This document shows, one piece after another, positions 1 through 50,938 of a stretch of DNA of 50,938 bases. The position numbers were made by a program, and so were the translations under genes. Position 1 is the stretch's first letter. Each line of letters begins with the position of its first letter. The notes under the pieces were generated by a model. That model worked only from the letters and a program-made list of their open reading frames with translations. It was not told where the DNA came from and searched no databases. The stretch is from Myxococcota bacterium (GTDB taxonomy: Bacteria; Myxococcota_A; UBA796; UBA9615; JAKLKC01). The stretch spans positions 1 through 50,938 of the forward strand of contig JAKLKC010000050.1 of assembly GCA_023150875.1 (NCBI GenBank), in the 5' to 3' direction.

Positions 1-28
1 AGAGTAGGTCACCGCCGGGTCTTTTCTT

Positions 29-65
29 CGACGGCCCCCCGGGCGATATGCCCGCGGGGCCGTCG
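29..65. terminator. GC-rich hairpin downstream of the envC-like gene
   Basis: Positions 29-38 and 56-65 form a perfect 10-base inverted repeat, and the loop can pair further (GGGC with GCCC around GATAT). It lies just beyond the stop of the leftward ftsE-ftsX-envC set, where a terminator is expected. There is no T-tract on the exit side in the leftward direction, so intrinsic termination is uncertain. Nothing else was recognised in bases 1-91. Confidence 0.35.
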
Positions 66-91
66 TCGTTCTGGGCCGACGCGGCGCGAGG

Positions 92-1237
92 TCAAGGGCG
101 GCCCGGACTCCCGGGCCCGGGCCAGTCGAGCCACTCCAAGGGATTCTGGGGGACGCCGCGGTAACGGATCTCGAAGTAGAGGTAAGGGCCCACCAGGGAG
201 CCGGTGGAGCCCACCTCCCCGATCTCCTGCCCGGTCTCCACGGTCTCGCCGGCACCGGCGGTGAATCGGCGGGCGTGGGCGTAGACGCTGAACCAGCCGT
301 CGCCGTGGTCGACGATGGCCAGGTTCCCGAAGCCGCGCATCCAGCCGGCCTGGCGCACGGTGCCTCGGAAGACGGCCCGGATGGGAGTGCCCTCGGGGGC
401 GGCGACGTCGATCCCCCTGTGGAGGAGAGGCTCGGCGGCTCCCGTGGGGGTGTAGCGGCCGAATCGCCGGGTGATGGCGCCGAGGGCGGGAGGGACGAGG
501 TGCCCCTTCTGGGCCGCGAAGGGGGATCGGCGGGGTGCGGGCAGCGGCGCGGTGGGGGAGTCGAGGGCCCGGTCCAGCGTGGGACCGTGGCGCTCCCGCT
601 GCGCCAGGGAGAGCTCGTACGCCCGGTCCTCGCGGCGGATGCGGGCGAGGATGGCCTGCCGTCTCTCCACGGCCTCCCGCGCCGCGCGCTGGGAGGCGAC
701 GCGCTGCTCCCGGGTGCCCTGGAGGGCGTCCAGGGTCGCCCGATGCTCCGCCAGCAGGCGGGTGCGGTCGTCCAGGAGGGCGCGGTAGCTGGCGATCGCC
801 CGGGCGTCCTCCCGGGCGATGAACCAGAGGTGGCGGGAGTGCTTCATCGCCTCGCGGTGGTCCCGGGAGGAGAAGAGCACCTTCAGGAGGCCACGGGGCG
901 AGAGGCGGTACAGTGCCCGGAGCCGCCGCGAGAGGGCGCCCCGGCGCGCCTCCAGGGACTGGCGCACGGGCCCCAGGGCGGTGTCGACCTCGGCCATCCG
1001 GTGCTGGAGCGCCAGGAGGCGCCGGTCCAGGGCAGCGACCTCGGTGGACGCCCGCTCGGCTTCCTCCTCCAGGTCCTCGATCTCGTCCAGCAGGGGCTGC
1101 TCCCGAGGGGAGGGCTGGGCGCTGGACGGCGAGGGGAGGAGCAGGGCGACGGCGAGGGCGACGGGGCCCAGGGCGGGACGGAGGGCGCCCAGGGAGCGCC
1201 GCGCTCCGCGGGGAGGGGGCGCGGCCGGCGGTCTCAT
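92..1237 (-). CDS. EnvC-like murein hydrolase activator / M23 (LytM) peptidase
   Basis: 381 aa. An arginine-containing N-terminus and hydrophobic stretch (about residues 15-40, ending in SPSSAQ) look like a Sec signal peptide. A charged coiled coil follows (about 47-200), then a C-terminal LytM/M23 domain (about 265-375) with the HRGID and YAHA segments that carry the zinc-ligand positions in active members. EnvC-type proteins work in the periplasm with FtsEX to activate or perform septal peptidoglycan cleavage. The ATG overlaps the ftsX stop (ATGA), and the FtsX partner lies immediately upstream, which makes the EnvC role likely. Whether it is itself a hydrolase or only an activator cannot be told by eye. 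Confidence 0.88.
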   Translation of the reverse strand: MRPPAAPPPRGARRSLGALRPALGPVALAVALLLPSPSSAQPSPREQPLLDEIEDLEEEAERASTEVAALDRRLLALQHRMAEVDTALGPVRQSLEARRGALSRRLRALYRLSPRGLLKVLFSSRDHREAMKHSRHLWFIAREDARAIASYRALLDDRTRLLAEHRATLDALQGTREQRVASQRAAREAVERRQAILARIRREDRAYELSLAQRERHGPTLDRALDSPTAPLPAPRRSPFAAQKGHLVPPALGAITRRFGRYTPTGAAEPLLHRGIDVAAPEGTPIRAVFRGTVRQAGWMRGFGNLAIVDHGDGWFSVYAHARRFTAGAGETVETGQEIGEVGSTGSLVGPYLYFEIRYRGVPQNPLEWLDWPGPGSPGRP

Positions 1238-2142
1238 GCCTCGGTGTCGCCCTGGAGCAGGAAGCGCCGCAGGCTGAGGTAGGAGCCGGCGAGGCCGAGG
1301 AGGAGTCCCGCGGCGAGGAAGCCGGCCAGCCACGCACCGGGGAGGAAGAGGACGATCCGGGGGCTGATGGCGAGTCCCAGGTGCCGCTGGAAGTAGGCGA
1401 AGACCCCGTGGTGAAGGGCGTACAGGAGCCCCAGGGCGAGGCCGGCGCCGAGGGCGCCCTGGACCATGCCCTCCAGGAGGAAGGGCGCGCGGATGAACCC
1501 GTCTGTCGCCCCCACGAGGCGCATCACCCGGATCTCCTGCCGCCGGGCGTACACCGTCAACTTGATGGTGTTGTGGATGACAAAGACCGAGGCGGCGGCC
1601 AGGAGGGTCCCCAGGGCGACGGCGGAGAGCTTGAGCAGGTTGAGGAAGGTGTAGAGGCGTTCCACCCACTCCTGGCTGTAGTCGACCTCGGTGAACTCCG
1701 ACCTGCGGATGCCCTCGGCGATGGCGGCGATCCGGGACGGATCCTGGAGATCGGGGCGGAGGCGGACCTCGAGGGAGGCGGGGAGGGGGTTCTGGGGGAG
1801 GTCGGCGAGGAGGTCCGCGGCCTCGGGCAGGAAGCGGATGAAGTCCTCGGCTGCCTGGCGCTGGTCGACGTAGACGACCTCCTCGACCTCCGGCAGGGCC
1901 TCCAGCTCGCCCTTGACGCGGAAGGTCGACACCTCGTCGATCCCGGGGGCGAGGTATGCCGTGATCTGGACGTCCTTGCCCCAGCGGTCGAGGACGTTGG
2001 TGAGGTTCCACAGCACCAAAGCGAAGGTGGAGGCCAGCAGGAGGGAGATCGCCACCACCGACACCGTCACCGCGTTCAGGAAGCGGAACTCCGCGAGGTT
2101 CCGCAGGCTCCGGCGGGCGGCGCTCCCGAGGTGGCGCAGCAC
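1234..2142 (-). CDS. ftsX: Cell division ABC transporter permease FtsX
   Basis: 302 aa, the usual FtsX length. One membrane segment lies near residues 22-45, then an extracytoplasmic domain (about 50-165), then three membrane segments in the C-terminal half. The FtsX-like permease core includes RRQEIRVMRLVGAT. FtsX couples ATP use by FtsE to periplasmic control of cell-wall hydrolases at the septum. It starts 3 bases after the ftsE stop, and its TGA overlaps the start of the EnvC-like gene, so the three are probably one translationally coupled operon. Confidence 0.95.
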   Translation of the reverse strand: MLRHLGSAARRSLRNLAEFRFLNAVTVSVVAISLLLASTFALVLWNLTNVLDRWGKDVQITAYLAPGIDEVSTFRVKGELEALPEVEEVVYVDQRQAAEDFIRFLPEAADLLADLPQNPLPASLEVRLRPDLQDPSRIAAIAEGIRRSEFTEVDYSQEWVERLYTFLNLLKLSAVALGTLLAAASVFVIHNTIKLTVYARRQEIRVMRLVGATDGFIRAPFLLEGMVQGALGAGLALGLLYALHHGVFAYFQRHLGLAISPRIVLFLPGAWLAGFLAAGLLLGLAGSYLSLRRFLLQGDTEA

Positions 2143-2145
2143 CCG

Positions 2146-2859
2146 TCAGGTCCCCGCGCCGAGGGCGTCGCCGCCGTCCGCGCCGCGACGAGGACCACGG
2201 GAGTCTTCCAGCAGTCGGCCCCGATCCAGGTGGAGGCGACGGGCGGTGGGGTAGCGGCCCAGGAGACCGTGGTCGTGGGTCGCCACCAGCAGGGTCGTGC
2301 CCCGGACGTTGACGGACTGGAGCAGGTCCAGGATCTCGCGGCCGAGGTCGGGGTCGAGGTTCCCGGTGGGCTCGTCGGCGAGCAGGATCGCGGGGTCGTT
2401 GACGACGGCGCGGGCGATGGCGACCCGCTGCTGCTCCCCGCCCGAGAGCTCCTCGGGGTGGGCACCCACCCGGTGGGCGAGGCCCACCCGATGCAGAGCA
2501 GCCGCGACCTTCCGCTGGACCTCCCGGGGGGGGACCGCCAGGACCTCGAGGGCCAGGCCGACGTTCTCGCCCACGGTGCGGGAGGCGATGAGCTTGTAGT
2601 CCTGGAACACCACCCCCATGTTGCGGCGGAGGTAGGGCACCGATGCGCGCTTGAGGAGGGCGAGGTCGGTCCCGTGGACCAGGATCCGGCCCGACGTCGG
2701 GCGCTCCGAGGCGTGGACGAGGCGGAGGAGCGTGGACTTCCCGGCGCCGGAGGGGCCGGTGATGAAGACCATCTCGCCCTTCTCGACCCGCAGGGAGAGG
2801 TCGACGAGGGCGGGAGGGCGGTCTCCGTAGGCCTTCGAGACCCGTTCGAACTGGATCAA
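2146..2859 (-). CDS. ftsE: Cell division ATP-binding protein FtsE
   Basis: 237 aa ABC ATPase. Visible motifs are Walker A GPSGAGKS (35-42), the LSGGEQQR signature, Walker [13 protein letters not shown] and an H-loop in VATHD. The neighbouring ftsX fixes the identity within the LolD/MacB/FtsE-like ABC group. The chosen start is TTG at 2859, reading (M)[11 protein letters not shown], with AGGAG about 8 bases upstream; no ATG or GTG fits the conserved N-terminus. About 15-20 residues at the C-terminus ([10 protein letters not shown]...) are a Gly/Arg-rich tail beyond the normal fold. Confidence 0.95.
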
Positions 2860-2933
2860 GCGGAGGGCTCCTGGGACCGGGATTCTACCGGCGCCGCGGC
2901 GGTGGGGGCAAACCGGCCGGCCCGCGGGAGTTC

Positions 2934-3755
2934 TCAGAGGTCCACCAGCGAGACCTCGGGGATGGGCTCGGCGAGGAAGAGGGAGCCCACCCGGGCGAAG
3001 CGTTCGGGTCCGTCGGTGACCTGGAAGCGGACCGTCGGAGGGGCCGCGCCCGGGGGGCGGAGCAGGCCCGCGGCCTCGAGGCTCGCCGCGACCGCGTCGG
3101 CCGTGGCGACGGCGGAGTCGACCACGGCGACCCCGGGGCCCACGGCGCCCTCGATCACCCCCCGCAGGAGGGGATAGTGGGTGCAGCCCAGCACCAGGGT
3201 GTCCACCCCGGTGGCGGGAAGGTCCGCGAGGTAGAGGCGCGCGGTCAGGGAAGCGACGTCCCCGGCGGTCCAGCCCTCCTCGGCGAGGGCCACGAAGAGG
3301 GGGCACGCGCGGGCCTCCACCCGGACTCCGGGGGCGAGGCGGCGCAGGGCCTCCTGGTAGGCGCCGGCCCGGACGGTGCCCTCGGTGGCCGCGACTGCGA
3401 TGCCCCCGCCCCGCGTGAGGGCGAGGGCCGCGCGGACCCCGGGCTCCACGACGCCCTCGACGGGGATCTCCCGACCCGGGGCTGCGTAAGCGAGCCGGAG
3501 CGTCGGGAGGGCGTGGGCCGAGGCGGTGTTGCAGGCGATCACCAGCATCTTCACCCCCTCGGACACGAGTCGGCGGGTCACCTGCTCGGCGTAGCGCCGG
3601 ACCGTCTCGGGGGTCTTGGTGCCGTACGGGACCCGGGCGGTGTCGCCGAGGTAGGTGAAGCTCTCGCGGGGGAGGCGGGCCCGCAGCGCGGCCAGGACGG
3701 TGAGCCCGCCGATGCCGGAGTCGAAGACGCCGATGGGGAGGTCGCGCCGGGGCAT
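2934..3755 (-). CDS. murI: Glutamate racemase
   Basis: 273 aa. MurI interconverts L- and D-glutamate to supply D-Glu for peptidoglycan. The two catalytic cysteines are in place: C75 in ACNTASA and C191 in GCTHYP. The N-terminal FDSGIGGL substrate loop is intact. The start is the ATG at 3755, giving MPRRDLPIGVFDSG; an open frame continues upstream but has no family similarity. The gene lies 74 bases upstream of ftsE on the same strand, so cell-wall precursor supply and septal remodelling may be co-transcribed. Confidence 0.95.
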   Translation of the reverse strand: MPRRDLPIGVFDSGIGGLTVLAALRARLPRESFTYLGDTARVPYGTKTPETVRRYAEQVTRRLVSEGVKMLVIACNTASAHALPTLRLAYAAPGREIPVEGVVEPGVRAALALTRGGGIAVAATEGTVRAGAYQEALRRLAPGVRVEARACPLFVALAEEGWTAGDVASLTARLYLADLPATGVDTLVLGCTHYPLLRGVIEGAVGPGVAVVDSAVATADAVAASLEAAGLLRPPGAAPPTVRFQVTDGPERFARVGSLFLAEPIPEVSLVDL

Positions 3756-3830
3756 GGGACGCCGGCCGTCGGCGCGGGGGCCCTCGTTGGATCCCCCCGA
3801 CGGCGACGGGAGGGTACCACGCCGCCCGGA

Positions 3831-3859
3831 TTGCCGGGTCCGGCGGGGTGACCTATCCT
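3831..3859 (+). promoter_or_regulatory. Sigma-70-type promoter of nadD, predicted leaderless transcript
   Basis: TTGCCG (3831-3836), a 17-base spacer and TATCCT (3854-3859). The -10 ends only 7 bases before the nadD ATG at 3867, so transcription should begin at or within a base or two of the start codon. No Shine-Dalgarno sequence is present, consistent with a leaderless mRNA. Confidence 0.5.
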
Positions 3860-3866
3860 CGCCCGG

Positions 3867-4511
3867 ATGCCGCCTCCGTCCCCCCCTCGCCGCGTCGGGC
3901 TCTTCGGCGGGAGCTTCGACCCTCCCCACGTCTGCCACCTCCTGGTGGCCGTCACCGCCCTGGAGGTGGGCGGGCTGGACGAGGTCTGGTGGATCCCCTT
4001 GCTCCAGCACGCCTTCGGACAGAAGCGTCCCGAGCCCTTTGCCGACAGGGTCGAGATGGTCCACCGCCTGATCGCGCCCTACGCGCCGCGGATGCGGGTC
4101 GACGAGATCGAGGCCCGGCGCGGGGGCACGAGCTACACGGTGGACACCGTCGCCGCCCTCCGCGCCATCCACCCCGAGGCCCGCTTCCGAATGGTGGTCG
4201 GCGGCGACCTGCTGGCCGAGATCGAGAGGTGGAAGGACGCCGGGGAACTGGTGCGGATGGCGCCCCTTGTGGTGGTGGGGCGCGAGGGATCCGAGATCCC
4301 GGGGCGGGCTCCGCCCCCGGGGAGCCTGTTGCTCCCCATCACCCTGCCCGCCTACGGCAGCACCGCGATCCGGGCGCGCCTCGCCGCGGGGGACCGGGTG
4401 GAGGGGCTGTTGCCCGAGAGGGTCCGGGAATACATCGAGGCCCGCGGCCTCTACCGCGGGGCGGGCGCGGGGGGGGACGACGGGAGGCCCGGCGCCCGGG
4501 CGAGGAGTTGA
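3867..4511 (+). CDS. nadD: Nicotinate-nucleotide adenylyltransferase
   Basis: 214 aa. It transfers AMP from ATP to nicotinate mononucleotide in NAD synthesis. The nucleotidyltransferase signature GGSFDPPHVCH lies at residues 14-24, and the C-terminal YGSTAIRARL corresponds to the ISTT-IR motif. The length is typical apart from a Gly/Arg-rich tail of about 15 residues. The stop lies 2 bases before the GTG of the CPBP protease, and the tail of nadD contains that gene's ribosome site, indicating coupling. Confidence 0.95.
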   Translation: MPPPSPPRRVGLFGGSFDPPHVCHLLVAVTALEVGGLDEVWWIPLLQHAFGQKRPEPFADRVEMVHRLIAPYAPRMRVDEIEARRGGTSYTVDTVAALRAIHPEARFRMVVGGDLLAEIERWKDAGELVRMAPLVVVGREGSEIPGRAPPPGSLLLPITLPAYGSTAIRARLAAGDRVEGLLPERVREYIEARGLYRGAGAGGDDGRPGARARS

Positions 4512-4513
4512 CC

Positions 4514-5344
4514 GTGCCTCGGACCGCCAGGCTCTACGCTCGCCTCCTACTGGTCCCGCCGCTGGTCCTCCCCGGCCTCCTGGGACTGCGGGTGGTCTCG
4601 TTCCCCGAGGGGCTGCTGGTGGGGTGGGCGCTGGGGATCCTGCTGACCGCCCTGGCCTGGTGGGGGATCGCCCGACGTCCCATCTCCGAGATGGGCCTCC
4701 ACTCCGGGGGCGCCCTGCCGGGGCTCGCCGTCGGGTTGCTGCTGGGGCTCGGGTGGGCGGTCCTCCCTGCCGAGCTGGGACGCCTCCTGGGCGAGGCGCA
4801 GTTCGGCGTGGCGCGGGTCGAGGACGCCGACCGCTTCGCCCTGTCGGCCCTGGCCCTGGCCGTGGCCGCGTTCGGCGAGGAGGCGCTCTTCCGGGGTTAC
4901 GTCCTGGGCACCCTGGAGGAGCGGTGGGCCCCCCGGCCGGCCCTCGCCCTCGGGTGCGTCCTCTTCGGTGCGGGGCACCTGTTCAACCCCAACGCCGGCC
5001 CCCTCGCTGTCGCCACGGTACTGGTCGCGTCGTGGGCCCTCGGGGTCGCCTACCAGCGCACCCGGTCCGTGTGGCTCCCAGGGGCCCTGCACTGCGGCTG
5101 GAACGCGGGCCTGGCCCTCGTCCTGGGCCAGCCCGTCAGCGGGATCCGGGTCCCCGCAGGGGGGGTGCTCATGCCCATCGAGGGATCGGAAGGGTTCCTC
5201 GGCGGTGCCTGGGGCCCCGAGGCCGGGTGGGCCTGGTTCCTGGGCTGGGCGGTCCTGGCGGCGGGGATGACCTGGTTGCTGCCCCCGAGGCGCCCCATGG
5301 ACGCCGAAGAGAGGGCTTGGCGGGACCTGGTCCGGGAGGGGTGA
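4514..5344 (+). CDS. CPBP-family glutamic intramembrane protease (type II CAAX/Rce1-like)
   Basis: 276 aa, mostly hydrophobic, with about 7-8 membrane segments. The three Abi/CPBP motifs are intact: EEALFRG (122-128), GAGHLFNPN (152-160) and HCGWN (193-197), supplying the Glu, Arg, His and Asn active-site residues. The GTG start at 4514 has GAGGAG six bases upstream inside the end of nadD. The family includes prenyl-protein proteases, bacteriocin-immunity proteins and, from in-silico work that I recall, sorting proteases for MYXO-CTERM tails. A MYXO-CTERM-like protein is encoded about 0.65 kb away (6001-8358), but no functional link is shown. Confidence 0.9.
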   Translation: MPRTARLYARLLLVPPLVLPGLLGLRVVSFPEGLLVGWALGILLTALAWWGIARRPISEMGLHSGGALPGLAVGLLLGLGWAVLPAELGRLLGEAQFGVARVEDADRFALSALALAVAAFGEEALFRGYVLGTLEERWAPRPALALGCVLFGAGHLFNPNAGPLAVATVLVASWALGVAYQRTRSVWLPGALHCGWNAGLALVLGQPVSGIRVPAGGVLMPIEGSEGFLGGAWGPEAGWAWFLGWAVLAAGMTWLLPPRRPMDAEERAWRDLVREG

Positions 5345-5363
5345 GCGGGGGACGGCGGCTCGC

Positions 5364-5945
5364 TCAGGGGCGGCGGGGCCGCAGCCGCAGGGGCGGCGGC
5401 CGCGACGGGTCGTCGCCGGCTCCCGCCCCCACGCGGGGAATCGGTCCCGGTGTGTCGGGGACCGGGTCGTCGGCCGCGGGCAGCCAGCCGGAGATCGAGG
5501 CCCGCGTGCCCGCGGCGAGACGGTCGCCCAGGTGAAGGATCGCGCGGGTGCCGGTCTCGTCCCACTCGACGTCCACCGCGCGGAGGGGCAGGTAGCGGAG
5601 CCCGTCGCCGGCGTCGTCCACCACCCCGAACCGCAGGTGGCGGGCGAGGACCCGAGCCATGCGCCTTGCGAGGTCCGGCTCGGCAGGCATCCGGAACGTA
5701 CTGGTGACGTGGACCGAGCGCCCGCGGTGGTCCGCGAGCTGGTAGTCCTCGATGCCCTCGACGAACTCTCGGACGTGGCGACCCTCGAGGCGGTGGAGCA
5801 GGGAGAGGTCGACGTTCGGGGGCGGGAGCGGGGGAGGGGGCGCGACGGGGGGCAACCGCAGGAGACGGCGGAGGGCTCCCATCCATCGGTCGATCCACCC
5901 GGAGTGGGGGAGCGCGATCCTGAGCCTGCCCCTTCTCGAGCTCAT
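5364..5945 (-). CDS. Hypothetical protein, Pro-rich N-terminus
   Basis: 193 aa, not recognised. It has a basic N-terminus (MSSRRGRLRI), a Pro-rich stretch around residues 30-45 and a compact central region of alternating hydrophobic and charged segments (about 46-150). It ends in a Pro/Arg-rich tail. No signal peptide, membrane segment or catalytic motif is evident. The ATG at 5945 is preceded by GCAGGAGAGCCGG, a good ribosome site; an ATG 27 bases upstream is possible. The gene lies 55 bases downstream of the MopE-repeat gene on the same strand and may be co-transcribed with it. Confidence 0.6.
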   Translation of the reverse strand: MSSRRGRLRIALPHSGWIDRWMGALRRLLRLPPVAPPPPLPPPNVDLSLLHRLEGRHVREFVEGIEDYQLADHRGRSVHVTSTFRMPAEPDLARRMARVLARHLRFGVVDDAGDGLRYLPLRAVDVEWDETGTRAILHLGDRLAAGTRASISGWLPAADDPVPDTPGPIPRVGAGAGDDPSRPPPLRLRPRRP

Positions 5946-6000
5946 CCGGCTCTCCTGCCGTCCCCCGCGCATCCGGGCACGGCGGGGTTCAATGCTCCCC

Positions 6001-8358
6001 TCAGCATAGCCGACGATGGCGCCGGGACAAGAGCGCCGTGAACGCCAGGACGAGGGATGCAGTCCCGGGGAACGTCGGACCGGACGGTCCCGTGGCATCG
6101 CAGGCGCAGCCGAGGTTCGCCGACGCCGTCCCGCCACCCCCTACCAGGCCACCATCGGCGCAGTCCGGGTCATCGGCGGGGAGGGCGCCGTCGCAGTCGC
6201 CGTCGGCGGCACCTTCCTCGCATTCCTGCTGGCCCATGGGGTTCGCCGCCGCGTCGGCGTCGTCGCAGTCGTCCTCGCAGAGGCTGAAGCCGTCGCCGTC
6301 CTCGTCGACCAGGTCGATGGCGTCGTCGCAGTCGTTGTCGATCCCGTCGCAGACCTCCGGCGCGCCGGGGTTCACCTCGGCGACGGCGTCGTCGCAGTCG
6401 TCGTCGCACGGCGAGAAGGCGTCGCCGTCCAGGTCGATGTCGTCGGCGGCGCCGCTGCAGTCGTTGTCGGCGCCGTCGCAGACCTCCTCGGCCCCCGAGT
6501 TGATGCCGGGATCCGTGTCGTCGCAGTCGTTGCAGGCGGACTCGCCGTCCCCGTCGATGTCGGCGTGCTCCAGGGTGGAGGGATCGCAGTCGTTGTCGAG
6601 GCCGTCGCAGAGCTCGGGGGCGCCGGGGAAGACCGTGTCGATCCCGTCGTTGCAGTCGCCCGTGCAGTTCGAGAAGCCGTCGCCGTCGTTGTCGGGGAAG
6701 CCGTCGTCGGGGACGCCGCTGCAGTCGTTGTCCACGCCGTCGCAGATCTCGGCGGTGCCCGGGGAGGCCAGGGGCTGGTTGTCGTCGCAGTCGCCCTCGC
6801 ACACGGTGTAGCCGTCGAAGTCGGCGTCGAACCCCTCGTCCAGCAGGCCGTCACAGTCGTTGTCCACGGAGTCGCACGCCTCGGCGGCCCCGGGGTAGGC
6901 GGTGGCGTCGCCGTCGTCGCAGTCGGACCCGCAGGTGGTGAAGCCGTCGCCGTCGGCGTCGAAGCCCTCGTCGATGGCGCCGTCGCAGTCGTCGTCGCGG
7001 ACGTTGCACACCTCGGTCGCGCCCGGGTGGACGCTGGGGCGCCCGTCGTCGCAGTCGGGCTCGACGCCGCAAACGAAGTACCCGTCGCCGTCGGCGTCGT
7101 TGCCCTCGTCGACGGCCCCATCGCAGTCGTTGTCCAGCCCGTCGCAGACCTCGGGCGCCCCCGGATAGGTGATGGAGCTCCCGTCGTCGCAGTCCCCCAC
7201 GCATGGGGCGACCCCGTCACCGTCGGCGTCGAAGCCCTCGTCGACGGTCAGGTCGCAGTCGTCGTCCTGGCCGTTGCAGGTCTCGGTGGCGCCGGGGTGC
7301 ACCGCGGCGCTCCCGTCGTTGCAGTCCCCGGCGCAGGGCAGGTAGCCGTCGCCGTCGGTGTCGGTGCCCTCGTCGACGGACCCGTCGCAGTCGTTGTCGA
7401 AGAAGTCGCAGGCCTCGGTCGCGCCGGGGTGGATCGATCCGTTTCCGTCGTTGCAGTCTCCGGTGCAGGTGAGGTAGCCGTCGCCGTCACCGTCCAGCCC
7501 CTCGTCGGCGACGCCGTCGCAGTCGTCGTCCACGCCGTTGCAGCTCTCGCTCGCGCCGGGGTGCACGTAGGCGTTGCCGTCGTCGCAGTCGCCCGCACAG
7601 TCCTGGTAGCCGTCGCCGTCGGCGTCGGAGCAGGTGCCTCCGCCCCCGGGGGGGTAGAAGGCGATGGCCTCCCCCGCCGACACGGACAGGGTGTTGTAGC
7701 CCACCTGGAGGGTGTTGCCGGAGGTGCCGCCGGTGATGCCGATGGTGGCGCTGGCGCCCCGGTCGTAGGACGCGTTGCCGAAGGTGACGTCCTGGTAGTG
7801 GAACTCGATGACCCCGGTGGCCTGGTAGAGGATGACCTCGAAGGTGATGTTCGCGCTGGTGGCGGTGAGGTCGTAGTGGTTGACGCTGAACCACTCCAGG
7901 GTCAGCACGTAGCTCCCCGGCGCCCCCGACGCCTCCCACCAGAAGTCCTGGGGGTAGGGGGCGCCGTTCGACCTCTCGATCAGGTCGTCCCAGAAGGGGG
8001 CGATCATGGGCCTGCCCGCGCTGGACAGGGACTGGTTCGTGTAGGACGCGTCGTCGGAGGCGGTGAAGGTGATGGCCCCGTTGGCGTGGACGTACACCCG
8101 GTTGTAGGTGACGCCGTAGAAGGTGAAGGTGAAGCCGGTGATGAGGGCGTAGCCCTCGTCGCCGTCTCCGATCCACACCAGGGGCTCGTAGGCCGGATCG
8201 TAGGCGTACGTAGGGCCGCCCGGGTCCGAGCTCCGGAGCCACGTGTAGCCGAACCCGTCCGGCCCCCCTCCCGCGAGGGCGGCGGAGGGGGTGGCCAGGA
8301 GCGCGGCGGCCAGGAGCGCCAGGGTCCCGGCCCAGGGACGACGAACGCGATCCGGCAT
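6001..8358 (-). CDS. Secreted MopE-type DCDD-repeat protein with MYXO-CTERM-like tail
   Basis: 785 aa. Residues 1-29 are a Sec signal peptide (cleavage near SAALA/GGG). Residues about 30-240 form a beta-rich domain with FTFYGVTYNRVYV, APFWDDL and TLEWF segments, resembling nidogen-like extracellular domains. Residues 244-733 hold eleven repeats of about 44 residues (DxDGDGY...C.GDCDDG...PGA.E.C.G.DNDCDG..DEG), the MopE/Ca-binding-like repeat of myxobacterial surface proteins. The C-terminus has a Gly linker, GCAC (C751, C753), a hydrophobic segment (about 764-779) and SRRHRR, matching the layout of MYXO-CTERM sorting signals. The start at 8358 has AAGGA upstream; the frame extends upstream without family support. 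Confidence 0.9.
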   Translation of the reverse strand: MPDRVRRPWAGTLALLAAALLATPSAALAGGGPDGFGYTWLRSSDPGGPTYAYDPAYEPLVWIGDGDEGYALITGFTFTFYGVTYNRVYVHANGAITFTASDDASYTNQSLSSAGRPMIAPFWDDLIERSNGAPYPQDFWWEASGAPGSYVLTLEWFSVNHYDLTATSANITFEVILYQATGVIEFHYQDVTFGNASYDRGASATIGITGGTSGNTLQVGYNTLSVSAGEAIAFYPPGGGGTCSDADGDGYQDCAGDCDDGNAYVHPGASESCNGVDDDCDGVADEGLDGDGDGYLTCTGDCNDGNGSIHPGATEACDFFDNDCDGSVDEGTDTDGDGYLPCAGDCNDGSAAVHPGATETCNGQDDDCDLTVDEGFDADGDGVAPCVGDCDDGSSITYPGAPEVCDGLDNDCDGAVDEGNDADGDGYFVCGVEPDCDDGRPSVHPGATEVCNVRDDDCDGAIDEGFDADGDGFTTCGSDCDDGDATAYPGAAEACDSVDNDCDGLLDEGFDADFDGYTVCEGDCDDNQPLASPGTAEICDGVDNDCSGVPDDGFPDNDGDGFSNCTGDCNDGIDTVFPGAPELCDGLDNDCDPSTLEHADIDGDGESACNDCDDTDPGINSGAEEVCDGADNDCSGAADDIDLDGDAFSPCDDDCDDAVAEVNPGAPEVCDGIDNDCDDAIDLVDEDGDGFSLCEDDCDDADAAANPMGQQECEEGAADGDCDGALPADDPDCADGGLVGGGGTASANLGCACDATGPSGPTFPGTASLVLAFTALLSRRHRRLC
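6160..7629. repeat. Eleven tandem coding repeats of about 132 bp
   Basis: The DNA carries a regular pattern of GTCGTCGCAGTC-like blocks about every 132 bases, encoding the eleven DCDD/DNDCDG repeats of the surface protein. The first repeats are the most regular; the last three have lost spacing and some Gly or Cys positions. The repeats are degenerate at the base level and in frame throughout, so they are protein repeats and not a CRISPR array. Confidence 0.85.
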
Positions 8359-8388
8359 GGGAGGTTCCTTCCCGGAAGCCAAGCGGGC

Positions 8389-8415
8389 ACTATATCCCCT
8401 CGCGTCCGGCGCGCA
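8389..8415 (-). promoter_or_regulatory. Putative promoter of the MopE-repeat gene
   Basis: Read leftward: TTGCGC, a 16-base spacer, then TATAGT (8394-8389). The start site would fall near 8382, giving a leader of about 24 bases with AAGGA before the ATG at 8358. It sits in the 100-base divergent gap shared with the poly-Asp lipoprotein gene. The -35 is weak. Confidence 0.4.
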
Positions 8416-8458
8416 AAGGGCTTCAGTCCGTTCGGGGCCGGGCGCGGGGAGGTGCCTG

Positions 8459-8944
8459 TTGATCGCCCAATCGGGAGCCGTGCGGGTCCTCGCCTGCCTC
8501 GCCACCCTCGGCCTGGGGGCGTGCCCCGCCGGGGACGGGGCGGACGACGACGCCGCGGACGATGACGCCGCGGACGATGACGCCGCGGACGACGACGCCG
8601 CCGACGACGACGCCACGCCGCCCGGGACGGCGCCAGTCCTGAGCGACTTCACGGTCGGTGCCGAGGGGGCGCCGGCGGGTCAGCTCCGCGCCTACTTCGC
8701 CTACGTCGACGCCGAGGGGGACGTGAGCCAGGGGATGGCGCGGATCTGGGGGGACGGGGGGAGCACCTTCCCGTTCCCCATCGAGTTCCCGGACCAGGAG
8801 AACGGCGCGTTCGTCTTCGACCTGCCCGTCGACAACCCTGGGTGGCAGTACGAGCCGGGGACCTCGTACCTGTGGCACGCCACCCTGGAGGACCGGGCGG
8901 GGAACGAGTCGGACGAGGTGACCTTCACCGCCTCGACCCCGTGA
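8459..8944 (+). CDS. Lipoprotein with (DDDAA)n linker, function unknown
   Basis: 161 aa. The start chosen is TTG 8459 with GGGGAGG six bases upstream; GTG 8480 is an alternative. The N-terminus is a lipoprotein signal with lipobox LGLGAC (C22). Directly after it come five DDDAA units, encoded by a near-perfect 15-base DNA repeat, then a compact domain of about 105 residues (VLSDFTVGAEG... to VTFTASTP) with an Ig/fibronectin-like beta pattern. It is predicted to be membrane-anchored with the Asp-rich tether extending the domain away from the lipid. It is divergent from the MopE-repeat gene and ends 21 bases from the convergent TIGR03790-like gene. Confidence 0.72.
   Translation: MIAQSGAVRVLACLATLGLGACPAGDGADDDAADDDAADDDAADDDAADDDATPPGTAPVLSDFTVGAEGAPAGQLRAYFAYVDAEGDVSQGMARIWGDGGSTFPFPIEFPDQENGAFVFDLPVDNPGWQYEPGTSYLWHATLEDRAGNESDEVTFTASTP
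8541..8615 (+). repeat. 15-base tandem repeat encoding DDDAA units
   Basis: About five copies of GACGACGACGCCGCG-like units lie in frame just after the lipobox codons of the lipoprotein gene. Copies differ only at synonymous positions (GAC/GAT, GCG/GCC). Such a repeat can change copy number by slippage, which would change tether length without a frameshift. Confidence 0.75.
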
Positions 8945-8965
8945 TCCCGGGGCGGCGGGGGGAGG

Positions 8966-10516
8966 TCAGGGCGCGCGGTCGGGGTCGAAGGGGGCGTAGA
9001 GGGGGTCGCCCACGGCCACGGTCATCCACCGCGCGAAGTAGGTGGACTGCCAGACGGCCTCGGCGAGGTTCGCGCCCCCTCCCAGGTGCCACCAGAGCTG
9101 GTCCATCTCGGGGAGGCCGAAGACGAAGGGCTCGTTCGCCGCCCCCGCCGTGGCGGTGATGCCATCCAGCACCGCGTTCACCGCGAAGTTCGAGCCTCCA
9201 TCGAGGCTGCACGCGGAGCAGGAGTCGAAGTGCATCCCGATGGCGCCGGGCGCCCAGGCGAAGCACTCGGGGTAGTTGTCGTAGCTGTACCAGCCGCTGT
9301 ACCACAGGGCGTCCGGGCAGTCCGTGGGGGCGGGAGGGGTGCCGAACTCCTCGGGGTGGGTGTCGAGGACCACGGGCCAGCCCCAACCCTTCAGGAGGGT
9401 GGCGGTGGCCTTGAGCATCCACTCCACGGACTCGTAGCTGCCCAGGTCGTCCAGGGCGGGGTCCTCGGCGTACTGCCGGTCCACGTATGCGATGCCGTCC
9501 AGCGCCCCGCTCCGGGCCAGGTCCTCCCCCTCGAGGGCGCGGTCCACCAGCGCCATCGCGTCCTCCACCGTCGGGCCGTCGAGGCGGGAGACGGGGATGA
9601 ACCCGCCTCCGGTCTCGGCCACCGCGTCCAGGGCGCGGCGGCGCTCGGGGTAGGCGAGGGCCGCGGAGTCGGCCTCCATGTAAAGGGGGTTGGGCATCAG
9701 GCCCTCGGTGCCGAAGGGCCCCGTGCCCGCGCCGACGGCGCCCAGCACGCTGTCCAGGGACACGGGCCACCAGCCGTAGGCGTCGGCGTCGTACCACGAG
9801 GGAGGGGTCAGACCCTCGACGTGGTAGGGCATGCCCAGGACGGTGACGAAGTAGGTCGCCCTCTCGCCCATGCCCGTGTCCTGGAGCCACTCCCGCACGG
9901 GGCCGCCGATCCGGTCGTCGAACTCCTCGATGGAGAGGATGGAGTCCGTCCCCGCCGACACGCTCACGACCTGGCCTTCGGGGATCCCCCGGGCGGCGGC
10001 GTAGTGGTCCGCCACCTCCAGCCCCTCGGGCACGTCCCCGTTCACCACGATCACCACCCGCTCCACGTCGCGCCGCACCACGGTCACCGCCGCTGCGGTC
10101 CTCGCCTCGGCGCAGGGGTGGGTGGCCACCAGGCGCACTTCCGTGTCGAGGAGGTTCCCCGAGAACTCCGTGGGCGTCGTCCACACCGGGGTCCGGGAGG
10201 ACGGGTCGTCCAGGGTCCCTGCAGCGACCTCCCACGCCACGGCGAGCCCGTCGACGTCCCCCAGGATCGCGGCGAGGGGGAGGGCGGAAGAGCTCCAGGC
10301 ACGGCCGGGCACCACGATGGGCGCGTCTCCGGCGAACAGGTCCGCCTCCGTGGGACCGCCGGCACACGGATCGACCGCGTCGTCGTCCGGGACGCCGCCG
10401 TCGGGACCGGGGTCCCCTTCCGGGGGCGCGCAGGCGCCGAGGAGCGCGGCGAGGACGGCTGCGTGGGGTGCGCGGAGTGCGAGGCGGGGCCGGGGCGGGG
10501 CGTCCATCGCTCCCAT
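8966..10516 (-). CDS. TIGR03790-like family lipoprotein
   Basis: 516 aa. The N-terminal signal has lipobox LLGAC (C29), followed by an acidic linker (PEGDPGPDGGVPDDD). The body resembles the TIGR03790 family of unknown function: VVIVVNGDVPEGLEVADHY with ARGIPEGQ, a YFVTVLGMPYHV segment, TATAGAANEPFVFG and the closing VGDPLYAPF. There are six to eight cysteines in the C-terminal third (DSCSACS). Two in-frame ATGs (10516, 10507) are close together and neither has a convincing ribosome site; the longer form is given. The cell location is probably the outer membrane or surface. Family assignment is from remembered motifs, not a search. Confidence 0.72.
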   Translation of the reverse strand: MGAMDAPPRPRLALRAPHAAVLAALLGACAPPEGDPGPDGGVPDDDAVDPCAGGPTEADLFAGDAPIVVPGRAWSSSALPLAAILGDVDGLAVAWEVAAGTLDDPSSRTPVWTTPTEFSGNLLDTEVRLVATHPCAEARTAAAVTVVRRDVERVVIVVNGDVPEGLEVADHYAAARGIPEGQVVSVSAGTDSILSIEEFDDRIGGPVREWLQDTGMGERATYFVTVLGMPYHVEGLTPPSWYDADAYGWWPVSLDSVLGAVGAGTGPFGTEGLMPNPLYMEADSAALAYPERRRALDAVAETGGGFIPVSRLDGPTVEDAMALVDRALEGEDLARSGALDGIAYVDRQYAEDPALDDLGSYESVEWMLKATATLLKGWGWPVVLDTHPEEFGTPPAPTDCPDALWYSGWYSYDNYPECFAWAPGAIGMHFDSCSACSLDGGSNFAVNAVLDGITATAGAANEPFVFGLPEMDQLWWHLGGGANLAEAVWQSTYFARWMTVAVGDPLYAPFDPDRAP

Positions 10517-10567
10517 CGTACATCCGGCGAGGCGGGCCGGGGCACCGGGGAGGAGGGCCCCGGTTTC

Positions 10568-11410
10568 TCAGTCCAGTCCCCGCTCCGCCAGGTCGTCCTC
10601 GTCCAGGCCCAGCCAGTGCCCGACCTCGTGGAGGGCGGTGACGCGGATCTGCTCCACCATCTCGTCCTCGGTGGCGCACTCCCTCTCGATGTTGCGCTGG
10701 AAGAGGTGGATCGTCGCCGGGGCCCCCATGTGGCCGGACGACCGCTCCCGGGCGTAGTCCGGACCGCTGAAGAGGCCCAGGAGTCGGGGATCCCAGGGGG
10801 CGTCGTCGACGATCCAGCGCTCCGGGCGCTCCTCGACGATGACCGCCACGTTGGGCATGGCGCTCCGGACCTCGTCCGGCAGGAGGTCCAGCGCCTCCTC
10901 CACCAGCGCGTCGAAGCGCTCCCGGGGGATCCGCAGGGGTTCCGACTCCTCGCCGTCCAGGTCCCACACCTCGCCGAAGGCGCGGCGCATCCCCGCCTCG
11001 TCCCCCGACTCCTCGCAGGCCAGGGCGAGCTCGTACCAGGCGTCGGCGAAGGTGGGGTCGGCGGCGACGGCGGCCTCCAGCGCCGACCGGGCCTCTCCTA
11101 CATCCCCCCGCTCCAGGGCGAGGTAGCCGCGGCCGTACAGCAGGTCGGGCTCGGCGTCGTGGACGGCGAGGCCGGCTTCCACGCAGGCGGCCGCCCCGTG
11201 GGGATCCCCCGACGCGAGGGCGCAGCGCCACTCCAGGGAGGCGATCTCGGGGGCGTCCCGGTCCAGCCCCCGGAGCTGGGCCAGGGTGGCGCGCATCGAC
11301 CGGAGGTCGGCGCGGTCGTAGGCGTCCCAGGCGCGCTCCACCAGCCGGTCGAAGCGGGATCCCCCCGCGTGGGGCCGGTCCCGGGTGGATGACGAGCGTG
11401 TGGACTTCAC
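10568..11410 (-). CDS. TPR-containing zincin-type metallopeptidase (PF06262-like)
   Basis: 280 aa. The N-terminal half has two to three TPR-like helix pairs (about residues 20-130). The C-terminal domain carries the zinc motif HEVGH (261-265) in TALHEVGHWLGLDEDDL, the hallmark of the small Zincin_1 proteins, which are usually only about 120 aa without TPRs. The GTG start overlaps the stop of the parvulin-like gene (GTGA), so expression is coupled. No signal peptide is present, so it is probably cytoplasmic. Substrate unknown. Confidence 0.85.
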   Translation of the reverse strand: MKSTRSSSTRDRPHAGGSRFDRLVERAWDAYDRADLRSMRATLAQLRGLDRDAPEIASLEWRCALASGDPHGAAACVEAGLAVHDAEPDLLYGRGYLALERGDVGEARSALEAAVAADPTFADAWYELALACEESGDEAGMRRAFGEVWDLDGEESEPLRIPRERFDALVEEALDLLPDEVRSAMPNVAVIVEERPERWIVDDAPWDPRLLGLFSGPDYARERSSGHMGAPATIHLFQRNIERECATEDEMVEQIRVTALHEVGHWLGLDEDDLAERGLD

Positions 11411-12300
11411 CGGACCTCGAAACGCGACAGGGCTTCCTCGTCCACCACGATCCCGAGGGACTCCCGGCTGCGCCGCACGAAGTCCCGCTGGACGTCCGCC
11501 TGGAGGCGGAGGCGCACCGACGGCGCCACGTCCTCGAAGAAGGGCGTGCCGGTCCTCTCCTCCACCCTCACGATCCAGGTCCGCTCCCCGTCCACCACCG
11601 GCGGGCCGATCCGGCCCGGGGGAAGGCTCCGGGCGGGGCCTTGGAGGGCGCCCGGGAGGGAACTGGCGGCGACGGGGCCCAGTCGCCCGTGCGTCCCCCG
11701 GGTCGCCTCGTCGATGGACCGGGGGACCAGGGACTCCAAGGTGGCGCCCGCCTCCAGCTCCGCCAGGGCGGAGCGCGCGGCGTCCTCCCCCGGGAACGCC
11801 ACCAGGGTCAGGGTGAGCTTGGGGTCGCCGAACTCCCCCGCGTGGTCCTGGAACCAGGCCCGGGCCTTGACGTCGTCCACCCCCGCCTCCCGCTCGGCGG
11901 TCATCAGCGCCTCGATCAGCACCGACTCCGCGGCGTAGGCCATTCGCGCCCGGACCCTCGGATCCTCGTGCAGCCCCTTCCGGCGCGCCTCGCCGACGAA
12001 GTGCCGCTCCAGGGCGAAGCGGTCCAGGAGCTCCCTCTTGTGGACCGGATCGTTCCACCACCGCTGCTGGTTCTGGGACACGAGGTCCGCGAGCTGTTGC
12101 AGATCGCCGGTGGTGACGGTCCGGCCCGCCGAGGTCGCCACGGCGTCGCCGGAGGTCGGAGGGTAGGCGACGACGAGCCCTCCGTCTCCGGTGGCCCCCT
12201 CGCCGCCTCGTCGGCCCGTCGCCACCAGCAGCCCCGCGGTCACCGCCACGGCGAAGAGCCCGGCGAGGAGGGCGATCCGCCCGGTCGAGGGGGTGCTCAT
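11407..12300 (-). CDS. Membrane-anchored parvulin-like peptidyl-prolyl isomerase
   Basis: 297 aa. A single hydrophobic segment near residues 9-28 anchors or exports the protein. The region about 75-130 (ALERHFVGEARRKGL) resembles SurA/PrsA N-terminal chaperone helices. A divergent parvulin domain follows (about 150-255; LGPVAASSLPGALQG, GPPVVDGERTWIVRV). Likely role: folding of exported proteins in the periplasm. GTG 12303 directly precedes ATG 12300; both share the GGGGGAG ribosome site. It starts 22 bases after the ABC permease gene and overlaps the metallopeptidase gene. Confidence 0.82.
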   Translation of the reverse strand: MSTPSTGRIALLAGLFAVAVTAGLLVATGRRGGEGATGDGGLVVAYPPTSGDAVATSAGRTVTTGDLQQLADLVSQNQQRWWNDPVHKRELLDRFALERHFVGEARRKGLHEDPRVRARMAYAAESVLIEALMTAEREAGVDDVKARAWFQDHAGEFGDPKLTLTLVAFPGEDAARSALAELEAGATLESLVPRSIDEATRGTHGRLGPVAASSLPGALQGPARSLPPGRIGPPVVDGERTWIVRVEERTGTPFFEDVAPSVRLRLQADVQRDFVRRSRESLGIVVDEEALSRFEVR

Positions 12301-12322
12301 CACCCCGGGCTCCCCCGCCCGC

Positions 12323-13480
12323 TCAAAGGATGCGCCGCCTCATGGCGGCGACGGAGAGGACGATGGACAGGAGGAGGAACAGGGACAGGTAGCCCATCTG
12401 GGTGTAGCCCGCGACCAGGTCGCCCCGGACCATCACGTCCCGGGCGGCCTGGGCGGAGTACGTCATGGGCAGGGACATGGCCAGGGGCTTCAGGAACTCC
12501 GGCAGGTTCTTGATCTTCCATACGATCCCGCAGAGGAAGAGCTGGGGGAACACGAAGATCGGCAGCATCTGCATCACCTGGAACTCGGAGTGGGCGAAGG
12601 TCGAGAAGAAGATCCCGAAGCCCTCCGCCGTGAGGATGGTCAGGACCAGCAGCAGGACCACCGGGAACATGCCGCCGGCGGTGGGGACGTCCAGCACGTA
12701 GAGAGCGAACCCCACGATGACGGCCGCCTGCACCATCGAGAAGGCCAGGAAGCCCCCGAAGTATCCGAGGACCAGGTCGAACCGGGTCAGGGGGGAGGCC
12801 AGCAGGCGCTCCAGCGTGCCGCCGGTGCGCTCCCGCAGGAAGCTGAGGGCGGTCATCATGAAGCCGAAGAAGAAGGCGAGGTAGGGGACGATCGCCGGCA
12901 GGTAGAAGTCGATCAGCTCCAGGTCGTGCCCGACGGCCCGCCGGATCTCGACATCCGGCGGGAGGATGTTGATCGACTCCGTGCAGCTCAAGGGGCACCC
13001 CGGGGGCGTGGTGATGGGGATCTCCGAGAGGACCCGCACCAGCGAGCGCTGGAGGCCCTGGGCGATGAGCATCACCTGCCCCGGATCGCCGCCGTCGACG
13101 TCCACGACGATGCGCCCGGGCTTCCCGGCGCTCCGGTCGGGGAGGAACTCCTTGGGGAAGGTGAAGATCGCCTGGACCTCGTCCCCACCGAGCGGGTCGG
13201 CGGCCGCGGTGGGGGGCGACACGATCTCGAAGGCCCCCTGCCCGGCGTCGGCGCCGCCGACCTCCACCAGAGCGTCCTCGAGCTGGGGCCGGTAGAAGTC
13301 GCTCGCCCCCTCGGCGACCACCGCCACCTTCATGGTCTCGCTGACGGAGTCGCGGACGACCCACGACACGAGCTGCATGATCACGACGGGGACGATGAAG
13401 ATCAGGGCCATCTCGCGCCGATCCCGGAGGACCTGCAGGAAGAGGCGGAGAGCCAGGGCGAAGGTGCGCTGGCCGCTCAC
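12323..13480 (-). CDS. ABC-2 type transporter permease
   Basis: 385 aa. Layout typical of ABC-2/DrrB-NodJ-like exporters of the YhgE/NatB type: one membrane segment near residues 25-44, a large extracytoplasmic domain (about 48-190) and five or six C-terminal membrane segments. The loop FLRERTGGTLERLLASPLTRFDLV is the ATPase-coupling region. The GTG start at 13480 overlaps the ATPase stop (GTGA). The substrate cannot be read from the sequence. Confidence 0.9.
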   Translation of the reverse strand: MSGQRTFALALRLFLQVLRDRREMALIFIVPVVIMQLVSWVVRDSVSETMKVAVVAEGASDFYRPQLEDALVEVGGADAGQGAFEIVSPPTAAADPLGGDEVQAIFTFPKEFLPDRSAGKPGRIVVDVDGGDPGQVMLIAQGLQRSLVRVLSEIPITTPPGCPLSCTESINILPPDVEIRRAVGHDLELIDFYLPAIVPYLAFFFGFMMTALSFLRERTGGTLERLLASPLTRFDLVLGYFGGFLAFSMVQAAVIVGFALYVLDVPTAGGMFPVVLLLVLTILTAEGFGIFFSTFAHSEFQVMQMLPIFVFPQLFLCGIVWKIKNLPEFLKPLAMSLPMTYSAQAARDVMVRGDLVAGYTQMGYLSLFLLLSIVLSVAAMRRRIL

Positions 13481-14208
13481 GCCCGCCTCCGGGCGAGCTG
13501 GAGGAAGGCGGACTCCACGTCGGGTGCCCCGGTCCGCGCCAGCAGGGCCTGGGCCGGCTCGCAGGCCAGGACCTCGCCGTACCGGAGCAGCGCCACCCGG
13601 CTGCAGCGGCTGGCCTCGTCCAGGTGGTGGGTCGACACGATGATCGTGGTGCCCTGGGAGTTCATCTTCAGGAAGTAGTCCCAGAACGCGGCCCGGAGTT
13701 CGGGATCGACACCCACCGTGGGCTCGTCGAGGATCACCAGGTCCGGCTCGTGGAGGATCGCCACGGCGAGGGAGGCGCGACGGCGCATGCCCCCCGAGAG
13801 CTCCCGCACCCGGTCGTCGGCCCGGTCCGGCAGGTCCACCAGCGCGAGGATCTCGTCGATCCGCCGGCGCCGTCGGCGCGCGTCCATGCCGAAGACCTGC
13901 CCGAAGAAGTTGAGGTTCTCCCGCACCGTCAGGTCGGGGTAGAGGGCCTCGTCCTGGGGCATGTACCCGATACGGCCCCGGGGACGGGGGTCGGGCATGC
14001 GGTGGCCCAGGACCTCGACGACGCCGCTGTCCGGGAGGCCCAGGCCCATGATCATCCGGTACAGCGTGGTCTTGCCGGCCCCGTTGGGTCCGATGACTCC
14101 GAGGGAGTCACCGTAGGGCACGTCCAGGGTGATGCCGCGCAGCACGTCCCTGCCGCCGAGCTTCAAGCGGACGTCCTGGAGCTTGATTGCGAGAGGGTCG
14201 CCACCCAT
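13477..14208 (-). CDS. ABC transporter ATP-binding protein (exporter type)
   Basis: 243 aa. Walker A GPNGAGKT (40-47), signature LSGGMRRRASLA, Walker B LVILDEPTVGVD and H-loop STHH are all intact. The sequence is of the CcmA/DrrA/NatA export class. The start is the ATG at 14208 (MGGDPLAIKL). It forms one unit with the permease, parvulin-like and zincin genes downstream. It lies 111 bases from the 3' end of the giant regulator gene, on the same strand. Confidence 0.93.
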   Translation of the reverse strand: MGGDPLAIKLQDVRLKLGGRDVLRGITLDVPYGDSLGVIGPNGAGKTTLYRMIMGLGLPDSGVVEVLGHRMPDPRPRGRIGYMPQDEALYPDLTVRENLNFFGQVFGMDARRRRRRIDEILALVDLPDRADDRVRELSGGMRRRASLAVAILHEPDLVILDEPTVGVDPELRAAFWDYFLKMNSQGTTIIVSTHHLDEASRCSRVALLRYGEVLACEPAQALLARTGAPDVESAFLQLARRRA

Positions 14209-14318
14209 GGCGGCGCATTCTAGGGAAGTCCGTGCGCGAGGGGAAGGGTGGGCGGCGGCCAGGGCCGCGCCTCCGGGGATCCTCGGGTCCGGTGAGGCGC
14301 GTCGGGAGGCAGGGGGAC

Positions 14319-17300
14319 CTACGACCCGGCGTCGGGGACCGCCTCGCTCCGGCGCGACGAGCGCCGCTCCTCCCACTGGCGCAACTTGTTGCGGACGGTC
14401 TGGCGGGTGACCCCCAGGGAGCGGGCGACCTGCTCCACCGCCCCCCGTCCGGCGTGCCGGGCCAGCTCCTGGCGGATGATCTCCGCCTCGATCTCCAGGA
14501 TCCGGTCCTTGAGCTGCCAGCCCCCCGCGGCCTGGAGGTCGACGTCGTAGCCCGCGAGGTCCAGGATCCGCACCGTCTCGCCCCCGCGCAGGCGGGCCAC
14601 GACGCGCTCCACCGTCAGGCGCAGCTCCCGCACGTTCCCGGGCCACTCGTGATCCATCAGCCACCGGACCGCCTCCTCGGTGAAGGCGGGGGGTTCCAGC
14701 CGGCGCCTCTCCTCGCCGACGTCCCCGCACTGGACGAGGACGCGCTCCACCAGGGGAGGGACGTCGTCGGGACGCTCCCGGAGCGGGGGGATGTGGATGA
14801 GGGTTTCCGCCAGCTCGCAGTAGGCGTCCGAGGCGAAGGCGCCCCGGGCCGCCTCGGCGGCCAGGTCCCGCCGGGACAGACCGATGACGTCCGTCGTCCC
14901 CCCCGCCTCGGCGAGGAGGACCCGGAGGGCCTCGGCGGGCACCTTCTCGACGTGGGAGACCACCACCGTCCCCCCGCGCGCCTGCTGGACCCCCCGGGCC
15001 AGGATGGAGGACGCGCCGCCGTGGGGGAGGCGGGATCCGTCGACCTCGACCAGGTCGCCCCGGGGTGCTCCCGCCGCCTGGATCCGGCAGCGCCGGTGCA
15101 GGGAGCTGGCGACCAGCCTCTTGCCGGTGCCCGCCTCGCCCACGATGGCGACCCGGCGCCCCGTGGGGCGGGTGACGAGGTCGTCGACCTGCTCCATTAC
15201 CCGGAACGTGGCGGGCGAGGCTCCCACGAACCCGTAGTCACCCCGCCATGCGGCGAAGTGGTAGCGGGAGCGGAGGCGGTGCTCGGTGCCCCTCAGCTCG
15301 TCGAGCAGGGCCGTGGCGAGCCGGGACATGCGCCGCAGTGTCTCCGTGCGCCTCCCCGTGAAGAGGCCGGGGCGCTCGTGGTGGTCCAGGTAGAGCACCC
15401 CCAGCACCCGCCCACGGGCGGCGAGGGGCCAGCAGGCCACCGAGCGCAGCCGCTCCCGGCGGATGGTCAGGAAGCTGGAGAAGTCGGGGTTGGAGCAGGC
15501 GTCCTCGGCGATGATGGGCCTGCCCGTCCGGAGGCACTCCGCCACCAGGGAGTGGCAGACCTCCCGAGCCTCGTGGGGGCGGATCTGGTAGAGGCAGCGG
15601 CGGGTCCCCGGCGCGACCCGGCCGCCGCCGTCGACCTCGATGAGGAACCCGCGGTCGGCCTCCAGGAGGCGGATCGCCTCCCCCAGCAGGCTGCGGGTGA
15701 GCCTGCCCCAGTCCTGCAGTCCCTGGGCCCTCTCCAGGACGCTGTCGATCACCGCGAGCCGCGAGGCGTCCTGGTCGCCCCCCGCCCAAGGGGGGCCGTG
15801 CCCGGCGGTCGCCGCCTCCACCCAGCTCCTGCGGCGCCGCAGCATCTCGGCGCCGACGGAGTCCCCCGCGCCTTCCAGCCGCTCCTCTTCGCGCCGAAGA
15901 AGCCCCGAAGCCACGTCGAGGTGACGGGCCACCTCGTCCATGCCGTCCGCCGCGGGGTCGCCCCGTGGGCCCTCCGCTTCGGCGAGCTTCGCCTCGACTT
16001 CTGCAACGTCCGCGGCCAGCCCGAGCTCCCGGTACAGCCCGATCGCCTCCCGCCACCGCGTGGCGGCGCCCTCCACCCGCCCCTGGCGGGCCTGGGCCTC
16101 TCCCAGGAGCACGAGCAGGCGGGCCCGGACCGACGTGCCGAGGGGGCCTGGGGAGGGATCGGCCTCCCCCAGGGCCTCCAGGGCGATGGACTGGGCCCGC
16201 TCGAGCTGGCCGCACCGCACGAGCGCGTCCACCACGCTCGCCGCGGCCTTCCTCGCCTCGATGAGGTTGCCGAGCTGGAGGAACAGCGCGCGGGCTCGCT
16301 CCAGCGGTTGGAGGCACTCCCCGGCGTGGTCGGCGTGGAGCAGCGTGAGGCCGAGGTTGAGGGACGCCGTGGCCAGCCCCACCTGGTCGTAGGACGCCTC
16401 TGCCTCCCTGAGGGCCGCCTGGAACATGGACACGGCCTCGCCGACCTCGCCGGAGCGCCGGGCCAGGAGCGCCAGGTTGTGGAGGGCGCTGAACGAGAGG
16501 CGCCGGTCGCCCAGTCGCTCCGCCCTCTCCGCCGCGTCCCGGTAGTCCTTCCGAGCGCCCTCCCCGTCCCCCGCGAGCATCCGCCCGTTGCCGCGGGCCA
16601 GGACCAGCCGGCCGAGGATGGACTCGTCCCCCCCCGCGGCCGCCTCGGCCAGGGCCTGGTCCGCCTCGGCCAGGCCCTCCTGGATCCTCCCCGCCCGGCA
16701 GAGGGCCTGGGAGCGGCGGAGCCGGACGGGGGTGAGGTGGTGAACCCCGAGGCCGGGCTCCGCCAGCATCTCCGCAGTCCGGGCGAGAGCCGAGTCCAGG
16801 TCGAGGGCCGCGAGGTCTGCCTCCACCAGGCGCAGGCCGATCCGAGCCATGGCGTCGGAGCGGGCCTCCCCCCGCGGGAGCATCCGGGCGGACCTCCAGG
16901 CCCCCTCCAGCAGGTCCCTCCCCGTGGCCGTCTCCCCCAACCGAAGCACGCAGGTCCCCGCGAGCTCCTGACAGGCGGCTCGGTCCGCCTCGTCGATGCC
17001 CGGCGCGGCGGCGCAGCGGCGGGCCAGGGCCAGGAAGCCGTCCGGCGGCCCCGGGGGGTCCGGCATCCGGCCCAGGCGGGCGAGTTCCGCCGCCGCGAGG
17101 GCGGAGGCCCCGGCTCCGAGCAGGTGCTCCAGCCACTCCAGGTGGACCGCCGAACCCAGCACGGTGGCATCCCCCGACTTGGCCTCGGCGGCGGCGGCGT
17201 GGAGGGCCTCCCGTCTCGCCTCGGGCACCCCGGAGGCTAGGGCCGCCGCCAGGTCGGGATCGGCGACCCTGGCGGAGTCGTCTCCGCGCCCCCGGTCGAG

Positions 17301-19049
17301 CTGGACCAGCCCAAGCACCTCCAGGCGGTCCAGGTCCGCCAACGCACGACGGCCGAGGACGCGGGGGGCGGCGCCGCGGGCGACGCGGCCCACCACCGCC
17401 AGTTCCCGGAGCGTCTGGGCGAGGGAAGGGGGAAGGTCGGGGGGCAGGGCGGGTGGGTGGGGCGCGGCGGCGTCCGAGGCCCCCTCCGGGGGGGGCGTGG
17501 GATCGCCTGGTGGACCGGCCCCAGCCCCCGCGAGCAGGGCCAGCACCCTCCCCGGCCGACCGTCGGTCCGCCGGAGCACCGAGCGGCACCACGCGGGGGG
17601 GAAGTGACGTCCTCGGGCTGCCCGCTCCGAGAACCGGAGGAGGGCACGCTCCGACAAGGGCTCCAGGTCCAGGCGCGCGGCCGACGGAGCGGCACGGTCC
17701 AGCGGCGCCAGCGCCTCGCCGCGGGAGGCCACGATGGCGGAGACCCCCGCGAGGGAGGGTGAGGCCAGGAACTCCGCCAGGAGCCCGAACGCCTCGGTGT
17801 CGAGGTCCTCGGGTCGATCGACGAGCAGGCACGCCGGAGCGAGGTCCAGGACCTCGACCGCGTGCCCCACCGCGCGGAGGACCGCCCGCCGCCGCTCGGC
17901 GGCCCCGGGTTCCCCCGGGTTCGGCAGAGCCGCCGCCTGGAGGCGGCCCAGGGCTTCCCGGGCTGCGGGGAAGGCCCCTGACTGCGCTCCGTGGCGGAGG
18001 AGCCCGGCGACGTCTCCGAAGAGCCGGGCGACTCCCCAGCCCTCGTGGCGGACCCCCAGGGTGCGGACCCCCTCCTCCGGCAGCCAGGCCGCCATCTCGT
18101 CGAGGAGTCGGGACTTCCCCGCGCCGGCGGGCCCGCCGACGAGCAGCGCCGCGGGCACGTCGGGGTCGCCTATCCCCGCGGCCCGGACCGCCTGGCGGAG
18201 TCCGTCCCCGTCGATCCACTCCACCGGGGGCGTCGCGGCGGGGTGGGGTGGGGGGCCCGGATCCCCCAGGAGGGAGGCGACCTCCGCGGCCACCGCGTCG
18301 ATCGACGGGGGCCGGTCGTGGGGCGCGTCGGCCAGCAGGCGGCGCAGGAGGGCCCCCTCCGGCCCGGGGACCGATCCCGGCGACCGCCTGTCGGGGAAGT
18401 CACGGCCGAGGAGGCGATGGAGGATCACCCCCAGGGAGTACAGGTCGGATGCGCGGGAGGGAGCCTCGCCCCGGATCGACTCGGGGGCGAGGTACGGCTC
18501 CGTACCCTCGACGTAGCCGCCATAGCCCAGCGGTCTCTCGGTGTCCGCGAGGGCCAGGTCGATGAGGAAGACCCCGCGGGAGGCCACGACGATGGCGTTC
18601 TCGGGCTTGAGATCCCGAACCACCAGCCCGCGGTGGTGGAGGCCCGAGACGGCGTCCACGAGGGACGCGAAGCGCCGCAACGCCTCTTCCCGCCCCAGGT
18701 CCTCGCCGGGGGCCAGGAGGGGCGGGCCCTCCAGGAACTCCATGGTGAACCACGCGAAGCGGCCGTCCCGCCCCTGGTCCGGCGGGGGCGCTCCCGCCCA
18801 CGAGGGGGCCCGGTCGGCGTCCACCACCAGGAGGTCCAGGGCCGTGGGGATGCGGCAGCCCCGGAGTAGCCGGCAGAGACGGAACTCGTTGATGACGGCG
18901 CGGAGCTCGGGGCTCCCTGGGCGCCCGAAGGTGCCCTTGGCGGCGACATCCCGGGCGGCCACCCGGTCGAAGACCAGGTCCACCCGGCGCGGACCGTTGC
19001 GGTGAAGGCACCGGCGATGCTCGTAGCGGATGTCTTGGGGGCCGGTCAT
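14319..19049 (-). CDS. Giant regulator: Ser/Thr kinase-STAND NTPase-TPR-GAF-degenerate sigma-54 AAA+-Fis
   Basis: 1576 aa from ATG 19049 (upstream ATG 19091 and GTG 19190 are in frame; none has a clear ribosome site). Order: kinase-like domain about 5-265 with Lys38 (VAAK), VRDLKPEN (144-151) and IDLA replacing DFG; NTPase with GGPAGAGKS (305-313); TPR-rich middle (about 650-1060); GAF domain (about 1105-1250); AAA+ domain from about 1272 with intact Walker A GEAGTGK (1304-1310); Fis-type HTH (1533-1561). The AAA+ part keeps [10 protein letters not shown] and WPGNVREL but has no GAFTGA loop, and the Walker B Asp-Glu is replaced by Ser-His (VVVSHVEKV). The kinase-STAND-TPR portion resembles PknK-type sensors. 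It is likely a DNA-binding signal integrator, probably not a classical sigma-54 activator. Confidence 0.88.
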
Positions 19050-19170
19050 CGCGGCGGCGGATCGGGTTCCTCGTCCGACGGACCGCTCCATGATAACCGG
19101 GAGGACGCGGCGGGTCGCGGTGGACGGAGCGGCCCGACTTCGGGTCAGGCCGATGTGCGCGGTCCGATGC

Positions 19171-19200
19171 TTGCCCGCGGTGGGGGGCACCCGCTATAAG
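19171..19200 (+). promoter_or_regulatory. Putative promoter of the acyl-CoA dehydrogenase gene
   Basis: TTGCCC (19171-19176), an 18-base spacer and TATAAG (19195-19200). It lies in the divergent gap between the giant regulator gene and the acyl-CoA dehydrogenase gene and would give a leader of about 84 bases. It overlaps the upstream in-frame GTG (19190) of the regulator, which argues against that longer regulator start. Confidence 0.4.
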
Positions 19201-19290
19201 ACTGCTCCCATTTCGCGCGGCGCCCCCGCGCGTCCACCGCCGCGGGCACCGATTCCACGCCCGCGCCTCCTCTCCGCCAGGGAGTCGTCG

Positions 19291-20439
<1,149 letters not shown>

Positions 20440-20521
20440 GCGGTCGAGGCGAGCGCATCCGTGGGGATGCCCGGCGCCGGATGAGGAGCGCCCGGCCGCG
20501 GCCGCGCCCCCTTCGCCGGCC

Positions 20522-20550
20522 TTGACAGGACGCCCTCCCCCCCCTATGGT
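20522..20550 (+). promoter_or_regulatory. Sigma-70-type promoter of the DEAD-box helicase gene
   Basis: TTGACA (20522-20527), exactly 17 bases, then TATGGT (20545-20550). The expected transcription start is near 20557. This shows that the in-frame ATG at 20546, which lies inside the -10 box, cannot be the start used from this promoter; a TTG at 20582 is. Confidence 0.6.
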
Positions 20551-20581
20551 CGCGGCCTCGTGCATCCCGGGGCCAACCATC

Positions 20582-22411
20582 TTGTCGTTGCAGAATCCGT
20601 CCGTCCCGAACGAGCCCACCCCCGAGGGGGAGGCCCCCGAGGGCGCCTCGTTCACCTTCTCCGAGTCGAGCTGGGAGTCCCTCGGGGTCAGCCCCTCCGT
20701 CGTCGAGTCCCTCCACGCCTTCGGTTACGCCCGTCCCACCCCGGTGCAGGCCGCGGCGCTCCCGCCGGCCCTCGCCGGGCGCGACATCCTGTGCCGCAGC
20801 AAGACCGGCACCGGCAAGACGGTGGCCTTCGTCCTGCCGATGATCGAGAAGCTCGCCTCCGGCACCGGCCTGCCCCAGGCGCTGGTGCTCTGCCCCACCC
20901 GCGAGCTCGCCCTGCAGGTCGCCGCCGAGGCGGAGCGCTTCGCCCCCGCACGGGGACTCCGGGTGGCGACGATCTACGGCGGCGTCGCCATCGGCCCCCA
21001 GGCCGACGCGCTGGCTCAGGGCTACGAGCTGGTGGTCGGCACCCCCGGCCGGGTGCTGGACCACATCCGTCGCAAGAGCTTCCGGACTGAGGGCATCCGC
21101 TTCGCCTGCCTGGACGAGGCCGACGAGATGCTCTCCATGGGCTTCTACGAGGAGGTGACCGGCATCCTCGACCGCCTCCCCGCGGCGCGCCAGATGTTGC
21201 TGTTCTCGGCGACGGTGGAGGAGTCGGTCCGTGCCCTCATCCGGAAGTACCTGAAGGAGCCCGAGGAGATCTTCCTCTCCACGGACGTGCGGACGGTGGA
21301 GGGTGTCACCCACGTCCTCTACGAGACCACCACCGAGTACCCCAAGCCGCGCCAGCTCCTCCACGTCGTCGAGCTCGAGTCCCCCGAGAGCGGCATCATC
21401 TTCTGCAACACCCGCGAGGATACCGGCGTGGTGGCGCGGTTCCTGTCGAGGCAGGGGCTGGACGCCGAACCCCTCTCGTCGGACCTCAACCAGCGCGCCC
21501 GCGAGCGGGTGATGGGGCGGATCAAGAGGGGCGAGATCCGCTTCCTCGTCGCCACGGACATCGCCGCCCGGGGGATCGACATCAGCGATCTGACCCACGT
21601 CTTCAACTACAGCCTGCCCGAGGACCCCGCGGTGTACCTGCACCGCGTGGGGCGCACCGGACGCATCGGCAAGACCGGCACGGCGGTGTCGCTCTGGTCG
21701 GGGCGGGAGCTCCAGTGCCGTAAGGTCCTGCAGAGGACCTACAACATCCAATTCATCGAGAAGCCGCTGCCCTCCCGGGAGGAGGCGCTGCGGATGTTCG
21801 TGGAGAGACACGTGGAGGAGCTCAAGTCGGTCGTCGGCCAGGTGGCGTACGAGGGGTACCTGCCGATGGTCCAGGAACTCAAGCAGCGGGAGGACGGCGA
21901 TGCCCTGCTCGCCGTGGCGCTGCGCGGGTTCTTCATCTGGCATCGCATGGAGATGAAGCGCCGGGCCGCCGAGGCCTCCGGAGAGACCGAAGAGGAGGCG
22001 GCGCTCCTCGCGGAGCCCGCGTTCCGGCCCCGGAGCGCCGGGGAGAGGGGCGGGAGGCGAGGAGGGGAGCGCCCCCGGGAGCGGGACCAGGGTGGACGGG
22101 CCGGAGGGTCGGAGCGGGGGGGCCGTGGTGGTCGCTCCGAGCCGGTGGGTCGCGGCACCCGGGGTCGCGGCCCGAGTGCGGACGCCGCCGAGGCCAGGCC
22201 GGCCGCGCAGACCGCCGTCACCCCCGCAGCCCCCGCGGAGTCCGCGGCCGAGGCGGAGCCGGGCACCGATCCCGCGCGTCGTCGCCGCCGCAGGAGGAGC
22301 CGCGGTCGTGGCGAGGGGCGCGGCGAGGGGGATGGAGCCCGGTCCGAGCCGCGGGCCGCGGGAGCCGCCGGAGACTCGGCTCCCCCCGCATCGGGCGCGG
22401 CGCCGGAGTAG
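20582..22411 (+). CDS. DEAD-box ATP-dependent RNA helicase
   Basis: 609 aa from TTG 20582 (TTG 20588 also possible). Helicase motifs in order: Q-motif with F.SLGVSPSVV and PTPVQ (about 28-56), SKTGTGKT (73-80), PTRELALQ, TPGRVLDH, DEAD, SAT, ATDIAARGID and HRVGRTGR. A linker follows the helicase core, and the last 150 or so residues are Arg/Gly/Glu-rich (RGGRRGGERPRERD-like), which is disordered and RNA-binding in CsdA/DeaD-type proteins. Likely role: ribosome assembly or RNA turnover, often cold-induced in this family. It is monocistronic, with its own promoter. Confidence 0.93.
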   Translation: MSLQNPSVPNEPTPEGEAPEGASFTFSESSWESLGVSPSVVESLHAFGYARPTPVQAAALPPALAGRDILCRSKTGTGKTVAFVLPMIEKLASGTGLPQALVLCPTRELALQVAAEAERFAPARGLRVATIYGGVAIGPQADALAQGYELVVGTPGRVLDHIRRKSFRTEGIRFACLDEADEMLSMGFYEEVTGILDRLPAARQMLLFSATVEESVRALIRKYLKEPEEIFLSTDVRTVEGVTHVLYETTTEYPKPRQLLHVVELESPESGIIFCNTREDTGVVARFLSRQGLDAEPLSSDLNQRARERVMGRIKRGEIRFLVATDIAARGIDISDLTHVFNYSLPEDPAVYLHRVGRTGRIGKTGTAVSLWSGRELQCRKVLQRTYNIQFIEKPLPSREEALRMFVERHVEELKSVVGQVAYEGYLPMVQELKQREDGDALLAVALRGFFIWHRMEMKRRAAEASGETEEEAALLAEPAFRPRSAGERGGRRGGERPRERDQGGRAGGSERGGRGGRSEPVGRGTRGRGPSADAAEARPAAQTAVTPAAPAESAAEAEPGTDPARRRRRRRSRGRGEGRGEGDGARSEPRAAGAAGDSAPPASGAAPE

Positions 22412-22462
22412 GTGAGAGAGGGGTACGGCGGGCCGACGTCCCGCGGGGCGGGGCGATCCGCC

Positions 22463-23794
22463 TCAGGCGACGGCGCTCTCCGCCCCGGGGTGGCCCGGCG
22501 GCATGGTGGCGAGGCGCCCGTGCAAGCTGGAGCGCATGGCCAGGGCGGCCCCCATGCACAGGAGCATCAGCCCTCCGGCGGCGACGAAGGGGGCCGACAC
22601 GCCCAGGCGGTCGAAGATCACCCCCCCCGCCGTGGGTCCGACGATGCGGGCCAGGCTGCCGATGGACTGGTGGAGGCCCAGCACGCCGCCCTGCTGGTCC
22701 TGACGGGAGAGGCGGCTGACCAGGCTGTTGACCGAGGGCATGTTGAGGCCGTTGCCCACGGCGATGGTGGCGCTGAGGGCGAGCAGGGCGGGCACCCCGC
22801 CCACCGTCGGGAGCAGCGAGAAGCCCACCCCCACCAGCAGCAGTCCCGCGGGGAGCAGCCGGGTCTCCCCGAAGCGGCGCATGAGGGGGCCGATGGCGCC
22901 CCCCTGCACCAGCACCACCCAGACCCCGATCCAGGCGAAGACATACCCGATCCGCTGCGGTCCCCAGTCGAACCGCCCCTTCATGAAGAGGCTGAAGGCC
23001 ACCTCGAAGCAACCGAACGCCGACACCATGGCGAAGTTGAGGGCGAGGACGCCGCGGATCCCCGGGGCGCCCAGCGCGTCCCGGAGCGCCGCGCGCCGCG
23101 GCGAGGCGGCCCCGCGACGGCGGCGCTCCCGGGGGAGGGTCTCCGGGAGGACCCGGTAGGCGAGCACCAGGTTGATCGCGCCCAGCAGGGCCGCGAAGAG
23201 GAAGGGTGGGGCGAAGGTCGTGGGCACCATGGCGGCGGCCACCCCCGGGCCCGCCAGGCCCGCGATCCCGGCCTTGAGGGACGCGGTCACCGCCTCCGTC
23301 CCGAGCACACCGCCGATGGCGGGCCCGAAGATGAAGCCGAGGCCGAAGGCGGCCCCGATCACGCCCATGCCCTTGCCCCGCTCCTCGGGAGTGGTGATGT
23401 CCGCCACCACGGCCTGGGCGGTCCCGATGTTGGCCCCGGCGATCCCGGCGAGGACCCGGGCGCCGAACAGGAGGGCGAGGCTGCTGGTCATGGCGGCGAC
23501 GGTCATCGCCACCACGCCGCCGGTGATGCTCAGCAGCAGGATCGGGCGGCGCCCCACCCGGTCGCTCAGGCGCCCCCAGAGGGGAGCGAACAGGAACTGC
23601 ATCGCCGAGTAGCTGGCGGCCAGGAGCCCGATCTGGGACTTGGAGGCGTCGAACTCGTCAGCGAGCAGCGGCAGCATCGGGACCACGATCCCGAACCCGA
23701 CGAGGTCGATGAAGACGATCAGGAAGACGACCGAGAGCGGGCTGCGGTCCCTCATGAGAGCACCGGGGCGGAGGGCGCGCCGCGGACGGGACAT
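22463..23794 (-). CDS. MFS transporter, TetA-like drug:proton antiporter family
   Basis: 443 aa with 12 membrane segments. Motif A is GRLSDRVGRRP after TM2, and ARVLAGIAGANIGTAQAVVAD with the following TTPEERGKGMG is typical of TetA-type DHA1 exporters. The start at 23794 has GGAGGGG about 8 bases upstream; an internal ATG at 23755 lacks one. It is divergent from the methionine aminopeptidase gene. Substrate not predictable. Confidence 0.88.
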   Translation of the reverse strand: MSRPRRALRPGALMRDRSPLSVVFLIVFIDLVGFGIVVPMLPLLADEFDASKSQIGLLAASYSAMQFLFAPLWGRLSDRVGRRPILLLSITGGVVAMTVAAMTSSLALLFGARVLAGIAGANIGTAQAVVADITTPEERGKGMGVIGAAFGLGFIFGPAIGGVLGTEAVTASLKAGIAGLAGPGVAAAMVPTTFAPPFLFAALLGAINLVLAYRVLPETLPRERRRRGAASPRRAALRDALGAPGIRGVLALNFAMVSAFGCFEVAFSLFMKGRFDWGPQRIGYVFAWIGVWVVLVQGGAIGPLMRRFGETRLLPAGLLLVGVGFSLLPTVGGVPALLALSATIAVGNGLNMPSVNSLVSRLSRQDQQGGVLGLHQSIGSLARIVGPTAGGVIFDRLGVSAPFVAAGGLMLLCMGAALAMRSSLHGRLATMPPGHPGAESAVA

Positions 23795-23811
23795 CCCGTC
23801 CCCTCCGGCGC

Positions 23812-23840
23812 TTTACCTGCATCCTGGTATGGGTTAACTA
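23812..23840 (+). promoter_or_regulatory. Weak candidate promoter upstream of methionine aminopeptidase
   Basis: TTTACC (23812-23817), 17 bases, TAACTA (23835-23840), in the only AT-richer stretch of the 79-base divergent gap. The start would be near 23847, about 27 bases before the ATG at 23874. Confidence 0.3.
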
Positions 23841-23873
23841 CTTCGGACCTCGCGAAGGGAGCGATCGCCCACC

Positions 23874-24683
23874 ATGTGGCGTCAAGCACAACGTCCTCGC
23901 CCGGAGCGCAAGACGCCGGTCGAAGTGGAGATGATGCGGCAGACGTGCCTCCTGGCCGCCGCCACTTTGAAGATGATCGGGCGCCATGTCCAGCCCGGCG
24001 TGTCCACACAGGCGCTCAACGATCTCTGCGACGAGTTCATCCGGGACCACGGGGCCATCCCCTCCCCCTTGAACTACAAGGGCTTTCCCCGGTCCATCTG
24101 CACCAGCGTCAACGAGGTCGTCTGCCACGGGATCCCCTCGGCGAGGCAGGTCCTCCGGGAGGGGGACATCGTCAACGTCGACGTGACGACGCTCCTCGGC
24201 GGCTTCCACGGCGACTGCTCGGCGACCTTCTGCGTCGGCCAGGTCTCGAAGGAGGCCCGCCACGTCGTCGAGGTCTCCCGCCAATGCCTGGCCCTGGGCA
24301 TCGAACAGGTCCGGCCGGGCGGGCACATCGGCGACATCGGGGCGGCCATCGAGAGGCACGCCCACGCGGAGGGGTGCTCGGTGGTGCGGGACTTCTGCGG
24401 CCACGGGATAGGCCGCCAGTTCCACTGCGCCCCCGAGGTGCCCCACTTCGGCCGGCGGGGCGAGGGGGAGGAGATGTTCCCGAACCTCACCTTCACCATC
24501 GAGCCGATGATCAACCTCGGCCGGCCCGAGACCCGGATCCTCGGCGACGGATGGACCGCCGTGACCGTGGACCGCAAGCTGTCCGCCCAGTTCGAGCACA
24601 CGCTGCTGGTGACCCGGTCGGGGGTCGACGTGCTCACCGACCCCGAGAAGCTGCGGGGCACCCGGCACGAGGCGCTGCTCTAG
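23874..24683 (+). CDS. map: Type I methionine aminopeptidase
   Basis: 269 aa. Removes N-terminal Met from nascent proteins. All five metal ligands are present: D103 (NVDVT), D114 (FHGDCSATF), H177 (CGHGIG), E210 (FTIEPM) and E241 (QFEHT), plus the substrate-binding H85 (CHGIPS). No N-terminal zinc-finger extension. The tail overlaps the convergent fmdB-like gene by a few bases (TAG against TAG). Confidence 0.95.
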   Translation: MWRQAQRPRPERKTPVEVEMMRQTCLLAAATLKMIGRHVQPGVSTQALNDLCDEFIRDHGAIPSPLNYKGFPRSICTSVNEVVCHGIPSARQVLREGDIVNVDVTTLLGGFHGDCSATFCVGQVSKEARHVVEVSRQCLALGIEQVRPGGHIGDIGAAIERHAHAEGCSVVRDFCGHGIGRQFHCAPEVPHFGRRGEGEEMFPNLTFTIEPMINLGRPETRILGDGWTAVTVDRKLSAQFEHTLLVTRSGVDVLTDPEKLRGTRHEALL

Positions 24684-24940
24684 TAAGCCCCGTCTCCCTG
24701 GCAGCCCGAGCCCCGGTGTTCACACCGTCCGCACTCGGGAGGACCGGCCTCGTAACCCGCCCCCGAGCCCCGGCCGCTCGCGCCGACGTTGGAGACGCTC
24801 ATCAGCCGCCGGACGCGGCCTCCGCCGTCCCCCCGGTCCCGGCACAGGGCGCCGCAGGTCTCGAGGGGAGGGTCCGAGAGCCTCTGCATCGTCTCGAAAC
24901 GCTCGCCGCAGGTCTCGCAGTGGTACTCGTAGATGGGCAT
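24680..24940 (-). CDS. FmdB-family zinc-ribbon protein
   Basis: 86 aa. The N-terminus MPIYEYHCETCGERFE is the FmdB/putative regulatory zinc-ribbon signature. The usual second CxxC pair is altered here to CGALC. A further Cys-rich tail (CGRCEHRGSGC) is common in these small proteins. Function in most bacteria is unknown. It is convergent with map and 76 bases downstream of the FabL-like gene. Confidence 0.82.
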   Translation of the reverse strand: MPIYEYHCETCGERFETMQRLSDPPLETCGALCRDRGDGGGRVRRLMSVSNVGASGRGSGAGYEAGPPECGRCEHRGSGCQGDGAY

Positions 24941-25016
24941 GCGCTCCTTCCCGCCCGCGCCCGCCGCGGGTCCGTCCTTCCCTTCCGCCGCCCCCCCCGA
25001 GCCTCCGGGCCTGCTC

Positions 25017-25808
25017 TCAGGCGACGATCTCCTCGCCTCCGTCCACGCGGATCACGTTCCCCGTCACCCAGCCGAAGCGGGGATCGGTCATCGCCGCGAT
25101 CACGCCGGCGACGTCCTCGGGGGTGGTCCGCCTCCCGCCGGGGTTGCGCTCCAGCGCCCCGGAGAGAAGCGCGTCGCTCCCGGGGATCTTGCGGAGGGCC
25201 GGTGTGTCGGTCACTCCGGCACACAGCGCGTTGACGGTGATCCCCCGGGGCATCAGCTCGAACGCGAGCTGCCGGGCGATGGCCTCCAGGGAGGCCTTGG
25301 CGGCGCTGACCGGCCCGTACTTGGGGATCACCCGGGAAGCGCCGGAGCTGGTCATGGCGAAGACCCGGCCACCGGGACCCATGAGGCCCCGCCCCACGAT
25401 CTCCTGGGTCCAGTAGAGCAGGGAGCTGGCCATCACCTCCAGGGTCATCTGGAGCTGGGCGCGGGTGGTGCGCTCCTTAGGGTCCTCGGAGACGAAGGGC
25501 TTCAGGCTGCCGAAGGCGAGGCTGTGCATCAGCACCTGCACGCGCCCCGGCTGCTCCCGCAGGATGGCCTCGATCCGCCCCGCCGTCTCGACGATCGTGT
25601 CGGGGTCCGCGGCGTTCACGTTGAAGAACACCGCGCGGCGCCCGGCGGCCTCGACCCGCCTCCGCGCCGCCTCCGCGAGTTCGATGGTCTGGCGCCGGTC
25701 GAGGTGGACGCCGAAGACGTGGAACCCCGACTCCGCCAGGGCCGCGGCCGACGCCGCTCCGAAGCCGCTGCTCGCACCCAGCACCAGGGCCCAGCGCTCG
25801 CTCTCCAT
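25017..25808 (-). CDS. FabL/FabI-like enoyl-ACP reductase-type SDR
   Basis: 263 aa Rossmann-fold short-chain dehydrogenase. Cofactor site GASSGFG (11-17) and a Y164-x6-K171 pair in KYGPVSAAK. The Tyr-x6-Lys spacing is that of enoyl-ACP reductases, unlike the Tyr-x3-Lys of classical SDRs. IPGSDALLSGALERNPGGR and VTGNVIRVDGG also resemble FabL (enoyl-ACP reductase III). Likely reaction: NAD(P)H reduction of trans-2-enoyl-ACP in fatty-acid synthesis. It is not in a fab cluster, so a related enoyl-thioester role remains possible. Confidence 0.8.
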   Translation of the reverse strand: MESERWALVLGASSGFGAASAAALAESGFHVFGVHLDRRQTIELAEAARRRVEAAGRRAVFFNVNAADPDTIVETAGRIEAILREQPGRVQVLMHSLAFGSLKPFVSEDPKERTTRAQLQMTLEVMASSLLYWTQEIVGRGLMGPGGRVFAMTSSGASRVIPKYGPVSAAKASLEAIARQLAFELMPRGITVNALCAGVTDTPALRKIPGSDALLSGALERNPGGRRTTPEDVAGVIAAMTDPRFGWVTGNVIRVDGGEEIVA

Positions 25809-25874
25809 GGGGACGCGCTCCCGCCGGGACGGAGGGCACGCCCACCGGGGGTGCGCCCGCGGCCCGTCGCTCCG

Positions 25875-26621
25875 TCAGAGGGTCTTCTTCACCGTGGCCT
25901 GGGACGCCGCCGCCGCGCCGCCCCCCCCCTCGCGGTCCTGGTTCCGCGCCGCCTTGAGCGCGTCGAGCTGGGCCTGGGCGCTGGCGGAGGCGGTCTTGGA
26001 GCGGACCCTGGCGAGGCGGGCGTCGAGGCTCGTCTCTCCGAGCTCCTTGTTGATGTCCGCCTCGGCCTCCAGCTTGGCGACGCTCTCCCGCACGTTCTCC
26101 AGGGCCTTGATGTCGGCCTCGGTGGAGAGCCCGGACAGGGATTCCTGGATCTTGACGCGGGCCTGGGCGGTCTCCTTGCGGGCGACCATCTCGTCCTTCT
26201 CGCGCTTGAGCTTGTCGATCTCGGCCTGGAAGGAGAGCAGGGCGCCCTTGGCGTCGTCCGCCTGGCCCGAGACCTTCTCCAGGTCGGTCTTGATCTGCTC
26301 GATCTGCCCCTGCAACTGGTCCTTCTTCTGGATCAGCACCAGGGCGACCTCGTCGTCGCCGGAGTCCACGGCGACGGGGAGCTGGGCGGCGACGTCCCGC
26401 AGTTCCCGGGACTTCACCTCCAGGTCCTTCTGGAGGTTGTTGCGCAGGTAGATGATGTTGCTGACCGCCTTCTTGAGGTCCTGGTACTGCCGGACCCGGT
26501 CGTTGATCGCGGCCTCGTACACGGCCTCGGGGTTCTCGGCTTCGCGGCTGCCGATCCACAGGCTGAGGAAGCCGCGCCAGAGGTTGCCGAGGCGGCCGAA
26601 GAATCCGGCATTGGATGCCAT
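25875..26621 (-). CDS. PspA/IM30-like coiled-coil membrane-stress protein
   Basis: 248 aa, almost entirely alpha-helical. An amphipathic N-terminal segment (FFGRLGNLWRGFLSLWIG) precedes PEAVYEAAINDRVRQYQDLKKAV and long heptad-rich helices (about 35-205). The tail is Gly/Ala-rich. This matches the PspA/Vipp1 (ESCRT-III-like) layout, in which the N-terminal helix binds stressed inner membrane. No pspF/pspBC neighbours are seen. ATG 26621 is the start. Confidence 0.75.
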   Translation of the reverse strand: MASNAGFFGRLGNLWRGFLSLWIGSREAENPEAVYEAAINDRVRQYQDLKKAVSNIIYLRNNLQKDLEVKSRELRDVAAQLPVAVDSGDDEVALVLIQKKDQLQGQIEQIKTDLEKVSGQADDAKGALLSFQAEIDKLKREKDEMVARKETAQARVKIQESLSGLSTEADIKALENVRESVAKLEAEADINKELGETSLDARLARVRSKTASASAQAQLDALKAARNQDREGGGGAAAASQATVKKTL

Positions 26622-26938
26622 GTTCGAATCTCCCAGGTTCCGGACCCCGATACGGCGGCGGCGATGCCGGTATTTCCGCCCCGCGGCAAGGCGCCCGCGA
26701 GGGAGCCCATTCTAGCGTTCGGGGCGGGGCCGGGCAATCGACGGCAAGCGGAGATCCGCGCGTGGTACCGCGCCTCCGGCGGCCCATCCCGACTCCCCCG
26801 ACCGATGGGGGACCCGTCCGGTGCGCTATGATTCGCCGTCGCCCTTCCCCGCGCGCCCCGCCCCTCCGGGCCGGCCGGTGCCTTCGCTCTCCTCTCAACC
26901 CCGCGGCCCGCTCGGGGGCCCCTCGGACGTCCCCCCAG
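26622..26938. other. 317-base divergent gap between the PspA-like and M1/Omp85 genes
   Basis: The gap holds the promoter regions of two divergent genes. A TATGAT box (26827-26832) reads toward the fusion gene; the -35 region (26804-26809, GATGGG) is poor. An in-frame ATG at 26828 overlaps that box. The 110 bases after it translate to an Arg/Pro-rich stretch without family character. No RNA gene was recognised. Confidence 0.4.
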
Positions 26939-29656
26939 GTGATCCCAGGTCCGGCCCGCACGCTGCAATTCCTGGCCGGGCTCCTCGCCTGGACCCTCGT
27001 CGCGTTGCCCGCGCAGGCGAAGGACCGCGTCCTGTACGAGCTCGACGCCCGCCTCTCTCCGGAGGGGGATCGCGTGGACGGGGACCTCGACGTGGTGTTC
27101 ACCAACGGCGCGGGGGCCCCCGTCGACCGCCTGGTCCTGCTCCTCTACGGGCGCAGGTTCATCAGCCCCGTCCCGGGCCTCAGCGACATCACCTGGGACC
27201 GGGTCTATCCGAGGGGGTTCGACCGGGGGGACCTGGAGCTGCTGGACGCCTGGTCCGGCGGCGAGATGCTGCCACCGGCGGTGGCCGTGCCCGGATCGAT
27301 GCTCCAGGGTGGCGCCATGGGAGAGGGCACGGTGGTGGTCCAGCCCCTCGCCGGGCCCCTGGCCCCCGGCGACACCGTGCGGTTGGCGTTGCGTTTCCGC
27401 GCCGCCGTGCCCCGGCGGTTCGGCACCTTCGGGACCTACCGCGACCAGACGACCCTGAGCGGGGGGTGGTATCCCTACGTCGCCGACCGCCACCCGGATG
27501 GGGACTGGGCGGTGGACGCCCCCGCGCCGGTGGCCCGCTGGCGGGCGGCGGTCCTGCCGCCCCCGGGATGGAGGACCGTGCTCAACGGTGTGGTCCACGA
27601 GCCCGGCGTTCCGGCCCGCTACGAGGGGACGGCACGCCACCTCTCCCTGGTGACGGGCCGCCGCCTCCAGGCGACGGAGCGCCGGACCCCCGCGGGGCCC
27701 TACGTCTACTGCTCCGCGGGCGCCCCCCCCTCCCGCTCGGAGTGGCGGGACCTCGACGCCACGCTGGGAGCCACCCTGGGGCACATGGACGAGGTCGGCG
27801 CTCCCCGGCCCGCCGCTCCCCCCGTCCTGGTGGAGGTCCCCCTGCGCGTCCGCCTCGTGGAGCTCGCCGAGGGCATGGTCCTGGTCACCGACCGCCTCTA
27901 CCACAGTGTTCCCCTCCCCGAGCGGTGGGAGGACGGGTACGTGGCCCGGGCGGTCATGGCCGAGCGGCTGCGGCCGTTCACGGCGCGCTTGGAGCGCGAG
28001 GTCGACGCCCCCGACGTCGCCGACGGCATCGCGTGGTGGCTCCTCCCCGGCTACCTGAAGAGGCGCTTCCCGAAGCGGCTCACGGTGGTGGACATCCTCC
28101 AGCCCTTCGGCGCGATCCCAGACATCGACCGGATGCTCCAGACGCCGGCATTTCCCTTCTACGACGAGTACTTCGCCAATCCCTACGCCTTCGACCCCCT
28201 CCGAGACGACGTCTCGCGGTGGCACCGCGCCGACATGGGGCCGAGGGTGCTCTTCGGCAAGCTCGCCGCCCGGACCGGCATCGCCTCGATGCGCGGGGCG
28301 GTGGGCGCCTACGTCCGCTCCCTGGGGGAGGCCGTCCGCGGCCTGCCGTGGCTGGTCCTGCTGCGTCAGCGGACCGGGGTGGACGCGGCCGGGTTGTGGT
28401 CGGCGTACGCCCGGGCCCACCCGGGCGTCGACTTCTCGGTCCAGCTCCGCCGGCTCCCGGGGCTTGACGCCCAGGGGCGGCGGGGAGTCGAGATCACCGC
28501 GCGGCGGGACCAGCTCTGGGGGGACCCCGACTCCCCCGAGCGTGTCGGTGTGCGGGTGGACTTCCTGGGGCGGCCGCCGGGTCGTGGGCGCTCCTACCGC
28601 CTGTCCTGGGACAGCGCCGGCGACGGATCGGAGCGCGCGGTGCGGCTGCCGGCGGACGGCCCCGTCGCCTTCGCGAAGGTCGACGCCGCCGAGTCGTTGC
28701 TCGAGGTGGACGCCGAGGGGCGCCCCCTGAAGTCGAACAACCGGGTCCCGACGGGCCTCCGGGCCTCCCTGCTGGCCGGCGTGCTGTCCTTGGACCTCGC
28801 CACCGGGGACATCGACGCCTTCGCGGGGGTGGCGGTGAGGCGGGACCGGGACAGCCGCCACCAGTTCTTCGCGCAGCTCTTCCACGATCCCTCGTCGCTC
28901 GTGGGCCTCGGGATCGGCTACAGCTTCTACTTCGGCGAGCAGGTCGACGGGGTGTTCCGGCGCAACCGCCTCGGGATCTCGGTGGACGCCGCCCTGCTGG
29001 ACCCGGCCTACGCCGTCGTCCACAGCACCCCCGTCTCCGTCGGCGCGGCCCTGAGCTATCGTTTCGACAGCCGGCGGGCCACCCTCTTCCCCACCCGGGG
29101 CTTCCGGGCGCGGGCGTCGGTGTTCGGGGGGTACGAGGTCTCCCGGGGAGGGCCCGCGCTGGGCGAGTACGGGGACTACATCGGAGTCGACCTGGAGGCG
29201 CAGGCCCTCGCGCCCCTGAGCCGCGACCACGTGATCGGGATCCAGGTCAAGGCGGGGCTCATGACGGCGACCCTCCAGCACCGGCTCTTCTCTCTCGGGG
29301 GCGCGTCCGACCTCAGGGGCCTGCCGGCGGGTTCCTCCCTGGGGCCGGGGAAGGTCTTCCTGGGCGCCGAGTGGCGGCACGTCTTCGAGAGGGACTGGGA
29401 CGTCCCCCTGCCCCTGGCGCGCCTCCGGGGGGTGCAGGGGGCCCTCTTCGTCGAGTCGGGTTGGGTGGGGAGGGATCCCCGCTACCTCGAGGAGTGGCGG
29501 GTGGGCTTCGGATACGGGCTCCGCTTCTACCTGGACTTCCTCGGCGTCCTGCCCGGCGTGACCGGCTTCGACGTCGCCTTCAGCCCCGACGCCCCCGTCG
29601 GGAACCTGCTGCCCCTGCCGATGCAGGTCTACTTCGTCGGCGGACAGTCGTTCTGA
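26939..29656 (+). CDS. Outer-membrane fusion: M1-aminopeptidase-like domain + Omp85/BamA-like barrel
   Basis: 905 aa from GTG 26939, which puts a clean signal peptide at residues 1-27 (FLAGLLAWTLVALPAQA/KD); ATG 26828 would add 37 residues. Residues about 28-520 resemble the N-terminal and middle parts of M1 aminopeptidases (YELDARLSPEGDRVDGDLDV, LLLYGRRF, GGWYPYV, VLVTDRLYHSVPLPER), but no HEXXH zinc motif is present. From about 600 to the end is an Omp85-superfamily surface-antigen barrel (DPSSLVGLGIGYSFYFGE, FPTRGFRARASV, LFSLGGASDLRGL, VGFGYGLRFYLDF) ending in an aromatic residue, F. No POTRA repeats are seen. Function unknown; a secretion or surface-anchoring role is an inference. Confidence 0.78.
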   Translation: MIPGPARTLQFLAGLLAWTLVALPAQAKDRVLYELDARLSPEGDRVDGDLDVVFTNGAGAPVDRLVLLLYGRRFISPVPGLSDITWDRVYPRGFDRGDLELLDAWSGGEMLPPAVAVPGSMLQGGAMGEGTVVVQPLAGPLAPGDTVRLALRFRAAVPRRFGTFGTYRDQTTLSGGWYPYVADRHPDGDWAVDAPAPVARWRAAVLPPPGWRTVLNGVVHEPGVPARYEGTARHLSLVTGRRLQATERRTPAGPYVYCSAGAPPSRSEWRDLDATLGATLGHMDEVGAPRPAAPPVLVEVPLRVRLVELAEGMVLVTDRLYHSVPLPERWEDGYVARAVMAERLRPFTARLEREVDAPDVADGIAWWLLPGYLKRRFPKRLTVVDILQPFGAIPDIDRMLQTPAFPFYDEYFANPYAFDPLRDDVSRWHRADMGPRVLFGKLAARTGIASMRGAVGAYVRSLGEAVRGLPWLVLLRQRTGVDAAGLWSAYARAHPGVDFSVQLRRLPGLDAQGRRGVEITARRDQLWGDPDSPERVGVRVDFLGRPPGRGRSYRLSWDSAGDGSERAVRLPADGPVAFAKVDAAESLLEVDAEGRPLKSNNRVPTGLRASLLAGVLSLDLATGDIDAFAGVAVRRDRDSRHQFFAQLFHDPSSLVGLGIGYSFYFGEQVDGVFRRNRLGISVDAALLDPAYAVVHSTPVSVGAALSYRFDSRRATLFPTRGFRARASVFGGYEVSRGGPALGEYGDYIGVDLEAQALAPLSRDHVIGIQVKAGLMTATLQHRLFSLGGASDLRGLPAGSSLGPGKVFLGAEWRHVFERDWDVPLPLARLRGVQGALFVESGWVGRDPRYLEEWRVGFGYGLRFYLDFLGVLPGVTGFDVAFSPDAPVGNLLPLPMQVYFVGGQSF

Positions 29657-29677
29657 GGCGGCGTGGTGAGGGTTTCG

Positions 29678-30241
29678 ATGCGGCTCCGCGCCCTCCTGGT
29701 CCTGCTGGCGCTGCTCCCGGCCTGCGCGCCCCGCCCGGTGCTCCTCGCCCGGGGGCTGCTGGGCCGATCCGACCTGCGGATCGGGGCGCGGGACCTGCGG
29801 GACGACTGCTCGGGGCTGGTGATCGGCTGCTTCGCGGCCTCCGGGACCACCATCGTCGACCCCGCCGTCCCGGCGCCCTCGGGCACCGCGGCCCTCCACG
29901 ACTCCCTGGCCTCCCGCGGGCGGACCTTCCGGGACGGACCGCCCCGGGCCGGTGACCTCGTCTTCTTCGACGACACCTGGGACGCCGACGGCGACGGCGC
30001 CCGGGGCGACCGCCTCACCCACGTCGGCATCGTCGAGGGGGTGTCGAAGGAGGGGGTGGTCCGCTTCCTCCACTACGCATCCGGGGAGGTGAGACGGGGC
30101 CGCCTGGACCCTGGCCGGCCTGCCCTCCACGCCGATCCCGCCACCGGCGAGGAGGTGAACTCCTGGCTGCGGCGCCGATCCCATCCCGAAGAGACCGGGC
30201 TCCTCGCGGGGGAGCTCTTCGCCGGGTACGGCCGTCCCTGA
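29678..30241 (+). CDS. NlpC/P60-like lipoprotein (cell-wall peptidase or amidase)
   Basis: 187 aa. The ATG at 29678 has GAGGG upstream, and a GTG 15 bases earlier is also in frame. Lipobox LLPAC (C16). The papain-like NlpC/P60 or CHAP core is visible: C44 in DDCSGLVIGC, GDLVFFDD, H115 in THVGIVE and H132 in FLHYASG as a possible third residue. Likely cleaves peptidoglycan peptides from the outer membrane side. It begins 21 bases after the M1/Omp85 gene and is probably co-transcribed with it. Confidence 0.82.
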   Translation: MRLRALLVLLALLPACAPRPVLLARGLLGRSDLRIGARDLRDDCSGLVIGCFAASGTTIVDPAVPAPSGTAALHDSLASRGRTFRDGPPRAGDLVFFDDTWDADGDGARGDRLTHVGIVEGVSKEGVVRFLHYASGEVRRGRLDPGRPALHADPATGEEVNSWLRRRSHPEETGLLAGELFAGYGRP

Positions 30242-30317
30242 GCCGTCCCGGCCCCCACCGTCCCGGCCCTGTGGTACAAGATCGGCGCCTCCGTCGGTGA
30301 GGCACGGAGCCGCGCCC

Positions 30318-31964
30318 ATGCTCGATGCGCTTCGCCTCCTGGGGATCGCGCCCCTCGCCCTCGCCCTCGTCGCCGCCGGCTGCGAACCGGACCCGGACGC
30401 CGACGACGACACCGCGGACGACGACACCGCGGACGACGACGACACCGCGGACGACGACACCGCGGTCGGGGAGATCACCCTGGCCCACACCCCGCCCAAG
30501 GGTGCGACGGAGGGCGAGGACGTGCCCCTCGCGGCGACGGCCCAGGACGACGGTGGCGACGTCACCGAGGTGCTGGTGCACTACCGGAACGTCGGCGACG
30601 CCGACTTCGTCCAGGCCGCCCTGGCCTCGGGGGGTGGGGCCGACTGGTCGGGTGCGATCCCCGGCGCCCACGTCTCCTCCCACGGGCTGGAGTACTGGCT
30701 CCAGGCCACCGGCCCGTCGGGCTCCGCCGTGGCCCCCGAGGGCGCGCCTTCCAGCACCTACGTCCTCGACACCGCCAACGTCTCCCCCCCGCCGCCCGAG
30801 GACTTCCACGCCTGGTACGACTGGTCCGGCGCCGCCGTCGAGGCGCGCTGGGCGCCCTCGGTCCACCTGGACGTCGCCTCGTACGAGGTCTTCCGATCCG
30901 ACGACGAGACGGTGGACGAGGGGGACGACCTGGTGGGCTCCGGGGACGGGACGGCCACCTCGGTCGCCGTCCCCGACGACGTCGACGGCACCCTCGCCTC
31001 CGGGTACTCCTGGTGGGCGCTGAGGGTGACCGACGACCACGGCGAGACCGCGTGGAGCCCGGCCCGGAGGACGAGCAACCTGCACCTCTACGAAGGCTTC
31101 ATCGGCAACTCCAGCCCCAACGCCATGGCCTCCGACGGCAAGTTCAACCTGCCCACCGGCATCGACGTCGACGCCGCCGGCCGGATCTACGTCGCCGACT
31201 CCAGCAACCATCGAGTCCAGGTCTTTGACGCGGCCGGGCAGTTCACCGGCAAGCTGGGCAGCCAGGGGACCGGCCAGGGGCAGTTCCAGCTCCCCTGGGA
31301 CGTGGCCGTGGACTCCGGAGGGAACCTGTGGGTCGCCGAGTACCAGAACCACCGTGTCCAGGTGGTGGACGGATCGGGGACCTTCCGGCTCCAGCTCGGC
31401 ACCGGGAGCAACACCGAGGCCGAGGGCGGCTTCTGGTTCCCCGTCTCCGTCGACACCGACGACGACGGCTTCGCCTACGTGGTCGACGCCCACAACGCCC
31501 GGGTCCAGAAGTTCGCCCCCGACGGCGCGTTCCTGGAGGCGTGGACCGACGCCGGCGGGACCCCGTTCTCGGCCATGGGGGGAGTCTCCTGGAGCGCCGC
31601 CCACGGTGGGCTCCTGGTCACCGATCAGGGGCTGGACCGCGTGTTCCTGCTGAGCACCGACGGCGAGCTGGTCGCGGACATGGGCTCCCCGGGCACCGGC
31701 GACGGGCAGTTCACCGAGCCCCACGGGGCCTGTGGCACCGCGCCGGGCTTCGTCGTGGTCACCGACGGCGACAGCGCCCTGGCGGTGGCGGCGAGCCACC
31801 GGCTGACGATCTTCGATCCCGATGGTGATTTCTCATGGTATTTCGGGGATTTCGGCTCCGCCGAGGGGGAGTTCTCCGTCCCCTCGGACTGCGTGAGCGC
31901 CCCCGACGGCACTCTCTGGGTCGTCAACCGCATCGACTACCGGGTCCACCGCTACGGCCCGTAG
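30318..31964 (+). CDS. NHL-repeat lipoprotein with poly-Asp linker
   Basis: 548 aa. Lipobox VAAGC (C22), followed by an Asp-rich tether of DDDTA units (about 27-50). Two fibronectin/Ig-like segments follow (about 55-250; one contains DVASYEVFRSDD). Then come about five NHL beta-propeller blades (about 275-545), e.g. PTGIDVDAAGRIYVADSSNH, LPWDVAVDSGGNLWVAEYQNH and VPSDCVSAPDGTLWVVNR. Predicted to be a surface or periplasmic binding scaffold. The ATG at 30318 has GGAG upstream. It stands alone between the NlpC/P60 and Yip1-like genes. Confidence 0.85.
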   Translation: MLDALRLLGIAPLALALVAAGCEPDPDADDDTADDDTADDDDTADDDTAVGEITLAHTPPKGATEGEDVPLAATAQDDGGDVTEVLVHYRNVGDADFVQAALASGGGADWSGAIPGAHVSSHGLEYWLQATGPSGSAVAPEGAPSSTYVLDTANVSPPPPEDFHAWYDWSGAAVEARWAPSVHLDVASYEVFRSDDETVDEGDDLVGSGDGTATSVAVPDDVDGTLASGYSWWALRVTDDHGETAWSPARRTSNLHLYEGFIGNSSPNAMASDGKFNLPTGIDVDAAGRIYVADSSNHRVQVFDAAGQFTGKLGSQGTGQGQFQLPWDVAVDSGGNLWVAEYQNHRVQVVDGSGTFRLQLGTGSNTEAEGGFWFPVSVDTDDDGFAYVVDAHNARVQKFAPDGAFLEAWTDAGGTPFSAMGGVSWSAAHGGLLVTDQGLDRVFLLSTDGELVADMGSPGTGDGQFTEPHGACGTAPGFVVVTDGDSALAVAASHRLTIFDPDGDFSWYFGDFGSAEGEFSVPSDCVSAPDGTLWVVNRIDYRVHRYGP

Positions 31965-32007
31965 CGGTGGCGGGGGGGCGGGGGGACCCGTCCCGGGGGA
32001 GAGCCAG

Positions 32008-32766
32008 ATGAGCGCACCCGCGCGCGCCGAGGTCGCGTCCCCGGCTTCCCCGGCCCGTCTCGTCCTGGACGTGTTCGTCGACCCGTCGCGGGCGATGGAG
32101 GCGGTGGCGACGGCGGCCCGGCCCCTCGCCTGGATCCCCGTGCTCCTGGTCCTGGCCGCCTCCGAGGTCTCGGCCGTCGCCCTCTCGCGCCGGATGGACA
32201 TCGCCGCCATGACCGAGAAGGCCCTGCGGTCGAGCTCGGCGGCGGCGTCCCTGAGCGAGGCCCAGATCCAGTCCGCCATCGACGTGCAGGTGAAGGTCGC
32301 GCCCTTCCTGATGCTGGTGGGGGCTCCCCTGGCGGTGGGCGCGGCGCTGTTCTTCCGGGCCGGCGTAGCCCACCTCGGCATGCGTTTCCTTGCCGGCGGG
32401 CGGGGCGCCTTCGGCCGCACCTTCGCGGTGATCGCCTGGGCCTACCTCGTGGAGGCCGTCAACGCCCTGGCCACGGCGGCGGTGGTGTGGGCTCGGCCTC
32501 CGGTCACCGAGCAGCCCACCACCTCGCCCCTCATGTCCCACGTCGCCGGCCTCCTCCCGGCGGGCGCGCCCCTGCCCCTGGTGGCGGGGCTGTCCGTCCT
32601 GGATGCGTTCAACCTCTGGTTCGCGCTGGTCGCCGGGATCGGGCTCGCCCGGGTGCACGGAGCGTCCCGGAGTGCGTCCTGGACGGTGCTCGGGCTGCTC
32701 TTCGCGCTGGTGGGGCTATGGCTTGCTGGGATGGCGGCGCTCGCGCAGATCGCGTCTCCATCCTGA
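32008..32766 (+). CDS. Yip1-family-like integral membrane protein
   Basis: 252 aa. An N-terminal cytoplasmic stretch with LDVFVDPSRAMEAV, typical of bacterial YIP1-domain proteins, is followed by about five membrane segments (starting near residues 41, 97, 140, 185 and 228). The ribosome site GGGGGAGAG precedes the ATG. It ends 12 bases before the MacA-like gene and is probably the first gene of that operon. Role unknown; such proteins are often encoded with efflux systems in delta-proteobacterial genomes. Confidence 0.75.
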   Translation: MSAPARAEVASPASPARLVLDVFVDPSRAMEAVATAARPLAWIPVLLVLAASEVSAVALSRRMDIAAMTEKALRSSSAAASLSEAQIQSAIDVQVKVAPFLMLVGAPLAVGAALFFRAGVAHLGMRFLAGGRGAFGRTFAVIAWAYLVEAVNALATAAVVWARPPVTEQPTTSPLMSHVAGLLPAGAPLPLVAGLSVLDAFNLWFALVAGIGLARVHGASRSASWTVLGLLFALVGLWLAGMAALAQIASPS

Positions 32767-32778
32767 CGGAGGCGCCTG

Positions 32779-34056
32779 GTGAACCGCCGATTCCTCATCG
32801 CCGCGGGGGTGATCGCCGCCCTCGCCCTCCTGATCGCGGTCTCGGTGGTCTCCAGCGGGACCGGAGGGGGGACCGAGGTCTACGTCCAGCCCGCCTCCCG
32901 CCGTGACCTGAAGTCCGAGGTGGCGACGAGCGGGCTCATCGAGGCGCGGAAGGCCGTCAAGATCGGCGCCGAGGTCGCGGGCACCATCAGCGAGGTCCTG
33001 GTGGAGCCCGGACAGGGGGTGCGGGTGGGCGATCCCCTGGTCCGGATCGACGAGGAGAGCGTCGCCGCCGAGGTCGAGCGGCTGGTGGCCGACGTCTCTC
33101 TCCAGCGCATGGCCATCCGGGCCGCCGAGCTCGGGCTGGAGCAGGCCCGGTCGGACCTCGGCCGCGTCGAGGCCCTGCACGGGCGCGAGGTCGTCTCCGA
33201 CGGCGACCTCCAGGACGTGCGGTTGAAGCTGCGGGGCGCGGACCTGGAGGTCTCCCAGGCCCGGGAGCGGCTCCGGCAGAGCGAGGCCATGCTGCGCCAG
33301 GCGAGGGAGAGCCTCTCCAAGACGACGATCCGGGCGCCCATCGAAGGCGTGGTGACGGTGGTGCACCTGCGGGAGGGGGAGGGGGTGATCCCCGGCCTCA
33401 CCAACACCGCCGGGGCGGTGGTGATGGAGGTGGCGGACCTGACGGAGATCTGGGCGCGGGTCGACGTCGGGGAGTCGGAGGTGCCGGTGGTCCGGGTCGG
33501 CCAGCCGGCGACCGTCGAGGTGGACGCCCTCCCGGGGAGGGAGTTCCGGGCCGAGGTGCGGGAGGTGGCCCTCCAGGGGGAGAGGCCGACGGGGGACGTC
33601 ACCCGCTTCCCGGTCCGGCTCCGCCTCGCCGCCCCCGATCCGGCGCTGCGCCCCGGCATGTCCCTGAGGGCGCGGATCCTGACCGACGAGCGCAAGGACG
33701 TGCTGGTGGTGCCCATCCAGGCGGTGGTGAAGAGGCCCCCCGAGGTCGTGGCGGGTGGGCCCGCCTCGGCGACCACCGCGCCCGCGCCCGCTGAGCACCG
33801 GGACGGGGAGGGCGACCGCAAAGAGGACGTCGTGTTCGTCGTCCGGGAGGGGCTTGCCGAGCGCAAGGTGGTTTCGGTGGGGCTGGCATCGGACAGCGAG
33901 GTCGAGCTCGCGGCGGGCGTCGAGCCCGGGGAGGACGTCGTGACCGGCCCCTACCGCGCGCTCAAGGACCTCTCCTCCGGCGACCCGGTCCGCCCCGTGC
34001 CCGAGGAGGGCGAGGGAGCGGGGGACGGATCGGCCACCCCCGCGGACGGTGACTGA
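32779..34056 (+). CDS. HlyD/MacA-like periplasmic adaptor (membrane fusion protein)
   Basis: 425 aa. N-terminal membrane anchor (about 6-24), barrel-sandwich lipoyl halves (GAEVAGTISEVLVEPGQGV and TIRAPIEGVVTVVHLREG) flanking a coiled-coil hairpin (about 95-180), then beta-barrel and membrane-proximal domains. Adaptors of this class bridge an inner-membrane pump to an outer-membrane channel. GTG start with GGAGG seven bases upstream. Two bases separate its stop from the MacB-like permease gene. Confidence 0.92.
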   Translation: MNRRFLIAAGVIAALALLIAVSVVSSGTGGGTEVYVQPASRRDLKSEVATSGLIEARKAVKIGAEVAGTISEVLVEPGQGVRVGDPLVRIDEESVAAEVERLVADVSLQRMAIRAAELGLEQARSDLGRVEALHGREVVSDGDLQDVRLKLRGADLEVSQARERLRQSEAMLRQARESLSKTTIRAPIEGVVTVVHLREGEGVIPGLTNTAGAVVMEVADLTEIWARVDVGESEVPVVRVGQPATVEVDALPGREFRAEVREVALQGERPTGDVTRFPVRLRLAAPDPALRPGMSLRARILTDERKDVLVVPIQAVVKRPPEVVAGGPASATTAPAPAEHRDGEGDRKEDVVFVVREGLAERKVVSVGLASDSEVELAAGVEPGEDVVTGPYRALKDLSSGDPVRPVPEEGEGAGDGSATPADGD

Positions 34057-34058
34057 CC

Positions 34059-35288
34059 ATGCCCTGGGTCGAGAGCGTCCGCGTCGCCCTGGAGGCCCTG
34101 GCCGCCAACAAGCTCCGCTCGTTCCTGACGGTGTTGGGGGTGATCATCGGCGTCGGCGCGGTCATCGGGGTGGTCTCCTTCGTCCAGGGTCTCCAGCAGC
34201 TCGTCTCCAGGGAGATGGAGGGCGTCGGGGCCACCTACGTCCTGGTGATGCCCAACTGGTCCAACGATCCCTCCGAGGCGCTCCGCAACGCCTCCATCCG
34301 CCTGACCTACCAGGACGGGCTGGAGATGCAGGAGAAGGTCGACGGGGTGGTGGGCGTCAGCCCCCTCGTCCAGGAGAGCGCCCCCGTGACCGCCGGTGGC
34401 CGCACCCGCACCTCGACGGTGATGGCGGTGGGCGCGGACTACCAGGAGATCAACAACCACTACGTCGACCGGGGCCGGTTCTTGACCTCCCTGGACATGG
34501 AGAGGCGGAAGCGGGTGGCCATCGTCGGCACGAAGGTGGCCACCGAACTGGGGCTGGGCGAGGACCCCCGGGGAGAGGCCCTCAGGATCGGCGGCGGGGC
34601 CTACACCATCGTGGGGATCATGGAGGAGAAGGGGAGGGCCCTCGGCCAGGACTACGACGACGTCGTGGTGATCCCGTTCACCACCAGCGAGGACCAGTGG
34701 GGCCAGCAGGACCAGCTCATCCTCCAGGTGCGCGCCGCGGACCCCCGGGCGGTGGACCGGGTGAAGGAGGGGATCGAGGAGTTCCTCCGCCAGAGGTACC
34801 CCCTGGCCGAGGGCGAGAGGCCCCGCCACCAGGTGGTGCTCCAGAAGGAGATGCTGGAGTCCATCAACAAGGTCTTCGGCAGCTTCACCGCCGTGATGGG
34901 CGGGGTCGTGGGGTTCTCGCTGCTGGTGGGCGGGATCGGCATCATGAACATCATGCTGGTGTCGGTGACCGAGAGGACGCGGGAGATCGGGCTGCGGAAG
35001 GCGGTCGGGGCGACGACGCGGCAGATCACCCTCCAGTTCCTCGTCGAGGCGGTGACCCTCAGCCTGGTGGGAGGGCTGCTGGGGGTCGGCATGGGATGGG
35101 GGCTGGGCACCCTGGGCTCCATGGCCATGGCGCGCTTCTTGGTCCCCGACTACCCACCGGCGGTCGTCCCGGTGTGGGCCTTCGGCCTCGCCTTCGGGTT
35201 CTGCACCGCCATCGGCGTCGGTTTCGGACTCTATCCCGCGGTCAAGGCCGGCCGCCTGGACCCCATCGAGGCGCTCCGGTACGAGTAG
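34059..35288 (+). CDS. MacB-like ABC permease (FtsX/MacB core) without ATPase domain
   Basis: 409 aa. Membrane segment near residues 18-42, a periplasmic MacB_PCD domain (about 45-265), then three membrane segments. The FtsX-like core reads NIMLVSVTERTREIGLRKAVGA, and the terminus AGRLDPIEALRYE is typical of MacB permeases. E. coli MacB carries its ATPase in the same chain; here that half is absent and no ATPase gene is adjacent. An ATPase supplied from elsewhere is needed for function. FtsE (2146-2859) belongs to the same ATPase group but has its own partner. Confidence 0.92.
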   Translation: MPWVESVRVALEALAANKLRSFLTVLGVIIGVGAVIGVVSFVQGLQQLVSREMEGVGATYVLVMPNWSNDPSEALRNASIRLTYQDGLEMQEKVDGVVGVSPLVQESAPVTAGGRTRTSTVMAVGADYQEINNHYVDRGRFLTSLDMERRKRVAIVGTKVATELGLGEDPRGEALRIGGGAYTIVGIMEEKGRALGQDYDDVVVIPFTTSEDQWGQQDQLILQVRAADPRAVDRVKEGIEEFLRQRYPLAEGERPRHQVVLQKEMLESINKVFGSFTAVMGGVVGFSLLVGGIGIMNIMLVSVTERTREIGLRKAVGATTRQITLQFLVEAVTLSLVGGLLGVGMGWGLGTLGSMAMARFLVPDYPPAVVPVWAFGLAFGFCTAIGVGFGLYPAVKAGRLDPIEALRYE

Positions 35289-35342
35289 CCCGGGAGAGCG
35301 GGGGGAGACCCCACCGGCGCGGCAACTTTTCCCCGCACCTCC

Positions 35343-35371
35343 TTGACAGGGCGCCGGGGATCGACAAGTAT
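35343..35371 (+). promoter_or_regulatory. Putative promoter of tRNA-Val
   Basis: TTGACA (35343-35348) with AAGTAT 17 bases on (35366-35371). The -35 is perfect, the -10 is imperfect. The tRNA begins at 35419, about 40 bases after the predicted start site. Confidence 0.45.
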
Positions 35372-35418
35372 TCGCCCGCTTCGGCCGGGGTCCGCCCGGC
35401 CTTCGCCACGGCTGGCAC

Positions 35419-35493
<75 letters not shown>

Positions 35494-35523
35494 GCCACGG
35501 CTTCCGGACGCGGGGGACGGCGC

Positions 35524-35540
35524 CGGCGGCCCGGCCGCCG
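35524..35540. terminator. GC hairpin after tRNA-Val
   Basis: CGGCGGC (35524-35530) and GCCGCCG (35534-35540) around a 3-base loop, 30 bases past the tRNA. No T-tract follows, so it may be a weak terminator or processing structure. Confidence 0.3.
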
Positions 35541-35581
35541 GGGTAGGATGGGGATTCGGTGCCGGATCGGTGCGAATCCTC

Positions 35582-35610
35582 TTGACACCCCCCGGGCCAT
35601 CTCTTACAAA
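35582..35610 (+). promoter_or_regulatory. Promoter of the infC-rpmI-rplT cluster
   Basis: TTGACA (35582-35587), exactly 17 bases, TACAAA (35605-35610). Predicted start near 35617 leaves an untranslated leader of about 122 bases before the AUC start of infC, long enough for leader-based control of the ribosomal-protein operon. No specific L20-binding structure was recognised. Confidence 0.55.
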
Positions 35611-35738
35611 CAGCGGCCGGTTCGGGTCGAAGGGCCCATGCCCCCGTTTTCCGTTCGTCGCGAGGGTGGCGAGGCAGGAGCGAGGGCCGGACCGGGAAGC
35701 CGACGTTGCGGCGGAAGGCCGCGGTGGAAGGAGCATCG

Positions 35739-36329
35739 ATCTCGCGCGAAGTCAGGATCAACCGTCGTATCCGTGCCCGCGAGGTGCGGCTCATCGGTCC
35801 CGAGGGCGAGCAGCTCGGGATCTTCCAGTTGCCCGAGGCCCAGGGGATCGCGGACGAGCAGGGGCTCGACCTCGTCGAGGTCGCACCGATGGCGGTGCCC
35901 CCCGTCTGCCGGATCATGGACTACGGGAAGTTCAAGTACGACGAGAAGAAGCGCGCTCAGGACGCCCGCAAGAAGTCCACGACGACGGAGCTGAAGGAAG
36001 TCAAGATCCGCCCGAAGACTGGCGAGCACGACTTCATGACGAAGCTCCGCCACGCCCGGGACTTCCTGGGGGAGCACGACAAGGTCAAGGTCACCGTCGT
36101 GTTCCGCGGTCGGGAGATCACCCACCCGGAGATCGCGCGCCGGATCCTGGCCCGCTTCGTGGAAGAGCTCCAGGACCTCGGGGCGGTGGAGCAGCCGCCG
36201 CGTCTCGAGGGCAAGGCGATGACGATGGTCATGGCTCCCGCGGCGCGGAAGGGCGTGAGCCCCGCCCGGCCGGCCGGCGGGAGCAGCGAGCCGGGCGAGC
36301 GGTCGCCGGGGCCTCGCACCGAAGCTTAG
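35739..36329 (+). CDS. infC: Translation initiation factor IF-3 (AUC start)
   Basis: 196 aa. Starts on ATC at 35739, with AAGGAG (35728-35733) five bases upstream, reading (I)[19 protein letters not shown]. No ATG or GTG is available near the conserved N-terminus. IF-3 genes characteristically use rare AUU/AUC starts that IF-3 itself discriminates against, giving autoregulation. N-domain ([20 protein letters not shown]), linker lysines ([13 protein letters not shown]) and C-domain ([14 protein letters not shown]) are intact. A C-terminal Pro/Gly/Arg-rich tail of about 30 residues is extra. Confidence 0.95.
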
Positions 36330-36373
36330 AGCGTACAGTCCCGCCGGGCGGGTATCGAGGAGCAGGCGGCGCC

Positions 36374-36577
36374 ATGCCGAAGATGAAGAGCAACAGCGGA
36401 GCAAAGAAGCGCTTCCGCTTCACCGGCTCCGGCAAGCCCAAGCACGCCAAGGCCAACCACAGCCACATCCTCACCAAGAAGTCGACCAAGCGGAAGCGTC
36501 GGCTGCGGGGGGTCGAGGTGGTGGACGGCACGAACGTCAAGCAGATCCGTCGGCTGCTTCCCTACGGAAACGGCTGA
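36374..36577 (+). CDS. rpmI: 50S ribosomal protein L35
   Basis: 67 aa, standard length. [14 protein letters not shown], the central [16 protein letters not shown] and the terminal IRRLLPY are diagnostic. It lies 44 bases after infC, with GAGGAG upstream of the ATG. Confidence 0.97.
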
Positions 36578-36773
36578 TCCCCAGGGCGGCGGGCCGGACG
36601 CGGCTCCTCCGTCCCGATCCTGATCCCCCCAGGGCGGCATCCCGCCGCCCCTCGCTCCTCCGGACCCGGTCAGGCCGGCGGAGCGCACCTCCCGGCTGCG
36701 GGCTCCCCTCCCCGGGGCAAACTTCGCCCCCCATCGTGGACGTCCCGCTCCCGGAAACGCCGAAGGAGGAACG

Positions 36774-37124
36774 ATGGCCCGCGTCAAGCGCACCCTCAAT
36801 CGCACCACCCGAGTCCGGAAGATCTTCCGCCAGGCGCGGGGCTACCGCGGCGCCCGGAGCCGCCTGCTCCGCACCGCCATCTGCGCGGTCTGGCACGGTC
36901 TCCAGTACCAGTACCGCGACCGCAAGGTCCGCAAGCGCGAGTTCCGCTCCCTCTGGATCACCCGGATCGGTGCCGCCACCAAGGCCCACGGCCTGTCCTA
37001 CAGCCGGTTCGTCGGGGGGCTGAAGCGGGCCGGCATCGACCTGAACCGGAAGATGCTGAGCCAGATCGCCATCGAGGACCCGGGGGCGTTCGGCCGCCTC
37101 GTGGAGATCTCCCGGGCCGCCTGA
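36774..37124 (+). CDS. rplT: 50S ribosomal protein L20
   Basis: 116 aa. MARVKRTLNRTTRVRKIF, AKGYRGARSRLLRTA-type segment (here QARGYRGARSR) and the C-terminal LSQIAIEDPGAF are typical. GAAGGAGGAACG gives a strong ribosome site. The 196-base gap before it contains a small GGGGC/GCCCC hairpin (about 36715-36731) and no other recognised gene. L20 often represses its own operon. Confidence 0.97.
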   Translation: MARVKRTLNRTTRVRKIFRQARGYRGARSRLLRTAICAVWHGLQYQYRDRKVRKREFRSLWITRIGAATKAHGLSYSRFVGGLKRAGIDLNRKMLSQIAIEDPGAFGRLVEISRAA

Positions 37125-37282
37125 GCCGGGGAGGACAGCGTCGCAGGGGTCGTTCCGGGAGCTTGGGCTTCGCGGCCTCGGGCGCGCTCCCAGGCCGGTC
37201 CCCGCCGCCCGCCCGCGGCTCCACCGCCGGTCCCTGAAGGCGGGCGGAGCGGTTCGTCGCCTTCCGGGAAAGGGGTCAAGCC

Positions 37283-38281
37283 TTGCTGATCGACCTCGAC
37301 ACCCGCTGCCAAGAGATCCTCACCCGCGCGCGCGAAGGGGCGGGCTCCGTCGCCTCGCCGGCCGAGTTGCAGCAGCTCCGCGCCTCCTTCCTGGGCAAGA
37401 AGGGCGCGGTGACCGAGCTGCTCCAGGGCATGCGCGACCTCGCCCCCGCCGAGAGGCCCGTGGCGGGCCAGAGGGTGAACGCCCTCAAGGCGGAGCTGGA
37501 GGCGCTGTTCGATCAGCGGCGCCGGGACGTGGAGGCCGCGACCCTGCGCGCCCGGGCGGGCGGTCCGGTGGACCTCACCCTCCCCGGTCGAGGTCGGTTC
37601 CGCGGGCACCTGCACCCCATCACCCGCACTGCCCGGGACATGGCCCAGGTCTTCGGGGGGATGGGGTTCACCCTGGCCGCGGGCCCGCAGGTCGAAGACG
37701 AGTGGTTCAACTTCGACGCGCTGAACATCCCGCGCACCCACCCCGCCCGCGACCTCCAGGACACCTTCTACGTCACCGACGACGTCGTGCTCCGCACCCA
37801 CACCAGCCCGGTCCAGATCCGGGCGATGCGGGCGGCGAAGCCCCCCCTGCGGGTGATCTGCCCCGGCCCGGTCTACCGCTGCGACTGGGACCAGACCCAT
37901 TCCCCCATGTTCCACCAGGTGGAGGGGCTCTGGGTGGACGAGAACGTCACGTTCGCGGACCTGAAGGGGGTGATCGAGACCTTCATCGGCGAGATGTTCG
38001 GGAAGGGGACGAAGCTCCGGTTCCGCCCGAGCTACTTCCCGTTCACCGAGCCCTCGGCGGAGGTGGACATGTGGTTCGGGGGGCGCTGGCTGGAGGTGCT
38101 CGGCTGTGGGATGGTGAACCCCAAGGTGTTCGCGGCCCTGGGCGACCCCGCCTACGACCCCGAGCGGGTCCAGGGGTTCGCCTTCGGCATGGGCATCGAG
38201 CGCTTCGCCATGGTGCGGTACGGCATCGACGACCTCCGACTCTTCTACGAGAACGACGTCCGCTTCCTGGAGCAGTTCTGA
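37283..38281 (+). CDS. pheS: Phenylalanyl-tRNA synthetase alpha subunit
   Basis: 332 aa. N-terminal coiled coil, then the class II catalytic core with motif 2 (CPGPVYRCDWDQTHSPMFHQVEG region) and motif 3 (FGMGIERFAMVRYG). Forms an alpha2-beta2 enzyme with PheT. The start is TTG 37283, the only start that suits the conserved N-terminus, with AAAGGGG upstream. The 158-base gap after rplT shows no clear attenuator. Confidence 0.95.
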   Translation: MLIDLDTRCQEILTRAREGAGSVASPAELQQLRASFLGKKGAVTELLQGMRDLAPAERPVAGQRVNALKAELEALFDQRRRDVEAATLRARAGGPVDLTLPGRGRFRGHLHPITRTARDMAQVFGGMGFTLAAGPQVEDEWFNFDALNIPRTHPARDLQDTFYVTDDVVLRTHTSPVQIRAMRAAKPPLRVICPGPVYRCDWDQTHSPMFHQVEGLWVDENVTFADLKGVIETFIGEMFGKGTKLRFRPSYFPFTEPSAEVDMWFGGRWLEVLGCGMVNPKVFAALGDPAYDPERVQGFAFGMGIERFAMVRYGIDDLRLFYENDVRFLEQF

Positions 38282-38405
38282 CCCGGGTCGCCGCCACGGC
38301 CCCGGGTCCCCATGTGTCCACCCCGCCATCCTCGGGGACCGTGCCCCCCGCCTGCCGGCGCCATCGCCGGACGCCGCGGGCGCTCCCGCGAGGGCCGAGC
38401 CTGAC

Positions 38406-40853
38406 ATGCGCGTCCCCGTGGATTGGCTTCGCGACCTGGTCGAGACTCCCCTCCCCGCCGAGGGCATCGCCGAGCGCCTGACGTCGTTGGGCCTGGAGGT
38501 CGCCTCCGTCGAGGGGCCGAGGGAGTGCCCCGGCGGGGTGGTCGCCGCGCACCTGCGGGAGGTCTCGCCCCACCCAGGAGCGGACAAGCTCTCGGTCTGC
38601 CGCGTCTGGGACGGGGAGGTCGAGCGCCAGGTGGTGTGCGGCGCCAGGAACATGAAGGCGGGGGACGGCGTGGCCCTGGCCCGCCCCGGCGCGGTCCTCC
38701 CGGGGGACCTCCGGATCCGCGAGAGCGAGATCCGGGGCGTCCGGAGCGAGGGGATGCTCTGCTCCGCGAAGGAGCTGGGGATCGGCGAGGACGGGGAGGG
38801 GATCCTGATCCTCCCGGGGGACGTGCCCGCCGGCCGCCCCCTGGGGGAGGTGATGGGCGGCGCCGGCCCGGTGATCGAGATCGAGCTGACCCCCAACCGG
38901 GGTGACTGCCTCTCGGTCCTCGGCGTCGCCCGGGAGGTCGCGGCCGGCACCGGCGCGCGGTTGCTGGGGCTCGCCGCCGCTGGCCCGGAGCGGCCCCGGG
39001 GATCGCAGGCGGTGGAGGGCGTCGCCGGCGAGGGCGAGGCGGCGGTGCGGGTGGGCATCGACGACGTGCAGGGGTGCCGCCGTTACGCCGGCGCGGTGGT
39101 GAGGGGCGTGCGCGTCGGGCCCTCGCCGCGGTGGATCGCCGAACGCCTCCAGGCGGCGGGGCTCCGCCCCATCGACAACGTGGTGGACTGCACGAACTAC
39201 GTGATGCTGGAGCTGGGGCAGCCCCTCCACGCCTTCGACCTGCGCCGGGTGAGGGGGGGGCGGATCGTCGTGCGCCGGGCGGCGGCCGGCGAGGAGATCG
39301 CCACCCTCGACGGCGTCCCGCGCGTCCTCCAGGCCGCGGACCTGGTCATCGCCGACGGCGAGGGGCCGGTGGCCATCGCCGGAGTCATGGGAGGCCGGGG
39401 ATCCGGCGTCGCCGAGGACACCCGCGACCTCTTCCTGGAGAGCGCCTGCTTCGATGCGATCGGCGTGCGGATGACGGCGAAGCGGCTGGGCCTGCACACC
39501 GACGCCAGCCACCGCTTCGAGAGGGGGGTGGACCCGCGGCTGGCCGCGGACGCCCTGGAGCGGTTGGTGGAGCTCCTCGGGGTCACGGCGGGAGGCCGCC
39601 GCGAGGGCGCTGTCGTGGACCTCGATCCCCGTCCGTGGGCGCCGGAGGAGGTGCGCCTCCGCCCCGGGCGTGTCGCCCGGCTCCTGGGCGCCCCCATCGA
39701 CGACGACGAGGCGATCTCCCTGCTCCACCGCGCCGGCTTCTCGGTGCGCTCCCATCCCGACGGCGGCGCGGTCGCCCTCGTACCTTCCCACAGGTCGGAC
39801 GTCGAGCAGGAGGCGGACCTGGTGGAGGAGGTCGCACGGCTCTATGGGTACGACCGGATCCCGTCGACCCTGCCCGTTGGCCCGGCGCAGCCGGTCCCCG
39901 CCTCCGATCCTGCCCTGGACCGGGCGCAGGCGATGCTGACGGGTGCCGGCTTCTGCGAGGTCATCAACTACTCCTTCGGATCCCGGGGCGACCTGGACCG
40001 GCTGGGCCTGCCCGAGGACGACCCGCTCCGGCGGGCGGTGACGCTGCGCAACCCCATCCGGGAAGACCTGGACAGGATGCGGACGCTGCTCCTGCCGTCT
40101 CTGCTGGCGAACGCGCGGACGAACAACGCCCTTCGCAACGCGGACCTGCGCCTCTTCGAGATCCGGCATGTGTTCGCGCCGGTGGGGGTCAAGCGGAAGC
40201 CCGGGACACCGCCGGCGAAGGAGGAACGCCACCTGGCGCTCCTGTGGATGGGGCGTGCGGAGCCCGAGGGATGGGCGAGGGAGTCCCGGCCCGCCGACCT
40301 CTTCGACCTGAAGGGCGTGGTGGAGGCGATCCTCGACGAACTGGGGGCCCGGGGCGTGCGCTTGGAGACCGAGGGGGCGCCGGAGTTCCTGCTGGAGGGG
40401 CAACGCGCGGCGCTCCGGCGGGGGCGGGAGGATCTCGGGTTCATCGGCCGGCTGGACCCGGTGCTGGCCCGGGACTGGGAGCTCGCCGACGCTCCCCTGG
40501 TCTTCGAGGTCGCCTTCGACCGGATCGCCGGATCCGGACGACGCCCGAGGTACCAGGCCCCGAGCCGGTTCCCGGCGTCGGAGCGGGACCTGGCGGTGGT
40601 CGCCCCCGACGAAGTGGCCGCGGGCGATCTGGTCGGCGACGCCGAGGGCGCGGGGGCGGGACTCCTGGCGCGGGTGCTGGTGGCCGACGTCTACCGGGGT
40701 GAGCCCATCCCTCCGGGCTTCCGGAGCGTGCTCCTGCGGTTGACCTTCCAGTCTCCGGAGCGCACCTTGACGGAGGCGGAGGTGAGCGCGGTGGTGGACC
40801 GGGCCAGGGAGCGGCTGACCTCGCGCCCCGGGGTGAGTCTGCGGGACCGCTGA
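38406..40853 (+). CDS. pheT: Phenylalanyl-tRNA synthetase beta subunit
   Basis: 815 aa, standard length. N-terminal B1 (MRVPVDWLRDLVE), a tRNA-binding OB domain (about 40-150), B3/4 editing domain, B5 domains, a catalytic-like core and the C-terminal ferredoxin-fold anticodon-binding domain (YQAPSRFPASERDLAVVAP through RLTFQSPERTLTEAEV). It follows pheS by 124 bases. Confidence 0.96.
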   Translation: MRVPVDWLRDLVETPLPAEGIAERLTSLGLEVASVEGPRECPGGVVAAHLREVSPHPGADKLSVCRVWDGEVERQVVCGARNMKAGDGVALARPGAVLPGDLRIRESEIRGVRSEGMLCSAKELGIGEDGEGILILPGDVPAGRPLGEVMGGAGPVIEIELTPNRGDCLSVLGVAREVAAGTGARLLGLAAAGPERPRGSQAVEGVAGEGEAAVRVGIDDVQGCRRYAGAVVRGVRVGPSPRWIAERLQAAGLRPIDNVVDCTNYVMLELGQPLHAFDLRRVRGGRIVVRRAAAGEEIATLDGVPRVLQAADLVIADGEGPVAIAGVMGGRGSGVAEDTRDLFLESACFDAIGVRMTAKRLGLHTDASHRFERGVDPRLAADALERLVELLGVTAGGRREGAVVDLDPRPWAPEEVRLRPGRVARLLGAPIDDDEAISLLHRAGFSVRSHPDGGAVALVPSHRSDVEQEADLVEEVARLYGYDRIPSTLPVGPAQPVPASDPALDRAQAMLTGAGFCEVINYSFGSRGDLDRLGLPEDDPLRRAVTLRNPIREDLDRMRTLLLPSLLANARTNNALRNADLRLFEIRHVFAPVGVKRKPGTPPAKEERHLALLWMGRAEPEGWARESRPADLFDLKGVVEAILDELGARGVRLETEGAPEFLLEGQRAALRRGREDLGFIGRLDPVLARDWELADAPLVFEVAFDRIAGSGRRPRYQAPSRFPASERDLAVVAPDEVAAGDLVGDAEGAGAGLLARVLVADVYRGEPIPPGFRSVLLRLTFQSPERTLTEAEVSAVVDRARERLTSRPGVSLRDR

Positions 40854-40999
40854 GGGGAGGGGGAGCCAGCGGCCCGGCGGCGACCCCCTCCGTGTCCCGC
40901 GCCCGCGTCCTCGACGGTGGCGTGGCGTCGCCTGGCGAGGGAGCGTGGCGGCAGAGCCCGCCCGGATGGTGGAGAACCCATTGTTTTCGCAGCACATTC

Positions 41000-41028
41000 T
41001 TGACAGCTTCCCGTTCGCGCGGTATATC
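41000..41028 (+). promoter_or_regulatory. Strong promoter of the lipoprotein-ihfA-merR unit
   Basis: TTGACA (41000-41005), exactly 17 bases, TATATC (41023-41028). The predicted start is about 41035, just before the GTG at 41038, so the first gene would be leaderless or nearly so. ihfA and the MerR-like gene lie downstream. Confidence 0.6.
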
Positions 41029-41037
41029 CGGGCCACC

Positions 41038-41535
41038 GTGCCCGAACGCATCCCTCACCTCGTCGCCGCGGGCCTCCTGGCGGCGCTGACGCCCTCCCTG
41101 TCCGGTTGCGCCTCCGACGAACCGACCTACGTCCAGGTCAACGAGGTCGCGGACTGCGTCGAGGTGCGGGTCACGTCGGCGGGAGACTGCTCCGAGGACG
41201 AGGCGACGGCGGCGGCGGACGTCACTTGCTGCGGAGGTGCGGACATCGGCGATGTCTCGGTGACGCCCGGATGCGGCGCCCTGGGCGACGAGTTCGAGAT
41301 GGTGGTGACCCTGGGCACCGAGAGCGACGAGATCGACCTGAGCGAGGTGGCGCGGGTGACGGTCTCGGTCCCGAACGAGGGCACGGAGCTGACGGAGCTC
41401 GAGCTGGAGCAGAGCGACCTCCAGCAGAACCTGTGGACGATCTCGCTGGGAGCGGGGGAGACGGGGGGAACGGACCGCACCGACGAGCTGTGCGTCGCGG
41501 TGTGGGAGGTTCAAGAGGAGTCGGACACGCAGTAG
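41038..41535 (+). CDS. Small Cys-containing lipoprotein, unknown function
   Basis: 165 aa from GTG 41038. Signal peptide with lipobox SLSGC (C24). The mature part is acidic, with six further cysteines (including DVTCCGG) in a beta-rich domain of about 110 residues, probably disulfide-bonded. An ATG 93 bases upstream is in frame but precedes the promoter. It lies between pheT and ihfA, a position where most genomes have no gene. Not recognised. Confidence 0.72.
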   Translation: MPERIPHLVAAGLLAALTPSLSGCASDEPTYVQVNEVADCVEVRVTSAGDCSEDEATAAADVTCCGGADIGDVSVTPGCGALGDEFEMVVTLGTESDEIDLSEVARVTVSVPNEGTELTELELEQSDLQQNLWTISLGAGETGGTDRTDELCVAVWEVQEESDTQ

Positions 41536-41612
41536 CGCGTGGGATGTGGGACCACACCGCCCGTGCGCCGAGGAGCGCCGGTGCGGCAGCGGAACGAGGC
41601 GGCGAGAGATCG

Positions 41613-41903
41613 ATGACGAAAGCGGACCTGATCGAGAGCGTGTACGTCCAGGCGGGCTTCTCCAAGAAGGAGGCGGCGGACGTCGTGGACCTGGTGTTCG
41701 AGACCATCAAGGAGACGCTGGAGCGGGGGGAGAAGATCAAGATCTCCGGCTTCGGCAACTTCGTCGTCCGCGAGAAGCGCTCGCGGGTGGGCCGGAATCC
41801 CCAGACGGGCCGGGAGATCACCATCTCGGAGCGCCGGGTGCTGACCTTCAAGCCCAGCCAGGTCCTGAAGGACGCCCTCAACGGCGTGGACCCCCAGGCC
41901 TGA
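41613..41903 (+). CDS. ihfA: Integration host factor alpha subunit
   Basis: 96 aa. MTKADLIESVY, GEKIKISGFGNFVVREK and the DNA-bending arm GRNPQTGREITISERRVLTF with its Pro are intact. Typical position downstream of pheST. It overlaps the MerR-like gene by one base (TGATG). An HU homologue is an alternative, but sequence and location favour IHF-alpha. Confidence 0.93.
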   Translation: MTKADLIESVYVQAGFSKKEAADVVDLVFETIKETLERGEKIKISGFGNFVVREKRSRVGRNPQTGREITISERRVLTFKPSQVLKDALNGVDPQA

Positions 41904-42463
41904 TGCCGGCCCCGCCCCACCCGGGCGAACCCGACGCACTCACCCGCGGCGAGGTCGAGGCCCGCCTGTCGATCCCGCCCCGGACCCTCCGCCTGTGGGC
42001 GGGAGGCCTGGGCCTCGATCCCGAGGCGTCCACCTACACCTCACCCGACCTGGACCGCCTGGAGCGCCTGCGGGACCTGGTGGTCCGCCAGCGCTACACC
42101 CTCCACGGCGCCCTCCTCCGCCTCGCCCCGCAGCCCGCGGCCCTCCCCCACGACCCCGAGCCCACCCCGCCGCCCCCGGCCCCCGCGCCCCGCTCCCCCC
42201 TCTCCTCGGCACTGGTGGGCCCGCTGGAGGTGGAGAACGGCCGCCTCCGCGAACAGATCCGGCGCCTCGAGGCCTCCATCTCCTCCCTGGAGTCCCGCCT
42301 CTCCGCCGCCGAGGCGGCCCTCGCCTCCGAGCGCGGGGCCCACGCCCTCACCCGCACCCGGACCCGCGCCCACCTCCAGTCCATCCTCTCCGCCGCCGAG
42401 CGCCTGGCGGCATCCCCCCGCCCCCCCGGCAGCCCCTCCCAAGACCCTTCCCCACAGGCTTGA
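41903..42463 (+). CDS. MerR-family-like transcriptional regulator
   Basis: 186 aa. N-terminal winged-helix of MerR type (about 14-75: LTRGEVEARLSIPPRTLRLW and YTSPDLDRLERLRDLV), a Pro-rich linker (about 83-105), then a coiled coil (about 110-165). The conserved recognition helix is somewhat degraded. Genes of this type often sit directly after ihfA in deltaproteobacteria. It is translationally coupled to ihfA by a shared A in TGATG. Confidence 0.8.
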   Translation: MPAPPHPGEPDALTRGEVEARLSIPPRTLRLWAGGLGLDPEASTYTSPDLDRLERLRDLVVRQRYTLHGALLRLAPQPAALPHDPEPTPPPPAPAPRSPLSSALVGPLEVENGRLREQIRRLEASISSLESRLSAAEAALASERGAHALTRTRTRAHLQSILSAAERLAASPRPPGSPSQDPSPQA

Positions 42464-42488
42464 CACCCACCCGCCCCATCCCCATAAT
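42460..42488 (+). promoter_or_regulatory. Promoter of tRNA-Pro
   Basis: TTGACA (42460-42465), exactly 17 bases, CATAAT (42483-42488, five of six consensus bases). The predicted start is near 42495, 9 bases before the tRNA. The -35 overlaps the stop codon of the MerR-like gene. Confidence 0.65.
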
Positions 42489-42503
42489 CCCGCCCACCTT
42501 CGA

Positions 42504-42580
<77 letters not shown>

Positions 42581-42587
42581 ACCGATT

Positions 42588-42626
42588 CCGAAGGCCCGAC
42601 AGGCACTTAGCCGGTCGGGCCTTCGG
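42588..42626. terminator. Perfect 13-bp hairpin after tRNA-Pro
   Basis: CCGAAGGCCCGAC (42588-42600) and its exact complement (42614-42626) enclose a 13-base loop. It starts 7 bases past the tRNA CCA, the usual place for a tRNA terminator. Only a short T-containing stretch follows (CGTTCTGC). If integration occurred within the tRNA, this hairpin came in with the element. Confidence 0.5.
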
Positions 42627-42651
42627 CGTTCTGCGGCTGGCTTCGCCTTGT

Positions 42652-42672
42652 GGTGTCCGATGTGGTGTCCGA
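42652..42672. repeat. Short tandem direct repeat TGGTGTCCGA
   Basis: TGGTGTCCGA occurs twice, 12 bases apart, within 75-95 bases of the tRNA 3' end. Closely spaced short repeats of this kind flank attachment cores as recombinase arm sites in many elements, but nothing here proves that role. The rest of 42627-42788 shows no gene. Confidence 0.35.
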
Positions 42673-42788
42673 AAAGGGCGACCTCTCGGATCGGCGGGGG
42701 CCGCCCTGCCGGCCTGAAAGCTGGGCGAGATGCTCGGAGGAGCAGGCTGCCGGGGCGGGGTGTCCTGGGTCGTCCTGATCTCGCGGGG

Positions 42789-43685
42789 TCAGTGACACCC
42801 CTGGAGCTTGGAGTAGTACGTCGTGCTCCCCCCGTACCCATCCTCGCAGTAGAGGACCCGCGCCTCTCCGCACTCAGCGATGATGTCGCCCAGCCACCCG
42901 CACGTGGCGCCCCCGCCGTACAGCTCGGGGTACTCCATCTCGTTCGTCCCGCTGCAGTCGTAGTCCCAGGTCCAATCCCACAGTGACGTGGTGAACCACT
43001 CCTCCTGCCCGGGGTAGACGTCGGGCTCGTCGTCCCGGCAGTCGCCGCCGCACTCCGTGATGCCGTCGCCGTCGTCGTCGAGCTCGTCGGCGTCGGGTAG
43101 GCCGTCGCAGTCCGTGTCGAGGCCATCGCAGGCGAACGCGCCCGGGTGGATGTCGTCGTCGTGATCGTCGCAGTCGCCGTCGTCGGAGGAGTAGCCCGAG
43201 GGAGGCCCGTCGCAGCTCGAGGCCGTGTCGGCGTCGTCCCCATACCCGTCCTCGTCCCGGTCCCGGTAGTAGGTGACGAAGTGGAGGTCCTCGTCGGCCT
43301 GGTCGTCGCAGTCCTGGTCGAGGCCGTCGCAGATCTCGTCCGCCCAGGGGTGGACGTCGGGATCGCCGTCGTCGCAGTCCCCGCCGCAGGGCGTCACGTG
43401 GTCCTGGTCGAGATCGAGGTCTCCGGGATCGGGCTGGCCGTCGCAGTCCGAGTCGACGTCGCCGCACACGTCGTCGGCGCCGGGGTGGACGACGCCGGCG
43501 CCGTCGTCGCAATCGACGTCGTCGGCGAACCCGTCGCCGTCCGCGTCGGGTCCGTCGTCGTCGGGGGTGTCGTCGTCGGCCTCGACCTGGTCGTCGTCGG
43601 CGAGGTCCTCGGCCCGCCCCCTGTCCTGGTCGCATCCCCACACCGCTGCCCACATCACCAGCACCGCGAGAGTCGTTCGTCGCAT
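42789..43685 (-). CDS. MopE-type DCDD-repeat lipoprotein
   Basis: 298 aa. Lipobox in AAVWGC (C18), then an acidic linker (DDDQVEADDDTPDDDGPD), then four MopE-type repeats (e.g. DVDCDDG...VHPGADDVC, GGDCDDGDPDVHPWADEIC, DGDCDDHDDDIHPGAFAC). A C-terminal Cys/Tyr/Trp-rich segment follows (WTWDYDCSG, YCEDGYGG). Predicted surface lipoprotein with calcium-binding-like loops. GGGAGG lies before the ATG. It sits between tRNA-Pro and the integrase, so it may be cargo of the element. Confidence 0.85.
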   Translation of the reverse strand: MRRTTLAVLVMWAAVWGCDQDRGRAEDLADDDQVEADDDTPDDDGPDADGDGFADDVDCDDGAGVVHPGADDVCGDVDSDCDGQPDPGDLDLDQDHVTPCGGDCDDGDPDVHPWADEICDGLDQDCDDQADEDLHFVTYYRDRDEDGYGDDADTASSCDGPPSGYSSDDGDCDDHDDDIHPGAFACDGLDTDCDGLPDADELDDDGDGITECGGDCRDDEPDVYPGQEEWFTTSLWDWTWDYDCSGTNEMEYPELYGGGATCGWLGDIIAECGEARVLYCEDGYGGSTTYYSKLQGCH

Positions 43686-43757
43686 CGGTCCTCCCTGGCG
43701 CCCGTTCGGGCGCCGGCTCTGGACGGGAGGATACCGGGATTCGTTCGGTGCAGACGA

Positions 43758-43961
43758 TCAGGCGTAGCGGCGGTAGCGGCGCTGCGGCCGCGCCACCGTG
43801 GCCCCACGACGCGCCCATCGGCGGATCCACGGGCCATAGGGACGCCCCCACGGACAGACTACCCAGCGCCAGCGGCGCAGCACCAACCGGGGCATCTGCC
43901 TCCGGCCGAAGACCCTCGGGGAGGCCAGCGGCCTGTACTGCGGTCGCTCCAGGGCGGTCAC
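43758..43961 (-). CDS. Small Arg/Trp-rich protein coupled to the integrase
   Basis: 67 aa, not recognised. The GTG start overlaps the integrase stop (GTGA), the same style of coupling as the rest of this operon. The product is very basic (about one quarter Arg) with a Trp cluster (RRWRWVVCPWGRPYGPW), which suggests nucleic-acid or membrane binding. The frame is open far upstream, so coding status rests on the overlap alone. Confidence 0.4.
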   Translation of the reverse strand: MTALERPQYRPLASPRVFGRRQMPRLVLRRWRWVVCPWGRPYGPWIRRWARRGATVARPQRRYRRYA

Positions 43962-45085
43962 TCGTCTTCCTCCCCCAGCACCGCCCGGACCAGGTCCGTC
44001 CGGTCGGCCTGCTGGTAGACCTCCACCAGCGTGTCGATCCGCTCCCAGCCCCCGAGGGCCATCGTCGTGCGGAGCGCCACGCCTCGGCGGGCGCACTCGG
44101 TGGCGAAGTAGCGGCGGAAGGCGTGGGCGCGGAAGACCGGGCCGGCCTCGCCGAGCACCTTTCGACACAGGCGCACCAGGTCCTCGGCGAAGCGGTGGCG
44201 TCGCTCACCGCGGCCCGAGGGGAAAATCCACCCTCCCGCCGCCGGCCGGGCCGCGAGCAGGGCCGCGGCGACGTCTCGGGGCAGGGGGATCGTGCGGCGA
44301 GACTTGGAGGTCTTCGGCGTCCAGTCGATGGCCGGCTTGTCGTCGATGCGGAGCCACACCACCCCGCCGGTGGACTCCTGCAGGTCGCTCCACTCCCGGG
44401 ACGTCGCCTCCCCCTCCCGCAGCCCGCACCGGCCGGTCAGCAGCAGGAAGAGGCGAAGCGCGGGCCGCGCCGCCGCGAGCAGGGCCCGGTACTGGTCGGG
44501 CGTGGGGATGTCGTGGGCCCGCACCCGCGTGGCGTGGAGCTGGCGACCTCGTCGCCGCTCCCGGACCCCAGGCACCCCCGGGATCACCCCGAGGCCGTGG
44601 GCGAGCTCGAGCACCAGGCGGACCTCCCGGGTGTCCAGGTAGACCGTGCGGGGGGACACGCCCTCGGCGCGCCGCGTCGCCTCGAAGTCGCACAGCATCG
44701 TCGGGGTGACCTCGTCGAGGTAGGGATCGCCCACCAGCCGGTCGAAGTGGGTCAGGGCCCGGCGGGAGGCATCCAGGGTCCCCGGGGCGCTGTCCGCCTT
44801 CACGCGGGGGAGGTAGGTCGTTTCCACGAAGTCGAGCCAGCGGCGCCGCGGCGGCGCCTCAGCCTCGCCGGCGGAGGGGGACGCGGTCGCCAGGCCCAGG
44901 GTCATCGCCGCTCGCACCCGCGCGAGTTCCGCCTCCGCCTCCCTGCGGGTCATCCACCCGAGGGTCCGGCACACGCGGGCGCCGGTGTCGGGGTCCGTGA
45001 ACCGCAGCAGGAAGTACTGCCGGCCCCGCCCGTCCCGCCCGCGCTCCCTCCTCACCACCAGCATGCCCGGCTGCCTCTTCGCCAC
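43958..45085 (-). CDS. Tyrosine recombinase / phage-type integrase
   Basis: 375 aa. N-terminal arm-binding-like region (about 1-60), SAM-like core-binding domain (about 80-190) and catalytic domain (about 200-365). Catalytic signatures: Arg in TGRCGLREGEA, Lys in PKTSKSRRTIPL, HAFRRYFAT (HxxR), GGWERIDTLVEVYQQ with the nucleophile Tyr. It catalyses site-specific integration and excision, probably at tRNA-Pro. The N-terminal 227 bases overlap the HTH gene in another frame. Confidence 0.92.
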   Translation of the reverse strand: MAKRQPGMLVVRRERGRDGRGRQYFLLRFTDPDTGARVCRTLGWMTRREAEAELARVRAAMTLGLATASPSAGEAEAPPRRRWLDFVETTYLPRVKADSAPGTLDASRRALTHFDRLVGDPYLDEVTPTMLCDFEATRRAEGVSPRTVYLDTREVRLVLELAHGLGVIPGVPGVRERRRGRQLHATRVRAHDIPTPDQYRALLAAARPALRLFLLLTGRCGLREGEATSREWSDLQESTGGVVWLRIDDKPAIDWTPKTSKSRRTIPLPRDVAAALLAARPAAGGWIFPSGRGERRHRFAEDLVRLCRKVLGEAGPVFRAHAFRRYFATECARRGVALRTTMALGGWERIDTLVEVYQQADRTDLVRAVLGEEDE

Positions 45086-45248
45086 GGGCCGCCCTCCTCA
45101 GCGCGGCCCGGACCTCGGCGAGGTCGTACCGGGTGCCGCCATAGTCGTAGTAGGGGATCGCCTTCTTCTCACGCAGCCGCCACACCGTCCGCACCGACAC
45201 GCGCAGCGCCTTGGCGAGCTCCGCCGTCGTCAGCATCTCGCCGCTCAT
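44859..45248 (-). CDS. Excisionase-like MerR/HTH_17 DNA-binding protein
   Basis: 129 aa as an open frame, but only residues 1-58 or so have protein character: MLTTAELAKALRVSVRTVWRLREKK with IPYYDYGGTRYDLAEVRAAL is a typical excisionase/HTH_17 fold. The remaining 70 residues are Gly/Ala/Arg-rich and overlap the integrase gene. Likely acts as a recombination directionality factor. The ATG overlaps the stop of the 171-aa gene (ATGA). Either the protein really has this long tail or a frame change joins it to the integrase; see findings. Confidence 0.75.
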   Translation of the reverse strand: MSGEMLTTAELAKALRVSVRTVWRLREKKAIPYYDYGGTRYDLAEVRAALRRAARGEEAAGHAGGEEGARAGRAGPAVLPAAVHGPRHRRPRVPDPRVDDPQGGGGGTRAGASGDDPGPGDRVPLRRRG

Positions 45249-45760
45249 CGCGCCCTGCCCGGCTCGGGGAGCCCCGCGAGCAGCGTGGATAGCAGGACCT
45301 CGGCGTGCCATTGGGAACTGCAGAACCCGCGGAGCTGGCCGCCACCGGGCAGGGTCAGGCACCAGCGCCACTCCGAGCGCGGCCCCTCGGGGAAGGCGTC
45401 GTACTCGATCACGGCGCGGCCGCCCCGGTACGTCGCCGAGTGCTTCTCGCCGTCCCACGCCCGGTGCCACTGGACGTCGGCTCCTGCGGTCCACCAGGGC
45501 TTCACGACGGCTCCTCGGCGAGGTGCTTTCGGTGCCACCGCTGCTGACGCTGCCAAGGGCAGCCGGTCGAACATCCCGGCCAGGGCCTTGACCACCGCGA
45601 TCCTCCCCTCGGCCGCGCTGGGGACGTACCCGCCGTCGGTCTCGCCGGTCACGGCGCTCCGGCACCGCCACCACCACCGGCCGTCCTTCATCTTCTGGAT
45701 GTCCCCGTAGCCCTTGGAACTCCGGTAGAAGGTCCCCGCCTCGTTCCACATCTCCCACAT
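45245..45760 (-). CDS. Hypothetical element protein, Trp-rich
   Basis: 171 aa, not recognised. The first 40 residues (GYGDIQKMKDGRWWWRCRSAVTGETDGGYV) look like an AP2/Arm-type DNA-binding strand pattern of integrases, and a second Trp-rich beta segment occurs at about 90-150 (HRAWDGEKHSATYRGG, SEWRWCLTLPGGG). No catalytic motif. It starts 4 bases after the 333-aa gene and overlaps the HTH gene by 4 bases. Confidence 0.65.
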   Translation of the reverse strand: MWEMWNEAGTFYRSSKGYGDIQKMKDGRWWWRCRSAVTGETDGGYVPSAAEGRIAVVKALAGMFDRLPLAASAAVAPKAPRRGAVVKPWWTAGADVQWHRAWDGEKHSATYRGGRAVIEYDAFPEGPRSEWRWCLTLPGGGQLRGFCSSQWHAEVLLSTLLAGLPEPGRAR

Positions 45761-45764
45761 CTCG

Positions 45765-46766
45765 CTAGTCCTTCAGCTCATGCAGCCGGACCTGCCCGGC
45801 CACCGTGTCCGCCCAGGCGAGCGCCCAGGAGGTCTTGCCCCGCGCCAGGCCGGGCTGGCACTGGCCGACCTCCTTGGTGCACGCCTGCTTGGCCCACCCG
45901 GCGTCCTCGTCGCGAACGGCGCAGGCGACTCCTCGGAGGTCGTCGCGGTGGGAGTCCCCCGTCCCGGCCCACCAGGACCAGGCGGCGGCGACGTCGCCGC
46001 CGTCGTAGGGGTCCGCTCGAAGGACGGCGAAAAGGGCGGACGACGCCAGCTTCGTCCTCGGCCCCACCCACTCGACGCCGGACCCCGGCTGGTCCAGGTC
46101 GACGTCCACCATGTGGACGCGCACGGTCCAGTCGTGGTGGACCCCCACCCACAGGCTCGCCCCGTCGTGGGCGATGGACGGATCGGCCGCGTCCTCGATC
46201 ACCTGGTCCGCCGTGGTCCAATCCAGCGCCCACGACGGCTTCGTGGCGATGCGGACGCGCGGCGAGCCCGAGGGATCGTCGCTCCGCTCCCGCCAGGCGG
46301 CGTAGACGTGGCCCTGAGCGTCGGAGCACACGACCGGGAACTCCGCCAACGCGCTCCAGTCGTCGAGGCGACGGGCCTTGTCCCATTCCCCAAACTCGTA
46401 CCGCCGGGAGTACACGCCCCCCTCTTGGGTCGCGTAGACGATCTCCGCGGCGACACCGTCGTCCAGACCCCAGCAGCACAGGGACGGCAGAGCCCCCACG
46501 CCGTCGGCGATCTTCTCCGACGGCAGCCAGGTGTCGTCCACGAGGCGGCGGCAGTAGAGCGCCCCCAGGCGGACGTAGATCAGCATCGCGCCCTGCTCCG
46601 CCGCCGCCAGCGCGAAGGACCCCACCTGCCCGGCCATCCACTGCTCCTGCCCCGTCGTCCAGTCGCGGACGCGCAGCTCGGCGCCCACCATGTACGCCAC
46701 CAGCCAGCGGTCCCGGTACCAGGCGACGCAGTCCCGGCCGGTACGGATCTTCACGTCCTGCGTCAT
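45765..46766 (-). CDS. Predicted beta-propeller protein of the element
   Basis: 333 aa, no recognised family. Six to seven internal units of about 45-50 residues can be seen, each with a strand pair rich in W/Y/V: e.g. VAWYRDRWLVAYMVG, LAAAEQGAMLIYVRLG, VCSDAQGHVYAAWRERSD, IAHDGASLWVGVHHDW, and LARGKTSWALAWADT. The pattern suits a sialidase- or WD-like propeller. No signal peptide. The stop of the upstream gene overlaps its ATG (ATGA). Tail-fibre, sensor or effector roles are all possible. Confidence 0.68.
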   Translation of the reverse strand: MTQDVKIRTGRDCVAWYRDRWLVAYMVGAELRVRDWTTGQEQWMAGQVGSFALAAAEQGAMLIYVRLGALYCRRLVDDTWLPSEKIADGVGALPSLCCWGLDDGVAAEIVYATQEGGVYSRRYEFGEWDKARRLDDWSALAEFPVVCSDAQGHVYAAWRERSDDPSGSPRVRIATKPSWALDWTTADQVIEDAADPSIAHDGASLWVGVHHDWTVRVHMVDVDLDQPGSGVEWVGPRTKLASSALFAVLRADPYDGGDVAAAWSWWAGTGDSHRDDLRGVACAVRDEDAGWAKQACTKEVGQCQPGLARGKTSWALAWADTVAGQVRLHELKD

Positions 46767-47392
46767 CGTGCCTCCCAGTGGCGGTCGGGCTCCTGCCGGC
46801 CGCCGTTGCCGTGGGCGAACCCATCTCCGTCGTCGTCCCCCGAGGACTCCAGCGTCACCAGGTCCTGCTCCGCTCCCGCGGAGCCGTCGACCGGGCGCAC
46901 CTCCTCGGCGCTCCACTCCCGCACGCTCCCGTCGTCGTGACGCACGTGGACCCAGCCAGGGAGGTCGTGCCTCACGACCACGCCCGGGCCCGGGTCGTCG
47001 ATTCCCATCGCGGCCAGGGCCTCGGCGGTCGCCTGCACTCGTGCGGGGTCGACGTGGTGAAGGACGAGGACCCGCGCGATGCGGTCGCAGCGGACGGTCA
47101 GGGCGCCCCACGTGAAGCCGTCGCCGGAGATCGCGGAGGTCAAGGCGTCCAGCCGCTTCGCGGTGTCCTCCGCACACAGCAACCAGGCGCCGATCTCGTC
47201 CGGGCGGGCGTTCGGATCGGGGAGCACGAGTTCATCCCGCCATCCCGAGCGCGCCATCCAGTAGGCGGCCTGCCGCGCGCGCCACACCAGCGCCAGCAGC
47301 GGATCGCGTTCGGCGACCCGCTGCGCGGTCTCGCCCCACTTGAACGGGCTGGGCTCGTCCCACCCCTCTGGGATCCTCATCTCGATGGACAT
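46763..47392 (-). CDS. Hypothetical element protein
   Basis: 209 aa, not recognised. N-terminal half mostly helical (AERDPLLALVWRARQAAYWMARSGW, ALTSAISGDGF). The middle has a small SH3-like beta segment (GPGVVVRHDLPGWVHVRHDDGSVREWSAEEVRPV), and the last 45 residues are acidic and low-complexity. It lies 3 bases after the zinc-ribbon gene and overlaps the beta-propeller gene by 4 bases. Confidence 0.65.
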   Translation of the reverse strand: MSIEMRIPEGWDEPSPFKWGETAQRVAERDPLLALVWRARQAAYWMARSGWRDELVLPDPNARPDEIGAWLLCAEDTAKRLDALTSAISGDGFTWGALTVRCDRIARVLVLHHVDPARVQATAEALAAMGIDDPGPGVVVRHDLPGWVHVRHDDGSVREWSAEEVRPVDGSAGAEQDLVTLESSGDDDGDGFAHGNGGRQEPDRHWEAR

Positions 47393-47395
47393 CGC

Positions 47396-47620
47396 TCAGG
47401 TCTCCTTGCGGCTCGGCCAGTCGGCCGTGCTGAACGTGACGGTGACGTGCGCCGTCACCTGGTAGAGGGCCCCGCACGCCGGGCACGGCACGGGAGCCCA
47501 GGGATCGCCGCCGCCGACGCTGTAGTCGCCCGGCTCGTCGAGGGGGACCAGGCAGAAGCGCGCGTGCTCGTGCCCGCAGTGCGGGCAGACCGGGACGTCG
47601 CGGTGTTCGGTGTCGATCAC
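47396..47620 (-). CDS. Small zinc-ribbon protein
   Basis: 74 aa. Two CxxC pairs, CPHCGHEH and CPACGALY, separated by about 35 residues, form a zinc ribbon. GTG start overlapping the preceding stop (GTGA). Such proteins often serve as small DNA-binding or RNA-polymerase-binding factors in mobile elements; the target here is unknown. Confidence 0.62.
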   Translation of the reverse strand: MIDTEHRDVPVCPHCGHEHARFCLVPLDEPGDYSVGGGDPWAPVPCPACGALYQVTAHVTVTFSTADWPSRKET

Positions 47621-47892
47621 GCCCGCCCCCCTTCCGCCGTGGGCGCGTCGAACATCGCGGAGACCCTCCAGCCATTCACCAGCCCGCGCTTCTTCACCCA
47701 TCCTCGGACCGCCTCCCGTTCCTCCTCCACGACGATCTTGAGCCGACGGAAGTCCTCTCCGCGGAGGTGCAGATCGACGCCCCCGCTGTCGACGCAGATC
47801 GACAGCGGGGCCACCCGGTGGCGTCGCAGCCAGACCGCGACCTCGTGGAGATCCGCGGCGAAGTCCGCAGGAGTCCTCAGCGAGTCGTCCAT
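47617..47892 (-). CDS. Hypothetical small element protein
   Basis: 91 aa, not recognised. A helical N-terminus (TPADFAADLHEVAVWLRRH) precedes a two- or three-stranded sheet (PLSICVDSGGVDLHLRG) and a basic helix. It shares one base with the upstream stop (TGATG) and four with the zinc-ribbon start. Confidence 0.58.
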   Translation of the reverse strand: MDDSLRTPADFAADLHEVAVWLRRHRVAPLSICVDSGGVDLHLRGEDFRRLKIVVEEEREAVRGWVKKRGLVNGWRVSAMFDAPTAEGGRA

Positions 47893-48215
47893 CAGCGCTC
47901 CCTTCCCGCGACCACGTCGCGCAGCTCGTCGGCCAGGTCCCGGAGCCCGGGGACGTCGACGCCGTCCAGCTCGGCGCGGCGGACCAGGTCCTCGGCCCGG
48001 CCGGCGAGGGCCCGCAGCCGGCCGAAGGTGTCCAGGACCTCGGCGGCGTCGGCCCGGGCGCGGGAGCGGGCGGCGGCGGCAACGCCGGTGCCCACCCCCA
48101 GCACGCGGTGGATGTCCCTGGCGCGCACCCACCCGGACGCGCCCCCGGGGAGGCGCAGCCGGATCCACTCGCCCCGGACCTCGACCAGGTGAAGGGGGAG
48201 GGGGGAGGCGTTCAT
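47892..48215 (-). CDS. Hypothetical small element protein, SH3-like strand plus helices
   Basis: 107 aa, not recognised. A short beta-rich N-terminus (LHLVEVRGEWIRLRLPGGASGWVRARDI) resembles an SH3-like or KOW-type fold and is followed by a long Ala/Arg-rich helix. The ATG overlaps the stop of the HTH gene (ATGA). Confidence 0.58.
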   Translation of the reverse strand: MNASPLPLHLVEVRGEWIRLRLPGGASGWVRARDIHRVLGVGTGVAAAARSRARADAAEVLDTFGRLRALAGRAEDLVRRAELDGVDVPGLRDLADELRDVVAGRER

Positions 48216-48571
48216 TCGCTCACCCACGCCGCGCCGACGGTGTCCACGCGGACGGCGTAGATGTTCCGGCCGCCGTTCGTCGCCACGATGTCCAGCAGGC
48301 GACCGTGGGCCAGCGCGCGGGTGGCCCGCCGCACCATGGGCTGCGTCAGGCCGGTCCACTCTGCGATCCGCGCGACCGTCGGCGAGCAGGTGCCGTGGGG
48401 GCCCGCGAACGCGGCGAGGGCGATGAGGACCAGCCGCTCCGCCGGCGTCCGGTCATGGAGCAGCGCGGCGCGGCCTTCCAGCAGGGCCCGCACGTAGGAG
48501 CGAAATAGCGTGGCCCGGTGGCGGGGGGCGACGGGGAAGGGGGAGCGGGGAGGGGGGGGGGAGGGGTGCAA
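48212..48571 (-). CDS. Winged-helix (HTH_36-like) protein, first gene of the leftward operon
   Basis: 119 aa from TTG 48571, which has GAGGTGA four bases upstream. After a Pro-rich N-terminus, residues about 40-105 form a helix-turn-helix resembling phage replication-initiator or DnaD-like wing domains (RLVLIALAAFAGPHGTC, TVARIAEWTGLTQPMVRRATRAL). Likely binds element DNA for replication or control. Eight further genes follow with overlaps of 1-4 bases or gaps of 3-4 bases. Confidence 0.68.
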   Translation of the reverse strand: MHPSPPPPRSPFPVAPRHRATLFRSYVRALLEGRAALLHDRTPAERLVLIALAAFAGPHGTCSPTVARIAEWTGLTQPMVRRATRALAHGRLLDIVATNGGRNIYAVRVDTVGAAWVSE

Positions 48572-48576
48572 CGTGT

Positions 48577-48605
48577 CACCTCATGACGCTAATCATCATG
48601 AAGTG
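48577..48605. promoter_or_regulatory. Inverted-repeat operator at the leftward promoter
   Basis: CACCTCATGA (48577-48586) and the inverted copy TCATGAAGTG (48596-48605; 9 of 10 match) are 9 bases apart, about two helical turns centre to centre. The pair covers the predicted start site of the leftward operon. The same half-site recurs at 49847-49856 before the Xre gene, as expected for a shared repressor operator. Confidence 0.5.
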
Positions 48606-48634
48606 AGCGTATCTGGCACCTTTCAGAAGGTCAA
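48606..48634 (-). promoter_or_regulatory. Predicted promoter of the leftward element operon
   Basis: Read leftward: TTGACC (48634-48629), exactly 17 bases, TACGCT (48611-48606). The start would be near 48599, inside the inverted-repeat operator, so a bound repressor would block initiation. The remaining 48635-48710 is comparatively AT-rich with no gene recognised. Confidence 0.45.
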
Positions 48635-48710
48635 CTTGAAGTGATCATTTTCTTCGTTCGCCATGGCAGGGCGGCGCCGCGGATCTCGTCGTGGGCGATG
48701 CCCACATGCC

Positions 48711-48998
48711 CTACGCGGCAGGGCGAAGGCGCGGCACCTTCCGGGGCATCCGGCGGATCGTGAGGTCGTAGTCGGCCTGGAGCCCCATCCACAACTCCGG
48801 GGACGTCCCGAGGGCCTGGGCGAACAGCCAGGCCGTGTCCGCGGTCACCCCCCGCTTGCCACGCACGATCTCGTTGATCCTCTGGATCGGTACGCCGATG
48901 TGGGCGGCAAAGGCCGTCTGCGTCACGCTCATGGGGTTGAGGAAGTCCTCGATGAGGACCTCGCCGGGATGGGTGCTGACCCGTCGCTCTGGAAGCAT
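48711..48998 (-). CDS. higA: HigA-type antitoxin (Xre HTH)
   Basis: 95 aa. HPGEVLIEDFLNPMSVTQTAFAAHIGVPIQRINEIVRGKRGVT is the HigA/VapI-like HTH, with the typical ALGTSPELWMGLQADYDL tail. It neutralises HigB and represses the pair. TAGGAGTG precedes the ATG. Ten bases separate it from higB, which is upstream, the normal higBA order. Confidence 0.93.
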   Translation of the reverse strand: MLPERRVSTHPGEVLIEDFLNPMSVTQTAFAAHIGVPIQRINEIVRGKRGVTADTAWLFAQALGTSPELWMGLQADYDLTIRRMPRKVPRLRPAA

Positions 48999-49008
48999 GG
49001 CAACACTC

Positions 49009-49302
49009 CTAGTCGTGGTAGTCCGTCAACGACACGTCCCACGCGTCGCCGTTGTCCCATCGGAAGACCAGCCGCCACTGGTCGTTGACACGGATGCTGT
49101 GCTTGCCCTTCAGGTCACCCTTGAGCGCCTCGAGGCGATTGCCTGGAGGAGCCCGCAGGTCGTCCAGGCGGGTCGCGCGCCGAAGGTAGTCCAGCTTCCG
49201 CACGGCTGCGGTCACGACATCGCGGGGAAACCGGCGGGCACGGCCGGTACGGCGACCATGATAAAGGTCTTCGGTCGCGGCATCGGCGAAGCTACGGATC
49301 AT
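49009..49302 (-). CDS. higB: HigB-type toxin (RelE superfamily mRNA interferase)
   Basis: 97 aa. Starts MIRSFADAATEDLYHG and contains LRAPPGNRLEALKGDLKGKHSIRVNDQWRLVFRW, the conserved HigB core with basic catalytic region, ending VSLTDYHD. Such toxins cleave mRNA on the ribosome. GAAGG precedes the ATG. A higBA pair usually stabilises the element or guards it against phages. Confidence 0.93.
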   Translation of the reverse strand: MIRSFADAATEDLYHGRRTGRARRFPRDVVTAAVRKLDYLRRATRLDDLRAPPGNRLEALKGDLKGKHSIRVNDQWRLVFRWDNGDAWDVSLTDYHD

Positions 49303-49371
49303 CTGCCTTCACCTTAATGCCTTCCCGGTAGCCATGCAATGCCACCGGAGGCAGGCCGGGTGGTCTTCGTC

Positions 49372-49806
49372 TCAGCGCGCCCGGAGGATCGTCACGATGG
49401 CCTCGCGGACCTCGCCTGGGGCCTTCGACCACAACCGCGCGAGGCGTAGCACCTGGGCCAGCTCTTCCTCGCTGAGGGCATTCAGCTCCGTGAAGTAGGG
49501 CGCGAGCTCGCTATCGACCCGGATGAAGGTACCGGAACGGGTGCTCTTCTCAAGCACCACCGTGAGCGACAGCCCTACGGCCGCAGCGAACGCATCCAGG
49601 GTGCCCAGCGTAGGCGTGCGATGCCCTACCTCGATCATGTGGACGGCGCCGGAGCTGAACGACTCGGCGCCGACATGGGCCGCAATACGGCGCGCGACCT
49701 CGCGCTGGCTGATGCCAGCGGCCTGCCGAGCAGCGCGCAGCCGGGCCCCGATCTCGATGGGATCGAACATGGGATGTTGAAAGTGCGCGATGTGCGCTCG
49801 CGTCAT
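49372..49806 (-). CDS. Xre-family repressor-like regulator
   Basis: 144 aa from ATG 49806 (ATG 49770 is also possible). HTH in residues about 15-75: IGARLRAARQAAGISQREVARRIAAHV, VHMIEVGHRTPTLGTLDAFAAAVGL. A C-terminal helical part follows (LNALSEEELAQVLRLARLWS). Probably the element's maintenance repressor, arranged head to head with the 97-aa Xre gene across a 55-base gap. Confidence 0.85.
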   Translation of the reverse strand: MTRAHIAHFQHPMFDPIEIGARLRAARQAAGISQREVARRIAAHVGAESFSSGAVHMIEVGHRTPTLGTLDAFAAAVGLSLTVVLEKSTRSGTFIRVDSELAPYFTELNALSEEELAQVLRLARLWSKAPGEVREAIVTILRAR

Positions 49807-49842
49807 GTTGACTTTCTTTCGGCCCTGATCGATCCATGCGAT

Positions 49843-49860
49843 CTCATCATGAGGTGAGCG
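49843..49860. promoter_or_regulatory. Operator-like motif before the rightward Xre gene
   Basis: Contains the perfect 11-base palindrome CTCATCATGAG (49843-49853) and the half-site TCATGAGGTG (49847-49856). The block TCATCATGAGGTGAGCG (49844-49860) matches 48593-48609 at 16 of 17 bases. The GAGGTGA part also serves as the ribosome site of the gene starting at 49862. Confidence 0.5.
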
Positions 49861-49861
49861 C

Positions 49862-50155
49862 ATGCCCCTCGCCCCCCACCTCAAGCGCCTCCGCACCCGT
49901 CGTCTACTCAGCCAGCGCGAGCTGGCCCGTCGGGTGGGCGCGTCGGTCGCGTGCATCGCCTACCTGGAGACCGGCCGCCGGCTCCCCAGCTTGGGGATGC
50001 TGGCCCGCCTGGTCCGGGAGCTGCGCCCGGACCCCCAGGACCTGCTGGGACTGCTCCTCGCCGCGCTCGACGGGGGGGCCGCCTCGGACTCCCTCTCCTC
50101 CCCCGAGGTCCCCACGCCGGCGGCGATCCTGCCGCTCGCGGACGGGGCCCGCTGA
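49862..50155 (+). CDS. Small Xre-family HTH protein (Cro-like)
   Basis: 97 aa. HTH residues about 3-60: LKRLRTRRLLSQRELARRVGASVACIAYLETGRRLPSLGMLARLV. A Pro/Ser-rich tail follows. Start ATG with GAGGTGA upstream, overlapping the operator motif, so it is likely autoregulated. Divergent from the larger Xre regulator, in the style of a cI/cro switch. Confidence 0.85.
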   Translation: MPLAPHLKRLRTRRLLSQRELARRVGASVACIAYLETGRRLPSLGMLARLVRELRPDPQDLLGLLLAALDGGAASDSLSSPEVPTPAAILPLADGAR

Positions 50156-50176
50156 ACGTTCATTCAGGAGAAGGTG

Positions 50177-50368
50177 ATGGCGGTGCGACGACTCCTCCTC
50201 CGCGCGTTCGCCGGGTTCCTGGCGACCCTCCTGACCGCTCTCCTCATCTTGGGGTGGCGCCAGGGGGCTCTCGACACCCTGCCGGAGGTTGCGTACTCCG
50301 GCTGCGCCGTCGCGTTCTGGTGGCTGCTGGCCTGGGACGTGCTGCGCGACCGGGGCGGCCGTGCCTAG
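50177..50368 (+). CDS. Small two-helix membrane protein (holin-like size)
   Basis: 63 aa from ATG 50177 (GTG 50174 adjacent). A basic N-terminus and two hydrophobic helices (about 10-27 and 36-55), ending DRGGRA. The length and layout would fit a small holin or membrane-anchored accessory protein, but no family motif supports it. AGGAG lies just upstream. Confidence 0.55.
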   Translation: MAVRRLLLRAFAGFLATLLTALLILGWRQGALDTLPEVAYSGCAVAFWWLLAWDVLRDRGGRA

Positions 50369-50467
50369 CGATTCCTTTCGCTCACGACAACTGTTTCCCG
50401 CGGCCGGCGCCCGCCGACCCGCGTCCCCCCGCGTCCACCGCGCCGTCCGGCGCACCAGGAGGTCCCC

Positions 50468-50824
50468 ATGTTCGTCGTCAGCCTGAGCTTCGACACCCGA
50501 TCCGGTCCCGAGGAGAAGGCGTCGCGCGACGCCCGGCGGCGTGAAGCCGCCCTCGGGCTCGCCGCCGTCCTCGCCCCCCTCGCCGCCGACCTTCTGCCGA
50601 AGCTCATCCAGCCGGGGGGGATGCTGGGCGAGGACTTCCGGTTCAGCCTGCTGGAGTCGGACCTGGCGAAGCTGCGGGCCGACCTGGAGGAGCTGCGGAA
50701 GCCGAGTGAGTCCCCCACGGGCCCCGCCCCGGCCGTGGACGACGACGACCTCCACGGCGACATCGGCGTGGCCGGCCCCACCCACTACGCCTCTCGGCGG
50801 AGGGCCTGGAGCGAGGGCGGCTGA
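50468..50824 (+). CDS. Hypothetical element protein
   Basis: 118 aa, not recognised. A strand (MFVVSLSFDTRSG), a helix with LAAVLAPLAADLLPKLI, a short coiled coil (LESDLAKLRADLEELRKP), then an acidic linker and a basic end. An AGGAGG ribosome site precedes the ATG. The 99 bases before it show no gene. Confidence 0.58.
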   Translation: MFVVSLSFDTRSGPEEKASRDARRREAALGLAAVLAPLAADLLPKLIQPGGMLGEDFRFSLLESDLAKLRADLEELRKPSESPTGPAPAVDDDDLHGDIGVAGPTHYASRRRAWSEGG

Positions 50825-50828
50825 GCCG

Positions 50829-50938
50829 ATGAAGCCCCCCCATCTGCGCGTGCTGCCGGGGGAGGGGCGCGGCGGGACCGGTCCGCACAGCCCGCCCTCG
50901 CTGAGGGTGTGGGCCGGCGGCAAGTGCGTGCCTCCTCC
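50829..50938 (+). CDS. Start of a further rightward gene, cut by the window edge
   Basis: The frame opens with ATG at 50829, 4 bases after the previous stop, and runs without a stop for 36 codons to the edge (MKPPHLRVLPGEGRGG...). Too little is present to name it. The close spacing suits the compact style of the element. Confidence 0.4.
   Translation, partial: MKPPHLRVLPGEGRGGTGPHSPPSLRVWAGGKCVPP

Follow-up and report, generated by a model that had tools for sequence, protein, structure and literature searches.

Organization of the locus and distribution of the family

The window, i.e. the whole stretch of 50,938 nucleotides analysed here (contig JAKLKC010000050.1 of a Myxococcota bacterium, assembly GCA_023150875.1), contains a gene, placed correctly in the sequence-only reading, for a protein that we call the pseudo-M1 Omp85 protein, and this gene is followed by those of two lipoproteins (Table 1). 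The gene is present as a single copy in the source genome (6.9 Mb in 180 contigs) and starts with GTG without an obvious ribosome-binding site; this start is plausible because a signal peptide comes right after it.

Table 1 Positions of the pseudo-M1 Omp85 gene, the features of its product, and the neighbouring and comparison genes
Feature	Position	Strand	Basis
Pseudo-M1 Omp85 protein, whole gene, 905 aa	26939..29656	+	Open reading frame
Signal peptide, residues 1-27 (..LVALPAQA), no lipobox	26939..27019	+	Translation; helix 5-21 in model
M1-type N-terminal β-saddle, residues 29-249	27023..27685	+	Model, Foldseek, profile-profile
Degenerate M1 catalytic-type domain without HEXXH, residues 256-493	27704..28417	+	Model, Foldseek, profile-profile
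Helix replacing the HEXXH helix, residues 331-345 (EDGYVARAVMAERLR)	27929..27973	+	Model, profile-profile
Asp362, in the alignment column of the third zinc-ligand Glu (M1 enzymes)	28022..28024	+	Profile-profile alignment
Ig-like β-sandwich (M1 domain III type) at the expected POTRA site, residues 496-582	28424..28684	+	Model, profile-profile
Omp85-type barrel, residues 608-905	28760..29653	+	PF01103, model
L6-type motif GGASDLRGL, residues 787-795	29297..29323	+	Family alignment
Glu-Trp-Arg, residues 811-813	29369..29377	+	Family alignment
NlpC/P60 (CHAP) lipoprotein, 192 aa	29663..30241	+	Pfam, alignment, genome survey
NHL β-propeller lipoprotein, 555 aa	30297..31964	+	Pfam, gene maps
Gluzincin-PD40-Omp85 protein	L154:1748-4849 (G000 contig C91, about 59247-62348)	+	Read from sequence
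c1 in the source genome (L139)	G000:C174:12606-13487		
c1, examples elsewhere	L033:8100-8960; L118:3650-4513		
2062-residue protein with MopE motifs	L034:13617-19802		

Relatives of the protein were gathered from its order, class and phylum. A related-locus search with the single window protein gave no matches, and the same search with an alignment returned five close relatives. At E values up to 1e-10, the family profile gave matches in 103 of the phylum's 379 genomes; a small number of the lowest-scoring ones cover the barrel alone and may represent other Omp85 proteins. In one relative (L124, on contig C10 of G051), the pseudo-M1 Omp85 gene is immediately followed by an open frame of ~1100 amino acids that matches the M1 model PF01433.

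The N-terminal half has an M1 aminopeptidase fold

The N-terminal half, described as M1-like in the sequence-only reading, had no match in single-sequence Pfam, NCBIfam or PDB searches, so that its assignment rests on profiles and fold. PF01433 did not match the window protein over the cut-off and, when searched against the source genome, matched three other genes, the pseudo-M1 Omp85 gene not being among them. A family alignment of 47 sequences was compared, profile to profile, with 15 M1 enzymes of the source genome and its class that carry HEXXH; residues 29-593 aligned with M1 positions 100-592 with a probability of 97.5% and an E value of 5.1e-12, keeping the domain order from the β-saddle through to the Ig-like domain. 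As controls, a reversed M1 profile gave E values of 0.27-0.34, unrelated profiles 0.05-0.5, and the barrel half alone against the M1 profile 0.6. All 47 sequences were required for a match over the full length; family profiles of 27 and of 6 sequences covered just the final part of the catalytic domain plus the Ig domain.

The fold was examined in an AlphaFold2 model of the full chain, built from a shallow alignment of six sequences (the window protein and the five close relatives) and of moderate confidence (mean pLDDT 61), which shows an M1-like arm consisting of a β-saddle (residues 31-249), a mixed domain (256-493) and a six-stranded β-sandwich (496-582), followed by the strands of the barrel (608-902). 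Among the 50 best Foldseek matches listed for the PDB, all were M1 aminopeptidases, with E values of 1e-15 to 6e-13, and the two best matches in a fold search of BFVD, a viral library, were an M1-like and an M61 protein. The protein thus shares with M1 aminopeptidases such as ERAP1, IRAP, the tricorn factor F3 and the Deinococcus M1 enzyme the β-saddle, the fold of the catalytic domain and the Ig-like domain, and the family N-terminal half is colinear with M1 enzymes across 470 columns at 16% identity; unlike them, it lacks the HEXXH-x18-E zinc site and is fused to an outer-membrane barrel.

Loss of the zinc site

The predicted loss of the HEXXH...E zinc site was borne out well beyond the window, as HEXXH was absent from the window protein and from all 46 relatives that have the N-terminal half (from the order, the class and 20 distant genomes), and an intact site did not appear in any of them. 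Two class relatives, L011 and L017, are barrel-only fragments, which is why 46 relatives inform this count, and the sole HEXXH match, at L006, is not in the gene itself but ahead of it, where the open frame begins. The M1 segment WLNEGFA aligns with DVADGIA in the window protein, with Asp362 at the Glu position; in other members this third-ligand column holds mostly Asp, Ala, Gly, His or Glu, and the columns beside it are kept (Trp in 33/47, Ala in 37/47). The GxMEN exopeptidase motif of M1 enzymes was also absent from the translation on inspection.

Other residues of the domain are conserved: Asp318 and Arg303 are invariant in the family, and position 331, in the helix that replaces the HEXXH helix, is occupied by His in 44 of 47 members, whereas the window protein has Glu there; the register of this helix relative to HEXXH is uncertain. 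As the zinc site is absent, the protein is not classed as an M1 peptidase, although its fold is that of M1. An ancestor with an intact zinc site already fused to the barrel was also sought: no family barrel is present at the M1 loci L036-L067, which comprise the top M1 matches and 1.5 kb on either side.

An Omp85-type barrel without POTRA domains

For the C-terminal half, the proposed Omp85-type barrel was recovered both by Pfam and in the model. PF01103 matched residues 705-866 of the single protein with an E value of 8.3e-6 and 26 bits against a cut-off of 24 (28.6 bits when the genome was searched), the NCBIfam BamA models gave weak matches across the same residues, and 10 of the 27 aligned family members, the window protein included, matched PF01103. 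The best match of the family profile among PDB sequences was 9ccg (E 8.9e-6), in the barrel half. About 14-15 barrel strands can be counted in the moderate-confidence model, the criterion for the Omp85 superfamily being 16.

The motifs of the barrel are largely kept, among them the GG...LRG stretch of L6. The L6 motif, (V/L)RG(F/Y), reads DLRGL in the window protein, a degenerate form in which the final aromatic residue is replaced by Leu; its Arg is present in 39 and its Gly in 27 of the 47 sequences. In the remaining 20, Gly794 is replaced by Ala, Ser or Cys, and judging from this substitution insertase function may be altered in those members. Beyond L6, the Glu of the Glu-Trp-Arg segment is found in 46/47 members and the Arg in 47/47, and a C-terminal aromatic residue is conserved in the family barrel.

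No POTRA domain was matched by Pfam at E values up to 1 in the window protein or the aligned members, nor was one seen in the predicted secondary structure, where the segment ahead of the barrel is all β in the model. The repeats which the sequence-only reading had predicted to be missing from the N-terminal half did not appear. Taken together, it is very probable that the protein is an Omp85-superfamily barrel with a degenerate M1 aminopeptidase arm in place of the POTRA domains.

Comparison with known Omp85 proteins

The window protein resembles BamA and TamA in its C-terminal Omp85 barrel, the (V/L)RG region of L6, the C-terminal aromatic residue and the signal peptide, but differs from BamA, TamA and TpsB in having no POTRA domains and in its M1-like N-terminal arm. 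The source genome encodes three further Omp85 proteins (L151, L152 and L153) with 3-5 POTRA matches each, which indicates that general assembly does not need the pseudo-M1 Omp85 protein.

Ten Omp85/TpsB subfamilies have been described, those without POTRA domains including WD40, patatin, 'metallo' and noNterm (Heinz and Lithgow 2014, PMC4104836). Patatin-Omp85 (PlpD), WD40-Omp85, 'Metallo'-Omp85 and noNterm are like the present protein in that no POTRA precedes the barrel, which has another N-terminal domain or stands alone, but an M1-like domain is found in none of the ten as presented in the main text of that paper; neither 'peptidase' nor 'aminopeptidase' occurs in that text, and its 'metalloprotease' domain is PF00149. 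No M1-Omp85 protein was found in the open-access literature, a scope that leaves aside subscription papers and preprints. The protein is therefore a new variant in the Omp85 superfamily, outside the ten subfamilies of that main text.

A further combination of this kind was found at L154 (Table 1), whose product has a gluzincin-like N-terminal domain with intact HEYAH and WLTEGLATY, a PD40 β-propeller and an Omp85-type barrel scoring 22.5 bits with PF01103, slightly below the cut-off. It thus joins an Omp85-type barrel to a gluzincin-type N-terminal domain as the window protein does, but its active-site motif is intact, it carries the PD40 propeller, and it is missed by the family and M1 profiles. 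The WD40-Omp85 class of 2014 was described without a peptidase domain (PMC4104836).

Conserved neighbours of the family gene

The two lipoproteins downstream had been suggested as partners or clients, and a survey of neighbours in other Myxococcota upheld this in part. Gene maps of 45 loci gave two recurrent neighbours, both of which were then counted in 70 genomes. One is the CHAP lipoprotein, with Cys49, His120 and His137 invariant in 13 aligned members, which lies downstream within 1.5 kb in 18/56 and within 5 kb in 25/56 of the order and class genomes having both genes; it is nearly absent from the distant family-bearing genomes (3/25). On these counts it is an occasional conserved neighbour, and as the main partner it was demoted. 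The NHL protein was found beside the family gene in the window and in one relative (L033) among the mapped loci. In one relative (L034), the gene after that of the CHAP lipoprotein encodes a protein of 2062 residues that has 23 metal-binding motifs of the MopE type and matches the proprotein convertase P-domain twice.

The other recurrent neighbour, c1, is a single-copy protein of ~290 residues with an RKGLP motif, for which no Pfam family was found and whose last residues show a hydrophobic alternation as in an outer-membrane β-signal; a model from two sequences (pLDDT 37) was uninformative. It is the strongest conserved neighbour of the family gene: among the 61 order and class genomes with both, 56 have it upstream at a distance of no more than 1.5 kb. 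The genes of 52 of these pairs share a strand (median gap 28 bp, eight overlapping) and those of four are divergent, so that the linkage within the class is operon-like. This neighbour is absent from the window: in the source genome c1 is on another contig, unlinked to the window gene (Table 1), and in the 25 distant family-bearing genomes it is present in every one and never adjacent.

Across the phylum, c1 occurs in 246/379 genomes and in 98 of the 103 that bear the family (Fisher p 2e-16, ignoring the relatedness of the genomes). As many as 148 genomes have c1 without a family protein, which makes the association one-sided: c1 is not generally in need of the family protein, and its strict dependence on the pseudo-M1 Omp85 protein is ruled out. 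Possibly c1 is a core outer-membrane protein of Myxococcota. In addition, at L142 (G008), L141 (G002) and L140 (G012), c1 and the CHAP lipoprotein are direct neighbours or separated by a single gene that is not a family member, and may form a pair of their own.

Proposed role

In Omp85 assembly and secretion proteins the substrate arm is usually made of POTRA domains, the N-terminal arms of Omp85 proteins are periplasmic, and the clefts of M1 enzymes bind peptide ends. From the analogy to POTRA arms and this property of M1 clefts, we consider the M1-like arm most likely to be a periplasmic docking module. Its pseudo-peptidase cleft would lie in the periplasm and bind polypeptide without cutting it, either the end or an extended stretch of an outer-membrane protein, for which c1, as the best candidate client or partner, is the simplest choice. 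The arm would then pass the bound polypeptide to the barrel, which would work alongside the general BamA as an insertase or translocase of dedicated function, and the CHAP lipoprotein, where nearby, may open the peptidoglycan locally. To this explanation as a whole, comprising the architecture, the periplasmic peptide-binding arm and a dedicated insertase or translocase, most simply for c1, we assign a probability of roughly 40%. Its more specific form, a phylum-wide Omp85 subfamily in which the dead M1 domain is the substrate arm and the barrel is dedicated to inserting or translocating the co-operonic, single-copy c1, is doubtful. The lack of adjacency in the distant genomes and the source genome, and the genomes that have c1 alone, speak against the explanation as a whole.

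The tight linkage in the class also fits a reading in which the protein forms a stable outer-membrane complex with c1, such as a channel, envelope scaffold or sensor, where the M1-like arm is structural or ligand-binding and the barrel no longer inserts proteins. The loss of the L6 glycine in 20/47 members and the ability of c1 to assemble without the family protein in other lineages are consistent with such a complex, but the L6 region and Glu811-x-Arg813 remain highly conserved in the barrel, and on balance we think it unlikely.

It is rather improbable that the barrel instead exports its own M1-like domain to the surface as a non-catalytic adhesin or peptide binder, in the manner of type Vd secretion. 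There is a precedent in the patatin-Omp85 protein PlpD, a non-POTRA Omp85 protein that delivers its enzyme domain to the surface (PMC4104836), and as myxobacteria are predators, surface binding modules would be plausible; yet only ~25 residues (583-607) join the barrel in the model to a folded arm of ~560 residues, and an operon-like link to c1 would not be foreseen. Finally, it is very improbable that the protein is a still-active hydrolase whose unusual site, with or without metal, consists of other conserved residues of the domain, such as His331, Asp318 and Arg303, as there is no HEXXH, the third-ligand Glu is not conserved, and a His331-based site would be broken by the Glu of the window protein.

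If the docking and insertase reading is true, the arm of an Omp85 protein would be exchangeable for a fold evolved to bind peptide ends. With c1 the family also provides a candidate client or partner that is open to testing, its gene being a close neighbour in dozens of genomes, and the family bears on the question of what a periplasmic arm must do for a working Omp85 barrel.
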